A stretch of DNA of 48,394 nucleotides from Acidobacteriota bacterium. Its GTDB lineage: Bacteria > Acidobacteriota > Terriglobia > Bryobacterales > Bryobacteraceae. The notes under the pieces are model-generated. The model did not search any database. It was not told where the DNA came from and saw only the letters and a program-made list of their open reading frames with translations. Both the position numbers and the translations under genes were made by a program. The DNA lies in contig VFZU01000035.1 of the NCBI GenBank assembly GCA_016870995.1, forward strand, positions 1 through 48,394. The letters run 5' to 3'. Numbering within the stretch: position 1 is the first letter of the stretch; every line of letters starts with the position of its first letter. This document shows positions 1 to 48,394 of the stretch, one piece after another.

Positions 1-132
1 CCGCTTTCGCGCTATTCTGCTTTCGGGTCATCTGCCTTTCCTCTTTCTCCGCCGCTAACGGATTTGTGAAAGGTTTAGCATGACCCATTTCCTTTTTGCA
101 AAACTCTTAATACTTAACCGCATCATGGAGGC

Positions 133-360
133 ATGCGCAATGGTTCTCAGGGCTTTTCGCTAACCATCGAGTACGAGCGGGAGGACGATGGCCGATGGTT
201 GGCGGACATTCCTGCGTTGCCCGGTGTGACGGCCTACGGCCGGTCGAAAACAAAAGCGACTGCGGCGGTGCAAGCGCTGGCCCTAAGGGTGATCGCGGAT
301 CGCTTGGAGCATGAGAAGGCAATTGCTGGTTCGATGAGCGTGATTTTCATTGGCGCCTAG
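133..360 (+). CDS. HicB-like antitoxin domain protein (orphan)
   Basis: A 75-residue protein of the HicB/UPF0150 type. The core runs from a beta strand (FSLTIEYEREDDGRW) through LPGVTAYG to a helix with VIADRLEHE, the usual layout of the short HicB fold. HicB antitoxins normally bind and block the HicA mRNA interferase. No hicA lies upstream or downstream here, so it is an orphan or its partner has been lost. The start is well supported: GGAGG ends 2 nt before the ATG. It resembles the hicB at 15.9 kb (shared GRW, PGV, YG and VI.DR..H positions). The 132 bases before it hold no other gene that I can see. The domain call is fairly sure; its activity is unknown. Confidence 0.75.
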   Translation: MRNGSQGFSLTIEYEREDDGRWLADIPALPGVTAYGRSKTKATAAVQALALRVIADRLEHEKAIAGSMSVIFIGA

Positions 361-403
361 TCATTGTGCATGGCCGTCATGCTGGCGCTAGGTTGAGAGT
401 GCG

Positions 404-664
404 GTGCCTGAAATCAGTCGCTTGTTTGGAATTGTCGTTCAAATATATTAAGCGGATCATGATCCGCAGCATTTTCATGTGCGGCATGGCGGGCAAAAGG
501 CGCTGATCGAAGTCGAGAAGCTCTCAGTGCTGCGCGGGAGCCGTTCACCTAGGGCGATGTCGCTCGTAACCGAATGGGCAGGCTTGCACCAAGCCGAATT
601 GATGGAGGATTGGAAGTTGGCAAGGCAAGAGGAAGAACTCAAGCTGATCGCGCCTTTGGAGTAA
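404..664 (+). pseudogene. DUF4160 protein, interrupted by an in-frame TAA
   Basis: Reading from GTG 404 gives VPEISRLFGIVVQIY, then TAA at 449-451, then ADHDPQHFHVRHGGQKALIE and on to IAPLE in the same frame. Together these make one complete DUF4160 protein of about 86 residues: the N-terminal PEISRFFGI block, the central DH.P.HFH block and the WA.LH..EL..DW C-terminal helix. The stop replaces a position that is usually aromatic (Tyr or Phe), so one base change from TAT/TAC would explain it. The part after the stop stays open for 61 codons from a GTG at 479, but would lack the first strand. DUF4160 genes are commonly followed by DUF2442, as here, and such pairs are suspected toxin-antitoxin-like modules. 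A sequencing error is the alternative. Confidence 0.72.
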
Positions 665-669
665 ACACC

Positions 670-936
670 ATGCTGAAAGATATCGTCTTTGCAAGTCCGG
701 TTGAAGGGTATCGACTCAAGATCCGCTACGAGGATGGCGTCGAGGGGATTGTGGATCTTGGCGAAATGCTGAGCTTTCGCGGAGTGTTTGCTCCGCTGCA
801 GGAGCCAGATTACTTTGCACAGGTTCGAGTCGATCCCGAGTTAGGCACCGTTTCGTGGCCGAACGGGGCAGATCTGGACCCGGATGTTTTGTACAACATG
901 CTGGTTCCGCAAAGCGATGAGCTTTTCTCGGTTTGA
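670..936 (+). CDS. DUF2442 domain protein
   Basis: An 88-residue protein beginning MLKDIVFASPVEGYRLKI, with the acidic strand FEDG-type segment (RYEDGVEGIVDL), LRGVFAPL-like block and the closing TVSWPNGADLDPDVLY. That ending (WPNGADLDPD.LY) is the hallmark of DUF2442. The ATG at 670 sits 5 nt after the DUF4160 stop, so the two form a transcriptional pair; a longer in-frame opening from 574 would overlap DUF4160 and is not needed. The family is often found beside DUF4160 and has been suggested to be the antitoxin-like member; no activity is established. This copy appears intact while its DUF4160 partner is broken. Confidence 0.8.
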   Translation: MLKDIVFASPVEGYRLKIRYEDGVEGIVDLGEMLSFRGVFAPLQEPDYFAQVRVDPELGTVSWPNGADLDPDVLYNMLVPQSDELFSV

Positions 937-962
937 TTGCTGGACTCAAAGGGTGTGGCCGA

Positions 963-1205
963 ATGAATGATGACGGTGTGGTGGTTTCGAATCCCAAGGT
1001 GATGCTGGGGAAGCCTGTGATTCGTGGCACCAGGATCACGGTGGAGTTGATCCTTGAGGAGTTTGCAGCGGGGCAAACGGAGGCCGATATTCTACTGGCT
1101 TACCCGCATCTCACTCAAGAAGGCGTTCGTGCAGCGCTGACCTTTGCGGCTAAGGAAGCAAGGCTGCCGATGCAGCGGCGAGCTTTGCCTTGTGGCGGCG
1201 AATGA
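963..1205 (+). CDS. DUF433 antitoxin-like protein (orphan)
   Basis: An 80-residue DUF433 protein: NPKVMLGKPVIRGTRITVELILEEFAAGQTEADILLAYPHLTQEGVRAAL matches the family's GKP.IRGTRI strand and the helical A..I...YP.LT...V.AAL segment, a small winged-helix-like DNA-binding fold. The ATG at 963 gives the usual distance to the GKP motif; an in-frame TTG at 933 overlapping the DUF2442 stop is possible but less likely. DUF433 genes are usually followed by a DUF5615 PIN-like toxin, as at 14.7-15.3 kb in this window. Here no toxin follows, and the last ten codons look like run-on sequence. Confidence 0.8.
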   Translation: MNDDGVVVSNPKVMLGKPVIRGTRITVELILEEFAAGQTEADILLAYPHLTQEGVRAALTFAAKEARLPMQRRALPCGGE

Positions 1206-1359
1206 TGGATTCTGAGAAATCGTGCAGTTCTGGGATTGAGGCGACTAAGGCGTCGAGGCGGGCGACATCCTTGGATTTGAGTTTGAGAATTTTGGCCAAT
1301 TCCTCTGGGATTACTCGCGGACCGGGAATCACGACTGGCATGCATTTGTTGCGTGCCAT
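1150..1359 (-). CDS. small hypothetical protein
   Basis: A possible 69-residue protein (MARNKCMPVVIPGPRVIPEE to AASAALLP). It has a Pro/Val start, a Lys-rich stretch (LAKILKLKSKDVARLD) that may be helical, and a hydrophobic C-terminus. I do not recognise it. It overlaps the last 56 bases of the DUF433 gene on the opposite strand and lies just upstream, in coordinate terms, of the 3' end of cimA. Its balanced composition and helix-like middle are the only arguments that it is real; it may be a chance reading frame. Confidence 0.3.
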   Translation of the reverse strand: MARNKCMPVVIPGPRVIPEELAKILKLKSKDVARLDALVASIPELHDFSESIIRRHKAKLAAASAALLP

Positions 1360-1379
1360 GCCTTGACTGTAGCTGGCGG

Positions 1380-2993
1380 CTAGACGCCCCAGCTGTAGTC
1401 TTTGAGGGCGGCGTCGAGTTCTTCGGTGGAGTCGTGGAGGCGCATCAGCTCGAGGCGTAATGCGTCGCACATGGCTCGCCAGCTGGCTTCGATGATGTTT
1501 TCACTGACGCCGACCGTGGCCCAGGTGCGCTTGAAGTCGCTCCATTCCACCAAGACTCTCACCTTGGCGGCGGTGCCGGGTTTGGCGTCTAATACACGGA
1601 CTTTGTAGTCGGTGAGGCGGACTTGGGCGATCTCGGGGTAGCGCTGGCTGAGGCATTGCCTGAGCGAGAGGTCGAGGGAGTTCACCGGGCCGTCGCCGAG
1701 GGCGGAGGCCGAAAGGATGCTGCCGTCGCCGAGCTTGACGATGACGCTGGCGGTTGTAGTCGACTTGCCGCCGGGGGTGGAGCGGGTGGCGACTTCGTAG
1801 TTCACGACATCGAAGAAATGTACGCCAGGGTGGAGGGCTTCGCGCACCAACATCTCAAAGGTGCCTTCGGCGGCTTCGAGGTCGTAGCCTTCGTATTCGA
1901 GGTCTTTAATGCGCTCGAGAAGTTCGCGGCGGGCTTCCGGCGAGAGGCGGTCGCCGAGGCCGCGCTCTTCGAGCTTGTAGATGATGTTGCCGCGGCCGGA
2001 GAGGTCGCTCAGCAGCACGCGCTGGCGGTTGCCGGTGGCCTTGGGGATGATGTGCTCGTAGGTCGAAGAATCTTTGAGGATGGCGCTGACGTGGACTCCG
2101 CCTTTGTGGGCAAAGGCGCTCTTGCCGACGTAGGGTTGGTTGTTGGCCAGCGGCAGGTTGGCGAGTTCGGCCAGGTAGCGGCAGACGCTGGTGAGGTGTT
2201 CGAGCTTCTCGGGGCCAATGGTGGTGTGGCCGAGCTTTAATTCGAGATTCGCGATAACGCTCGCGAGATTGGCGTTACCGCAGCGTTCGCCATAACCGTT
2301 GAGGCAGCCCTGGACGTGGGTTGCGCCGCATTCGACGGCGGCGATGGTGTTGGCGACGGCGACGTCGGAATCGTTATGGCAGTGGATGCCGATGATCTTG
2401 TCGAAGCGCTTGCGGACTTCCGAGACGATTTCAGCGAGTTGGCCCGGGAGGGTTCCGCCGTTGGTGTCGCAAAGGACGAGGGCGTCGGCGCCGGCATTGG
2501 CGGCGGCTTCGAGGGTTTGGAGGGCATAGGTGGGGTTGGCCTTATAGCCGTCGAACCAGTGCTCGGCGTCGTAGATTACTTCGCGGCCGTGCTTCTTGAG
2601 GTAGCCGACGGTTTCGGCGATGAGCTTGAGGTTTTCGTCCTCGGTGATGCCGAGGGCGCGATGGACGTGGAGATCCCAGCTCTTGCCGAAGATGGCGACA
2701 GCGGGAGTTTCGCTTTCGACGAGGGCGTTGACGCTCGCGTCTTTCTCAACAGGGTTGCGCGCGAGGCGCGTCGCGCCAAAGGCCGTCAAGCGCGAGTGAT
2801 GCAGCTTGAGGCCCTTGGCACGAGCAAAAAATTCCTTATCCTTCGGATTCGAACCCGGCCAACCGCCTTCAATGTAGTCAATGCCCAGCTCATCGAGTTT
2901 CATCGCAATGGCGAGCTTATCGTCGACACTGTAGCTGACGTTTTCCCCTTGGGTGCCGTCGCGGAGGGTCGTGTCGAAGGTAAGGATGCGCAT
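1380..2993 (-). CDS. cimA: (R)-citramalate synthase CimA
   Basis: A 537-residue protein of the DRE-TIM metallolyase family. FDTTLRDGTQGENVSYS at the N-terminus carries the DTTLRDG catalytic motif, GIHCHND supplies the HxH metal ligands, and GCLNGYGERCGNANL is the family's second signature. The C-terminal ~150 residues form the LeuA-type dimerisation/allosteric domain (VVNYEV..., PVNSLDLSL, DYKVRVL). The enzyme condenses pyruvate and acetyl-CoA to citramalate, giving a threonine-independent route to 2-oxobutyrate and isoleucine. The YEGYDLE.AEGTFE segment and overall length fit the CimA type rather than 2-isopropylmalate synthase. It is the last gene of ilvB-ilvN-ilvC-cimA, 2 nt after ilvC, which agrees with an isoleucine role. 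Confidence 0.93.
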   Translation of the reverse strand: MRILTFDTTLRDGTQGENVSYSVDDKLAIAMKLDELGIDYIEGGWPGSNPKDKEFFARAKGLKLHHSRLTAFGATRLARNPVEKDASVNALVESETPAVAIFGKSWDLHVHRALGITEDENLKLIAETVGYLKKHGREVIYDAEHWFDGYKANPTYALQTLEAAANAGADALVLCDTNGGTLPGQLAEIVSEVRKRFDKIIGIHCHNDSDVAVANTIAAVECGATHVQGCLNGYGERCGNANLASVIANLELKLGHTTIGPEKLEHLTSVCRYLAELANLPLANNQPYVGKSAFAHKGGVHVSAILKDSSTYEHIIPKATGNRQRVLLSDLSGRGNIIYKLEERGLGDRLSPEARRELLERIKDLEYEGYDLEAAEGTFEMLVREALHPGVHFFDVVNYEVATRSTPGGKSTTTASVIVKLGDGSILSASALGDGPVNSLDLSLRQCLSQRYPEIAQVRLTDYKVRVLDAKPGTAAKVRVLVEWSDFKRTWATVGVSENIIEASWRAMCDALRLELMRLHDSTEELDAALKDYSWGV

Positions 2994-2995
2994 GG

Positions 2996-4015
2996 TTACT
3001 CCTGAGGGACGCCGACTTCCTTCTTCTTCTTGAGGAAGGTCATCATTTCGCGGAGTTCCTTGCCGACGGTTTCAATGCGAGTGTTGGCACCCTTCTTGCG
3101 CATGGCGAGGAAGTTGCCGCGGCCGTTCTTGTTTTCAGCCATCCAGTTGCGGGCGAAGGTGCCTTCCTGGATCTCGGTGAGGACCTTTTTCATCTCGGCG
3201 CGAGTGGCGTCGGTGATGATGCGCGGGCCGGTGACGTAGTCGCCATATTCGGCCGTATCGGAGACCGAGTAGCGCATGTAGCCGAGGCCGCCCTCATAGA
3301 TGAGGTCGACGATGAGCTTGAGCTCGTGGAGGCATTCGAAGTAGGCGATCTCGGGGGCGTAGCCGGCATCGACGAGGGTTTCAAAGCCCGCGTTGATGAG
3401 TTCGCTGACACCGCCGCAGAGGACAGCCTGTTCGCCGAAGAGATCGGATTCGGTTTCTTCACGGAAGTTGGTTTCGATCACGCCGGCCTTGAGGCAGCCG
3501 AGGCCGAGGGCGTAGGCGAGTGAGTTCTCGAGAGCCTTGCCGGTGGCGTTCTGGTGAACAGCAACGAGGGCCGGGACGCCGACACCTTCGGTGTACAGTT
3601 CGCGAACGCGATGGCCGGGAGCCTTGGGGGCGACCATGGTGACGTCAACGCCTTCGGGAGCGGTGATGAAGCCGAAGTGGATGTTGAAGCCGTGGGCAAA
3701 CATGAGCGTCTTGCCAGCGGTGAGGTTGGGCTTGATCTCCTTCTCGTACAGGTCGGCCTGGATGTGGTCGCTGACGAGGATCATGAGGAAGTCGCTGGCC
3801 TTGGTGGCTTCGGCGACCGTCATGACCTTGAGACCGGCGGCTTCGGCCTTGGCCCAGGACTTGGAACCTTCATAGAGACCCACGACAACATTGAGGCCGG
3901 AATCCCGAAGGTTCAGCGAGTGGGCGTGGCCCTGGGAACCATATCCGACAATCCCGATGGTCTTGTCTTTGAGGAGGCCCAGATTGCCGTCTTTTTCGTA
4001 GTAGCGGTTTGGCAT
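2996..4015 (-). CDS. ilvC: ketol-acid reductoisomerase IlvC
   Basis: A 339-residue class I enzyme, the usual length. It converts 2-acetolactate and 2-aceto-2-hydroxybutyrate to the dihydroxyacids of valine/leucine and isoleucine synthesis with NAD(P)H and Mg2+. Seen: the Rossmann motif [26 protein letters not shown], and the metal-binding [15 protein letters not shown] block with its Asp and two Glu, followed by the knotted helical domain ([19 protein letters not shown]). The start codon abuts the ilvN stop directly (4015/4016), indicating translational coupling. The C-terminus is Lys-rich ([11 protein letters not shown]). Confidence 0.96.
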
Positions 4016-4567
4016 TTACTTGCTCAGTACCCTTTCTTGTTCTTCTTCTTCGGCAGCGCCCATGGGGACGGGCGTGGCGAGACGCAGTTTCTTCGGTTCC
4101 AGCGTTACAGCAACCAAACCGCTGCGGGTGACTTCGATTTCCCCGTAGCTGCGCATGAGGTCAATAAATTCGTCCAGTTTTTCGGGGTCGCCGGTGCACT
4201 CGATGGCGAAGCCTTCGACGGAGGAGTCGACGACGCGGGCCTGGAAGATTTCAGCTTCCTTGAGGATGGCGGTGCGATTGGACATTTCAGCGCGGACGCG
4301 GAGGAGAACCATCTCGCGAGCGACGCTGCGTTCTTCGGTGAGGTCGGCGGCCTGGAGGACGTTGACGAGCTTGTTGAGCTGCTTGACGACCTGGGCGCGG
4401 ACTTTGTGCTCGACGTCGACGACGATCGTCATGCGGGACAGAGTGTCATCGAGGGTGCGGGCGACCGTAAGGCTCTCGACGTTGTAGTTGCGCGCGGCGA
4501 GGACGCCGACGACACGCATGAGAGCGCCCGGTTTATTTTCGACTAATAAGGAGAGGGTCTGGAGCAT
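4016..4567 (-). CDS. ilvN: acetolactate synthase small (regulatory) subunit IlvN/IlvH
   Basis: A 183-residue regulatory subunit. The N-terminal ACT domain (LSLLVENKPGALMRVVGVLAARNYNVESLTVA) binds valine and gives feedback inhibition; the C-terminal domain (IECTGDPEKLDEFIDLMRSYGEIEVTRSGLVA) is the conserved second ACT-like half. It sits 10 nt after ilvB and touches ilvC. Compared with the usual ~160-175 residues it has a short charged tail (AAEEEEQERVLSK). The symbol ilvH would serve equally well. Confidence 0.94.
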   Translation of the reverse strand: MLQTLSLLVENKPGALMRVVGVLAARNYNVESLTVARTLDDTLSRMTIVVDVEHKVRAQVVKQLNKLVNVLQAADLTEERSVAREMVLLRVRAEMSNRTAILKEAEIFQARVVDSSVEGFAIECTGDPEKLDEFIDLMRSYGEIEVTRSGLVAVTLEPKKLRLATPVPMGAAEEEEQERVLSK

Positions 4568-4577
4568 GATGATTTAC

Positions 4578-6338
4578 CTAGCTGGCGACCGCGACGGGCT
4601 GGGGCTGGCCGAGGACCATTTCGTTGATGGCGCCGCCGGCGGGCACCATGGGGTAGACGTTTTCAAACGGCGTGACGCGCACGTTGAGGAAGTAGGGGCC
4701 GGGTTCGTTGACCGCTTCGAGCAGGGCAGGACGGAGTTTTTCGGGCTTGCTGATCGTCTTGCCCTTGAAGCCGTAGGCGCCGGCGAGGAGGTGGGCTTCA
4801 GGGAAGCTATCGAGAGTGACCTCGCTCAAGCGGTTGTTGTAGAACAGTTCCTGCCACTGACGGACCATGCCCAGGTAGCCATTGTTCATGACGATGATCT
4901 TGACGGGGAGCTTGTGGTTGGCGATGGTGGCGAATTCGGGGATGGACATCTGGAAGCCGCCGTCACCGCAGATGGAGAAGACGAGCTTGTCGGGGCAGGC
5001 GAACTGCGCGCCGATGGCCGAGGGGAGGCCGAAGCCCATGGTGCCGAGGCCACCGGAGTTGATCCAGAGGCGAGGATGATTGTACCGGATTAATTGCGCG
5101 GCCCACATCTGGTGCTGGCCGACGTCGGTGGTGACGATGGCTTCGCCGCCGGAGATGCTATCGATTTCGGCCATCAGGTGCTGCGGCTTGATTTCGTCGA
5201 CAGAGAACTCAGGCTTGAGCGGGTGTTGCTCCATCCAGCCGCGGATGGTGTTCCACCATTCGGCGCGGGCGCTGGACTTTTGAGCGCGCATTTCGGGTTC
5301 GAGTTCGCGCATGACCTTATTGAGCTTGGTGAGGACTTTCTTGGCATCGCCGACGATGGGGAGTTCGGCGTTGCGGATCTTGGAGATTTCGCTGGGGTCG
5401 ATGTCGACGTGGATGACCTTGGCGTGGGGGGCGAAGGCATTGAGGCGGCCCGTAACGCGGTCGTCGAAGCGGACGCCGAGAGCGATGATGAGGTCGGTGT
5501 TGTACATGCCCATGTTGGCGGCGTAGGAGCCGTGCATGCCGGGCATGGAGATGAAGTTGCGATGGTTGCCAGGGAGAGCGCCGAGGCCCATGAGGGTGTT
5601 GACGCAAGGCAGGTCGGCGAGCTCAACGAGTTCGCGGAGTTCGTTGTGGGCGTGGCTGTGGATGATGCCGCCGCCGGCGTAGACCATGGGGCGCTCGGCT
5701 TCCCAGATCATCTGGGCGGCGCGGCGGATCTGGCCGGTGTGGCCTTCGGTGTAGAGCTTGTAGCCGGGAAGGTGGATGGAATCAACGGGCTGGTATTGCG
5801 TGGAGCCCTGGAAGATGTCCTTCGGAATATCGACGAGGACGGGGCCGGGGCGGCCGGTGGTGGCGATGTAGAAGGCCTCATGGATGATGCGGGGCAGTTC
5901 GGAGACGTGCTTGACCATGAAGTTGTGCTTGGTGGCGGGGCGGGTGATGCCGAAGGTGTCGGCTTCCTGGAAGGCGTCGGTGCCGATGAGCTTGGAGGTG
6001 ACCTGGCCGGTGATGGCGACGACGGGGATGGAATCCATCATGGCGTCGACGAGGCCGGTGACGAGGTTCATCGCGCCGGGGCCGGAGGTGGCGCAGCAGA
6101 CACCCACTTTGCCGGTGGCGCGGGAATAACCCTGGGCGGCGAAGGCCGCGTTCTGTTCGTGACGGACGAGGACGTGCTGGATCTGGTGATCGTACATGGC
6201 GTCATAGAAGGGTAGGGTGACGCCACCGGGGTAACCAAAGATCAGGTCGACGCCTTCACGGACGAGGCACTCGAGCAGGATGTGAGAACCGCTCATGAGA
6301 GTGCCGGCGCCAGCGGGCGGGTTAATAGTGGATGCCAT
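4578..6338 (-). CDS. ilvB: acetolactate synthase large subunit IlvB
   Basis: A 586-residue thiamine-diphosphate enzyme making acetolactate from two pyruvates or acetohydroxybutyrate from pyruvate and 2-oxobutyrate. Seen: the catalytic Glu in VRHEQNAAF (about residue 61), GKVGVCCATSGPGAMN, the central FAD-binding region (VGDAKK), and the ThDP/Mg motif GDGGFQMSIPEFATI...NNGYLGMVRQWQ. Length is typical. An AGGAG lies 12 nt before the chosen ATG, a little far; an in-frame ATG at residue 15 (MSGSHIL) is an alternative start. It is the first structural gene of the ilv operon and is preceded by a candidate attenuator (6378-6571). Confidence 0.95.
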   Translation of the reverse strand: MASTINPPAGAGTLMSGSHILLECLVREGVDLIFGYPGGVTLPFYDAMYDHQIQHVLVRHEQNAAFAAQGYSRATGKVGVCCATSGPGAMNLVTGLVDAMMDSIPVVAITGQVTSKLIGTDAFQEADTFGITRPATKHNFMVKHVSELPRIIHEAFYIATTGRPGPVLVDIPKDIFQGSTQYQPVDSIHLPGYKLYTEGHTGQIRRAAQMIWEAERPMVYAGGGIIHSHAHNELRELVELADLPCVNTLMGLGALPGNHRNFISMPGMHGSYAANMGMYNTDLIIALGVRFDDRVTGRLNAFAPHAKVIHVDIDPSEISKIRNAELPIVGDAKKVLTKLNKVMRELEPEMRAQKSSARAEWWNTIRGWMEQHPLKPEFSVDEIKPQHLMAEIDSISGGEAIVTTDVGQHQMWAAQLIRYNHPRLWINSGGLGTMGFGLPSAIGAQFACPDKLVFSICGDGGFQMSIPEFATIANHKLPVKIIVMNNGYLGMVRQWQELFYNNRLSEVTLDSFPEAHLLAGAYGFKGKTISKPEKLRPALLEAVNEPGPYFLNVRVTPFENVYPMVPAGGAINEMVLGQPQPVAVAS

Positions 6339-6377
6339 AAAACTTTTGAACTCCTAAACTGCGATAGACAAAGATAA

Positions 6378-6415
6378 AGGCCACTGGTAGGATTTTAGCT
6401 TCCCGCCAGTGGCCT
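6378..6415 (-). terminator. ilv operon attenuator hairpin (candidate)
   Basis: On the minus strand a perfect 10-bp inverted repeat (AGGCCACTGG / CCAGTGGCCT, loop 18 nt) is followed at once by TTTATCTTTG, the form of a Rho-independent terminator. It lies between the leader peptide stop (6440) and ilvB (6338), and so cannot be the end of an ordinary gene. A GGCCT at 6433-6437, just after the leader stop, can pair with the AGGCC of the first arm and would prevent the terminator forming. Stem and position are seen; attenuation is inferred from the E. coli ilv operons. Confidence 0.65.
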
Positions 6416-6435
6416 AGAATTTAAGATTCCGGAGG

Positions 6436-6447
6436 CCGCTCAAGCGG
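6436..6447 (-). promoter_or_regulatory. small hairpin around the leader-peptide stop codon
   Basis: The minus strand reads CCGC-TTGA-GCGG, a 4-bp stem whose loop contains the TGA stop of the leader peptide. A ribosome finishing or stalling in the leader would decide whether this helix forms, and it is adjacent to the GGCCT that could act as antiterminator. Short, so it could be chance. Confidence 0.35.
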
Positions 6448-6571
6448 GAGTGCAGGGTACTTGTACGACCCCAACTCCTACGAGGAGAATGCCAATGATA
6501 ATGACAACGGCCCGAATGACGGGAATGACGGCAGGCCGTTGGTAGCGGGTTGCGCCAGTCAGATTCGTCAT
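6440..6571 (-). CDS. ilv leader peptide (branched-chain amino-acid rich)
   Basis: A 43-codon reading frame directly upstream of ilvB. Residues 14-37 are almost only branched-chain amino acids: the run AVIPVIRAVVIIIGILLVGV continues GVVQV, with nine Val, six Ile and two Leu in 24 codons. This closely recalls the E. coli ilvB leader peptide IvbL, which is dominated by Val. The ATG at 6571 has only a weak ribosome-binding site (GAAG). In the classical model, scarcity of charged tRNA-Val/Ile/Leu stalls the ribosome here and stops the downstream hairpin from terminating transcription. A small membrane peptide is the alternative, since the run is also hydrophobic enough to span a membrane, but position and hairpin favour a leader. 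Confidence 0.7.
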   Translation of the reverse strand: MTNLTGATRYQRPAVIPVIRAVVIIIGILLVGVGVVQVPCTPA

Positions 6572-6632
6572 ACTTCGTAGAATAAGCCAAAAGCGTGGCA
6601 AATGCAAGACGAGTTGAGCATAAATTTGGCTA

Positions 6633-6638
6633 ATTATA
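6633..6638 (-). promoter_or_regulatory. -10 element for the ilv leader (candidate)
   Basis: The minus strand has a perfect TATAAT here, in an AT-rich stretch between the end of the nucleotidyltransferase gene (6678) and the leader peptide (6571). Transcription would start near 6626, leaving about 55 nt before the leader ATG. No good -35 box is seen at 16-18 nt. A second weaker pair (TTGCAT, 17 nt, TATTCT) lies closer to the leader. Confidence 0.4.
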
Positions 6639-6677
6639 AGATTTGGTGATTTGAGTCGTGGAGAGGGGCGCGGTTGG

Positions 6678-7250
6678 CTAGTGTTTGGGATGCTGGCCTG
6701 AGCGCAGTGTTGCGAACAGTGACATGATCTCCGGGGCTTCTTTTGCCTCTGCCAATGGGGCGAGATTGGTTTCGATGTATGCCCAGTCGAGGATATGACC
6801 GTGGCGGATGGCGATGCCTTCCGCATCGCGAATGTCGAGGGGACGGCTGGCAAAGAGCTTCATGATCATGAGGTCTTCGGCGGAACAGGTGCGGAGTGTG
6901 ACATTCGGGGCAAATTCGAACCATGTGGAGCGGGAGATTGCGGATTGCTCGAAGGGTAGGGCGGACATTGAGATATCAATTCCATTTTTCTGACTGGATT
7001 CGAGTAGGAGCACCCTGTGGCGTAGGGCGAAGGCTTTTGCATCTGGCCGGCGAGGGGCGAAGGATTGCAACAGGGAGTCAATGAAATGCTCCTCGTTGCC
7101 AAAGCCGACGAAGAGAGACAGGTCGAGGTCGCGAGTGATCCTGGGTTCTGACCATCGCTGGACGGCAATTCCCCCGATGAAGCAATAGCTCCAAGCCTGT
7201 GCTTCGCAGAAGGACTGCAAAAGTACAGCGTCTTCGAGGAGATCGATCAC
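6678..7250 (-). CDS. AbiEii-like nucleotidyltransferase domain protein
   Basis: A 190-residue protein of the minimal nucleotidyltransferase superfamily. CFIGGIAVQRWSEPRITRDLDLSLF holds the GG motif followed by the DLDL acidic pair (metal-binding), and NGIDISMSALPFE may give the third acidic residue. The SAEDLMIMKLFASRPLDIRDAEGI block and the LDWAYIE.NL ending are typical of the nucleotidyltransferases found in type IV toxin-antitoxin-like or MNT/partner cassettes. It starts at GTG in a 4-nt overlap (GTGA) with the small gene upstream, so the two are translationally coupled. Whether it is the toxin or the antitoxin member, and its substrate, cannot be told from sequence. Confidence 0.72.
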   Translation of the reverse strand: MIDLLEDAVLLQSFCEAQAWSYCFIGGIAVQRWSEPRITRDLDLSLFVGFGNEEHFIDSLLQSFAPRRPDAKAFALRHRVLLLESSQKNGIDISMSALPFEQSAISRSTWFEFAPNVTLRTCSAEDLMIMKLFASRPLDIRDAEGIAIRHGHILDWAYIETNLAPLAEAKEAPEIMSLFATLRSGQHPKH

Positions 7251-7465
7251 CTGGGGCGCAGCCTGGCAAAGACGCGCTGCATTTCGACGAGGCCGGAATC
7301 CTGTCGAGGGGGGTGAGTGCGAGTGGCCTGGTTGAAGAGGGAGGCGAGCATTCGCAGAGACTGTGTGGTATCGGTGGAGCGAAGTTCCTCGAGACGGATG
7401 GATTCCAGTTCGAGGCCAGCTTGCTTCCAGGTGTTCACCCAGCGAAGGACATCGGGATCGGCCAT
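7247..7465 (-). CDS. small partner protein of the nucleotidyltransferase
   Basis: A 72-residue protein from ATG 7465 (MADPDVLRWVNTWKQAGLEL...), ending SGLVEMQRVFARLRPR. A longer reading from TTG 7525 adds 20 residues, but ATG is preferred because the WV.TWKQAG block then starts near the N-terminus. No strong ribosome-binding site is visible for either. It looks helical and charged, with no motif I can name. Its 4-nt overlap with the nucleotidyltransferase and shared strand argue for one two-gene cassette, which is the layout of toxin-antitoxin or phage-defence pairs; that role is inference. Confidence 0.6.
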   Translation of the reverse strand: MADPDVLRWVNTWKQAGLELESIRLEELRSTDTTQSLRMLASLFNQATRTHPPRQDSGLVEMQRVFARLRPR

Positions 7466-7535
7466 GACTTCATTGTAGGCATTGGGGTTCGATTTCCGCT
7501 GACGTAAGAGAGCGGGGTGTGACAAGATTTGTCCA

Positions 7536-8330
7536 ATGAAACAGCTCCTGGTTGGACTTATGTGTGGATTGACGTTGCTCGCGCAGGGTGGGAGGCCGCA
7601 GCAGCCGGAGGCGATGCGGCAGGCGATTGAGTTAGATCTGGCTGGGGATTATGCTGGGGCACGAGCGATTCTGGCGAAAGAAGTGGCGAATGCGCATCGG
7701 GCTATGGCGATGTCGTATGCATTCGAGGGGCATTGCGGCAAGACGGTGGAGTCTGAGGAGAAGGTGATTGCGTATTGGGTGACGCGTGAGAAGGAGGAGC
7801 CGAAGAATGCGTTCTATCAGCAGGGGGAGATGGCGAATGAGGCTGCGCGGGTTTGTATCGATGCGGGGGATTTGAAGACGGCGGAGAAGTGGTATCAGAA
7901 GGGGACTGAGTTGGGGTTGAAGGAGCCTGTTATCAGCGCGGATCGTCGTGCGTTGTGGGAGTACCGGCTGGAGCATGCGAAAGCCCGGTTGGCAGCGCGG
8001 AGGGGGAATCGGGCTTTGGCTGAGGAGTACGTGGCTTCGGCGAGGGTGGCGCTGGACGAGATGACGGAGTTGAAGAAGGCGCAGGAGTTGTTTTATCCGT
8101 ATTTGACCGGGTATGTGAAGTTGTACACGGGGGATGCCTCGGGTGCTTTGGCGGATCTGGAAAAGGCGAATCAGAATGATGTGTTTATTCAATGTCTCAA
8201 GGCGGATGCGATGGAGAAGCTTGGGCGGAAGGCTGAGGCGATGGAGATTTACAAGAAGCTGGCGGGGACGCGGGGGCAAAATCCACCGGCGGCTTATGCG
8301 GTTCCGCTGGCGAAGAAAAAATTGCAATGA
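7536..8330 (+). CDS. exported TPR-like repeat protein
   Basis: A 264-residue protein with a short signal peptide (MKQLLVGLMCGLTLLAQGG) and then helical repeats: AIELDLAGDYAGARAILAKE, CIDAGDLKTAEKWYQKGTEL, ALADLEKANQNDVFIQCLKA and AMEKLGRKAEAMEIYKKLAG follow the spacing of tetratricopeptide repeats. TPR solenoids bind partner proteins; here it would act in the periplasm or at the cell surface. It is transcribed away from the nucleotidyltransferase pair and converges on the class V aminotransferase. No close family recognised. Confidence 0.7.
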   Translation: MKQLLVGLMCGLTLLAQGGRPQQPEAMRQAIELDLAGDYAGARAILAKEVANAHRAMAMSYAFEGHCGKTVESEEKVIAYWVTREKEEPKNAFYQQGEMANEAARVCIDAGDLKTAEKWYQKGTELGLKEPVISADRRALWEYRLEHAKARLAARRGNRALAEEYVASARVALDEMTELKKAQELFYPYLTGYVKLYTGDASGALADLEKANQNDVFIQCLKADAMEKLGRKAEAMEIYKKLAGTRGQNPPAAYAVPLAKKKLQ

Positions 8331-8373
8331 GGTTGCCATTGCCGGGGATCGCAATGGGGATTTGCTTTCAAAT

Positions 8374-9843
8374 TTAGCTGCTGTCGCGGATGACGCGGCA
8401 GGTGTCGTCTTCGACGGTGACTTCGCCGAGGGTGTGGCGTTGGCGGTTGAGGAAGGTGGCGATGAAGTCGATGAGCTTTTGCGCGTCGGCGAAGTTGCTG
8501 GCGACACCGAGGGAGGCGCGGACGGCGCCGGCACTTTTGTTGGTGCCGTTCGCGTCCATGAGTTTGACGAAGTTGGGGAGGTTGAGTTCGGCGCCGAGAG
8601 AGATGCCGGCGCGGATGTCGTGATCGTTGAGACCTTCGGCGGATTCGTTGGCGCCGGGGTTGCAGAAGCAGCCGGTACGAAGGGAGAGGTTCTGCTGGCC
8701 AGCGAGTTCTTCGATGCGGCGATAGTCGAGGCGTTGGTTGGCGGGGTCGTAGAGGTTGAAGGTGATGGTGCCGCCGCGCATGTCGGTGGTGGCGGGGCCG
8801 TGGAGCTTGACGAGGGGTTGGTGGTTGTCGTGGCGGAGTTGGGATAGCTGCGTGAGGATATGGCTGGTGAGGCAGTGGATGCGAGTGCGGATGGTCTCGA
8901 TGCCGATCTTTGTGAGGTGGTCGAGGCCGATCGCGATGGCGGGGATGCCGAGGTAGTTGATGGTGCCGTCTTCAAAGCCAGCTTCGCCGTGGGAGAGGAT
9001 GTGGTGCTGTTGTTGGACCGTTGTAAAGTTGACGGTGCCACCGGCGAACCAGGGTCGACAGAGGATGTCGAGGGATGACTTCTTGATGAGGAGTGCGCCG
9101 AGGCCGGCAGGGTAGCCGAACATCTTGTAGAAGGAGATGCTGACGAAGTCGGGGTCGATTTCGCTGAGGTTGAGCGGGTTGGTGGGGACGTAGGCAGCGG
9201 CGTCGAGGAGGACGCGCCAGCCTTGTTGCTGGGCTTCTTTGATGAGGGAGAGCGGGTGCTTGACGCCGGAGTAGTTGGACTGGGCGGGGAAAGCGAAGAG
9301 CCGCTCTTTGGTTTTAGGTGTGGAGAGATTTTGATGGAGAGTGTTTTGATCGATGCGGAGGTCGGGGCTGGTGAGTGGGGAGTAAGTGACCTGTGCGCCC
9401 TTCTTGCGAGCGTATTCGCGAATGCCGTTGACGGAGTTGTGGTTGTCGCAGGTGGCGAGGAATTGGGAGCCGGGTTCGAAGGGGAAGGATTCGCCGATGA
9501 GCTTGAGGGCACCGGAGGCATTCTGGGTGAAGACGAGGTGGTAGTTGTCCTGGGCGTTGAAGTAGGCCAGAGTTTTCTGGCGGGTGGATTCGACCAGGCT
9601 TGTCATGGCGAGAGAGGTGGGGTTGGCGGAGTGAGGGTTGCCGAAGATGTTGGTGCGGAGGAGGTCGAGGTGTTTTTCGACTTGTGAGTCGGAGTAGAGG
9701 GATGCGCCGGTGTAGTCGAGGTAGACGTGGTTGGCCTGGTCGAGGCGTGCGTAGTCAGATTGGCGCAGAGCGTCGATGTGGGATGTGCTTGGGTAGTTGG
9801 GGTGCGCGGCCAGGAATTGGTTGTAGCGCGGGTCGGAAGTCAC
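8374..9843 (-). CDS. class V PLP aminotransferase, molybdenum-cofactor-sulfurase-like
   Basis: A 489-residue fold-type I PLP enzyme. YLDYTGASLYSDSQV and FGNPHSANPTS near the N-terminus, the PLP-contacting Asp214 (LLDAAAYVP), the Schiff-base Lys240 in SISFYKMFGYPAGLGAL, and RTGCFCNPG (Cys392/Cys394) with a closing VRASLGVASNFADAQKLIDFI match the N-terminal cysteine-desulfurase-like domain of molybdenum cofactor sulfurase (MOCOS). The reactive Cys in GCFCNPG suggests sulfur transfer from cysteine. No MOSC domain follows, so the acceptor is unclear. It starts at GTG, 38 nt from the divergent heme/DUF1549 gene. A general cysteine desulfurase role is the alternative. Confidence 0.8.
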   Translation of the reverse strand: MTSDPRYNQFLAAHPNYPSTSHIDALRQSDYARLDQANHVYLDYTGASLYSDSQVEKHLDLLRTNIFGNPHSANPTSLAMTSLVESTRQKTLAYFNAQDNYHLVFTQNASGALKLIGESFPFEPGSQFLATCDNHNSVNGIREYARKKGAQVTYSPLTSPDLRIDQNTLHQNLSTPKTKERLFAFPAQSNYSGVKHPLSLIKEAQQQGWRVLLDAAAYVPTNPLNLSEIDPDFVSISFYKMFGYPAGLGALLIKKSSLDILCRPWFAGGTVNFTTVQQQHHILSHGEAGFEDGTINYLGIPAIAIGLDHLTKIGIETIRTRIHCLTSHILTQLSQLRHDNHQPLVKLHGPATTDMRGGTITFNLYDPANQRLDYRRIEELAGQQNLSLRTGCFCNPGANESAEGLNDHDIRAGISLGAELNLPNFVKLMDANGTNKSAGAVRASLGVASNFADAQKLIDFIATFLNRQRHTLGEVTVEDDTCRVIRDSS

Positions 9844-9881
9844 CCTATCAGTATCTCGCGTGAAGTGATATTAGTGAAAGT

Positions 9882-12401
9882 GTGAGATTTCTCGTTCTGA
9901 TTCTGTTGGGGGCTTGCGCCTGGGCGCAGCGTGCGCCTTTGTTCAAGGATGAGATTCTGCCTGTCTTTGAGAAGAGCTGTGTGTCGTGTCACAGTGCGGA
10001 TCGCAAGATGGGCGGGCTCGATTTGTCGTCGTTTTCGGGGTTGATGGCGGGTGGCGCGAGCGGGCCGGTGGTTGCGCCGGGGAAGCCCGAGCGGAGCTTG
10101 TTGTGGATGCAGATCGATGCGGGGCGGATGCCGATGGGGGGCAAGCTGACGAATGCCAATAAGCAGTTGATTCGAGCTTATCTGGAGCATGGGCGGTTTC
10201 CGCAGGAGGAGTTGGATCAGGCTGCGGCGGCGCGGGAGGCGGCGAAGATTACGCCGGAGGCGCGGAAGTGGTGGTCGTTTGTTGTGCCGCAGTCGCCGGC
10301 GGTGCCGCGAGTTCGTGGTTTTGTGAGGACGCCGATTAATGCGTTTGTGCAGGCGCGGCTTGAGGCGCGTGGGTGGGGAATGCAGAAGGAGGCTGAGCGG
10401 GTTCGGTTGATGCGGCGGCTGTATTTTGGGTTGACGGGATTGGGGCCGACTGCTTTGGAAGCGCAGGCGTTTTTGGAGGATCGAAGCGAGGGGGCCTATG
10501 AGAAGTTGGTGGACCGGTTGCTCGCTTCACCGCGGTATGGAGAGCATTGGGGGCGGCATTGGCTCGATGTGGCGGGGTATTCGGATACGCGCGGGGATGC
10601 GGGAGATGGCGAGCGCGAGGTTGCTTACAAGTATCGGGACTATGTGATTCGGGCGTTCAATGCGAATAAGCCGATTGACCGGTTTTTGCTCGAGCAGTTT
10701 GCCGGGGATCAATTGGTGAATTACAAGCCGGGGAGTGTGCCGACGGCGGAGCAGGTTGAGGCGTTGACGGCGACTGGTTTTTTGAGGACGATCGCCGACA
10801 TTACGGACAACCAGACGATCTATGAGGTGGACAAGTATTTCGATGCGTTGCAGAAGACGGTGGAGACGAGTTTGTCTTCTGTGATGGGGCTGACGGTGGG
10901 GTGTGCGCGGTGTCATGACCATAAGTTTGATCCGCTGTTGCAGAGGGATTATTACAAGCTGACGGCGGTGTTTCAGGCGACGTGGGACCCGGAGAACTGG
11001 CTGGCGGCGAATCTGAATTTTGGACCGTGGCCGAGCCGGATGGTGCTCGATATGCCGGTGGCGCAGCGGGATGCCTGGATTGGGGATGTGACGAGCAATG
11101 ACTCGAAGACGATCCGGCGGTTGGATGATTTGCTCGAGGCGACTTATGAGCGGTACCGGAAGGAGTTGCGGGCTGGGCGGGAGATGGGGGAGGCGCGGCG
11201 ACTTGAGTTGCGGAAGTTGATTGAGGATGATCCGGATTTGGAGGTTGACCGGTCGGCGCCAAAAGATGTGATGACGGATGCGGAGATGGAGGCGAAGTTT
11301 GGGGAGTTGAAGCGGTGGAAGGCTGAGTTGCTTGAGAAGAAGGCTTCGCGGCGGAAGAAGCAGAGTACGGTGGAGCCGAATTACATCGAGGCGGCGTGGG
11401 ATGTTTCTAAAACGCCATCGCCCACTTATGTTTTAACGCGTGGGAACTATCTGGCGCCGGGGGCGAAGGTGGAGCCGGGGTTGCCGGCAGTGCTGGATGA
11501 TCCGGCGAAGCCGTTTGTGTTTCCGGATGCGAAGGTGCATGCGGATTGGAATCATACAGGGCGGCGGCTTGAGTTGGCGAAGTGGATGGTGTCGCCGAAG
11601 AATCCGCTGACGGCGCGGGTGTTTGTGAATCGCGTGTGGCAGTTCCATTTTGGGGAAGGGATTGTAAGGAGTGTCGATGACTTTGGACGGCAAGGGGAGA
11701 AGCCGTCGCATCCGGAGTTGCTTGATTATTTGGCGGTGGAGTTTCAGAAACACAACTGGGATCTGAAGTGGTTGACGAAGATGATTGTGATGTCGCAGGT
11801 GTACCGGCAGGATTCTGCGGAGAAAGCTGAGTGTTTGAAGGAGGATCCGTCGAATCACATGTTCTGGAGGAAGGCGCCATTGCGGCTGGAAGCGGAGGCG
11901 ATTCGGGATTCGATGTTGCTTGTGTCGGGAGTGCTCGATTCGAAGATGTATGGACGGCAGGAGCCGTTGCGGCGTGGGGCGGATGGGCAATGGATGGAGG
12001 ACGAGGAGAAAGGCAACGGGCGGCGGCGGAGTATTTATCTGAAGCAGTCGCGGACGAGGCCGGTGGCGTTCTTGCATTCGTTTGATGCGCCGACGATGAA
12101 TACGGATCATGAGACGCAGCGGTTCCGGTCGGCCTTGCCGACGCAGTCGCTGGCGTTGTTGAATAGCCCGTTCGTGGAGAAGATGTCGAAGGCGTTTGCG
12201 GGGCAAATGCTCGAGCAGGCGAACCGGGATGTGGATGCGGCGGTGCGGCTGGCGGTGATGGCGGCGTATTCACGACCTGCGCGGGAGGGTGAGCTCGCTG
12301 TGGCCAGGGAGTTAATTCGGAGTAGTGGGACGCCGGAAGAGGGCTTGCGGTTGTTTGTGCAGGCGCTGTTCGGCGCGAACGATTTCTTATACAGTTACTG
12401 A
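9882..12401 (+). CDS. cytochrome c-like / DUF1549 / DUF1553 exported protein
   Basis: An 839-residue protein of the PSD1 type first noted in Planctomycetes. After a signal peptide (MRFLVLILLGACAWAQ) comes a heme-binding cytochrome-like domain with CVSCH (Cys33, Cys36, His37) and GRMPMGG. DUF1549 follows, with RHWLDVAGYSDTRGD and a second heme-type motif CARCHDHKFDP (Cys341-His345). DUF1553 fills the C-terminal third (NPLTARVFVNRVWQFHFGEGIV, SQVYRQDS, FDAPTMNTDHETQ, PTQSLALLNSPFV). Start is GTG. It is followed 12 nt later by a DUF1501 gene, the usual neighbour. The biochemical role is not established; association with periplasmic oxidation or breakdown of complex carbohydrates is only a suggestion for the family. 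Confidence 0.88.
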   Translation: MRFLVLILLGACAWAQRAPLFKDEILPVFEKSCVSCHSADRKMGGLDLSSFSGLMAGGASGPVVAPGKPERSLLWMQIDAGRMPMGGKLTNANKQLIRAYLEHGRFPQEELDQAAAAREAAKITPEARKWWSFVVPQSPAVPRVRGFVRTPINAFVQARLEARGWGMQKEAERVRLMRRLYFGLTGLGPTALEAQAFLEDRSEGAYEKLVDRLLASPRYGEHWGRHWLDVAGYSDTRGDAGDGEREVAYKYRDYVIRAFNANKPIDRFLLEQFAGDQLVNYKPGSVPTAEQVEALTATGFLRTIADITDNQTIYEVDKYFDALQKTVETSLSSVMGLTVGCARCHDHKFDPLLQRDYYKLTAVFQATWDPENWLAANLNFGPWPSRMVLDMPVAQRDAWIGDVTSNDSKTIRRLDDLLEATYERYRKELRAGREMGEARRLELRKLIEDDPDLEVDRSAPKDVMTDAEMEAKFGELKRWKAELLEKKASRRKKQSTVEPNYIEAAWDVSKTPSPTYVLTRGNYLAPGAKVEPGLPAVLDDPAKPFVFPDAKVHADWNHTGRRLELAKWMVSPKNPLTARVFVNRVWQFHFGEGIVRSVDDFGRQGEKPSHPELLDYLAVEFQKHNWDLKWLTKMIVMSQVYRQDSAEKAECLKEDPSNHMFWRKAPLRLEAEAIRDSMLLVSGVLDSKMYGRQEPLRRGADGQWMEDEEKGNGRRRSIYLKQSRTRPVAFLHSFDAPTMNTDHETQRFRSALPTQSLALLNSPFVEKMSKAFAGQMLEQANRDVDAAVRLAVMAAYSRPAREGELAVARELIRSSGTPEEGLRLFVQALFGANDFLYSY

Positions 12402-12413
12402 AGCGAGGTCAGC

Positions 12414-13793
12414 ATGTTTCGAACGCGTAGAGAAGCATTGAAAGAAGTGGCGCTAGGGTTTGGTGGCCTGGCGTTGAACTCGATGCTGGCCAGCGGGGCG
12501 AGCCTTACGCCGCGCAAGCCGCACTTTGCGCCGAAGGCGAAGAACGTGATCTTCCTCTATATCGGCGGGGGGCCGAGCACGATCGATATGTTCGATCCGA
12601 AGCCGCTGTTGCGTAAATATGACGGTAAGCCGGCGCCGTTTGAGATCAAGGGGCGGGCGCTGAATGGGTCGCAGCAGATCATGGCGAGCCCGTGGGAGTT
12701 TACGCGGAGCGGGAAGAGTGGGCGAGAGATTTCGAACCTGCTGCCGCACTTTCAGAAGGTTGTGGATCAGGTGACGTTTGTGCGGGGGATGCAGACGGAC
12801 CGGATCGATCACTCGACGGCGCAGTTTACGTTTATCAGTGGGCGCGGGTTTACGGGGTTTCCGGCGATTGGGTCGTGGGTGAGTTATGCGCTGGGGACTG
12901 AGAATCAGAATCTGCCGGCTTACATTGCGTTGGGTGAGGGGGCGAGTATTGGGACGCGGGCGCACTCGTCGGCGTGGCTGCCGCCGGTGTATAGCGGTAC
13001 GGCGATGAGGGCGGATGCGAAGGCTCCGATTTACAACATCAAGCCGCCGGAGGGGATGACGGATGAGAAGCAGCAGCGGTTGATTTCGGCGATCCAGAAG
13101 TTGAACCGGGAGCAGGCGGCGGATCGACCGCTCGACCAGGATCTTGAGGCTCGGATCGCGAATTATGAGCTAGCGGCGAAGATGCAACTTGCGGCGACGG
13201 AAGTTGCGGATTTGTCGAAGGAGAGCGTGGCGACGCGAGAGATGTATGGTGTGGATGCGCCTGTTTCGGGTGGGTTTGGGAAGTTGTGTTTGATGGCTCG
13301 GCGGTTGGTTGAGAGTGGTGTGCGATTTGTGCAGGTTTATGGCGGAGGCGGTGGGAATTGGGATACGCATAGCAACATCAAGGGGCAGTTGCCGGGATTG
13401 TGCCAGTACATCGATCAGGGGATGTCGGCTTTGCTTGCCGATCTGGATCAACGAGGGATGCTGGCCGAGACATTGGTGGTGTGGAGTGGTGAGTTTGGGA
13501 GGCTGCCGACGATTGAGGCAAATACGGCGACGCCGGGCCGGGATCATAATCCTTATGGCTTTGGCATGTGGATGGCTGGGGCGGGCGTAAAGCGTGGCTT
13601 TGATTTTGGCGCGACCGATGACCTTGGTTATGCGGCGCTGCCGGAGAATCGGGCCGGGCATAGCGATATCCATGCGACCGTGCAGCATTTGCTGGGGATT
13701 GATTATCAGAAGAACACGTTCCCTTATGAGGGGCGAGATGAAAGCCTGGTTGGAATCAACCCGGCGCGCGTGATTCGCGAGATTTTGAGTTAG
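12414..13793 (+). CDS. DUF1501 domain protein with Tat-type leader
   Basis: A 459-residue protein starting MFRTRREALKEVALGFGGLALNSML, a twin-arginine-like leader. The body is DUF1501, related to the alkaline phosphatase/sulfatase fold: NVIFLYIGGGPSTIDMFDPKP, FVRGMQTDRIDHSTAQFTFISG, RFVQVYGGGGGNWDTHSNIKGQLPGLCQYIDQGMSALLADLDQRGMLAETLVVWSGEFGR in several motifs and GRDHNPYGFGMWMAGAGVKRG. The conserved Asp/His positions of these motifs could bind metal. It partners the preceding cytochrome/DUF1549/DUF1553 gene, with which it forms a known pair, and is followed by a TIM-barrel protein 11 nt on. Substrate unknown. Confidence 0.9.
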   Translation: MFRTRREALKEVALGFGGLALNSMLASGASLTPRKPHFAPKAKNVIFLYIGGGPSTIDMFDPKPLLRKYDGKPAPFEIKGRALNGSQQIMASPWEFTRSGKSGREISNLLPHFQKVVDQVTFVRGMQTDRIDHSTAQFTFISGRGFTGFPAIGSWVSYALGTENQNLPAYIALGEGASIGTRAHSSAWLPPVYSGTAMRADAKAPIYNIKPPEGMTDEKQQRLISAIQKLNREQAADRPLDQDLEARIANYELAAKMQLAATEVADLSKESVATREMYGVDAPVSGGFGKLCLMARRLVESGVRFVQVYGGGGGNWDTHSNIKGQLPGLCQYIDQGMSALLADLDQRGMLAETLVVWSGEFGRLPTIEANTATPGRDHNPYGFGMWMAGAGVKRGFDFGATDDLGYAALPENRAGHSDIHATVQHLLGIDYQKNTFPYEGRDESLVGINPARVIREILS

Positions 13794-13804
13794 GAGTTCG
13801 TTAC

Positions 13805-14674
13805 ATGCAACGTAGAAGCTTACTGACGGCCGCGCTGGGTGGCCCGCTGATGGCGGCGAGTGTGGTGGAGCGCAAGCGTGGGAGCCATGTGAAGATCGGG
13901 CTGAACGCTTATTCGTTCAACAAGGATCTGATGGCAGGGACGATGAAGATCTCAGACGTGCTCGACTTCTGCGCGGAGAACAATATTGATGGAGTGGACC
14001 TGACGGGTTATTATTTCCCGGGGTATCCGAAGGCACCGGCGGATGAGTTTGTTTTTGGCGTGAAGCGCTATGCCTGGATGAATGGGGTGACGATTGGCGG
14101 GACAGGGGTGCGCAATGATTTTGCGCTGCCGAGTGCAGCCGAGCGCGATGAGCAGATCCGACTGGTGAAGGATTGGGTGGATGTGTGCGCGAAGCTGGGT
14201 GGCACGATGGTTCGGGTGTTCTCTGGGAAGGCTGTCGCCAAGGGGTATACGTTCGATCAGACGCTGGAGTGGATGGTGCCGGCGTTTCAGGATTGCGCGA
14301 AGTATGCGGCGGCGCGTGGGGTGTTGCTGGGAATGCAGCATCACGATGATTTTTTGAAGACGGCGGCGGAGACGATTCGACTGGTGGAGGCGGTTAAGTC
14401 GGATTGGTTCACCGTGATTTTGGATGTGGGGAGCTTAAGGCAGGGGGACCCGTATGCGGAGATTGAGAAGCTGTTGCCTCATGCGAGTAACTGGCAGGTG
14501 AAGGAGCAGGTTTGGTATGGGACGAAGAAGGTGGATATCGATTTGGCGAGGTTGAGGAAGATTGTGGACAAAGTTGGGTATCGCGGGTTTATGCCCATTG
14601 AGGCGCTAGGAGCGGGGGATTCTCGGCAGATTGTGAAGGGGTTTCTGGGGAGGGTGCGGGCGGCGTTCGCGTAG
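13805..14674 (+). CDS. exported sugar phosphate isomerase/epimerase-like TIM barrel
   Basis: A 289-residue protein with a Tat-like start (MQRRSLLTAALGGPLMAAS) followed by an AP-endonuclease-2-type TIM barrel: KIGLNAYSFNKDL, ENNIDGVDLTGYYFPGYP, CAKLGGTMVRVFSG, GVLLGMQHHDDFLKT, FTVILDVGS and YRGFMPIEALGAG are the successive strands carrying likely metal ligands (His, Asp, Glu). Family members isomerise or epimerise sugars. An AGGAG precedes the ATG by about 8 nt, and it is 11 nt from the DUF1501 gene, so the three genes 9882-14674 probably form one operon acting on an exported substrate. Confidence 0.83.
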   Translation: MQRRSLLTAALGGPLMAASVVERKRGSHVKIGLNAYSFNKDLMAGTMKISDVLDFCAENNIDGVDLTGYYFPGYPKAPADEFVFGVKRYAWMNGVTIGGTGVRNDFALPSAAERDEQIRLVKDWVDVCAKLGGTMVRVFSGKAVAKGYTFDQTLEWMVPAFQDCAKYAAARGVLLGMQHHDDFLKTAAETIRLVEAVKSDWFTVILDVGSLRQGDPYAEIEKLLPHASNWQVKEQVWYGTKKVDIDLARLRKIVDKVGYRGFMPIEALGAGDSRQIVKGFLGRVRAAFA

Positions 14675-14686
14675 GGGCGGAGCGCT

Positions 14687-14941
14687 ATGATTGAGTCGAG
14701 TATGGCTGAAGTGAGAGAAATTGACTGGTTAGCGTGTGAGCTGATTGAGCAGATTCCTGGCAAGGTGTCGGGTCGACCGATTGTGCGCGGGACTCGCATC
14801 TTGCCTGATGCCATTGTGAACAGCTTCGATGCGGGGGCGAGCATTGAGGAGATTCATGAGGACTATCCAGGGCTCACTGTTCCTCAGATCCTTCGGCTGG
14901 TCGAGTTTGCGCATGCCTTGAGGGAACAAGCTGTTTTGTGA
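14687..14941 (+). CDS. DUF433 antitoxin-like protein
   Basis: An 84-residue DUF433 protein (VSGRPIVRGTRILPDAIVNSFDAGASIEEIHEDYPGLTVPQILRLVEFAH), the small helix-turn-helix-like fold that usually precedes a DUF5615 PIN-like gene. The start at 14687 is backed by a GGGGCGGAG about 5 nt upstream; ATG 14702 is possible. Its stop overlaps the GTG of the next gene by 4 nt (GTGA). Likely the antitoxin and autorepressor of the pair. Confidence 0.85.
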   Translation: MIESSMAEVREIDWLACELIEQIPGKVSGRPIVRGTRILPDAIVNSFDAGASIEEIHEDYPGLTVPQILRLVEFAHALREQAVL

Positions 14942-15270
14942 AGGTGTTGCTGGATGAGAACCTGCCGCATCGATTGCGAAACGCGCTTGAAGGTCATGAA
15001 GTATTCACGGTGCGTTATCAGGGTTGGTCTGGGTTAAAGAATGGCGGGCTGTTGAGCGTGGCCGAAGCGGAGGGATTCGCGGTTTTTCTAACGGGAGATC
15101 AAACCTTGTCGTTTGAGCAGAATCTTGGCTCGCGGACGATTGCTGTAGTCGTGTTGACGGCGATCGAATGGCACATGCTTCGGGGGAGCGTTGGGGAGAT
15201 TCAGGAAGTGATCGGGGCTGCTCAGCCGGGGTCGCTTCGGGTGGTTGAGGTGGGTAAGTTCTCACGGTAG
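14938..15270 (+). CDS. DUF5615 PIN-like toxin
   Basis: A 110-residue protein of the PIN-like DUF5615 family: MKVLLDENLPHRLRNAL gives the first acidic cluster (Asp, Glu), and GFAVFLTGDQTLSFEQN the second (TGDQ), as expected for a metal-dependent nuclease site. Such proteins are the presumed toxins of DUF433/DUF5615 modules. GTG start inside the DUF433 stop. This is one of the modules in the window that appears complete, so it may be functional, unlike the orphan DUF433 at 963. Confidence 0.83.
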   Translation: MKVLLDENLPHRLRNALEGHEVFTVRYQGWSGLKNGGLLSVAEAEGFAVFLTGDQTLSFEQNLGSRTIAVVVLTAIEWHMLRGSVGEIQEVIGAAQPGSLRVVEVGKFSR

Positions 15271-15283
15271 AGGGGCGAAGGAG

Positions 15284-15502
15284 TCAGCCAGGCCGAAAGG
15301 AAACTAGTTCATTGTTGAATCCAGGGCGGCATTCGCGCAGGTGGGTGAGAATAGTGACGAGGATGAAGTCTTTAAGGGTACCGATGTAGAGTTCGGAGCG
15401 ACGTTCCGTTTTGGAGACTTCGGCTTGGGAGACGCCGAGCAATTCGGCAACAGTTTCTTGAGTGAGGCCGCGAGCTTTGCGGAGCTGAGCGGGAGGAGGC
15501 AC
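15284..15502 (-). pseudogene. truncated XRE-family (HigA-like) regulator
   Basis: A 72-residue remnant from a weak GTG: QLRKARGLTQETVAELLGVSQAEVSKTERRSELYIGTLKDFI is the helix-turn-helix of HigA/XRE antitoxins that accompany RelE/HigB toxins. Two things are wrong. About 40 residues usually found before LRKARG are missing, with an in-frame TAA just upstream of the GTG. After TLKDFI the expected MGG.L.I..FPDG ending is replaced by unrelated sequence. No RelE-like gene is next to it. Best read as a decayed antitoxin, though the HTH itself could still fold. Confidence 0.6.
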
Positions 15503-15627
15503 TTCTTACCGCTGCCTTGATTTCGACCCATGCTTGTCACTTCATGAAAACCACAACGGCTGGCAACCTCAATGAGTAAACGTATTGCAACTAACCGCGG
15601 CGGAACAGAATCGGATCGTCGTTCGGT

Positions 15628-15840
15628 TCATAGGTCACTTGGCTTCAGACCTTTGTGTTTTGCAATGCGAGCCATCATGCGGAGTCCGATTTCGTGCTGA
15701 TCATGGAAGAAGAATCCATAGTCAGGGCGGCCCGGTTGCACCAACAGCCTGTTTGATCCACGCTGCCTCTTGACCTTCCAGCCGGTTCGCTCCAGTGCGG
15801 CAAGAACGCGCTTGGCTTTGGTGGCTGGCCAGTTGATCAT
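15628..15840 (-). CDS. hicA: HicA-like toxin lacking the usual catalytic His
   Basis: A 70-residue HicA/YcfA-type protein: KAKRVLAALERTGWKVKRQRGSNRLL, then FFFHDQHEIGLRMMARIAKHKGL. HicA is a double-stranded-RNA-binding-fold mRNA interferase whose catalytic His normally sits in a GSH motif. Here that motif reads GSN (Asn30), so catalysis may be weak or lost, unless the HDQH histidines substitute. It follows hicB by 7 nt, the reverse of the most common hicA-hicB order. Length is normal. Confidence 0.78.
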   Translation of the reverse strand: MINWPATKAKRVLAALERTGWKVKRQRGSNRLLVQPGRPDYGFFFHDQHEIGLRMMARIAKHKGLKPSDL

Positions 15841-15847
15841 CTGGGAT

Positions 15848-16054
15848 TTAGAATGAAACGGCTAGAGCATTGGCTGGCATTTCGCCATGAGCGATGCGGT
15901 CCGTAATCACTTCGATTACCAAACGCTCGGTATTGCTGATGGCCTCGTGGCGCGTCGCGCCGTAGCACATCACACCGGGAAACTCGACTGCTTCGGCAAT
16001 CCAGCGGCCGTCTTCTTCATGATCCAGTTCGATGGTGAGCTTCACTTTTTTCAT
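15848..16054 (-). CDS. hicB: HicB-like antitoxin
   Basis: A 68-residue short HicB (MKKVKLTIELDHEEDGRWIAEAVEFPGVMCYGATRHEAI...VIEVITDRIAHGE in parts). It should bind the HicA encoded directly downstream. The ATG at 16054 is chosen because it gives the standard N-terminal strand; 9 further in-frame codons exist upstream from 16081. No C-terminal DNA-binding domain is present, so it may not autoregulate alone. It resembles the orphan at 133-360. Confidence 0.8.
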   Translation of the reverse strand: MKKVKLTIELDHEEDGRWIAEAVEFPGVMCYGATRHEAISNTERLVIEVITDRIAHGEMPANALAVSF

Positions 16055-16171
16055 CGTATCGTCCAAGGCAATCAGGAGCATCGGATTGGCAATGGTTGCG
16101 GTGCTTCGTGCTGGTGCGACCAGGATCTGATTCGATACCCAAACCGGCGCGAGGTGAAGAAGACTCTTCAG

Positions 16172-16516
16172 TCAAACCCTTTTCAGGCGCTGCTCGGCGT
16201 TCATGACGTTGGAAAGAATCGCATTGATGCGACTTAAGTGGCCGGGCCCCTTCGACTTTAGCCAGGTAAGGACGTCGTTTTGAACGCGAAAGGAGATGAG
16301 GGTGGTCTTCGATCGGAGCCGGTTGGGGACCATTTGCGCAAGCTGTTCATCGGTTAAGGGTGGTATGTCGGAGACGTCTATCGCCGCGTCTGATTTCCTG
16401 GCAAGTTTTGCAAGCCGCTCGCGTTGTGTTTTTGTGATCGGCTTACTGAAGATATGCTCGGCACTCACTCTTGAGAGCTTTTCTGGCCGAGATGATGCGG
16501 ATGATTTCTTCGCCAT
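16172..16516 (-). CDS. brnA: BrnA-type antitoxin
   Basis: A 114-residue BrnA family protein. The C-terminal PPLTDEQLAQM...KTTLISFRVQNDVLTWLKSKGPGHLSRINAILSNVM includes the ribbon-helix-helix DNA-binding part (ISFR..D.L.WLK..G.G...R.NA.L). The N-terminus is Lys/Ser-rich. ATG 16516 lies inside the end of brnT, the usual brnT-brnA overlap. BrnA normally neutralises BrnT and represses the operon. Its partner brnT carries a premature stop, so this antitoxin survives without a full toxin. Confidence 0.85.
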   Translation of the reverse strand: MAKKSSASSRPEKLSRVSAEHIFSKPITKTQRERLAKLARKSDAAIDVSDIPPLTDEQLAQMVPNRLRSKTTLISFRVQNDVLTWLKSKGPGHLSRINAILSNVMNAEQRLKRV

Positions 16517-16730
16517 CGTTTGCCTCCCTGTAAACATGCACTACCAACAAAATTGGATCCAAGCCGGCGACCTGACCAATTGCGTGTCAGCGGCGTTCGC
16601 CTGTCTCGTCGATTCGGTCTTGTCGTATCGTCAGACCTGGGTCCGCGAAAACTCGAGCCGCCAATTCGAAATCGATACCGTGTTTAGAAAGGTTTGCCCG
16701 GTTCTTCGCCGGATCCCATTCGAATTGCAT
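16443..16730 (-). pseudogene. brnT: BrnT-type toxin gene with in-frame TGA
   Basis: From ATG 16730 the frame reads MQFEWDPAKNRANLSKHGID, FELAARVFADPGLTIRQDRI, DETGERR, then TGA at 16587-16589, then HAIGQVAGL...LLVVHVYREANDGEEIIRIISARKA to TAA at 16443. That is a full-length 95-codon BrnT (RelE-fold ribonuclease) interrupted at codon 48. The family normally has Trp here (ERRWHAIG), so TGG to TGA is enough. The translated piece would lack the second half of the fold, and no in-frame restart is obvious. brnA begins within its 3' end. Either a true nonsense mutation or a base error. Confidence 0.82.
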
Positions 16731-16798
16731 CGGTCAATACAAGTGTATATACGTTTTCTATGAGAATGCGAGCCGGGGCAACGAAACAAAGGCTGCTC

Positions 16799-16935
16799 AG
16801 TTGCGGAAGCTGCGCTCGATTTTGTCTCAGACGTCGGTCGAGACGGGTTGGTCGCGCCAGAGCTTGCTCCGCCAATGCCGTGGTCGTCGGGGTTCGCCAA
16901 GCTGCTGCATTCCCTGGCGAACTGCTCTCGTTTCG
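16799..16935 (-). pseudogene. remnant of a deleted esterase paralogue
   Basis: This stretch is a rearranged copy of two separated parts of the intact esterase at 17900-18865. 16801-16863 corresponds to the gene's 3' end (17904-17966: [11 protein letters not shown]...DKIERSFRN), and 16854-16935 to its middle (from 18306: [13 protein letters not shown]). The joint falls in GCGCCAGAGC, a 10-base sequence that occurs at both places in the intact gene (17957-17966 and 18306-18315), so a 349-base deletion between short direct repeats explains it. The copy also has a stop (TGA where the intact gene has AAC) and diverged bases, so it is old and non-functional. Confidence 0.8.
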
Positions 16936-16960
16936 GCAGAGTTAGCACACGAGTGCCCAG

Positions 16961-17752
16961 TTGTCAGGATTGCCGGGTTATGATTTTCCCAGGGACAAGT
17001 TGCGAAGAAACGAAAGGGAAAAGATAGCGACCAGGAAGGCAGAGCTTCAGGCTGTGAGGGCTGCCAGGATCGCGACTTTCGCCGTTCTCGCAGGCTGTCT
17101 TTTGGGAGTGTTGATTGGGGGCCTCGCGTTTGACAGATTGAACCTGATTTATGCGAAGGCACAAGGTGCTTCGAACCTGTTGATTCGACCACACCAGCTC
17201 ACTTGGTTCATGATCATGGTTCCGATTGCGACTTCACTCTCGGTCTTAGCCTACGACCCAATCGTCTCGCGCCTCGCAGGGTCGGCTCCACCCAGATTTT
17301 CGATACTCTATTTCAACAATTCGGAGCAGCTCCCGAATTTCATTCGGATTGGCGCGATTCTAATTGGAGGGGTGTTCTCTGTAATCGCCTTGCTCCATGT
17401 TCCTTACCATGTTCGGCTTTCTGAAACCGGAATGTTCCTTTGCGAATTTGGTGAGTGGACCGAGCAGGAGCGGCCGTTCCAGTCAGTCCAGCAGATCTCG
17501 CTGGCGCACTATTTCAACTCAGGATCCAAGTACAGTGCCGCTGGACCATCTGCAACTCGAGCGGTGTTTGTGACAACAAAGGATGGGACAGTTTGGACGC
17601 CTGTGAATTCGATGCTGGCAAACAGTCCGGAGATCAGCCGTGAAGTGGCTCTGCATATTTCACGCAAGACCGGAATCGAGATCGTCTTTCCCGATCGAGT
17701 TGAGAGGCAGCCCTCAGAAGAAGAGCGGCAACGTCGTGATCGAAGATTTTGA
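16961..17752 (+). CDS. membrane protein of unknown function
   Basis: A 263-residue protein, start uncertain (TTG 16961; no clear ribosome-binding site). After a basic N-terminus it has three likely membrane segments: IATFAVLAGCLLGVLIGGLA, LTWFMIMVPIATSLSVLAY and IRIGAILIGGVFSVIALLHV. A soluble C-terminal region follows (VRLSETGMFLCEFGEW... IVFPDRVERQPSEEERQRRDRRF). It ends at TGA in a TTTTGA context; one extra T would let the frame run on into a fourth hydrophobic segment (LIGLSFLFLVACGGLFALRC) and a basic tail, so the C-terminus may have been lost by a one-base deletion. Composition is lower in GC than the flanks. Function not recognised. Confidence 0.6.
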   Translation: MSGLPGYDFPRDKLRRNEREKIATRKAELQAVRAARIATFAVLAGCLLGVLIGGLAFDRLNLIYAKAQGASNLLIRPHQLTWFMIMVPIATSLSVLAYDPIVSRLAGSAPPRFSILYFNNSEQLPNFIRIGAILIGGVFSVIALLHVPYHVRLSETGMFLCEFGEWTEQERPFQSVQQISLAHYFNSGSKYSAAGPSATRAVFVTTKDGTVWTPVNSMLANSPEISREVALHISRKTGIEIVFPDRVERQPSEEERQRRDRRF

Positions 17753-17899
17753 TCGGGTTGTCGTTCCTCTTTCTCGTGGCTTGTGGGGGGCTGTTCGCTC
17801 TTCGATGTTGGAAAACACGAACGAAACAAATCTAGTAAAGCTCCGAGATTGATCGAACTCAGCGTATCAGGGAGATTGGTGCCGAGAAGCAACTGGCGG

Positions 17900-18865
17900 T
17901 TAGTTGCGGAAGCTGCGTTCGAGTTTGTCGTTGACGTCAGTGGAGACGGGTTGGTCGCGCCAGAGCCAGCGCATCATGTCGGGGAAGATGGAGCCGCCGT
18001 GCTTTTGGCTGTGACGGCCAATCCCAAAGGTGTAGTTGAGGTCGTAGCCTTTGGCCGTCAGAGCGTCTTTGAGACGGACGTTCTGGAGGAACCAATCCCA
18101 GGTTGGATCATATTCGCCATTGCGGCGCTGGCCTCGGTTGTCGTTGCGGCCATCCTGCATAAAGATGCGGATCGGTTTCTTTTCGCTCTTGGCCACGATG
18201 TCCGCATAGGCGTGGCCTCCGCGGATGTTGGTGAAGCTTCCGATCAGGCTCAGGACTTTGCGGAAGTGGTTGGGCCGTTGCCAGGCGACCGTGAAGGCCG
18301 CGATTGCGCCAGAGCTGGCTCCGCCGATGCCGTGGTCGTCGGGGTTCTTTGAGATGCTGAATTCCTTGGTGAGGGCGGGCATGAGCTCGTCGACGATGAC
18401 GCGAGCATACTTGTCGTCAAGGGCGTTGTATTCTTGCGGCCGATTCGTAGTGCGGTCACCCCATTCCTTCGAGTTTGGTTCGGGTTGCTCCGGGGTGCGG
18501 CCGGGATTGATGAAGACCGCGATCATGACCGGAATCTCGCGGCGGTGGATGAGATTGTCGATGACGTTGGTGGCGCGGACGTCACCTTCGGGATTCATGA
18601 AGGCGTGGCCGTCCTGGAAGACCATGAGGTTGGCGGGCTTGGCGGCATCGTATTGCGCGGGGGTGTAGACCAAATAGGTGTGCTGGGTGCCGGGATAGGC
18701 ATTGCTAGGCAGCGTGTAGGGGCCGTGGAGCTTGCCCGTTGGGACGCCTTCCTGCTTCATCGAGTCCGGACCGAGCTTGTAGAACTGGTCGGGATTGGGT
18801 TCGTTCGGGGCTGGGGGTTGGGCCAGGGCGCAGAGGGCGAGCGGAAGGAACAGAGTCAATCTCAT
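17900..18865 (-). CDS. exported esterase (enterochelin-esterase-like)
   Basis: A 321-residue alpha/beta hydrolase of the putative esterase/Fes type, with a signal peptide ([16 protein letters not shown]). It shows [37 protein letters not shown], then [16 protein letters not shown] with the nucleophile Ser184 in GASSG, the acidic residue in MQDGRNDN, and the His in [11 protein letters not shown]. Substrate may be a siderophore or carbohydrate ester; not determinable. ATG 18865 faces the divergent gene at 18890. A truncated paralogue lies 1 kb away at 16799-16935. Confidence 0.82.
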
Positions 18866-18889
18866 GTGCGTGAGCGCATCATATCGCGA

Positions 18890-19351
18890 GTGAGCGAGGA
18901 TGGGGATAGGAACAGTTTGCTATTGATCGTTGCGCTGGGATTGGGCCAGCAGCATCACCATGACGTCGATGCGAAGGGGGACAAGGTGATGGGGTTCCCG
19001 CATGACAAGACGACGCATCATTTCCTGCTCTACAAGACCGGTGGGGCCATCGAGGTGGTGGCGAAGGATAACGAGAATCGCGACAAGATCCGGATGCACT
19101 TGCGGCACATCTCGCACATGTTTGCGGCGGGAGACTTCTCAGCGCCGATGCTGATTCATGGCAACGAGGTGCCTGGCAAAAACGTGATGACGGAGCGGAA
19201 GGCGCAGATCGCTTATCAGTTTGAAGAGCTACCGATGGGCGGACGGGTGAAGATTGTGACCAGCGACAAAAAGGCGCTGGCGGCGGTGCATGAATTTTTG
19301 CGATTTCAGATCAGCGAGCACCGCACGGGCGATAGCGGCAAGGTGCGGTAA
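18890..19351 (+). CDS. His-rich exported conserved hypothetical protein
   Basis: A roughly 153-residue protein, start uncertain (GTG 18866, GTG 18890 or TTG 18917). A hydrophobic stretch ([12 protein letters not shown]) is probably a signal peptide and is followed by [20 protein letters not shown]. The mature protein has many His: [39 protein letters not shown] and closing [13 protein letters not shown]. This arrangement is familiar from conserved hypothetical proteins of Acidobacteriota; I know of no proven function. The His clusters suggest metal binding. Divergent from the esterase and convergent with the FabH-like gene, which starts its 3' end at 19352. Confidence 0.68.
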
Positions 19352-20353
19352 CTACCACTGCATGAGGAAGCCGGCCCAAGTGAGGCCGGCGCCAAAGCCG
19401 AGTACGAGAACGCGATTGCCGGTGTGGAAGTTGCCTTGCTCCATACCTTGGGCAAGGGCGAGAGGAATCGATGCGGCCACGGTGTTGCCGACGCCGCCGA
19501 TGTTGGAGATCCAGCGGTCCGGCCCGATCCCACTGCGTTCAATGAGGGCTTGAATGATGCGTTGATTGGCTTGATGGACAATGACCCAATCGACATCACC
19601 AACGGTGAGTTTGGCTTTTTCGATCAAAGTGGCGATGGCTTCTGAGCCTTTTTCAACGGCGAAGCGGAAGAGGCTGCGGCCGTCCATAGCGACCGTCCAA
19701 TCGTTTTCAGAATCTTGAATCGAGCCGGGGGGAAGTGCGCTGCCGCCGCCGGGAACGTGGAACATCTGCTTACCAGAGCCGTCGCTACCCCAGAGCCAGC
19801 TGAGGATGTGGGACTGACATTCGTCGGAGGTTTCGAGCACCATGGCGGCTGCGCCGTCACCCATCAGAATGCGAGTGTTGCGATCGGTCTGTTTGAGGTA
19901 TTTCGTTGGGGTGTCGCTGCAAACCAGCAGGACGCGGCGGGAGAAGCCGGTAGCGAGGAAGTTGATCGCAGTGAGGAAGCCGATGGCTGCACCGCTGCAG
20001 GCGGCGTTGATGTCGAACGCGCCAATGGGTGGCATATCGAGTTCGCGAGCGATGGCTGGAGCCGTGGGGCAGAGCATGTACTGCGGCGTGAAGGTGGAGC
20101 AGAGGAGGAGATCCGGGTTGGGGGAAGGATCGAATGCGAGGGCGCGGCGGGAGGCTTCAACGGCAAGACTGAGGGTGGTCTCTTCGAGATTCGACTGGTA
20201 GCGCTGCTCAATACCGCAGCGGGCCATGATCCAACCTTCCTCGATCCCGAGCTCGCCGGCGAGGGTTTCGTTAGTCAAGGCGACGCTGGGCAGCGCCGTA
20301 CCGCAACCGGCGATCCGGAAGCGGAAATTCGTGAGGGCTTCTGACATCTGCAA
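19352..20353 (-). CDS. 3-oxoacyl-ACP synthase III (FabH-like)
   Basis: A 333-residue thiolase-fold condensing enzyme with the full FabH triad: Cys119 in DINAACSGAAIGF, His260 in WVIVHQANQRII and Asn290 in NIGGVGNTVAASIPLAL. FabH joins acetyl-CoA or another acyl-CoA to malonyl-ACP to start fatty-acid synthesis. GDGAAAMVLE and LGFGAGLTWAGFLMQW are typical. It is last in pyrE-truA-fabH, 4 nt after truA, not in a fab cluster, so it may be a second copy with a particular primer preference or serve another ketide product; the gene symbol is therefore left open. Confidence 0.88.
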   Translation of the reverse strand: MQMSEALTNFRFRIAGCGTALPSVALTNETLAGELGIEEGWIMARCGIEQRYQSNLEETTLSLAVEASRRALAFDPSPNPDLLLCSTFTPQYMLCPTAPAIARELDMPPIGAFDINAACSGAAIGFLTAINFLATGFSRRVLLVCSDTPTKYLKQTDRNTRILMGDGAAAMVLETSDECQSHILSWLWGSDGSGKQMFHVPGGGSALPPGSIQDSENDWTVAMDGRSLFRFAVEKGSEAIATLIEKAKLTVGDVDWVIVHQANQRIIQALIERSGIGPDRWISNIGGVGNTVAASIPLALAQGMEQGNFHTGNRVLVLGFGAGLTWAGFLMQW

Positions 20354-20357
20354 ACTA

Positions 20358-21107
20358 CTAGGGTAGCGGATATTCCACGCTGATCTGCGTGAGGCCCTGG
20401 GCGGGAGCGGAATAGGGGACCTTGGCGGGATGGCCTTTGAGCAGGTAGTGGAGGTCTTCGGGAAGGTGATTTTCTTTGCCCACCTCGAGAAGGAAGCCCA
20501 TCATGTGGCGGACCATGTGCTTTAAAAAGCCGCTGCCGCGGACGCGAAAGTGGAGGATCTCCTCGTGGCGCCACATGCGAGCGTCAAAGATGCGGCGGAC
20601 CTTGGATTTACCCAGAATGTCGGATTCGTCGGCGCTGGCGAAGGCGGTGAAATCGTGTTCGCCGATGAACATGTCGGCGGCGGCGATCATATCGACTTCA
20701 TTGAGTGGATAGGGGTGGTGGTGAACGTAGCGCTGGAGGAAGGGGGGGCAGATTTCTTCGCGCCAGATGCGGTACTCGTAAGTTTTGGCGAGAGCGTTGA
20801 AGCGGGGCTGGAAGTCGAGTGGTCTCTCCGTTGCCTCCAGGATGCGGATGTCAGGAGGAAGCTGGCGATTGAGGGCGCGGCGGAGATTATCGGTAGGGAT
20901 CGGGTTATCGAGATTGAAGGCGGCGCAGACGGCGAGGGCGTGAACGCCAGCGTCAGTGCGACCGCTGCCTTCGAGGTGGACGGATTTTCCATCGAGTGTG
21001 CTGAGGACCTGCTCGATGGTGCTCTGGATGGTGCGCAGGCCGGGCTGGACCTGCCAGCCATGATAGTCGGTGCCGTCGTAGCTGATCCGGATGCTGATGC
21101 GGCGCAT
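20358..21107 (-). CDS. truA: tRNA pseudouridine synthase A
   Basis: A 249-residue TruA that makes pseudouridine at positions 38-40 of the tRNA anticodon stem. The catalytic Asp52 is in GSGRTDAGVHA; RISYDGTDYHGWQVQPG at the start and GSGFLKHMVRHMMGFLLEVG near the end are family signatures. Typical length. It lies 3 nt after pyrE and 4 nt before the fabH-like gene. Confidence 0.95.
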   Translation of the reverse strand: MRRISIRISYDGTDYHGWQVQPGLRTIQSTIEQVLSTLDGKSVHLEGSGRTDAGVHALAVCAAFNLDNPIPTDNLRRALNRQLPPDIRILEATERPLDFQPRFNALAKTYEYRIWREEICPPFLQRYVHHHPYPLNEVDMIAAADMFIGEHDFTAFASADESDILGKSKVRRIFDARMWRHEEILHFRVRGSGFLKHMVRHMMGFLLEVGKENHLPEDLHYLLKGHPAKVPYSAPAQGLTQISVEYPLP

Positions 21108-21110
21108 TGG

Positions 21111-21695
21111 CTATGCGGTGGGTCGTGAGCCGGGCTTGACCAGAGGAACGCCCTGGGCGCAGAGGGGGCAGGAGGCGGGCTCGTAGGCGATGACCTCAAG
21201 GGTACCGAGGGCGACACGCGGGACGCCGACATCGGCACGGCCGCCGCTGCGATCGATGATCGAGGCGGCAGCGACGACGGTGGCGCCAGCAGCGTTGAGG
21301 AGTTCGACGACTTCGCGGGTGCTGCCGCCGGTAGTAATCACATCTTCGACAATGACGACGCGCTCGCCGGGGGTAATGGCAAAGCCGCGGCGGAGGGTCA
21401 TGCGGCCTTCGCCGTCGCGTTCGGTGAAGATAAAGCGGACATTAAAGGCGCGGGCGACTTCATGACCGATGATGAGGCCGCCCATAGCCGGGGCGCAAAC
21501 TGCATCGATTTGAAGGTGGGACAGAGCCTGACGGATCTGTAACCCGAAGCGCTGTGCGTGCGCCGGATATTGGAGCACCTTGGCGCATTGCAGGTATTCG
21601 GGGCTGTGAAGCCCGCTCGTAAGGCGAAAATGGCCGCTCAAATAAGCGCCAGTTTCACGAAATGCATCAAGGGTTGCCTGTGTGGAATCACTCAT
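21111..21695 (-). CDS. pyrE: orotate phosphoribosyltransferase
   Basis: A 194-residue PyrE, joining orotate to PRPP to make OMP in pyrimidine synthesis. The PRPP-binding loop VVIVEDVITTGGS is at residues 113-125; FRLTSGLHSPEY and APAMGGLIIGHEVAR are also characteristic. The C-terminus has CPLC (two Cys), not needed for catalysis. First gene of a three-gene operon divergent from the TolC-like gene; the 119-bp region between them must hold both promoters. Confidence 0.94.
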   Translation of the reverse strand: MSDSTQATLDAFRETGAYLSGHFRLTSGLHSPEYLQCAKVLQYPAHAQRFGLQIRQALSHLQIDAVCAPAMGGLIIGHEVARAFNVRFIFTERDGEGRMTLRRGFAITPGERVVIVEDVITTGGSTREVVELLNAAGATVVAAASIIDRSGGRADVGVPRVALGTLEVIAYEPASCPLCAQGVPLVKPGSRPTA

Positions 21696-21814
21696 CTTTA
21701 CATCAAAGAATACAACTGTCAGGGTAGGATAATAAAAGCTTCAAGAATCATTGGGAACAAAGTTCAGCGTTTGAACGTTTAACTCTCAGTACTCGTACAG
21801 CCCGGAATCGATCC

Positions 21815-23719
21815 ATGAAAACACTTCGCGAGAGCCTCGCCGTTCTCTGTTTAACGCTGACCGTGTCGAGCACGGTGGGATTTGCCCAAAAGGCGCCTGT
21901 GATGACGACGAGCTTCGATAAGAATACTTATTGGCTCACCAAGAACTACCGCCCGATGGATTTCGATGGAATCCGGATGGGAAACTCCAACCGGCTGGAG
22001 CAATTGCTGCGGGCAGGCAAGCTGTATCTGTCGCTGCAGGATGCGATTGCCTTGACGCTTGAAAACAATATTGACATCGAACTGCAGCGCTACGGGCCGG
22101 AGCTGGCGAAGATTGATTTTGCGCGCGCGCAAGCGGGCGGGCAGATTCGCGGTGTTTCGACAAACGTGACGCAGGGCGCGAATTCGGCGGTGAATCTTGT
22201 AACGGGCGGATTTGGCACAGGTGCTGGCGGGCAGAACGCTGGCGGCGGAGGAAACGCGGGCAACAATACCGGTACGGTATTCCAGGTGACGGGTTCGGCG
22301 ATTCCGAATCTCGACCCCGTATTCAACTCGAGCTATTTCCACAGCAAGAATTCGAACCCCCAGACAAACTCGTTTGCGCAAGGCACCACGGCGCTGGTGG
22401 TGAGTTCAGATCAGTTCAACACCGGCTTCCAACAGCAGTTCTTATCGGGTACGACGTTCAATGCGAGCTACGGAAGCACGGCTGTAAAAACGAATTCGCC
22501 AAACAGCGATTTGAACCCGTTTACGCGAAACAACATCCAGGTGGGTTTGCAACAGAGATTGCTGCAGGGCTTTGGCCGCGCGATCAACAACCGTAACATT
22601 CGCATCGCGAAGAACAACCTGAAGGTGTCGGATCTGACTTTCAAGCTGCAGGTGATCACGACGGTGGGCTCGACGATCAACCTCTATTGGGATCTGGTTT
22701 CGTTTAACCAGGACGTGGCCGTGAAACAGAAGGCCGTTGACCTGGCCGCAAAGCTTTACGAGGACAACAAGAAGCAGGTAGAGATTGGAACGCTGGCACC
22801 GATCGAGATCGTTCGCGCGGAAGCCGAAGTGGCCCGTACGCAGCAGGACCTGACCGTGAGCCAGACCCAGTTGCTGCAGCAGGAAGCGATCATCAAGAAC
22901 TCACTGAGCCGCAATGGAATCGCGAGCCCGGCTGTGGCCGATGCGCGGATCATCGCGACCGATCAGATCCGTGTGCCGTCGAGCGAAGAAGCGATGCAGT
23001 TGAAGGAATTGGTGGACGAGGCGATCAGCAAGCGTCCTGAACTGGAACAGACGAAGATCAACATCACGAATACGAAGATCGGCATTCAAGGCTCGAAGAG
23101 CGCGTTGCTGCCTTCACTGGACGCGACGGCCAGCGCGACGAACAACGGCTTGGCCGGTTCGATCAACTCCAACCCTGCTCCCGGTGGGCGTCCGCGATTT
23201 GTCGACCCGTTCTTCGTCGGTGGCTATGGATCGACTTTGGCGCAGTTGGCGCGAAGGAACTTTCCGGACTACGCTGTCGGCTTCAACCTGACGGTGCCGA
23301 TCCGCAACCGGGCGGCGCAGGCTGACTACGCAAACGACACTTTGCGGTTGCGGCAGCAAGAATTGCAGGAACAGCGGCAGATCAACTCGATCCGGCTCGA
23401 AATCACGAATTCAGTGATTGCATTGCAGCAGGCGCGTGCGCGGCACGAATCGGCTGTGAAGAGCCGGCGGTTGCAGGAACAGACGCTTGAAGCGGAACAG
23501 AAGAAGTATGCGCTGGGAAGCTCGACGATCTTTCTTGTGATTCAGGCGCAGCGCGATCTGGCAACGGCACAGGGTGTGGAAGTGACTGCTCTGGCTAACT
23601 ACAGCCGGGCACGCAATTCGCTCGATGTGTCAACCGGACGATTGCTCGAAGTGAACTCGGTAAGCCTTGAGGAAGCGAGCAAGGGACTGGTTTCACGTGC
23701 TCCTAGCGCGCTTCCCTAA
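21815..23719 (+). CDS. TolC-family outer-membrane efflux protein
   Basis: A 634-residue outer-membrane factor. A signal peptide (MKTLRESLAVLCLTLTVSSTVGFAQ) is followed by LSLQDAIALTLENNIDIELQRY, the first OEP repeat. The second repeat includes TTVGSTINLYWDLVSF, long coiled-coil helices (VKQKAVDLAAKLYEDNKKQVEIGTLAPIEIVRAEAEVARTQQ in parts) and GSSTIFLVIQAQRDLATAQ. TolC proteins form the trimeric outer-membrane channel of efflux or type I secretion. It is longer than E. coli TolC because of a Gly/Asn-rich insertion at about residues 110-155. No inner-membrane pump or adaptor gene is next to it, so it may serve pumps encoded elsewhere. Confidence 0.9.
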   Translation: MKTLRESLAVLCLTLTVSSTVGFAQKAPVMTTSFDKNTYWLTKNYRPMDFDGIRMGNSNRLEQLLRAGKLYLSLQDAIALTLENNIDIELQRYGPELAKIDFARAQAGGQIRGVSTNVTQGANSAVNLVTGGFGTGAGGQNAGGGGNAGNNTGTVFQVTGSAIPNLDPVFNSSYFHSKNSNPQTNSFAQGTTALVVSSDQFNTGFQQQFLSGTTFNASYGSTAVKTNSPNSDLNPFTRNNIQVGLQQRLLQGFGRAINNRNIRIAKNNLKVSDLTFKLQVITTVGSTINLYWDLVSFNQDVAVKQKAVDLAAKLYEDNKKQVEIGTLAPIEIVRAEAEVARTQQDLTVSQTQLLQQEAIIKNSLSRNGIASPAVADARIIATDQIRVPSSEEAMQLKELVDEAISKRPELEQTKINITNTKIGIQGSKSALLPSLDATASATNNGLAGSINSNPAPGGRPRFVDPFFVGGYGSTLAQLARRNFPDYAVGFNLTVPIRNRAAQADYANDTLRLRQQELQEQRQINSIRLEITNSVIALQQARARHESAVKSRRLQEQTLEAEQKKYALGSSTIFLVIQAQRDLATAQGVEVTALANYSRARNSLDVSTGRLLEVNSVSLEEASKGLVSRAPSALP

Positions 23720-24534
23720 TCGCGGCTAGAATTTGAGACCCATATCGGTAGGCGAGGTGATGAGTCTCGCCTATCAATGTTTTCAGGGTTGCGTTGGGGA
23801 TGCGGCTGGCCAACCAGCGACTGCAAGCGGGGGGAATTTGTTTGTCCAAATCGCCGACCCAGATGCGGGTGGGGCACGCGATGGAAGCTGGATCGAAATC
23901 CCATGGTCGACGATAGAGATTTAGATCGGCGAGGAGGTGGCGGGACACCTTGCGCCATGGAGAGCTGATGGGAGTCGGCGAACCGATTGAGGATCTCGGG
24001 GGCATCGAGGATGGCCTGATCGGAAGGGTGGAACTGGCGCAACTGAAAGCGCTCAAAGCCTTGGCGATTGAGCTTGCGCCACACGTTCATGAGATGTAGA
24101 CCACAGCTGACGAGGGTTGGTGTGTTGTCGAGAATCTACTTCTTGCCTCCGTGCCAGGGAGGATCGACCAGGACAGCATCCGGACCAAAGGGAGCAAGAG
24201 AAGCGACCAGGTGAAGGCTGAGGACACGATCTGGCAGGTGCGCGGCAATGGCTTGAGCGAATGGGCCACCGCCAGAAAAGCCCGAAACCTGAAAGCGGAA
24301 AATGTTTTAGCTATCGGCCCATTGGACGACGGTGCGGGACCAGTTGAGGAAGGTATGGGGTTGATCGAAGGTTGTATCGCCGTAGCCTGGACGATCCAGA
24401 TTGAACCAGCGCAAACCGTGTTTGGCGATGAGTTCATCGGTTGCCATGTGTTGCAAGCGGGAACTCGGCCAACCATGGAAGTGAATGACGGGGAGACCTG
24501 AGGGATCTCCCCGTTCGAGCCAACTAACGGCCAA
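23703..24534 (-). pseudogene. alpha/beta hydrolase, broken by two stops and a frameshift
   Basis: Three separate reading pieces add up to one alpha/beta hydrolase of about 275 codons. Piece 1 (24534 down) reads MAVSWLERGDPSGLPVIHFH, then FNLDRPGYGDT and ends at TAA 24307-24309. The same frame continues NIFRFQVSGFSGGGPFAQAI, holding the nucleophile elbow GFSGG, to TAG at 24136-24138, then on to RFADSHQLSMAQG near 23960. There the frame changes to KVSRHLLADLNLYRRPWDFD, CPTRIWVGDLDKQIPP and GETHHLAYRYG, with the expected late Asp and His. With two stops and one frameshift it is a real pseudogene. It overlaps the start of the TolC gene's 3' end by 17 nt on the opposite strand. Confidence 0.85.
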
Positions 24535-25057
24535 ACAGTTTTCCCATCAGGCCGATGACGTCATCGGCTGCGCTGCCGTCCTTATCAAAATCGAGAAGCC
24601 CGGCAAGGCCTTCGAGCGGAGTCGCCGAGGACGCCGAGACATTGGATTGTTGTTTGGAGAGGGCGCCCATCGCCATAGAGGCAACTACGGGAAGCATCTG
24701 CTTGATGAGGGAGTCGCTGATGCCAGTGCTGCCGGAGACGTGTTGTGCCAGGGAGCGGCTGACGTCTTTGCTGCCCAGGAGGTGGCCCAGGATGCCATTG
24801 CCGTCGGCGATCGTGCTGGGATCGGCGAGGGAGGATGGATCGTCGATGTAGCGGCTGTGATTCCCGTTTGTCAGTGCGCCGAGGAGGCTTTCGAGGCCGC
24901 CCTGCTGAGCTGTGTTGCGGGCGAGACTCTGCGTCAAGGCAGGAAGCAATTGGCCGACCACGGAGCCGGCCTGATCGCCGGAAAGGCCAAATTGGCTCGC
25001 GAGAGCTTCGATATTCTGGCCGCCGTTGGCGGACTTGAGAATGTCCATGAGATCCAT
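24524..25057 (-). CDS. DUF937 domain protein
   Basis: A 177-residue protein of the DUF937/YidB type: MDLMDILKSANGGQNIEALASQFGLSGDQAGSVVGQLLPAL at the N-terminus, GILGHLLGSKDVSRSLAQHVS in the middle, ISDSLIKQMLPVVASMAMGAL, and a closing DFDKDGSAADDVIGLMGKLFGR. Gly/Leu/Ser-rich helices, no signal peptide. YidB-like proteins have no firm function. Its 3' end overlaps the hydrolase pseudogene start by 11 nt, so the two were probably co-transcribed. Confidence 0.85.
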   Translation of the reverse strand: MDLMDILKSANGGQNIEALASQFGLSGDQAGSVVGQLLPALTQSLARNTAQQGGLESLLGALTNGNHSRYIDDPSSLADPSTIADGNGILGHLLGSKDVSRSLAQHVSGSTGISDSLIKQMLPVVASMAMGALSKQQSNVSASSATPLEGLAGLLDFDKDGSAADDVIGLMGKLFGR

Positions 25058-25092
25058 GTGGCGAAGAATAGCACGTCTGTTTTGGGGTGGAG

Positions 25093-27291
25093 CTAAGGAG
25101 TGGAGATGCCTTGTTTCTTGAGTTCCGCAGTGAGTTCGGCGAGAGGAAAGCGGCTGGAGAGGGAGGCAGCCTGACGGCGGAGTTCTTTCGCTTCCGCAGG
25201 TGGCGGCGGAGGCTTGAGCTGGCCGAGGAGATTGGCGAGATTGAGATAACTCCAGGCGAGAGTGTGTTGGACCGAAGCCGTGTCTGGCTGCGATTGAGAG
25301 AGTTTTTGCTGGAGACTGAGGACTCGGCGCTGCATCGCAACCGCCTCTTCTGGCTGGCCGGCTTCGGCGAGCGTGGCTGCGAGGCGGCTGAGGATGGATG
25401 CCAGGGAAGTGCTGGCGTGATTGTCACTGGGGTCGAGAGAGTGAGCGGATTCGCGCAAGGCGAGAGCTTCGCGATAGAGGGCGATGGCGGCGGGATAGGA
25501 TTTTCTGCGGCGGTTGACGAGCGCGAGATCGGAGAGGGTGAAGCTGATATTCATCGGCGAGGCTTGGATTGAGCGCTCGATTGCGAGAGCTTCCTGATAG
25601 CGCTTTGCGCCTTCGTCGAGGCGGTTTTCGACTAGCAATATGGCGCCGAGGCGCTTGAGGGCCAAGGCGCGCTGTTGAGTGGTCCCTTTGCCGACCTGAC
25701 TGTAAGTGTCGATCGCTTTCTCATAGAGCGGGATGGCGGCGCGACGATTGGTGGTGGCTTCGACGATGGCAAGGCCGGTGTAGGCGTTGGCAAGTGAGAT
25801 GGAATTGCCGAAGGCCTCCAGAGCGAGGATCGCGGATTGCAATTGATTCTTGAGTTCGGCGACGCGATCGAGTTGATTGACGTGATGTTCGAGGATGGCG
25901 GTGCGGCCGAGCAAGTCGGCAAGCATCTCGATGGATTCGCGAGGAAGATCTGGGCGGGCGCGCTCGGCCAGCGCGATTGCTTTTTCAAAGCTGCGAAGAG
26001 CGCCTTTGGTATCGCCAAGATTCTTGGATGATGGCAGGCCCTGAATGTTGCCCAGCAAGCCCCATGCATTGGCAGCTTCGAGGAGGAGCTGGGGATTTTG
26101 TTGCTTCGGGATCGTTAGACCTTCGAGCATGGCGACGGTGTTCTTGACGATGGCGGCTTGTGCAGCGGCGGGCACGTTGTCGATGCCAGCCAGCAGGTTG
26201 CGGGTGAAGCGGCGGGTTTCTTCGAACTGGCGAATGTTTTCGAGGCGTTGGCGCTCGGCGCGGTAAGCCTGCCAGCTGGTGCCGGCTGCGCCGGCAATCA
26301 GCGCGAGAACGAGCGCTGCGCCGAAGGGAGATCGCCGGATCCATTTCGATGCTCGATAAGCGAGGGTGGGGGCCAGGACGCTGACGGGACGCTGGTCGAG
26401 CCAAGCGCGTAGATCGGCGACGATCATGCCGACGTTCGGGTAGCGATCAGACGGGTTTGGCTTAAGGCATCGCTCGACGATGGCTTCGAGTTCGCGATCA
26501 CGAGCTTGCATGGAGTCGCGCAGCAGGAGCCCGAGCTGGTAGATGTCACTCGAGGCCGTGATGGCGCGGCCAGCCAGTTGTTCCGGACTGGCGTGGCTTG
26601 GAGTGAGCATGGGTAAATGGCCAGCGTCACTGGTGTTGAGTAGCCGACCGATGCCGAAGTCGAGAATTCGTGGCTCGTCATTGGGAGTGACAAGGATGTT
26701 GGTTGGCTTGAGATCGCCGTGGGCCACAAAATTCTGATGGGCGTAGCCGACGGCTTCGGCGATGGCGAGGATCAGCTGAACGCGCGCGCGAGGACCTGGA
26801 TTGCGCTTTGCCAGCCATTTGTCGAGCGTGATGCCATCGACGAATTCCATGGCGAAATACGGCAACCCTTGAGGGGTGGTGCCGGTATCGTAAAGACGGC
26901 CGATAGCGGGATGCTCGAGGCGAGCAAGAATCGCGCGTTCCTGGAGGAATGATTCGAGCAGGTTGGGTGTGAAGCGTTCGGTGCCGATGATTTTGAGGGC
27001 AACGCGACGGCTTAGCGAAGGATCCTCGTGGACGGCTTCGAAGACACGGCCCATGCCACCTTTGGCGATTTCGCGGCCGATGACCCAGGGACCCGCCTTT
27101 GCCGGAACGTTGAGATTGAGATCGAGGAAATGCGGGTCTTTATCCCAGGTGGTGATCAGCTTGAGGACTTGAGCGCGGATGGCGGGGTCGGGTTCGTTGT
27201 GATCGAGGAAGGCCTGGCGACCTTCGGCAGGTTGCTCAAGTGCTTGCTCAAGCAGTTCGGTGACGCGGTCCCAATCGGCGGCGGGCTTCAT
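25093..27291 (-). CDS. membrane Ser/Thr protein kinase with TPR-like repeats (non-RD)
   Basis: A 732-residue protein. The cytoplasmic kinase domain (about 70-315) has the Gly loop GREIAKGGMGRVFEA, Lys100 (VALKII), Glu119, the catalytic loop HGDLKPTNIL with Asp193, and DFG at 211-213. The Arg before the catalytic Asp is Gly here, making it a non-RD kinase not expected to need activation-loop phosphorylation. ASPEQL replaces APE. One membrane helix follows (FGAALVLALIAGAAGTSW), then an extracytoplasmic helical-repeat half (for example RALALKRLGAILLVENRLDE). The start overlaps the ECF sigma gene by 4 nt; the kinase probably controls or responds with that sigma factor. Confidence 0.9.
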   Translation of the reverse strand: MKPAADWDRVTELLEQALEQPAEGRQAFLDHNEPDPAIRAQVLKLITTWDKDPHFLDLNLNVPAKAGPWVIGREIAKGGMGRVFEAVHEDPSLSRRVALKIIGTERFTPNLLESFLQERAILARLEHPAIGRLYDTGTTPQGLPYFAMEFVDGITLDKWLAKRNPGPRARVQLILAIAEAVGYAHQNFVAHGDLKPTNILVTPNDEPRILDFGIGRLLNTSDAGHLPMLTPSHASPEQLAGRAITASSDIYQLGLLLRDSMQARDRELEAIVERCLKPNPSDRYPNVGMIVADLRAWLDQRPVSVLAPTLAYRASKWIRRSPFGAALVLALIAGAAGTSWQAYRAERQRLENIRQFEETRRFTRNLLAGIDNVPAAAQAAIVKNTVAMLEGLTIPKQQNPQLLLEAANAWGLLGNIQGLPSSKNLGDTKGALRSFEKAIALAERARPDLPRESIEMLADLLGRTAILEHHVNQLDRVAELKNQLQSAILALEAFGNSISLANAYTGLAIVEATTNRRAAIPLYEKAIDTYSQVGKGTTQQRALALKRLGAILLVENRLDEGAKRYQEALAIERSIQASPMNISFTLSDLALVNRRRKSYPAAIALYREALALRESAHSLDPSDNHASTSLASILSRLAATLAEAGQPEEAVAMQRRVLSLQQKLSQSQPDTASVQHTLAWSYLNLANLLGQLKPPPPPAEAKELRRQAASLSSRFPLAELTAELKKQGISTP

Positions 27292-27875
27292 GTGCGGCCA
27301 TGCTCGAGAAAGTGGCGGATGAACATGCGAGCGGCGAGCCAGTCGCGCTTGAGCGTGGCGGTGGAGACACCGAGTATATTTGATGCCTCCTCGGCAGAGA
27401 AGCCGCCGAAGAAACGCAGGTCCACTTGGCGGGCCTGGCGTTCGCAGACGAGTTCGAGAGCTTCGAGGGCCTCGTTGATGCTGGGGAGATCGAACTCGGG
27501 GGAAGTAAAGGACTCAACGGGCCAGTCGCCAGAGTCGCGCCGCTTCTGGGCTCCTCGGTTGCGAGCGCGGTCGACCAGGACACGCCGCATGATCATGGCG
27601 GTGGCGGCGTAGAAGGCGTTGCGGTTCTCAAAGGACATGCCGGTGTTTTTGGCGATGCGGATCCAGGCTTCGTGGATGAGCTCGGTGGGGTGGATGGTGG
27701 AATTGCGGGCGAGGCCGCGGATGCGAGAGGAAGCCAGGCGGCGCAATTCTGGATAGATCGCATCGAACAGGGCACCTTGGGCGGATTGATCCCCGGCTCT
27801 CCAGATTTGCAACAACCCCGTTATGGGTGCAGGACTCGCACTGCCTTCCATTGGCCCATTAAAACATGAACCCAT
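27288..27875 (-). CDS. ECF-type RNA polymerase sigma factor
   Basis: A 195-residue sigma factor of the ECF group often coded beside Ser/Thr kinases. Region 2 reads LRRLASSRIRGLARNSTIHPTELIHEAWIRIAK...AFYAATAMIMRRVLVDRARNR, and region 4 LELVCERQARQVDLRFFGGFSAEEASNILGVSTATLKRDWLAARMF with its helix-turn-helix. ATG 27875 is taken; ATG 27851 is equally possible. No anti-sigma factor is adjacent; instead the overlapping kinase gene follows, suggesting control by phosphorylation. 47 nt separate it from the divergent response regulator. Confidence 0.9.
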   Translation of the reverse strand: MGSCFNGPMEGSASPAPITGLLQIWRAGDQSAQGALFDAIYPELRRLASSRIRGLARNSTIHPTELIHEAWIRIAKNTGMSFENRNAFYAATAMIMRRVLVDRARNRGAQKRRDSGDWPVESFTSPEFDLPSINEALEALELVCERQARQVDLRFFGGFSAEEASNILGVSTATLKRDWLAARMFIRHFLEHGRT

Positions 27876-27922
27876 CGAGGCTCTGAGCCGTCGATGTTTA
27901 TCATGAAGAGGACTCGAATTCG

Positions 27923-28609
27923 ATGCGCTTGCTACTGATTGACGATGACCGCGAATTGGCTCAACTGGTGAGTGAGTATCTGATTGGGCATGGGTTTGGA
28001 GTGGAAGTGGCGTATGACGGCACGAGCGGGCTGGCGCGGGCGCTGGAGGCGAATTGCGATGTGGTGCTGCTCGATGGAATGTTGCCCGGGCTGGACGGGA
28101 TTGAGGTGTTGCGGCAGTTGCGGCAGAGATCGAGCGTGGCGGTGATCATGCTGACGGCGCGGGGTGCGCCAGGGGACCGGATTACGGGGCTCAACACGGG
28201 GGCAGATGACTATCTGGCGAAGCCCTTTGCGCCGGACGAGTTGCTGGCGAGAATTCGAGCGGTGATGCGGCGGATGCAGCCAGCCGAGCCGAAGGCCGAT
28301 GTGGTGTCGCTTGGAGGATTGACGCTGGATTCGAGCCAGCGGGAAGCGTGGCTGGGTGATGCGGCTTGCAATCTGACAGGAGTACAGTTTGAGATTCTGG
28401 GCTACCTGATGCGGAATCCGGGGCGGTCTGTGTCTCGCGACGAGTTCACTGCGTTGCTGCATCACAGGGAGTCGACTCCGTTTGAAAGATCGCTCGACGG
28501 GCCTATCAGCCAATTGCGAAAGAAGACCGAGGCGGATGGCAAGACGCGAATTCATACGGTGAGAGGTGTTGGATATATGTTCTCGGCACCAAAGGAAATC
28601 GGGGAGTGA
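27923..28609 (+). CDS. OmpR-family response regulator
   Basis: A 228-residue two-component regulator. The receiver domain has the acidic pocket IDDD (residues 6-9), the phosphoacceptor Asp51 in VVLLDGMLPGLDG, Thr in MLTARGAP and Lys in LAKPFAPDEL. The winged-helix DNA-binding domain runs from about 130 (LTGVQFEILGYLMRNPGRSVSRDEF) to GVGYMFSAP. It most resembles the CpxR type. Its stop overlaps the GTG of the histidine-kinase gene (GTGA), so the two would be coupled, but that kinase gene is interrupted. Confidence 0.93.
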   Translation: MRLLLIDDDRELAQLVSEYLIGHGFGVEVAYDGTSGLARALEANCDVVLLDGMLPGLDGIEVLRQLRQRSSVAVIMLTARGAPGDRITGLNTGADDYLAKPFAPDELLARIRAVMRRMQPAEPKADVVSLGGLTLDSSQREAWLGDAACNLTGVQFEILGYLMRNPGRSVSRDEFTALLHHRESTPFERSLDGPISQLRKKTEADGKTRIHTVRGVGYMFSAPKEIGE

Positions 28610-29905
28610 AGAGCCTTTACTTCAAGTTGAGCTTGTGGTCTTTGTTGACGTTGATCACCTGAGTGGCGACGTTGCTGTTGACGGCGAATGCGCTGAACCG
28701 GAATTTCACCCAGCGCGGCGGGCCGTATGGGCGCACGATTCAATGGCAGGTGGAGAAGGCTCGGGAAGCTTATCTGCAGGGGGGAGCTGGCGCACTGAAA
28801 GTTTACCTGGAGGAGTTGAGGAGGTTTTTTCCTGAGCCGCACTTCGTTGTCGATTCAGGCGGCAAGGATCTGCTCACTGGCGAAGATCGGTCGAGTATTT
28901 TGCAGGATCCCGCGGCGAGGGGCTGGATTTACTCATTGCCGGGGCGCACCTTCCGCATTATCAGAGCCGCGTCTGCAGGCGATGTGATTTTGATTGTGGA
29001 GGTGGAGACACCGTTTGGCAACTCGGGACTGGTGCCATATTTAAGCGCGGTGCTGCTGGCAATCGGAGTTTTCAGCTATGCGTTGTTTCGTTATCTGGTG
29101 AGCCCGTTGCGGCAGTTGTCGCTGGCGGTGGAACGGTTTGGACAGGGAAATTTTTTCAGCGCGCGTGGCGATTCGTCGCAAGGATGAGTTTGGCGAAGTG
29201 GCAAAGCGGTTTAACGAGATGGGAGAGAGGATCGAGACCTTGCTGGCCGCCGAGCGGAGATTGCTTGAGGATGTGAGCCATGAGTTGTGGTCGCCGCTGG
29301 CGCGGCTGCAGTTCGCGCTTGAAATGGTAAGGACAGCACCGGAGCGTGATGTCGCAGTACAGAAAATGCGGCGGGAGATTGACCGGCTGGGAACGTTGGT
29401 TGGGCATCTTGTGGAGGTGACGAGGGCCGAGGGAGACCCTGAAGCCAGGGAGCGGCGGGATGTGGATCTGGCGGGATTGGTGGAGGAGATCGTTTCTGAT
29501 TGCCGCATCGAGGCGGAAGCAAAGGGGTGTGTGATCCAGTGGCAATGCCCTGCCCCGATCGCGCTCAGGGCGGATACGGAGCTGTTGCGGAGAGCGATGG
29601 AAAACGTATTGCGAAACGGAATCCGTTACGCGCCGGAAGGAAGCAATGTGGAGGTGACGCTGGGGGCAAGAGGCGGGATGGTTGAGTTCGAGGTTCGTGA
29701 CTTCGGGCCAGGGGTGCCAGAGGAGATGATCACGAAGATCTTTCAGCCGTTCTTTCGTATGGATTCGAGCCGCACGGCGGCGACGGGTGGAGTGGGGCTG
29801 GGGTTGTTGATTGTGAAGAGAGCCGTGACGCTGCACCGGGGCGAGGTGAAGGCGGAGAATGCGGCGCCGGGGTTGCGGGTGAAAATTACTCTTCCGTTGA
29901 GCTAG
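28606..29905 (+). pseudogene. CpxA-like sensor histidine kinase, interrupted by a stop and a frameshift
   Basis: From GTG 28606 the frame reads VKSLYFKLSLWSLLTLIT, then TGA at 28660-28662 inside the first membrane helix, then VATLLLTANALNRN and a periplasmic sensor region, the second membrane helix (VPYLSAVLLAIGVFSYALF) and the start of HAMP. At a run of six T (29151-29156) the frame must shift: with five T it would read GNFSARVAIRRKDEFGEVAK into HAMP, the H-box SHELWSPLARL, the N-box MENVLRNGIRYAPEG, and DFGPGVPEE/GGVGLGLLIVK. The H-box has Trp where Arg is usual (SHELRSPL). Either the kinase is decaying, or the stop and T-run are sequence errors; translation could restart at GTG 28663 directly after the TGA. 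Confidence 0.8.
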
Positions 29906-31740
29906 AAGATGAAGCTGAGTCCGCCACGGACTTGCTTGGGGGTGGGGAGGAGCCACATGGTGTTGCCATTGGGAGTGGTGATGGGCACGTAGCCTTGGGC
30001 CAGCATGTTGCGCATCTCGGCATTGAGCTCGAGGCGGCCGGGAAGGCCAAGGAAGCCCGGAATGGGCTGACGAATGCCGAGGTTGAGACCGGCTTCGGCG
30101 AGGCCCTGTGTGGTGAGTGAACTGTGGAAGGGGGTGAGGGCGCGGTAATCCGTCCAGAGGTAGCTGGTGTAGAGTCGAGTGCCCAGCGTGGGTAGGGTGC
30201 CAGAAAGCTTCATGCTGGCGAAGTGGCGCTGCGTGCGCTGGAGGCCAGAGCGGATCGCGGTGGCTTCATTCGAATCTGAGGGAAACAGAAAACGTTGGTC
30301 GGTGCGGAGGATTCCGCCGAGGCCGTATGCGGTGGAGAGCCGCCAATCGCCGGGCAAGGTTTGCGTCCAGCCTGCCATGAAGCCAGCGCGGCGATAGCCG
30401 CCGATATTGAAGATGCTCGCGTTGGTGGAGAGATCGGGGACGAGGTCGCGGCCCAGCATTTGTTCCGGTGCGCCGATGGTGGCGATGCCGGCGTTCGAAA
30501 CTCCTTCGCGATATCCGGCAGCGAAGACTTCGCCAACCGAGAATTTGCGGGAATAACCGAGCTCAAGGTTTTCTACGCGCTGGGCTTGGGTGGTGCCGTT
30601 GCGGCGCGTGATGCGGGGGAACAAGGCGAGGCTTGAGAGCTGGCGCTGCATCTCGGCGTCTTCACCCGTGCCGCGAATGAGGAGATCGACCGGGGGCAGG
30701 CCGCTTGAAAAGGCAGCTTTGACCGTGCCGAGGCTACGGCCATCCCAAGTGAGGCGGCCGAAGGGGCTCAGGTAGTTCATGCTCTCGAAGAATTGGACAT
30801 TGTCGAGGGCCGCTCCGTATTCGAGAAGGAGCGTGTCGGAGAACTGCATGCGGTCGGAGAAGGTAGAGCTGATTGTCCGAAGCAGGGGCGCGCCACTGTT
30901 GTTGTTATTGATCTGCTGGCCAGCACGGAGGGGGATGTAGAGCTGGCGCATGGTGAGAGTGATCTGCGGGTTGGGGACATCGAAACCCGTGGGGGCGTTG
31001 ACCGAACGACGGTAGCTGGTGCGGAAGCCCGCGGCGGGGATTCCGCTGGCCAGGCCATAGCCGAGGTTGCCGGAGAAATGAACCTGACTGCGACCCAGGA
31101 AGGAAGTGCCGACGGCGAAGGAGGTGCCGAGATCTGGCTGGGAGCCCCATGAGAAATTTGTGTTGGTGTCGCCGCTCGAGAGTTGCACCATGGCCTTGGT
31201 GTCAGTGAACAGACGGCTGGCCTGGGGAGAGCGGCGGCTGGGGTTGGGATCCCAAGTGGGAAGAGCGCGAAGCACAGGCCGTGTAGAAAGAGAGGAGCGT
31301 AGCGCGGCGCGCCAATCTTCGCTCATCAGGAAGCTGCCGGGCGGAGGAGCGTAGAAGACTTCGATGCTACTGAAGAGATTCGCCAACTGGATGGCGAGAT
31401 AGCGTTCTGTGCCAGGACCAATCTGGATGTTGGCACGCATGGCAGGAACGAAGCTGGCGAGGCTGACGCGGATCGAATACGTGTCGGGGCCGAGGGCATC
31501 GAAAACGAAAGCTCCGCGCTCATCGGTGATGGCGCGGAGAATCGGTTTATCGAATCGGCTGAGGAGTTGAACGGTGGCGCCCATCTGGGCTACGCCACCC
31601 GCGCCGCGGACCTGGCCAATGATCTTGCCAGTGAACTTGGCGACCGTTGCGGCTTCGAGCCCAGATGCACACACCGCGAGAAGGCCGATCCAAAGGATGG
31701 ACCGGACTGGCGCGTGACGATGGGACGCTCGCAACCGCAT
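29902..31740 (-). CDS. outer-membrane barrel-like protein with carboxypeptidase-regulatory domain
   Basis: A 612-residue protein from ATG 31740, chosen because it begins 10 nt after the GWxTD stop with AAGGAG upstream; the frame is open a further 17 codons. A signal-like segment (SILWIGLLAVCASGLEA) precedes a carboxypeptidase-regulatory-like domain (GKIIGQVRGAGGVAQMGATVQLL...GAFVFDALGPDTYSIRVSLASF in parts). The rest has alternating strands ending VRGGLSFIF, with a C-terminal Phe as in outer-membrane barrels. No clear plug domain, so it is not a standard TonB receptor. Downstream of the GWxTD gene and probably co-transcribed with it. Confidence 0.72.
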   Translation of the reverse strand: MRLRASHRHAPVRSILWIGLLAVCASGLEAATVAKFTGKIIGQVRGAGGVAQMGATVQLLSRFDKPILRAITDERGAFVFDALGPDTYSIRVSLASFVPAMRANIQIGPGTERYLAIQLANLFSSIEVFYAPPPGSFLMSEDWRAALRSSLSTRPVLRALPTWDPNPSRRSPQASRLFTDTKAMVQLSSGDTNTNFSWGSQPDLGTSFAVGTSFLGRSQVHFSGNLGYGLASGIPAAGFRTSYRRSVNAPTGFDVPNPQITLTMRQLYIPLRAGQQINNNNSGAPLLRTISSTFSDRMQFSDTLLLEYGAALDNVQFFESMNYLSPFGRLTWDGRSLGTVKAAFSSGLPPVDLLIRGTGEDAEMQRQLSSLALFPRITRRNGTTQAQRVENLELGYSRKFSVGEVFAAGYREGVSNAGIATIGAPEQMLGRDLVPDLSTNASIFNIGGYRRAGFMAGWTQTLPGDWRLSTAYGLGGILRTDQRFLFPSDSNEATAIRSGLQRTQRHFASMKLSGTLPTLGTRLYTSYLWTDYRALTPFHSSLTTQGLAEAGLNLGIRQPIPGFLGLPGRLELNAEMRNMLAQGYVPITTPNGNTMWLLPTPKQVRGGLSFIF

Positions 31741-31750
31741 GGGTTTGGAG

Positions 31751-33469
31751 TTACTCCTTGAGGCTGGCTCGGGTTGTGGTGTCGGCCGCAACGGTAAAGT
31801 TTGCTGTTTGCACCAGAGACTGATTGCTGTTCTGGTCGGTGACTTTCAGCTTGAGAGTATATCGCCCCGGAGCGAAGTTTTGAAGGGGCAACAATTTCTC
31901 AATGGTGACCTGGGTTGCGGAAGCGCCGGGGATGTCGGTGAGAGCTTCGGTGAACTCAATCACTTTCTCGCCGCCATCGGCCTTGGTGATCTCGTAGGCA
32001 ACGGAACCAGCGGGCTTCTGGGTCTTTTCGTCAGGCGTGAAATTGTAGAGCGCCTGGTAGATGCCCATCTTCTCGTTCTGGGTGAAGCTGTCGTTGAGGC
32101 GCGGACGCACCTTCGAAGTACCGATGACGAACTGGCCTGCACCAATGCTCTTGGTGGGCACCTTTTCGATCATGTCGGCGAGGATGAGGCTCGAGGCACC
32201 GAGGCGCTCGTCTTCAAAGCGTGGAACAGTGATCGCCATTTCGTAGTTGTTCATGTTGCCGCCGACCACATCTTTGGCGACGACATTGACGCGGTAGGTG
32301 CCGGGAGGCAGCGGGACGGCGTTTTGATAGATGGCCTTACCCTTGGAGGCTTCGGCGAGCATCACCGCAGGGGTCTCGATGACCACCGGGGTTTCCCAAA
32401 CGTTGACCACGCGGCGCGTCATGGAGGTGATGCGGGCGTAGATGTTCACCATCGCTTTCGCAATGGCGTCGGTGGACTTGAACTGGAGGTCGCCCTTATT
32501 CATCTGGATGGTGACGTAGGTCATCACCGTCGAATTGGTGAGGCGAACAAAGTCGGTACGAACCTGGATGGGGAGAACGTTGAAGGTGACCTTGGAATTG
32601 ACGCTGGCCTCAAGATCCTTGAACTTCACTGCCGGGGGCTTCTGGAGAAGGGCGAATTGCTGCAGGCGCTCGAACTGGTTCATGCGCTGGGGCAGCGGCT
32701 GGTTACCGGTGCCGAGGCGGGTACCGTCGGTACGGGTGAAACGATCCGTCTTGCTCGACATGCCCATCTGCTCGAACATGGTGAGGCCGGCGTTGGGCAC
32801 GTAGAGGAGGGCGTCTTTTTCCGACGGATCCATGGTCATGCGGAATTCGCCAGTCATGGTGGTGTCGACAAATTCGATCATGACGTCGTTGCCGATGCCG
32901 TCGATGTAGCGATAGCGCCACTTCTGGAAGGGGAAGGTCGAAGTTGTACCGCCGCCTTCTTCAATGGGGCGCTGGTAGGTACCGCCAGAGGGGTGATCTT
33001 CGATTTCGTCAGGCGGGCCAAAGGTGATGTAGATGCGGCCGCGGTCGGTCTTCCAGCCGGGGATGCCGCTGGCGAAGCGCTCGTTAGTGTACGCAATGCG
33101 GCGGTAGTGTTCTTCTTTGTATTCGTTCTCCTGGGTGTCAGGAGTGGGGTCACGACGGAGCCAGAATTGCTCGATGAATTGTTCGCGTTCTTCGTCGGTG
33201 CTGAGGCGCTTGAAGGAGGTCTTTTCTTCATCCGTGATGATGTAGAAAACGTCTTCGTTGAGCCATTTGCGGAAGGGAGTTTCGAGTTCCTTGCGGAGCT
33301 TTTCTTCGCGGCGTCTCTTTTCGCGATCACTCAGAGGCTTGGCGATGGTTTCGCGTTCGCCCTGTTCGGCATCTTTCTTCTTGGCCTTCTGAGCGAGGGC
33401 CGGGGCGGACACGAGCGACACAGCGAGTGTGGAGCCGGCAAGAAATTGGAAAAAACGCTTTGCTTTCAT
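31751..33469 (-). CDS. GWxTD-domain exported protein
   Basis: A 572-residue protein with a signal peptide (MKAKRFFQFLAGSTLAVSLVSAPALAQ) and a charged linker rich in Lys/Arg/Glu. The GWxTD domain follows: KWLNEDVFYIITDEEKTSF, FIEQFWLRRDPTPDT, EHYRRIAYTNERFASG and the defining GWKTDRGRIYITFGPPDEIE. The C-terminal half is beta-rich (YEMAITVPRF, FAPGRYTLKLKVTDQNSNQ) and resembles Ig-like modules. The family is frequent in Acidobacteriota and related phyla; no function is proven. ATG 33469 is preferred to GTG 33490 because it starts the signal peptide properly. Confidence 0.85.
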   Translation of the reverse strand: MKAKRFFQFLAGSTLAVSLVSAPALAQKAKKKDAEQGERETIAKPLSDREKRRREEKLRKELETPFRKWLNEDVFYIITDEEKTSFKRLSTDEEREQFIEQFWLRRDPTPDTQENEYKEEHYRRIAYTNERFASGIPGWKTDRGRIYITFGPPDEIEDHPSGGTYQRPIEEGGGTTSTFPFQKWRYRYIDGIGNDVMIEFVDTTMTGEFRMTMDPSEKDALLYVPNAGLTMFEQMGMSSKTDRFTRTDGTRLGTGNQPLPQRMNQFERLQQFALLQKPPAVKFKDLEASVNSKVTFNVLPIQVRTDFVRLTNSTVMTYVTIQMNKGDLQFKSTDAIAKAMVNIYARITSMTRRVVNVWETPVVIETPAVMLAEASKGKAIYQNAVPLPPGTYRVNVVAKDVVGGNMNNYEMAITVPRFEDERLGASSLILADMIEKVPTKSIGAGQFVIGTSKVRPRLNDSFTQNEKMGIYQALYNFTPDEKTQKPAGSVAYEITKADGGEKVIEFTEALTDIPGASATQVTIEKLLPLQNFAPGRYTLKLKVTDQNSNQSLVQTANFTVAADTTTRASLKE

Positions 33470-33535
33470 ACTCTTTTCCCTTACGAACACAGACTTCGGG
33501 AGCTACCTAGATGATAGTCCCCTGTGAAACCTCAG

Positions 33536-34219
33536 TCAATGCCACCCTTCGGCGTGAAAGACGTAGCGCTCCCGCTCGCGCTGCCAGACAACTGTAGTGC
33601 GGGTGACGGTGAGATACCAAGTCTCCATCTCAAGTGGCTGACGCGGGCCGATGGCGGCTGGTTGCAGGATCGCGTAGCAATATCCTGTGGGTTGATGGCG
33701 GACCGAGTGGTAGCCGATCCAGTCGAGGTTCGCCTGGCGGGCCTGCCGGGCGAGGGCTTGCGTTTGCTGGTAATTCGAGGGGTGCATCCAGACTGGATCA
33801 GCATTGAGGCGGAGGCCGAGGCCGGCGGCTCCAAGCTGAAACAGGGTTTGAGCGGAAGCGGGAATTTCCGTTAGGCCCTGGCTGTCGGTGAGGAAGCGCC
33901 AGCGCCAGTAGCCCATCTCGGCGCATGCGGTCTGGCGGAGGCGGCCGGCGTAAAGAACACCGGGGTCGGGCCAGGCACGGAAGCGGGAACCGTGTTGGGA
34001 GGGTGGGTAGCGAAAGGGTGTGGCCAGAAGGTAATGAAGATTTTCGGTGCCGTGCGGAAGCGGGGGCTTGGATTGTTCGAGGATCCGCTCGAGGAGTTCC
34101 TGGCGAAGAGGGTCGTGATCGACGAGGCGAAGGGTGGAGACCTGGTGCTGGGCCTCGACGGCGCGCCAGGCTTTGAAGGAGCCGCGGCGCCGGCCTTCGA
34201 GCGGATCTTTAGATGGCAC
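33536..34219 (-). CDS. RES-domain toxin
   Basis: A 227-residue RES protein starting at GTG 34219, 11 nt inside the upstream Xre gene; this start places AWRAVEAQHQVSTLRLVD near the N-terminus as in relatives. Later motifs are HYLLATPFRYPPSQHGSRFR, DPGVLYAGRLRQTACAEMGYWRWRFL, ARQANLDWIGYHSVRH and TWYLTVTRTTVVWQRER. RES toxins degrade NAD+; the conserved Arg/Tyr/Ser positions of the family appear to be present, but I could not align them here. Forms the toxin of an Xre-RES toxin-antitoxin pair. Confidence 0.85.
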   Translation of the reverse strand: MPSKDPLEGRRRGSFKAWRAVEAQHQVSTLRLVDHDPLRQELLERILEQSKPPLPHGTENLHYLLATPFRYPPSQHGSRFRAWPDPGVLYAGRLRQTACAEMGYWRWRFLTDSQGLTEIPASAQTLFQLGAAGLGLRLNADPVWMHPSNYQQTQALARQARQANLDWIGYHSVRHQPTGYCYAILQPAAIGPRQPLEMETWYLTVTRTTVVWQRERERYVFHAEGWH

Positions 34220-34595
34220 GGCTCGCGTCCAGATACTGTACGACAGTGACGAGACCAGCGACGTCGACCAGGAGGCTGAGCGGGGTTGCGCTGAGCGATC
34301 GGTTGGGGCTCGAGAGCCAGCGCCGGGAGAGATCGTCGCGACCACCGGTGATGGAATCGAGAGAGCGGAAGAGGCGGATGAAGAGTGCGGCGAGTTGCCA
34401 TTCCTTGGCGGCAGGTTCGAGGAGGTATCGCTGATTGGCCATGCGAGAGACCGTGGCGGGGCTGAGACCGAGGATCTTGCCAAGTTCAGCCTGGGAGATG
34501 TCGAGGAATGTAGCGGCCTGGACAGTGGCGGCGGTGAGGGTTTGGCGGGCTTCGAGAGAATCCGTGGCGGGAGGTGCGAGGGCCGGCTTGCGCAA
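34209..34595 (-). CDS. Xre/MbcA/ParS-type antitoxin
   Basis: A 128-residue antitoxin. The N-terminal half has a helix-turn-helix (FLDISQAELGKILGLSPATVSRMANQRYLL), and the C-terminal half the toxin-binding MbcA/ParS domain (EWQLAALFIRLFRSLDSITGGRDDLSRRWL, ending VVQYLDASRAI). It binds the RES toxin encoded directly downstream and probably represses its own promoter. The 11-nt overlap with the RES gene ties their translation. This pair is complete and looks intact. Confidence 0.87.
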   Translation of the reverse strand: MRKPALAPPATDSLEARQTLTAATVQAATFLDISQAELGKILGLSPATVSRMANQRYLLEPAAKEWQLAALFIRLFRSLDSITGGRDDLSRRWLSSPNRSLSATPLSLLVDVAGLVTVVQYLDASRAI

Positions 34596-34641
34596 GAAGT
34601 TTCTCCTGAAACAATTATGGCAGATTATTTCAAAAAGAGTT

Positions 34642-34673
34642 GCGCGCCAGCCACGGGGTGGAAGCTGGCGCGC
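34642..34673 (-). terminator. Rho-independent terminator after the TonB-receptor-like gene
   Basis: Perfect 10-bp stem GCGCGCCAGC / GCTGGCGCGC with a 12-nt loop; on the minus strand it is followed by AACTCTTTTTG. It lies 55 nt after the stop of the receptor gene and before the Xre-RES pair, separating the two units. Confidence 0.72.
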
Positions 34674-34727
34674 GGGCGTAAGCCCGATGTATGGAGGGGG
34701 GATCCGTACACCAGTACTTACGAGTTG

Positions 34728-37667
34728 TTAGAAGCTAAAGCGCAGACTCATCTGAATGCGGCGATTGGCCGAGGAGCCACCGCCACCGCCGGGGCCGAAG
34801 CCGCCACCGGTCGTGTTGGAAACACCGAACAGGGGTGAGGTCATGGTGCCGACTGGGGCGCCGAGGTTCACGTTGTTGGTAGCGTTTTGAGCCTGGATGC
34901 TGAGCGTCAAATTGTACTTCTTGTTCTGGCTGCCGAAGATTCCGGGAGGCGGGCCGCCACGGCCGCCGCCGCCCATCATGCCGCCCATGGGAGGACCGCC
35001 GCCGCTGCCACCGCGAGAGCCGCCACCGCCCATACCGCCAGCGCGCATCATCATGCCCATGGGATCCTGTTCGGCTCCCTTGGGTTCACCACCGAAGCCC
35101 CAGGTGCGGCTGAGACGGAGGTTGAGAGTGAACTGGCCGGGGGCCTGGCCGGCGTTGCGGGCGAGCAGTTGCTGGCCGGGCTTGGGATTGGGATCGAGGT
35201 AGCGGCCGTCATAAAAGATGATGCCGGGACCAGGGCCTGAGGCGATGCCGGGGCGATGGATGTTGAGCTGATTGTCGCCGTAGAGGTCGCGGCCGGTGAC
35301 GATGTTGAAGGGGCCACCGGTGCTGAAGACCATGAAGGGGCTCAGACTGACCTTGAAGGGAAGGGTGACGGAACCGGCAGCAAACATGCGGTGACGTACG
35401 TCAAAGCGGTTGCGGCCCCATTCCTGGGAGAGGTCGTAGGTGTCATTGGGGAAGGTGTTGAACCCGTCGGTGTTGCCACGAGCCTTGCCGAGTGTGTAGA
35501 AGGCGAAGACGGAAACCTTGGGATTGATGCGGGCGTTCGTGTTGATGACCAACTGATCCTGCACGAACCGACCGGTGGACTCGTAGAGGTACAAGTTCCC
35601 CGCAGCGGCACTGAAGGGGTACACAGCAGTCGAGGGATTCAGCGGATTGTAAGTGCCAGCCAAGGGCGTATTGATGTTGCGGCTACGGCCCTGGTTGATA
35701 CCGACGGTGTGATTGTAGTTGATGCCGAGAGTGATGTTGCGCGGCAGCGAGCGCTCCATGCCGAAGTTGGCCTGAGCGAGGTAAGGGTTCCGAAGATCCG
35801 GATCTACGGCGCGGGTGATGCCCGAACGCGAGAAGCGCTGGAGCTCCGACACGGGAGGAATGTTGGGATAAAAGTTGGGGAAGCTGACCACGTACTGCTG
35901 CTGCACGATGCCGTTGAGGCGACGGGCGTCGAGGGACAGATCTTCACCGAAACGATCGAAGAAGAGGCCGGCGCCAGCGCGGAGAACCGTCTTGGGAGGA
36001 CGACCACCCTGGGACTTACCAACACCCCAGGCTACGCCGATGCGGGGGGCGAAGTTGAACTGGTTGCGGATATTCGATTGGGTTTCAAAGCGAAGGCCGG
36101 TAGACAGGCTCAAGTTGGGCTTCACGCGCCATTCGTCCTGAATGAACAGACCGGCATCGACCTGATCAATGCTCTGGCGCGGGATACCTGCCGACACCGT
36201 GAATTGCTGAGCACCGCCGCCCTGGGCGCGAATCTGATCAAACGTCAGACCGTTTGCCAAGCCGCGCTGAGTGATGGCGAAGGCGTTGAGGTTGAGGAAG
36301 GTAAAGTTGCCGTTGTAGCCATTGGTATTCTGGTCGGTCTGCTGCACGCCCCGGAGACGGCCGCCCCACTTGACGAGGTGTGTCTTGTAGGTGAACGAAG
36401 TGATGTTGGAGTATTCGTACCGGCGTTCGTTGGTGAAGTTGGCGCTGAAGGTGGCTCCACCGCCGTTGAAGGCGTCGATGACGTTGATCGAGGGGATGAC
36501 CGACTTAGCGGTCTGGTCGTTGCGGTTGTCGACGAACTGGAAGCGGTCTTCGTTGATGATGCGAGCGCTGGCGAGCCAGGTGTGAGTGGCTTGCACTTGT
36601 TGCGTTTTGCCTTCGAACTCGGCGGCACGTTCAGGAAGCGTGAAGGTCGAGATACCAGCGTTGGCGCTGGTGTTGCGCTGGAAGGTATAGCGAGTGGTCA
36701 GGGTGTGCTTGGCGCTCAATTGGAAGTCCGCGCGGGGCGAAATGGTGAGGAAGCGAGTGGGGTTGCCAATGTTCTGGACGAAGGGCACGGGGTTGAAGGA
36801 AGTATCAAGCGTGAGGGCGTTGATCAGGTTGGCTTCGTCGTTAATGCGCGTATCGACGTCGAGGGCGAAGCTGGACTTCTTGGTAAGGGGTCCGCTGATG
36901 CTGCCACTGATCGAGTTCTGATAGGCGTCGGGGCGGGTCTTGGCGAAGTTGTTTCGCGAGTTGAAGATGTTGTTGCCGGCGTTGTAGAAGAACTGGCCGC
37001 GGAATTTGTCCGAGCCGGGCTTGGTGAAGATCTCGATGCGACCGAAGCCGATGCGATCATACTCAGCCGAGAAGGGGTTGGAGTTAACGCGGATCTCGCG
37101 GATGGAGGCCTTCGGGGGCAGGCGGCCGCCGGAGAAGCCGTCGATGAAGAGCTGTGCGCCATTGGGGCCTGCAGCGGGACCAGCCAAGGCGTTGAGTTCG
37201 TTTTGGAGATCGTCGGGGTTGTCGCTGAGCATGGCGAGGTCTTCGCCCTTGAGAACGAGTGCGCCAACGTTGCTTGAAGGATCAACGTCGATGGCAATGG
37301 TGTCGGTGACGGTGATCTCCTGCTTCGAAGCTTCGATGTTGAGCTTGGCGTTGATCGAGATCTGCTTGCCTGCGGCAATGTCAAAGTCCGTCTGTTCAAA
37401 AAGGCTGAAGCCGGTCGAGGAGACTCGGATGGTGTATTTGCCGCCGGGAATGCCGGCTACGGTGAATTTACCGTCGGCATCCGAAGATGCAACTTTGACA
37501 AATCCGCCGGGGCCGGAGACGGTGACCGAAGCGCCCGGGATGGCTGCGCCAGAGGGGTCAGTGACGAGACCTTTGAGGATCGAGCCGGTTGGGGCTTGTC
37601 CGAGTGCCATCATCGCCGAGGCGACGAGGCTGAAAAAAAGGCAAAGTAATCGAGTGTGGGAGTTCAT
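34728..37667 (-). CDS. TonB-dependent receptor-like protein with carboxypeptidase-regulatory domain
   Basis: A 979-residue outer-membrane protein. CAGGAG 7 nt upstream supports ATG 37667 and a signal peptide (MNSHTRLLCLFFSLVASAMM). Next come a carboxypeptidase-regulatory domain (GSILKGLVTDPSGAAIPGAS..., GKYTIRVSSTGF), a plug domain (LQNELNALAG..., FIDGFSGGRLPPKASIREIR) and a long barrel ending IQMSLRFSF. Near the C-terminus, before SQNKKYNLTLSIQAQN, lies a Gly/Met/Pro-rich insertion (MGMMMRAGGMGGGG, GGPPMGGMMGGGG). Such receptors import large or complexed substrates in Acidobacteriota. 67 nt downstream of the Gly/Pro-rich exported protein, with which it likely shares an operon. Confidence 0.88.
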   Translation of the reverse strand: MNSHTRLLCLFFSLVASAMMALGQAPTGSILKGLVTDPSGAAIPGASVTVSGPGGFVKVASSDADGKFTVAGIPGGKYTIRVSSTGFSLFEQTDFDIAAGKQISINAKLNIEASKQEITVTDTIAIDVDPSSNVGALVLKGEDLAMLSDNPDDLQNELNALAGPAAGPNGAQLFIDGFSGGRLPPKASIREIRVNSNPFSAEYDRIGFGRIEIFTKPGSDKFRGQFFYNAGNNIFNSRNNFAKTRPDAYQNSISGSISGPLTKKSSFALDVDTRINDEANLINALTLDTSFNPVPFVQNIGNPTRFLTISPRADFQLSAKHTLTTRYTFQRNTSANAGISTFTLPERAAEFEGKTQQVQATHTWLASARIINEDRFQFVDNRNDQTAKSVIPSINVIDAFNGGGATFSANFTNERRYEYSNITSFTYKTHLVKWGGRLRGVQQTDQNTNGYNGNFTFLNLNAFAITQRGLANGLTFDQIRAQGGGAQQFTVSAGIPRQSIDQVDAGLFIQDEWRVKPNLSLSTGLRFETQSNIRNQFNFAPRIGVAWGVGKSQGGRPPKTVLRAGAGLFFDRFGEDLSLDARRLNGIVQQQYVVSFPNFYPNIPPVSELQRFSRSGITRAVDPDLRNPYLAQANFGMERSLPRNITLGINYNHTVGINQGRSRNINTPLAGTYNPLNPSTAVYPFSAAAGNLYLYESTGRFVQDQLVINTNARINPKVSVFAFYTLGKARGNTDGFNTFPNDTYDLSQEWGRNRFDVRHRMFAAGSVTLPFKVSLSPFMVFSTGGPFNIVTGRDLYGDNQLNIHRPGIASGPGPGIIFYDGRYLDPNPKPGQQLLARNAGQAPGQFTLNLRLSRTWGFGGEPKGAEQDPMGMMMRAGGMGGGGSRGGSGGGPPMGGMMGGGGRGGPPPGIFGSQNKKYNLTLSIQAQNATNNVNLGAPVGTMTSPLFGVSNTTGGGFGPGGGGGSSANRRIQMSLRFSF

Positions 37668-37734
37668 GGTTGCTCCTGAAGCAAGAAATTTCGAGTTTTT
37701 AAAGCTAAAGATTGCTGTCCTGAGAGGCGAGTCC

Positions 37735-39039
37735 TTACTGCGGACCGCCACCCATTCCGCCGCCGCCCATCATGCCGGCGCCGCCGTCCAGATTCCAGGT
37801 TCCGAGCTGCGAGGCGCGAGAGCCGTTTGAGGGCGTGGCCAAAATCGGCTCCACCCCAGCGAGGATGGTGATCGCCACCACCTTATTTGGTTCTTTGGTC
37901 TTGCTGACCGAGAGGATCAGCGGATCGTTCTTTTTGAGTTCTGTGAGAGGGATGGCGGGGGAACGGTCGATTGCAATGCCCATCATGTCGCCACCAGCAG
38001 GTCGACGGCCTGCGCCGCCAGCCATACCGGTTGGGGGACCACCTGCGCCGGGAGCGCCGGAAGGACGCATACCCATGCCAGTAGGAGGGCCGCCCGCTCC
38101 AGGAGGGCCGCCAGTTCCGGCAGGGCCGCCCGCTCCGGCAGGGCCGCCCGCTCCGGGAGGGCCGCCCGCTCTGGGAGGGCCGCCCGCTCCGGGCCGGCCA
38201 CCACCCATGCCCATGCCTGCAAAGCCACCATTGATCGCCATGGCCATCATCGTGGCGGCCATTTCAGGAAGCTTCTTCAAATTGGCGTCTTTGCCGATTT
38301 TGACGAAGAGAGGCTTCTTGGTGTCGAGATCGGTAACTTCAATCACACCATTGACCGTATCGATGTTCTTGATCGTGGCGGCGATGTTGCGGAACGCGCC
38401 GCTGACCACTTGCTCAGCCGTGTAGGTGGCGCCATCATCGCTCTTGGTACCGAGAGCGCGAACCTGGTCGTCTTTTTCGATGTCGTCAATCGTGCTGGCG
38501 ACCGCATCGGAAAATTTGACGCTGCCTTCGGCGTATCGCTTCATTGAGGCTTTCTCGGCGATCACGACTTTCACAGACTTAACGCCTTCGGTGCCGCGCG
38601 AGTTGACCGTAACTGTACGAGTAGCTTTGTCAACAGCGGTGACAATGCCCGAAACGCCTTTGGTAGCCCACAGCATCTGTTCCTGCTGTTGCTTCTTGGC
38701 GATATCGGTTTTGCTCATCAGCACAACCAGCGTGGCGTTCATCGTTCCATCAGCAAGAGGGCCACGGGCCAATACTCGATCTCCAGCAGAAACAGACGAC
38801 AACTCAGCCGGCTTGGCATTCTGCAGATTCTGCTCACCCGGAGGGATCTGCGATACGCGGGCTGCATCGGCAACCTTGACTTTTGTTTCTGAACCGTCGT
38901 CGGCCTTGATCGACAGTGTCCGTGCTGCTGCGTCCACCGCAGTGACGGTGCCGACGACCGGCTTCGGCGCCTGAGCCATCAATCCCATTGCGATCAGGGC
39001 GAGGCTGAAGAGTTTCGTCATGAAAGAAGTTTTTCCCAT
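37735..39039 (-). CDS. exported DUF5666-like protein with Gly/Pro/Met-rich repeats
   Basis: A 434-residue protein with a signal peptide (FMTKLFSLALIAMGLMAQA). Three copies of a small beta motif follow: GTVTAVDAAARTLSIKADDG, GIVTAVDKATRTVTVNSRG and GVIEVTDLDTKKPLFVK, typical of DUF5666/OB-like domains. A low-complexity stretch (about 265-330) is built from six-residue GAGGPP-type repeats, and the protein ends GMMGGGGMGGGPQ. ATG 39039 is preferred to 39021 because an excellent Shine-Dalgarno (AAAGGAGGT, 39054-39062) lies upstream, though 14 nt away. Function unknown; surface exposure or metal binding by the Met/Gly tracts is only a possibility. Confidence 0.75.
   Translation of the reverse strand: MGKTSFMTKLFSLALIAMGLMAQAPKPVVGTVTAVDAAARTLSIKADDGSETKVKVADAARVSQIPPGEQNLQNAKPAELSSVSAGDRVLARGPLADGTMNATLVVLMSKTDIAKKQQQEQMLWATKGVSGIVTAVDKATRTVTVNSRGTEGVKSVKVVIAEKASMKRYAEGSVKFSDAVASTIDDIEKDDQVRALGTKSDDGATYTAEQVVSGAFRNIAATIKNIDTVNGVIEVTDLDTKKPLFVKIGKDANLKKLPEMAATMMAMAINGGFAGMGMGGGRPGAGGPPRAGGPPGAGGPAGAGGPAGTGGPPGAGGPPTGMGMRPSGAPGAGGPPTGMAGGAGRRPAGGDMMGIAIDRSPAIPLTELKKNDPLILSVSKTKEPNKVVAITILAGVEPILATPSNGSRASQLGTWNLDGGAGMMGGGGMGGGPQ
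38084..38191 (+). repeat. six 18-bp tandem repeats inside the Gly/Pro-rich gene
   Basis: Six head-to-tail units of an 18-base sequence (consensus GGAGGGCCGCCCGCTCCG on the + strand) at 38084, 38102, 38120, 38138, 38156 and 38174, with one to four differences each. In frame they encode the GAGGPP-type repeats of the minus-strand gene, so copy-number change would alter protein length without shifting the frame. Confidence 0.9.
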
Positions 39040-39142
39040 CTCAAAAATTACTGACCTCCTTTAAGACGGAGAAGTTAGACCCAAGATCCAAAAACCCATG
39101 TAAAGTTTTGTGAACCTTTCCTTAACCCAACGGATTGTTGGC

Positions 39143-39148
39143 TATACT
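39143..39148 (+). promoter_or_regulatory. -10 element of the phoH-era operon (candidate)
   Basis: TATACT (five of six matches to TATAAT) ahead of phoH, in the otherwise AT-rich 39040-39164 gap. Transcription would start near 39155, which argues for the TTG start at 39165 rather than an upstream TTG at 39135. No convincing -35 box is seen. Confidence 0.4.
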
Positions 39149-39164
39149 CTTATATTGGAAAGAG

Positions 39165-40214
39165 TTGAAGATCAGTGTTCTTGTAACTAAGGGCATCGAG
39201 TCCTTTTTCGGCACCCGGGACGAAAACATTCGTCTGATGGAGCGCAATCTTGGCGTTCGGACGTTTCTACGGCACGACAATCTGGAGATTGAAGGGGACG
39301 AGAAGGCCGTTGAGAGAGCCCGCCAGATTTTTGAGGATTACCTCTCTTTGCAAAAAGAAGGGCATGTCATTTCGAATGCCGACCTCAATAACTTCATGCG
39401 GGTGGTTACCGTTGAAGACCAAACGACCTTACGAAATCTTTACTTAAGCGGACGGCAACGGAGTTTTGGGAAGAAAATTCTGGCGCCGAAGACGGTGAAC
39501 CAGCGCCGTTACGTCGAGGCCATCGAGAAGCACGACCTCACTTTCGGGATCGGGCCGGCGGGTACGGGTAAGACGTATCTGGCCGTGGCCATGGCGGTTT
39601 CGGCACTGCTGAACAAGCAGGTGAGCCGGATTATGCTGACTCGGCCGGCGGTCGAAGCCGGCGAGAAGCTTGGGTTTCTGCCAGGCACCCTGCAGGAAAA
39701 AGTAGACCCGTACTTGCGGCCACTCTATGACGCGATGTTCGACATGATCGAGGCCGACAAGGTGGAGAAGCTGCTTGAGAAGAACACGATCGAAATTGCT
39801 CCGATCGCCTTCATGCGGGGCCGCACGTTGAATGACGCCTACATCATCGTCGACGAAAGCCAGAACTGCACGCCAGATCAGATGAAGATGATTTTGACGC
39901 GCATGGGCTTCAACTCGAAGATGGTTGTGACTGGCGATATTACGCAGATCGACCTTCCGGGTGGCAAGCGAAGCGGACTGATCGAAGTGACCGAAGTGCT
40001 GAAGAATGTCGAAGGGGTGGCCTTCATTCATTTCGACGATAAAGACGTTGTGCGCCACAGCCTTGTACAGCGGATTGTGCGTGCCTACGAAGCATATTCC
40101 GAGAAAACCGGCATCGGCCGGCAGATGCTGCTCAAGCTGGACGAGCCGGTGCCTGTATCGGCAGCCGTTGCCAGCATTACTCCTGGTTCCCCTGTAGATC
40201 TCCCTGAAGCCTGA
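39165..40214 (+). CDS. ybeZ: PhoH-family ATPase (YbeZ)
   Basis: A 349-residue PhoH/YbeZ protein. TTG 39165 follows GGAAAGAG and the -10 candidate. An N-terminal KH-like domain (VRTFLRHDNLEIEGDEKAVERARQIF) precedes the P-loop ATPase: Walker A GPAGTGKT (residues 130-137), IMLTRPAVEAGEKLGFLPG, Walker B YIIVDESQN and MVVTGDITQIDLP. It pairs with YbeY in RNA processing and ribosome quality control. The stop TGA overlaps the ybeY ATG by one base. Confidence 0.93.
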   Translation: MKISVLVTKGIESFFGTRDENIRLMERNLGVRTFLRHDNLEIEGDEKAVERARQIFEDYLSLQKEGHVISNADLNNFMRVVTVEDQTTLRNLYLSGRQRSFGKKILAPKTVNQRRYVEAIEKHDLTFGIGPAGTGKTYLAVAMAVSALLNKQVSRIMLTRPAVEAGEKLGFLPGTLQEKVDPYLRPLYDAMFDMIEADKVEKLLEKNTIEIAPIAFMRGRTLNDAYIIVDESQNCTPDQMKMILTRMGFNSKMVVTGDITQIDLPGGKRSGLIEVTEVLKNVEGVAFIHFDDKDVVRHSLVQRIVRAYEAYSEKTGIGRQMLLKLDEPVPVSAAVASITPGSPVDLPEA

Positions 40215-40651
40215 TGGGCAAACGCGCGACCATTCTGTTTCGCAAGACCCTTGCCAAAGGGGAACGAGAACTCGTGCGCGAGTTCGCCGAGCAGATCGCG
40301 GAAGAAGTTCTTGAGGGTGGGCAGTTTGTGTGCCTCATCACGGGCGATGCACAACTGCAGCAATTGAATCGTGACTTTCTTGGTCATGACTATCCCACCG
40401 ATGTGTTGAGCTTCCCCACCGGCAACGCTGTGGAGCCCGGCGAACTGGCGATCTCGCTCGAACGGGCCGCCGAGCAAGCTGCCGCGCACGGCCATGGACT
40501 GGTTGACGAGTTAAAGATCCTGATGCTGCATGGGGCGCTGCATTTGATGGGGATGGATCACGAGACGGACAAGGGCCAAATGCGGCGCACGGAAACCAAG
40601 TGGCGCAAGCACTTTAAGCTGACCCGCGGATTGATCGAGAGGGCTCGATGA
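40214..40651 (+). CDS. ybeY: endoribonuclease YbeY
   Basis: A 145-residue metal-dependent RNase involved in 16S rRNA 3' maturation. The zinc-binding motif HGALHLMGMDHETDKG has His106, His110 and His116; PTDVLSFP is also diagnostic. It overlaps ybeZ by one base and the next gene by 4 nt. The universal ybeZ-ybeY pair is intact here. Confidence 0.95.
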   Translation: MGKRATILFRKTLAKGERELVREFAEQIAEEVLEGGQFVCLITGDAQLQQLNRDFLGHDYPTDVLSFPTGNAVEPGELAISLERAAEQAAAHGHGLVDELKILMLHGALHLMGMDHETDKGQMRRTETKWRKHFKLTRGLIERAR

Positions 40652-41940
40652 TCACAGTCTTCTGGATCGGACTTTATGCAGCGGCGCTGGGCGCGTTGAT
40701 GATTTTTTCGTTTGTGCAACTGCTGTATCTCGAGAGCATGCGATTGCGGGCGCGCGATTCTGAAGCGCTTGAGTACTTCAAGGAACATATCTCCGAACGG
40801 CTCGACATGGAGACCGACCAGGCGGCCCTGATCTTCAGCCTGTACAAGCACAGCCTGCTGGTTTGCATTGGGGTACTTGCGTTTTATCTGAGCGATGGCG
40901 GGCCGACGCCCGTGCTCGACATTCTGCAGGGGATTCTCGTCGCTTTGGTGTCGATGGCCATCTGCTCGTATCTGCTGCCGCAGTTGATGTACCGGCGCGC
41001 CTCGGGTGCAATCCTGAAGCCACTGGTGCCGCTGCTTAAGTTGGCGGCGCTGTTGATGAAGCCTTTTGCGGCACTGCTGTCGTTTGCTGAGACGCTGGCG
41101 GAAATCAGCAAGCCGAGCGAAAGCCTGGAGGATGGCGCAAGCCCGCAGGAGGAAATCGAGGCACTGATCGCTGCGGGTGAGGAAGAAGGACTGATTGAGG
41201 AAGGCGACAAGAAGCTGATTCAGTCGGTTGTGGCGTTCGGGGATAAAAGGGTGCGAGAAGTGATGACGCCACGACCGAACATCGTCGCCATCGATGGTGG
41301 GCGTGCGCTCGAAGAGCTGCGCCGGCTGGTGATCAACGAACAGTTTTCGCGGATCCCGGTGTTTGACGGCGACATCGACAAGATTACCGGCTTCGTGCAT
41401 GTGAGGGACATGTTCGAGGTAGAGGACAAGGATCGAGCTGGCATGAAGGCGAGAGACCTTGAACGTGACATTGCCTTTGTGCCTGAAACAAAGCTTGTGA
41501 CGGATCTACTGAAGGAAATGCAGCGCGACGGCAACCATATGGCAATCGTAGTGGATGAATATGGCACCACTGCGGGCCTGGCTACGATGGAAGACCTGGT
41601 GGAAGAAGTGTTTGGCGAGATCCGTGACGAACATGAGCCGGGCCACGACGTCATCACTGAACAGGATGGCAAATTCATCGTGGCAGGCAGCTTCGATGTC
41701 GACCACTTGAAGGATCTGGTGGAGTTCCGCCCGGACGAAGAGATCGAAGCGACGACCGTGGGCGGCCTGGCAACCGAGTGGTTTGGCCGGGTGCCGAAGC
41801 CTGGGGAAGCTATTGAGCGCGACGGCGTGCGGCTTGAAGTGCTGTCGAGCGACGAGCGCCGTGTGGAAAAGCTAAGACTGTCGCGGGCGAGCGAGCCCGA
41901 AGAAGAAGAAAATGTCGAATCCCCAAACAGCGAAAACTAA
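40648..41940 (+). CDS. CNNM/CorC-type membrane protein with CBS domains
   Basis: A 430-residue hemolysin-C-like protein. N-terminal CNNM membrane domain (ITVFWIGLYAAALGALMIFSFV; VCIGVLAFYLSDGG; ILQGILVALVSMAICSYLL). Then acidic helix (ASPQEEIEALIAAGEEEGLIEEGDKKLIQSVV), two CBS domains (VREVMTPRPNIVAI; IDKITGFVHVRDMF; NHMAIVVDEYGTTAGLATMEDLVEEVFGEI), and a C-terminal CorC/HlyC domain (FIVAGSFDVDHLKDL). Family members affect Mg2+/Co2+ transport or cell-wall stress. It occupies the ybeX position between ybeY and era, but carries the membrane domain that ybeX/CorC of E. coli lacks. Confidence 0.9.
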   Translation: MITVFWIGLYAAALGALMIFSFVQLLYLESMRLRARDSEALEYFKEHISERLDMETDQAALIFSLYKHSLLVCIGVLAFYLSDGGPTPVLDILQGILVALVSMAICSYLLPQLMYRRASGAILKPLVPLLKLAALLMKPFAALLSFAETLAEISKPSESLEDGASPQEEIEALIAAGEEEGLIEEGDKKLIQSVVAFGDKRVREVMTPRPNIVAIDGGRALEELRRLVINEQFSRIPVFDGDIDKITGFVHVRDMFEVEDKDRAGMKARDLERDIAFVPETKLVTDLLKEMQRDGNHMAIVVDEYGTTAGLATMEDLVEEVFGEIRDEHEPGHDVITEQDGKFIVAGSFDVDHLKDLVEFRPDEEIEATTVGGLATEWFGRVPKPGEAIERDGVRLEVLSSDERRVEKLRLSRASEPEEEENVESPNSEN

Positions 41941-42853
41941 GCCGAAGTTCGGCCATGTGGCCATTGCCGGAAGACCGAACGCGGGCAAGAGCACTCTGCT
42001 CAACGCGCTGATCGGAGCGCGCCTGGCGATTGTGTCAGACAAGCCGCAGACCACGCGGTCGAGCATCATGGGTGTCGTGACCGACCCGGCTGGGCAGATT
42101 GTGTTTTTCGATACGCCTGGCATTCATAAGAGCGATACGTTGATCAATCGGCGCATGATGCAGAGCGTGCGTGCGGCGCTGGATGGCAAGGATCTGCTGC
42201 TCTATGTGGCTGACGCGAAGGCGGGCGAGGTATCGGACGAAGAAAAGCAAGCACTCGACGCATTGCGACGTGCCCGCGAGTCGAGCCCGGTGCCGGCGTT
42301 TCTCGTGTTGAACAAAATTGACCTGGTGGATGATAAGCGACTGTTGTTGCCGCGCTTGCAGGCCTTCCAGGAAGCATTTCCTTTTGATGAGATGATCCCG
42401 GTGTCGGCTCGCAAGGGCGAGGGGCTGGCTGGGTTGAAGAAGGCAATCTTCGCGAAGCTTCCCTTTGGGCAGCCTCGATTCGAGGCCGATTACCTGACGG
42501 ACATGCCGGAGCGAAATATTGCAGCCGAAGTGATTCGCGAGAAGATCCTGCAGTTCACCGGCGAGGAAGTGCCGCATAGCGTCGCCGTTGTGGTGGAGCA
42601 ATGGGTGGAGAAGCCCAATGTGGCTCACGTGACGGCAAGCATCATCGTCGAAAAAGAAGGGCAGAAGCCGATCTTGATCGGGGCCAAAGGCGCCATGATC
42701 AAACGGATTGGTACGGAGGCTCGCAAATCGCTTGAAGAGTTGCTGGGCCGCAAGTTTTATCTCGAGCTGTTCGTTAAGGTGAAACCGAAGTGGCGCGAAA
42801 ATGAATCGTTCCTCAACGAACTCGGGTGGCAAAATACTAGTGAGGTGATATGA
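41912..42853 (+). CDS. era: GTPase Era
   Basis: A 313-residue Era, the 16S rRNA-binding GTPase needed for 30S assembly. G1 GRPNAGKS (20-27), G3 DTPGIHKS, G4 NKID, and a C-terminal KH domain (PILIGAKGAMIKRIGTEARKSLEELLGRKFYLELFVKVKPKWREN in parts). The start overlaps the previous gene by 29 nt; it could begin slightly later but MSNPQTAKTKPKFGHVAIAG is reasonable. Confidence 0.95.
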   Translation: MSNPQTAKTKPKFGHVAIAGRPNAGKSTLLNALIGARLAIVSDKPQTTRSSIMGVVTDPAGQIVFFDTPGIHKSDTLINRRMMQSVRAALDGKDLLLYVADAKAGEVSDEEKQALDALRRARESSPVPAFLVLNKIDLVDDKRLLLPRLQAFQEAFPFDEMIPVSARKGEGLAGLKKAIFAKLPFGQPRFEADYLTDMPERNIAAEVIREKILQFTGEEVPHSVAVVVEQWVEKPNVAHVTASIIVEKEGQKPILIGAKGAMIKRIGTEARKSLEELLGRKFYLELFVKVKPKWRENESFLNELGWQNTSEVI

Positions 42854-43131
42854 AGAAATTTCTGCTTCTGATGACGGCCATTAGCGCGCTGGCGCTGCCG
42901 GGATACAGCCAGAAAAAAATGGACGACGCGCAGCTTTATGACATGGTGAAAATGCGCCTGGCCAACGACCCAGATATAAAGGGGGGCAACCTAACCGTCG
43001 ATGTTAACAAGGGCGTGGTAACCGTAGCCGGAAGAGTAGACAAAGAAAAAGCACGCCAGAAAGTGGACAAGGTCGCCAAGAAAGTTAAGGGTGTAACGTC
43101 TGTGGTGAACCAGGTCAAAGTGGAACCTTAA
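42850..43131 (+). CDS. exported BON-domain protein
   Basis: A 93-residue protein: signal peptide (MKKFLLLMTAISALALPGYS) plus one BON domain (LYDMVKMRLANDPDIKGGNLTVDVNKGVVTVAGRV... VKGVTSVVNQVKV). BON domains bind phospholipid or peptidoglycan; OsmY-like proteins act in the periplasm. Overlaps era by 4 nt and is followed without a gap by ugd, an unusual insertion behind era. Confidence 0.88.
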   Translation: MKKFLLLMTAISALALPGYSQKKMDDAQLYDMVKMRLANDPDIKGGNLTVDVNKGVVTVAGRVDKEKARQKVDKVAKKVKGVTSVVNQVKVEP

Positions 43132-44484
43132 ATGAAAGTTGCCGTGATCGGAACCGGCTATGTGGGCCTGACGACAGGAGTGTGTCTGGCGTTTGTTGGT
43201 CATGAAGCGACCTGCCTCGATGTGGACCAATCCAAGGTCGAAGCGCTGAAGGCGGGTCGTATTCCGATTTTCGAGCCTTTTCTCGAAGACCTGATGGCCG
43301 ACGCCGGCACGCGACTTCGATTTACAAGCAGCTATGAAGAGGCGATCCCTGAGGCCGAGGTGGTCTTTATCGCGGTGGGCACGCCAAGCCAGCCGGATGG
43401 GCAACCGGATTTGAAGTATTTGCGCAGCGCAAGCGAGAGCCTGGGTCGGCATATCAGCTCGGAATTTACCGTGGTTGTGAACAAATCGACGGTGCCGATC
43501 GGCAGTGGGAACTGGGTGGGCGCGCTGATTCGAGAATCGCAGAAGGCAGCCGGTAAAGCGGCTCCATTCGCAGTCGCTTCGAACCCCGAGTTTTTGCGAG
43601 AAGGTTCGGCGATTTCTGATTCGCTGTATCCCGACCGGATTGTAATTGGGGCGGATAGTAACCGGGCGCTGGAATTGCTATACACCTTGTATCGGCCCGT
43701 GATCGACCAGACCTTCCCTGCCCCGGCGTTTTGCCCGCGACAGGATGGTTTTGCAGCCGTGCCGCTGGTGTCAACAGACCTGGCCAGCGCGGAATTGATC
43801 AAGTATGCGGCCAATGCGTTTCTTGCCACCAAGATCAGTTTCATCAACGAGATTGGATTGCTCGCTGGCAAGGTGGGCGCAGACATTCAGCACATTGCGC
43901 GCGGGATCGGCCTGGATTCGCGGATCGGTAACCGGTTTTTGAGTGCGGGGCTCGGCTGGGGCGGCAGCTGCTTTGGCAAGGATACGGCAGCACTGTCGGC
44001 TACCGCGAAAGAGTATGGGCTCGGCATGGGCATCGTGGAAGCGGTACGCCAGGTGAACTTCAGCATGAGAGAGCGCGTGATTGACCGCCTGCTGGATACT
44101 CTCAAGATCATTAAGGGGCGCAACATCGCTGTACTCGGTCTGGCCTTTAAGCCGAATACGGATGACCTGCGCGATGCGCCAGCAATCGATATCATTAAGC
44201 GCCTGCGAGAGCGCGGCGTCATCGTGACCGCACACGACCCGATCGCGATGGACCGGTTTCGCGTGGAGTATCCGGATCTGGGTGGCATCCTGGCCGATAG
44301 CGCGGAACAGGCGATTCAAGAATCGGATGCCGTGGTGCTGGCCACGGAGTGGAGTGAATATCGAGAACTGGATTGGAACAACTTGGGCGAGAAGGTGCGA
44401 CATCGCAATCTGCTCGACACAAGGTGGGCGCTTGACGGCGAAAGCCTGCGGCGTGCTGGTTGGAATTTGATCCGGTTGCCATAG
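43132..44484 (+). CDS. ugd: UDP-glucose 6-dehydrogenase
   Basis: A 450-residue UGDH making UDP-glucuronate for polysaccharides. NAD motif VAVIGTGYVGLTTGVCLA, FIAVGTPSQPDGQPDL, NKSTVPIGSG, PEFLREGSAISD, the catalytic Cys280 in GGSCFGKD, and the C-terminal GLAFKPNTDDLRDAPA. UDP-glucuronate would feed capsule, LPS or exopolysaccharide synthesis. It sits in the era operon (0-nt gap from the BON gene) rather than in a sugar cluster. Confidence 0.93.
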   Translation: MKVAVIGTGYVGLTTGVCLAFVGHEATCLDVDQSKVEALKAGRIPIFEPFLEDLMADAGTRLRFTSSYEEAIPEAEVVFIAVGTPSQPDGQPDLKYLRSASESLGRHISSEFTVVVNKSTVPIGSGNWVGALIRESQKAAGKAAPFAVASNPEFLREGSAISDSLYPDRIVIGADSNRALELLYTLYRPVIDQTFPAPAFCPRQDGFAAVPLVSTDLASAELIKYAANAFLATKISFINEIGLLAGKVGADIQHIARGIGLDSRIGNRFLSAGLGWGGSCFGKDTAALSATAKEYGLGMGIVEAVRQVNFSMRERVIDRLLDTLKIIKGRNIAVLGLAFKPNTDDLRDAPAIDIIKRLRERGVIVTAHDPIAMDRFRVEYPDLGGILADSAEQAIQESDAVVLATEWSEYRELDWNNLGEKVRHRNLLDTRWALDGESLRRAGWNLIRLP

Positions 44485-44487
44485 AGT

Positions 44488-44976
44488 ATGAGCCTGCATC
44501 TGCGCCCTGCCATGAGGGCGGACCTTCCTGTGATTCTCAAGCTGATTGAAGATTTGGCCGATTACGAAAAGCTGCGGCATGCGTGTGTAGCGACCCGCGA
44601 AGAATTGGACAAGCATCTGTTTGGGGAACATCCGTGGGCAGAAGTTGTTTTGGCAGAGTGGGAAGGCGAGGTCGCGGGATTCGCGTTGTTCTTCCATACG
44701 TTTTCGACGTTTCTGGCAAAACCCGGGATTTATCTGGAGGATCTGTTTGTCGTGCCGGAGCGCCGTGGCCGCGGCATCGGCAAAGCCTTGCTGGTACACC
44801 TGGCGCGATTGGCCATGATTCGAGGCTGCGGGCGTGTGGAGTGGAGCGTGCTTGACTGGAACACGCCGAGCATTGAATTTTACGAGAGCCTGCGCGCCAG
44901 GCAGCTCAAGGAATGGCATGTGTACCGGCTGACGGGAGCGGAGCTGGAAGCTCTGGCAGGCGGGAAACCAGACTGA
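44488..44976 (+). CDS. GNAT-family N-acetyltransferase
   Basis: A 162-residue GNAT, close to the spermidine/thialysine acetyltransferase (SSAT2) type: LRPAMRADLPVILKLIEDLADYEKL at the N-terminus, GFALFFHTFSTFLAKPGIYLEDLFVVPERRGRGIGKALL with the acetyl-CoA pyrophosphate loop (RRGRGIGKA, 92-100), and VLDWNTPSIEFYESLRA. Substrate could be a polyamine or thialysine; not certain. 3 nt after ugd; probably the end of the operon. Confidence 0.88.
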   Translation: MSLHLRPAMRADLPVILKLIEDLADYEKLRHACVATREELDKHLFGEHPWAEVVLAEWEGEVAGFALFFHTFSTFLAKPGIYLEDLFVVPERRGRGIGKALLVHLARLAMIRGCGRVEWSVLDWNTPSIEFYESLRARQLKEWHVYRLTGAELEALAGGKPD

Positions 44977-45024
44977 AACCGGACTGTCATTGCGCCGAAG
45001 TATTGACTTGTTAGTTTCGGTCTG

Positions 45025-46059
45025 ATGTTGACCCGAACTTTAGTTCTCCCACTCTTGATTGCCGCCTCGGCAGTATTCGCACAAGGCCCCGCAGCCGGGC
45101 CGGACCCTTCCATCCTGCAGACCCTGTTGAACCGCCATCGCCCTACACCGCAGCGCTTTGAGTTCGCCGCGATTGGCGACCAGCAGTACGGCGCGACTGG
45201 GATTGCCAAGTGGCCCGCCCTTCAAGCCTCGATCAACCGCTCGACGGCAACCCAGTTCTTGGTGCACACCGGCGACATCAAGTCGGGCAGCACGCTTTGC
45301 GACGACGCAATGTTCGCCAGCCGTCTGCGCGACTTCAACAATTTCGAAATGCCGATGATTCTCACTCCCGGCGACAACGAGTGGACCGATTGCCACCGCG
45401 AGAACAATGGCAGCTACGACTCGCTCGAGCGGCTGCGTTACCTGCGGAACATTTTTTATCCAAACAACCAGAGTCTTGGCCGGCGCAAGATTACGCTGAG
45501 CCGGCAGAGCGAAGATCGCCGGTACGCAAATTACGTCGAAAACTCGATGTGGAGTCAAGGGAGCATCCTGTTCGCGACCGTGCATCTTGTGGGCAGCAAC
45601 GACAACCTTGGGCGCAATGCAGAGAACGACGCTGAGTGGCGCGAGCGGACGGCAGCGAATTTCAACTGGCTGAAGACGATCTTTAGCGTCGCGCGCGACA
45701 ACGAATTCTCGGGAGTCGTGCTGGTGATGCAGGTGAACCCCGGTTTCGACGGAGTGCGCGTGCGGGTATCGCAGCTTGATTCCGGCTTGCGGGATAGCTT
45801 CTTTGTTATCGAAGACGAGACGATCACCTTCCGCAAGCCCGTGCTGCTGATTCATGGCGATTCGCATGTTTTCCGCGTCGACAAGCCTCTGCTCGGCGGC
45901 CGTTCGGGGTTGTTGGTCGACAACTTGACGCGCCTCGAAGTACCCGGCAGCGGAGACGTGCATTGGGTTCGCGTGACGGTGGACCCGGCCAAGACGCAAC
46001 TCTTCGGTGTCGAGCATGTCGATGTCGTCGAGAACTTCTTTACGCAGACGCGCCCGTAG
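45025..46059 (+). CDS. exported metallophosphoesterase-like protein
   Basis: A 344-residue protein with a signal peptide (MLTRTLVLPLLIAASAVFAQ). The calcineurin-like motifs are visible but atypical: FAAIGDQQYGATG, LVHTGDIKSGS, LTPGDNEWTDC (GDNE in place of GNHE), and later LIHGDSHVFRV with the final His. These supply likely metal ligands Asp, Asp, Asn and His. It is probably a periplasmic or surface phosphoesterase; substrate unknown. Codons here end in C more often than in the genes to the left. Followed by a strong terminator. Confidence 0.75.
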   Translation: MLTRTLVLPLLIAASAVFAQGPAAGPDPSILQTLLNRHRPTPQRFEFAAIGDQQYGATGIAKWPALQASINRSTATQFLVHTGDIKSGSTLCDDAMFASRLRDFNNFEMPMILTPGDNEWTDCHRENNGSYDSLERLRYLRNIFYPNNQSLGRRKITLSRQSEDRRYANYVENSMWSQGSILFATVHLVGSNDNLGRNAENDAEWRERTAANFNWLKTIFSVARDNEFSGVVLVMQVNPGFDGVRVRVSQLDSGLRDSFFVIEDETITFRKPVLLIHGDSHVFRVDKPLLGGRSGLLVDNLTRLEVPGSGDVHWVRVTVDPAKTQLFGVEHVDVVENFFTQTRP

Positions 46060-46064
46060 TTTTT

Positions 46065-46107
46065 CGAAACGGGTGCAGTGCCGGCCTGAGGCACTGCACC
46101 CGTTTCG
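46065..46107 (+). terminator. strong Rho-independent terminator (18-bp perfect stem)
   Basis: Arm 1 46065-46082 (CGAAACGGGTGCAGTGCC) and arm 2 46090-46107 are perfect reverse complements with a 7-nt loop. TTTTT precedes it and TTT follows, so it could work in both directions. It begins 5 nt after the phosphoesterase stop. Confidence 0.9.
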
Positions 46108-46226
46108 TTTGATGTATATTAATGAGTACTCCACGTACAACGAGTATTGACTGCCAGAGCAGTCTTCGCTCGGCCCGCCCTTTCGCCCCGGCCCCATTGA
46201 CCAAATCCTTACAGGAGCATGCACCC

Positions 46227-47375
46227 ATGCAGATCGATATGCCAGAAATGAATGGCTTTTCCCGGCGTCGCGTACTACGCGCTGCCAGTCTCCTTTCGGC
46301 CGGCGCGGCATTGCCTTTTTACAATGAGTTCGCCATGGCCCAGGACGCCACCCAGCGTCTTCAAGGATCACGCGCGCCGATGCCGCCCGACGCCGTTCGG
46401 ATTGGATCGAACGAGAACCCGCTCGGGCCTTGCGTCGAAGCCTGCGAGGCGATTGCGAAGATTGCAAAGTACGGCGGTCGCTATTCCCCTCATAACGAGG
46501 GCGCGGACTTCATCAAGATTGTCTCGGAAGTTGAAGGAGTTAAGCCCGACTTTATCTCGCCCTACGCGGGCTCAAGCGATCCGCTCCATCGGTCTGTGCT
46601 CGCCTTTGCCTCTCCCACCAAGGGCCTGGTGATGGCGGACCCCGGCTATGAATCTGGCGCCGGCACGGCGAAGTTTGCAGGGATTAAAGTAACGCGCGTG
46701 CCATTGATGAAGGGCACCTATGCCCACGACGTCAAGGCCATGATCGCGGCCGATCCGAACGCCGGCATTTACTATATCTGCAACCCGAACAACCCGACAG
46801 GAAGTATCACCAAGCGGGAAGACATCGAATGGCTGCTGGCGAACAAGAATAAGGATTCGATTGTTCTGCTGGATGAAGCCTACATTCACTTCTCCGAAGA
46901 GATGCCCGGCAGCGACCTGGTTGCCAAAGAAAAAGATGTTGTTGTATTGCGTACCTTCTCGAAGGCTTTCGGCATGGCTGGTATCCGTTGCGGCATGGCT
47001 ATGGGTCGTCCGGACCTCCTGGCGAAGCTGCGCCCCTACGGTGCAGGCATGCTGCCGATCACGGGCCTGGTGGCGGGAACAGCGAGCTACAAATCGAAGA
47101 CTCTCGTTGCCGAACGGCGGGCCATCAATGCTCGCGTCCGCAACGATGTGTTCGAGTTCCTCGACAAGAAGAGCATCAAGTACATCCCGAGCGTATCGAA
47201 CAAATTCATGATGGAAGCCGGACGGCCGGGCGCGGAACTCACGCGCGCACTCGCCCAGGAGAAAGTATTCATTGGACGCACCTGGCCGGTGTGGCCCACC
47301 ATGGTGCGCGTCTCCATCGGTACCCAGGATGATATGAACAAGTTCAAGACTGCGTTGTCGAAGGTCCTCAGCTAA
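46227..47375 (+). CDS. Tat-exported class I/II aminotransferase (HisC-like)
   Basis: A 382-residue fold-type I PLP enzyme with a twin-arginine leader, FSRRRVLRAASLLSAGAALP. The start at 46227 is supported by AGGAG 9 nt upstream; the open frame extends to 46122. The body resembles histidinol-phosphate aminotransferase: GSNENPLGP, YYICNPNNPTG, LLDEAYIHF and RTFSKAFGMAGIRCGMAMG with the Schiff-base Lys246. Because it appears to be exported, a role in cytoplasmic histidine synthesis is unlikely and hisC is not assigned; D-amino-acid or phosphonate/amine metabolism in the periplasm are untested options. Confidence 0.83.
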   Translation: MQIDMPEMNGFSRRRVLRAASLLSAGAALPFYNEFAMAQDATQRLQGSRAPMPPDAVRIGSNENPLGPCVEACEAIAKIAKYGGRYSPHNEGADFIKIVSEVEGVKPDFISPYAGSSDPLHRSVLAFASPTKGLVMADPGYESGAGTAKFAGIKVTRVPLMKGTYAHDVKAMIAADPNAGIYYICNPNNPTGSITKREDIEWLLANKNKDSIVLLDEAYIHFSEEMPGSDLVAKEKDVVVLRTFSKAFGMAGIRCGMAMGRPDLLAKLRPYGAGMLPITGLVAGTASYKSKTLVAERRAINARVRNDVFEFLDKKSIKYIPSVSNKFMMEAGRPGAELTRALAQEKVFIGRTWPVWPTMVRVSIGTQDDMNKFKTALSKVLS

Positions 47376-47381
47376 TTGGCA

Positions 47382-47410
47382 CGGAGGCGTGCTAGCCCAG
47401 CCCGCCTCCG
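47382..47410. repeat. 8-bp inverted repeat between convergent genes
   Basis: CGGAGGCG (47382-47389) and CGCCTCCG (47403-47410) with a 13-nt loop, between the ends of the aminotransferase and MscS genes. It could act as a weak bidirectional terminator but no T-run follows on either strand. Confidence 0.4.
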
Positions 47411-47448
47411 CAATTCTCCGGGCACTGTTTCAATCCTCGCTGTAGATC

Positions 47449-48276
47449 CTACCCCTGCCTCTTCCCACCCTGCTCCAAAGTGTCCCCTGCGTTCGACTGT
47501 CGGATTGTGTTGTACATCGGGCTCAAGATCTCGATCCCTGCTTCTTCAAACGTGTCCTGAATCCTTTGCGTCAAATCGGAGAGGATGTTGACGCCCTGGT
47601 TTGCCTCGCGGGTGTAGACATTGAGTTCATAGGCGACGTTAAAGTCCTTCAAGGCGCGCTGCAACACGAAGGGTTTGGGGTCGGCTAGCAATCGTGGCGT
47701 GCGCTGGGCAGCTTCAAGCAAAGCCTCGTGAACACGGGGCCAGGGTACGTCGTAGCCGATGGTGAGCGTCACGTACAGGATCAGCCCTTCGCCGGCGGCA
47801 AGCGTCGAGTAGTTGACGATCTGGCTATTCAGAAGCAAGGAATTCGGGATCGAAACCACCTCGTTCTTGATCGTCTTCACCTTCGTCACCAGCATCGTTT
47901 TCTCGATGACGTCGCCGAAGGCTTCGCCGATCTTGACGCGGTCGCCGGGTTGGAGAGCCCGCATGTAAGTCAAAACAAATCCGGACACAATGTTTGAGAC
48001 AACACTAGAGGAACCGAGCGAGAGCAGAATGCCGAGAAACACGGTGATTTTCTCGAAAGCCGGGCTGGCCGAGCCAGGCAGATAGGGATAGATCGCAACC
48101 AGCGAGAGCGCCAAAACGAGAAACCGCAGCAGCTTGTAGGTCGGTTCGGCCCACTCTGTATGGAAGCCTTTGATGCGCATGCGACCCGCGCCCACTTCAC
48201 GAAACATCCGGTGCAGTAACACCAGCAGGTAGCGGGACACCAACACGATCGCCACCAAATTGAACAGATTCGGCAC
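47449..48276 (-). CDS. MscS-type mechanosensitive channel (5' end disturbed)
   Basis: A 275-residue MscS-family protein from GTG 48276. Membrane helices include LFNLVAIVLVSRYLLVLL, LLRFLVLALSLVAIYPYL and the pore helix region KITVFLGILLSLGSSSVVSNIVSGFVLTY, followed by the beta domain (ALQPGDRVKIGEAFGDVIEKTMLVTKVKTIKNEVVSIPNSLLL in parts) and the C-terminal domain. The frame extends upstream through AY, VI and DDF-type residues to TGA at 48301-48303, beyond which it reads MNPLDEVWTS from ATG 48333. So the original start was probably 48333, with a stop at codon 11; translation may now begin at the GTG with little loss. Converges on the aminotransferase gene. Confidence 0.8.
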   Translation of the reverse strand: MPNLFNLVAIVLVSRYLLVLLHRMFREVGAGRMRIKGFHTEWAEPTYKLLRFLVLALSLVAIYPYLPGSASPAFEKITVFLGILLSLGSSSVVSNIVSGFVLTYMRALQPGDRVKIGEAFGDVIEKTMLVTKVKTIKNEVVSIPNSLLLNSQIVNYSTLAAGEGLILYVTLTIGYDVPWPRVHEALLEAAQRTPRLLADPKPFVLQRALKDFNVAYELNVYTREANQGVNILSDLTQRIQDTFEEAGIEILSPMYNTIRQSNAGDTLEQGGKRQG

Positions 48277-48394
48277 ATAAGCGACGATGTCGTCGAAGTG
48301 TCAAGACGTCCAAACTTCGTCCAGCGGATTCATAGTATCTCGACCTTCAGTTAAGCCCTTCGCCTCGATATAAGGTTGCTTTGCCCAAGGCGCG

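Follow-up and report, generated by a model that had tools for sequence, protein, structure and literature searches.

The gene at positions 46,227 to 47,375 of the analysed DNA very probably encodes a periplasmic transaminase that is exported by the twin-arginine translocation (Tat) system, is cut near residue 38 and uses PLP/PMP bound to K246, judging from its sequence. The DNA, called the window below, is a stretch of 48,394 nucleotides from a Bryobacteraceae genome (Acidobacteriota bacterium, contig VFZU01000035.1). The 382-residue product matched the family model PRK09105 (NF006580) over its full length with 485.3 bits, above the curated cut-off of 444, and the match (residues 9 to 381) starts inside the leader. 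No feature separating the window protein from this family was seen. By its model scores it is thus a PRK09105-type transaminase, and neither a HisC nor a PtaA equivalog. The name of the model gives no substrate. The first-pass annotation had presented an exported PLP aminotransferase as an unusual kind of protein. This did not hold up, because the protein belongs to a curated family, with PtaA as the nearest characterized relative, and because the PLP enzymes PtaA and PvdN of Pseudomonas are exported folded by Tat according to the available part of a review (PMC6206403). Exported PLP transaminases are already known as a kind, and the window enzyme is a further member. Among the matches listed, a literature search on Bryobacter gave nothing on the window enzyme.

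Table 1 Features of the transaminase gene and its upstream DNA (positions in the window).
Feature	Positions	Strand	Basis
Putative Tat-exported PLP aminotransferase, PRK09105 subfamily, PtaA-like	46227..47375	+	NF006580, PF00155, predicted fold
AGGAG, probable ribosome binding site, ending 9 nt 5′ of ATG	46213..46217	+	by eye
Twin-arginine leader, residues 1-38, RR at 13-14, likely cleavage AMA/Q	46227..46340	+	conserved RR, purifying selection; cleavage site by eye
Linker and mature transaminase domain, residues 39-382; fold alignment from about residue 49	46341..47372	+	alignment, predicted structure
Codon of catalytic lysine K246	46962..46964	+	invariant in 35/35 homologues
Perfect 18-bp hairpin, terminator-like, between upstream gene and transaminase gene	46065..46107	+	inverted repeat, folding energy
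Conserved upstream DNA block	46168..46193	+	kept, with variation, in the same-genus genes with upstream sequence available

The N-terminus carries the features of a Tat substrate as seen in sequence and conservation, namely an S/T-R-R-x-hydrophobic motif, a hydrophobic stretch and an AxA-like site. The leader sequence SRRRVLRAASLLSAGAALP corresponds to residues 12-30, and a cleavage-like site, A-M-A/Q, was recognized by eye at residues 36-39. The arginine pair was found in 34 of 35 aligned homologues. For a wider comparison, 99 distinct homologous ORFs were collected, of which five fragments were dropped, leaving 94 full-length sequences that include the window gene and its close relatives. 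A simple Tat-leader rule was passed by 91 of these 94 (scanned up to residue 95), compared with 30 of 683 other called genes (scanned over their first 60 residues) and 157 of 20,000 shuffled N-termini. The exceptions were L104 (DRR instead of the motif), one of the copies in L068 (no hydrophobic stretch) and a Zymomonas homologue, L110 (no RR). A stricter rule, which requires a start codon before the motif and picks the most hydrophobic RR, was passed by 85 of the 94, and its failures came partly from its own limits on start codon and hydropathy. The Zymomonas homologue (L110:6914-7990) shows no RR motif at its start as read; it may have lost export, or its start may be misread.

The leader is also conserved at the codon level. 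Against seven same-genus orthologues, pn/ps was 0.06-0.17 for residues 9-40, 0.11-0.15 for the mature domain and 0.22-0.56 for the linker (residues 41-61), and in six of the seven comparisons pn of the leader was lower than that of the mature enzyme. Such a low leader pn relative to the mature enzyme is unusual for signal peptides. By these ratios the leader is translated and under purifying selection. The claim of the first-pass annotation that the gene carries a real twin-arginine leader was therefore confirmed. The machinery for export is encoded in the same genome (G000), with a TatC of 202 bits (G000:C2:46505-47173) and two TatA/B/E-type proteins (G000:C2:45783-45917 and G000:C57:11509-11637).

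A further observation concerns residues 30-38 (46314-46340), a conserved stretch of the P-F-Y-N-E type with an acidic residue right before the cleavage site. It was present in 52 of the 62 homologues of at least 45% identity, with four more besides, and in one of 31 more distant homologues. Its conservation is unexpected for a part of the protein that should be cleaved off, and this stretch may in fact be retained.

The annotated start codon is consistent with these data. The start is ATG in all eight same-genus genes. A true start downstream of the leader, named earlier as an outcome that would overturn the reading, was rejected because of the codon-level conservation of the leader. A longer ORF starting at 46122 was rejected as well; L004 has an in-frame stop seven codons 5′ of M1, and in a gapped alignment of the genus the DNA 5′ of M1 is conserved in blocks, and the species differ there by insertions and deletions of 1 and 2 nt; the extended frame is therefore not a conserved coding sequence. 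Among five comparable extensions, that of L003 was more similar to the extension of the window than all 300 of 300 shuffles, and that of L008 more similar than 294 of 300. This resemblance reads as conserved non-coding DNA, either promoter or 5′ untranslated region.

Two conserved elements lie in this upstream DNA. One is a block, GCTCGGCCCGCCCTTTCGCCCCGGCC, 33 nt 5′ of the ATG and conserved within the genus. With up to three mismatches it occurred once each in G000, G002 and G004, each time before the transaminase gene and nowhere else, and it was not found in G006, the last of the four genomes searched. This block probably belongs to the promoter or the 5′ untranslated region. The other is a palindrome-like sequence, ACTCCACGTACAACGAGT (ACTC..GAGT), at 46128-46145, also conserved upstream of the gene in the genus. 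It gave four matches in the four genomes versus seven for a backward control. A regulon defined by either element was therefore rejected, since the block stands before the transaminase gene alone and the palindrome-like matches are fewer than those of the control. The conserved upstream DNA is possibly an operator or a 5′ untranslated element.

The enzyme part of the protein is intact. All 35 of 35 aligned homologues share K246, N189, D216, Y219, S245, R254 and R361; we take K246 to be the PLP lysine and N189, D216, Y219, R254 and R361 to be PLP contacts, with roles as in HisC structures. The protein matched Aminotran_1_2 (PF00155) with 121 bits, and at E up to 0.1 the only other Pfam match was a weak one to PF04864. 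An AlphaFold2 model reached a mean pLDDT of 89.1, its uncertain part being the first 50 residues. The best fold match in the PDB was 3ly1 (Z 41.0, rmsd 2.5 over 332 residues, 30% identity), a putative HisC of Erwinia carotovora atroseptica (Pectobacterium), which was also the best sequence-profile match in the PDB (285 bits). Its alignment starts at 51 of the entry's numbering, which would leave room for a leader in that protein too. HisC structures came next in the fold comparison (Z 37-39). The second profile match in the PDB was a mycobacterial putative phenylalanine aminotransferase, and therefore an amino-acid substrate is reasonable. By sequence and predicted structure, the window protein is a complete fold-type-I PLP aminotransferase with intact active-site residues, in agreement with the earlier claim of an aminotransferase with its catalytic lysine.

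PvdN is an aminotransferase of class V, defined by Aminotran_5 (PF00266). In contrast, the window protein is of class I/II (PF00155), and PF00266 was absent from it in the Pfam search at E up to 0.1. PvdN chains were also absent from the best 50 rows of the fold comparison, which is uninformative either way. What the two proteins share is that PvdN, too, is a Tat-exported periplasmic PLP enzyme, as stated in the available part of the review (PMC6206403).

From these features the following course can be proposed. The polypeptide would fold and load PLP in the cytoplasm, the SRR leader would direct the folded enzyme to Tat for transport over the inner membrane, and the leader would be cleaved near residue 38. 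The product would be a periplasmic fold-type-I transaminase, presumably dimeric, in which PLP/PMP bound to K246 would carry amino groups from amino acids or amines to 2-oxo acids and back. Export with bound PLP and ping-pong transamination are proposed here by analogy with PtaA. As to substrates, the gene neighbours of relatives suggest free amino acids or small peptides that enter through the outer membrane; free amino acids in particular are a possible choice, though we are somewhat inclined to doubt it.

How far the protein may depart from this course was weighed against three other readings. One is that it is the histidinol-phosphate transaminase of histidine biosynthesis, cytoplasmic and with a merely cosmetic N-terminus. 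The HisC fold and 193.3 bits to the HisC model (TIGR01141) speak for it, but the score is below the cut-off of 276.55, which two other genes of the same genome pass (G000:C17, 318.2 bits; G000:C15, 298.7 bits), and the leader, which is kept across the family, is under roughly the same constraint as the enzyme. We regard this reading as highly improbable, and a genuine HisC identity was rejected on the missed cut-off and the two better HisC genes. The description "HisC-like" given earlier is thus right for the fold and wrong for the family. A second reading keeps the export and gives the enzyme other chemistry in vivo, such as that of a decarboxylase or lyase, on amines of the cell wall or of secondary metabolism. 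Threonine-phosphate decarboxylase and C-S lyases appeared in the same fold comparison (Z 34-37), and PvdN, in the available part of the review (PMC6206403), is an example of how unusual periplasmic PLP chemistry can be. The decarboxylase model TIGR01140, however, gave 124.6 bits against a cut-off of 290.55, and the two best models of the window protein are of transaminase type, so that we consider this reading quite unlikely.

The third reading is that of a functional PtaA orthologue, which would transaminate the terminal glutamate of a peptide siderophore in the periplasm. PtaA shares the Tat leader and the HisC-fold transaminase domain with the window protein, and its equivalog model (NF051461) is the second-best model at 341.6 bits. 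Many relatives of the window gene adjoin outer-membrane barrels, and PtaA reportedly exists even where a species is unable to make pyoverdine (PMC6206403, available part). On the other side, the score is below the equivalog cut-off of 500, which was reached in none of the 199 Acidobacteriota genomes searched. Moreover, no NRPS condensation domain (PF00668) was found in the window's own genome (5.7 Mb, 99% complete, 215 contigs), while 4 of 14 control genomes were positive; pyoverdine-type tailoring is therefore unlikely. On these two grounds PtaA orthology was rejected, and a PtaA function in vivo is in our judgement an unlikely one.

The PRK09105 cut-off was passed by 19 of 297 genomes of a phylum sample and by 1 of 14 controls, and further relatives score lower. 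Orthologues with 86-88% identity were found on six contigs (Bryobacter sp., Bryobacteraceae bacterium and Acidobacteria bacterium), which makes the genome Bryobacter-like. In a quick tree built from the mature domain (96 rows; two HisC sequences as outgroup; several long branches flagged by the program; a few leader residues included in rows L010, L077, L082 and L084), the window gene grouped with seven same-genus orthologues (support 100) within a set of 29 rows (97). The same genome holds a paralogue with 56% identity (G000:C21), which was placed elsewhere in the tree. A tblastn search of plasmids gave only relatives below 60% identity, the best listed being 37.6%. Some loci hold several copies. 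On one Acidobacteriia contig (L094:5400-9676) three exported-transaminase copies stand in tandem, followed by outer-membrane-barrel genes, and L068, L090, L091 and L101 each hold two copies.

In the window itself the transaminase gene appears to stand alone. The hairpin upstream of it has a 7-nt loop, a folding energy of -37.7 kcal/mol and a z of -7.65, and is trailed by just a short T run; it suggests that the transaminase gene is transcribed separately. An operon with the upstream ORF (45025-46059) was rejected because this perfect hairpin lies in between. The ORF encodes 344 residues with a signal-like N-terminus and, by eye, metallophosphoesterase-like motifs, but neither Pfam nor NCBIfam gave a match to it at E up to 0.1. 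Downstream lies an MscS-type channel gene that faces the transaminase gene. Several genomes of the genus share the synteny of this block, which says little. The window also contains an outer-membrane barrel gene that is unrelated to the transaminase gene (34728-37751) and, at 9882-13793, a Planctomycete-type pair PSCyt1/DUF1549/DUF1553 followed by DUF1501, whose protein has a Tat-like leader by the simple rule.

The neighbours of relatives were surveyed at 62 sources, of which two duplicates and two without a transaminase call were dropped, leaving 58 loci. These include eight same-genus orthologues and three species of Sphingobium, and the counts are uncorrected for phylogeny. Gene calling was crude (by length and GC by codon position), so the counts are approximate, some genes having been missed or miscalled, for example RidA in L106 and the transaminase in L110. 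Within two genes of the transaminase, barrels of the OMP_b-brl_4 type were found at 21 of 130 places on the same strand and at 2 of 88 on the opposite strand; farther away they took up 6 of 410 (21/130 versus 6/410, Fisher p = 2e-9, uncorrected for phylogeny). The example scanned was PF25183 with CarboxypepD_reg. A SulP-type transporter was directly downstream in 8 of the 58 loci and upstream in one; the example examined matched PF00916 and was under the NCBIfam sulP cut-off. An amine-oxidase-like flavoprotein (PF01593) was found within two genes in eight loci, and in six loci a RidA-like protein (PF01042) lay no more than three genes away; these identities were checked on examples by Pfam. 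The flavoprotein resembles an L-amino-acid oxidase, and relatives with it and RidA as neighbours belong to some Acidobacteriaceae and to Sphingobium. By eye, the flavoprotein has an RR leader in L059, L061, L086, L106 and L107. The own-genome paralogue lies in a run of barrel, transaminase, SulP and barrel genes (L051; G000:C21:9000-28000).

A further run was found in Sphingobium (L106:1557-9690 and L107:1678-9687), where the genes encode exported proteins in the order TonB receptor, RidA, RR-leader flavoprotein, cytochrome c, transaminase, class V PLP enzyme and RidA. This order was pieced together from the two loci, the first RidA being called in L107 and cytochrome c in L106. The class V enzyme has an SRR leader, the second RidA has a signal-like N-terminus, and the transaminase gene of L106 overlaps both neighbours by 4 bases. 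In L086, the barrel, flavoprotein, RidA and transaminase genes are consecutive on one strand. In L059, L060, L061 and L095 the flavoprotein gene lies on the opposite strand, facing the transaminase gene, so there is no single transcript at these loci. A general link between the transaminase and this amino-acid-oxidase-like gene was only partly borne out. In a sample of 121 genomes of the class (E up to 1e-60), a transaminase place was next to two of the 20 oxidase places listed; these two (G170 and G179) are L059 and L060, already within the counts above. The transaminase was present in 9 of 15 genomes with the oxidase versus 32 of 106 without it (Fisher p = 0.04, uncorrected for phylogeny). 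The window genome yielded no close homologue of the amino-acid-oxidase-like protein; the best hit had 25 bits and covered short stretches only. This result and the absence of barrel, SulP, flavoprotein and RidA genes beside the window gene count against the reading proposed above for the window enzyme, as do the three homologues that fail the simple Tat-leader rule.

Seen together with the review and with a described gene cluster, the run in Sphingobium resembles a system for exported amino-acid deamination. In such a system the transaminase would extend the range of substrates, and regeneration of the oxo acid would fall to the oxidase. The cluster is lao-cccA-ridA of Gluconacetobacter, which resembles the exported oxidase, cytochrome c and RidA beside the Sphingobium relatives. 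Its oxidase has a Tat leader, and insertions in the oxidase gene abolished the formation of indole-acetic acid from tryptophan, as given in the available part of the source (PMC5053998). That part, however, places no transaminase in the cluster, and the window gene has no such neighbours. No description of such a system was among the matches listed in our literature searches; one Xanthomonas paper that matched by its wording dealt with secretion systems.

A broader proposal, which we put forward as a speculative and rather doubtful one, is periplasmic transdeamination. Exported PRK09105-type transaminases would gather amino groups from many amino acids on a single oxo acid. An exported FAD oxidase or dehydrogenase, with RidA and cytochrome c, would then remove these groups, so that the acceptor and with it the PLP form are restored outside the cytoplasm. 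TonB-type receptors would serve for entry and an anion carrier for oxo acids, whereas the window enzyme would stand alone and use another acceptor. All these components occur together in no single locus. In the Sphingobium loci (L106-L108) the transaminase is accompanied by receptor, oxidase, RidA and cytochrome c, but by no SulP carrier; in L086 it is accompanied by barrel, oxidase and RidA, and SulP carriers sit with other relatives.

Little attention is paid to PLP enzymes outside the cytoplasm, and in the literature searched we found tested functions only for PtaA and PvdN of Pseudomonas. PtaA-like exported transaminases occur in many Acidobacteriota, sometimes in two or three tandem copies, and some relatives adjoin genes for exported amino-acid oxidation. 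The available part of the review (PMC6206403) notes that periplasmic PLP must somehow be regenerated from pyridoxamine. If periplasmic transdeamination is true, it would give a testable answer to this open point, the conversion of PMP to PLP in the periplasm, and it may be a route by which soil bacteria use amino acids.
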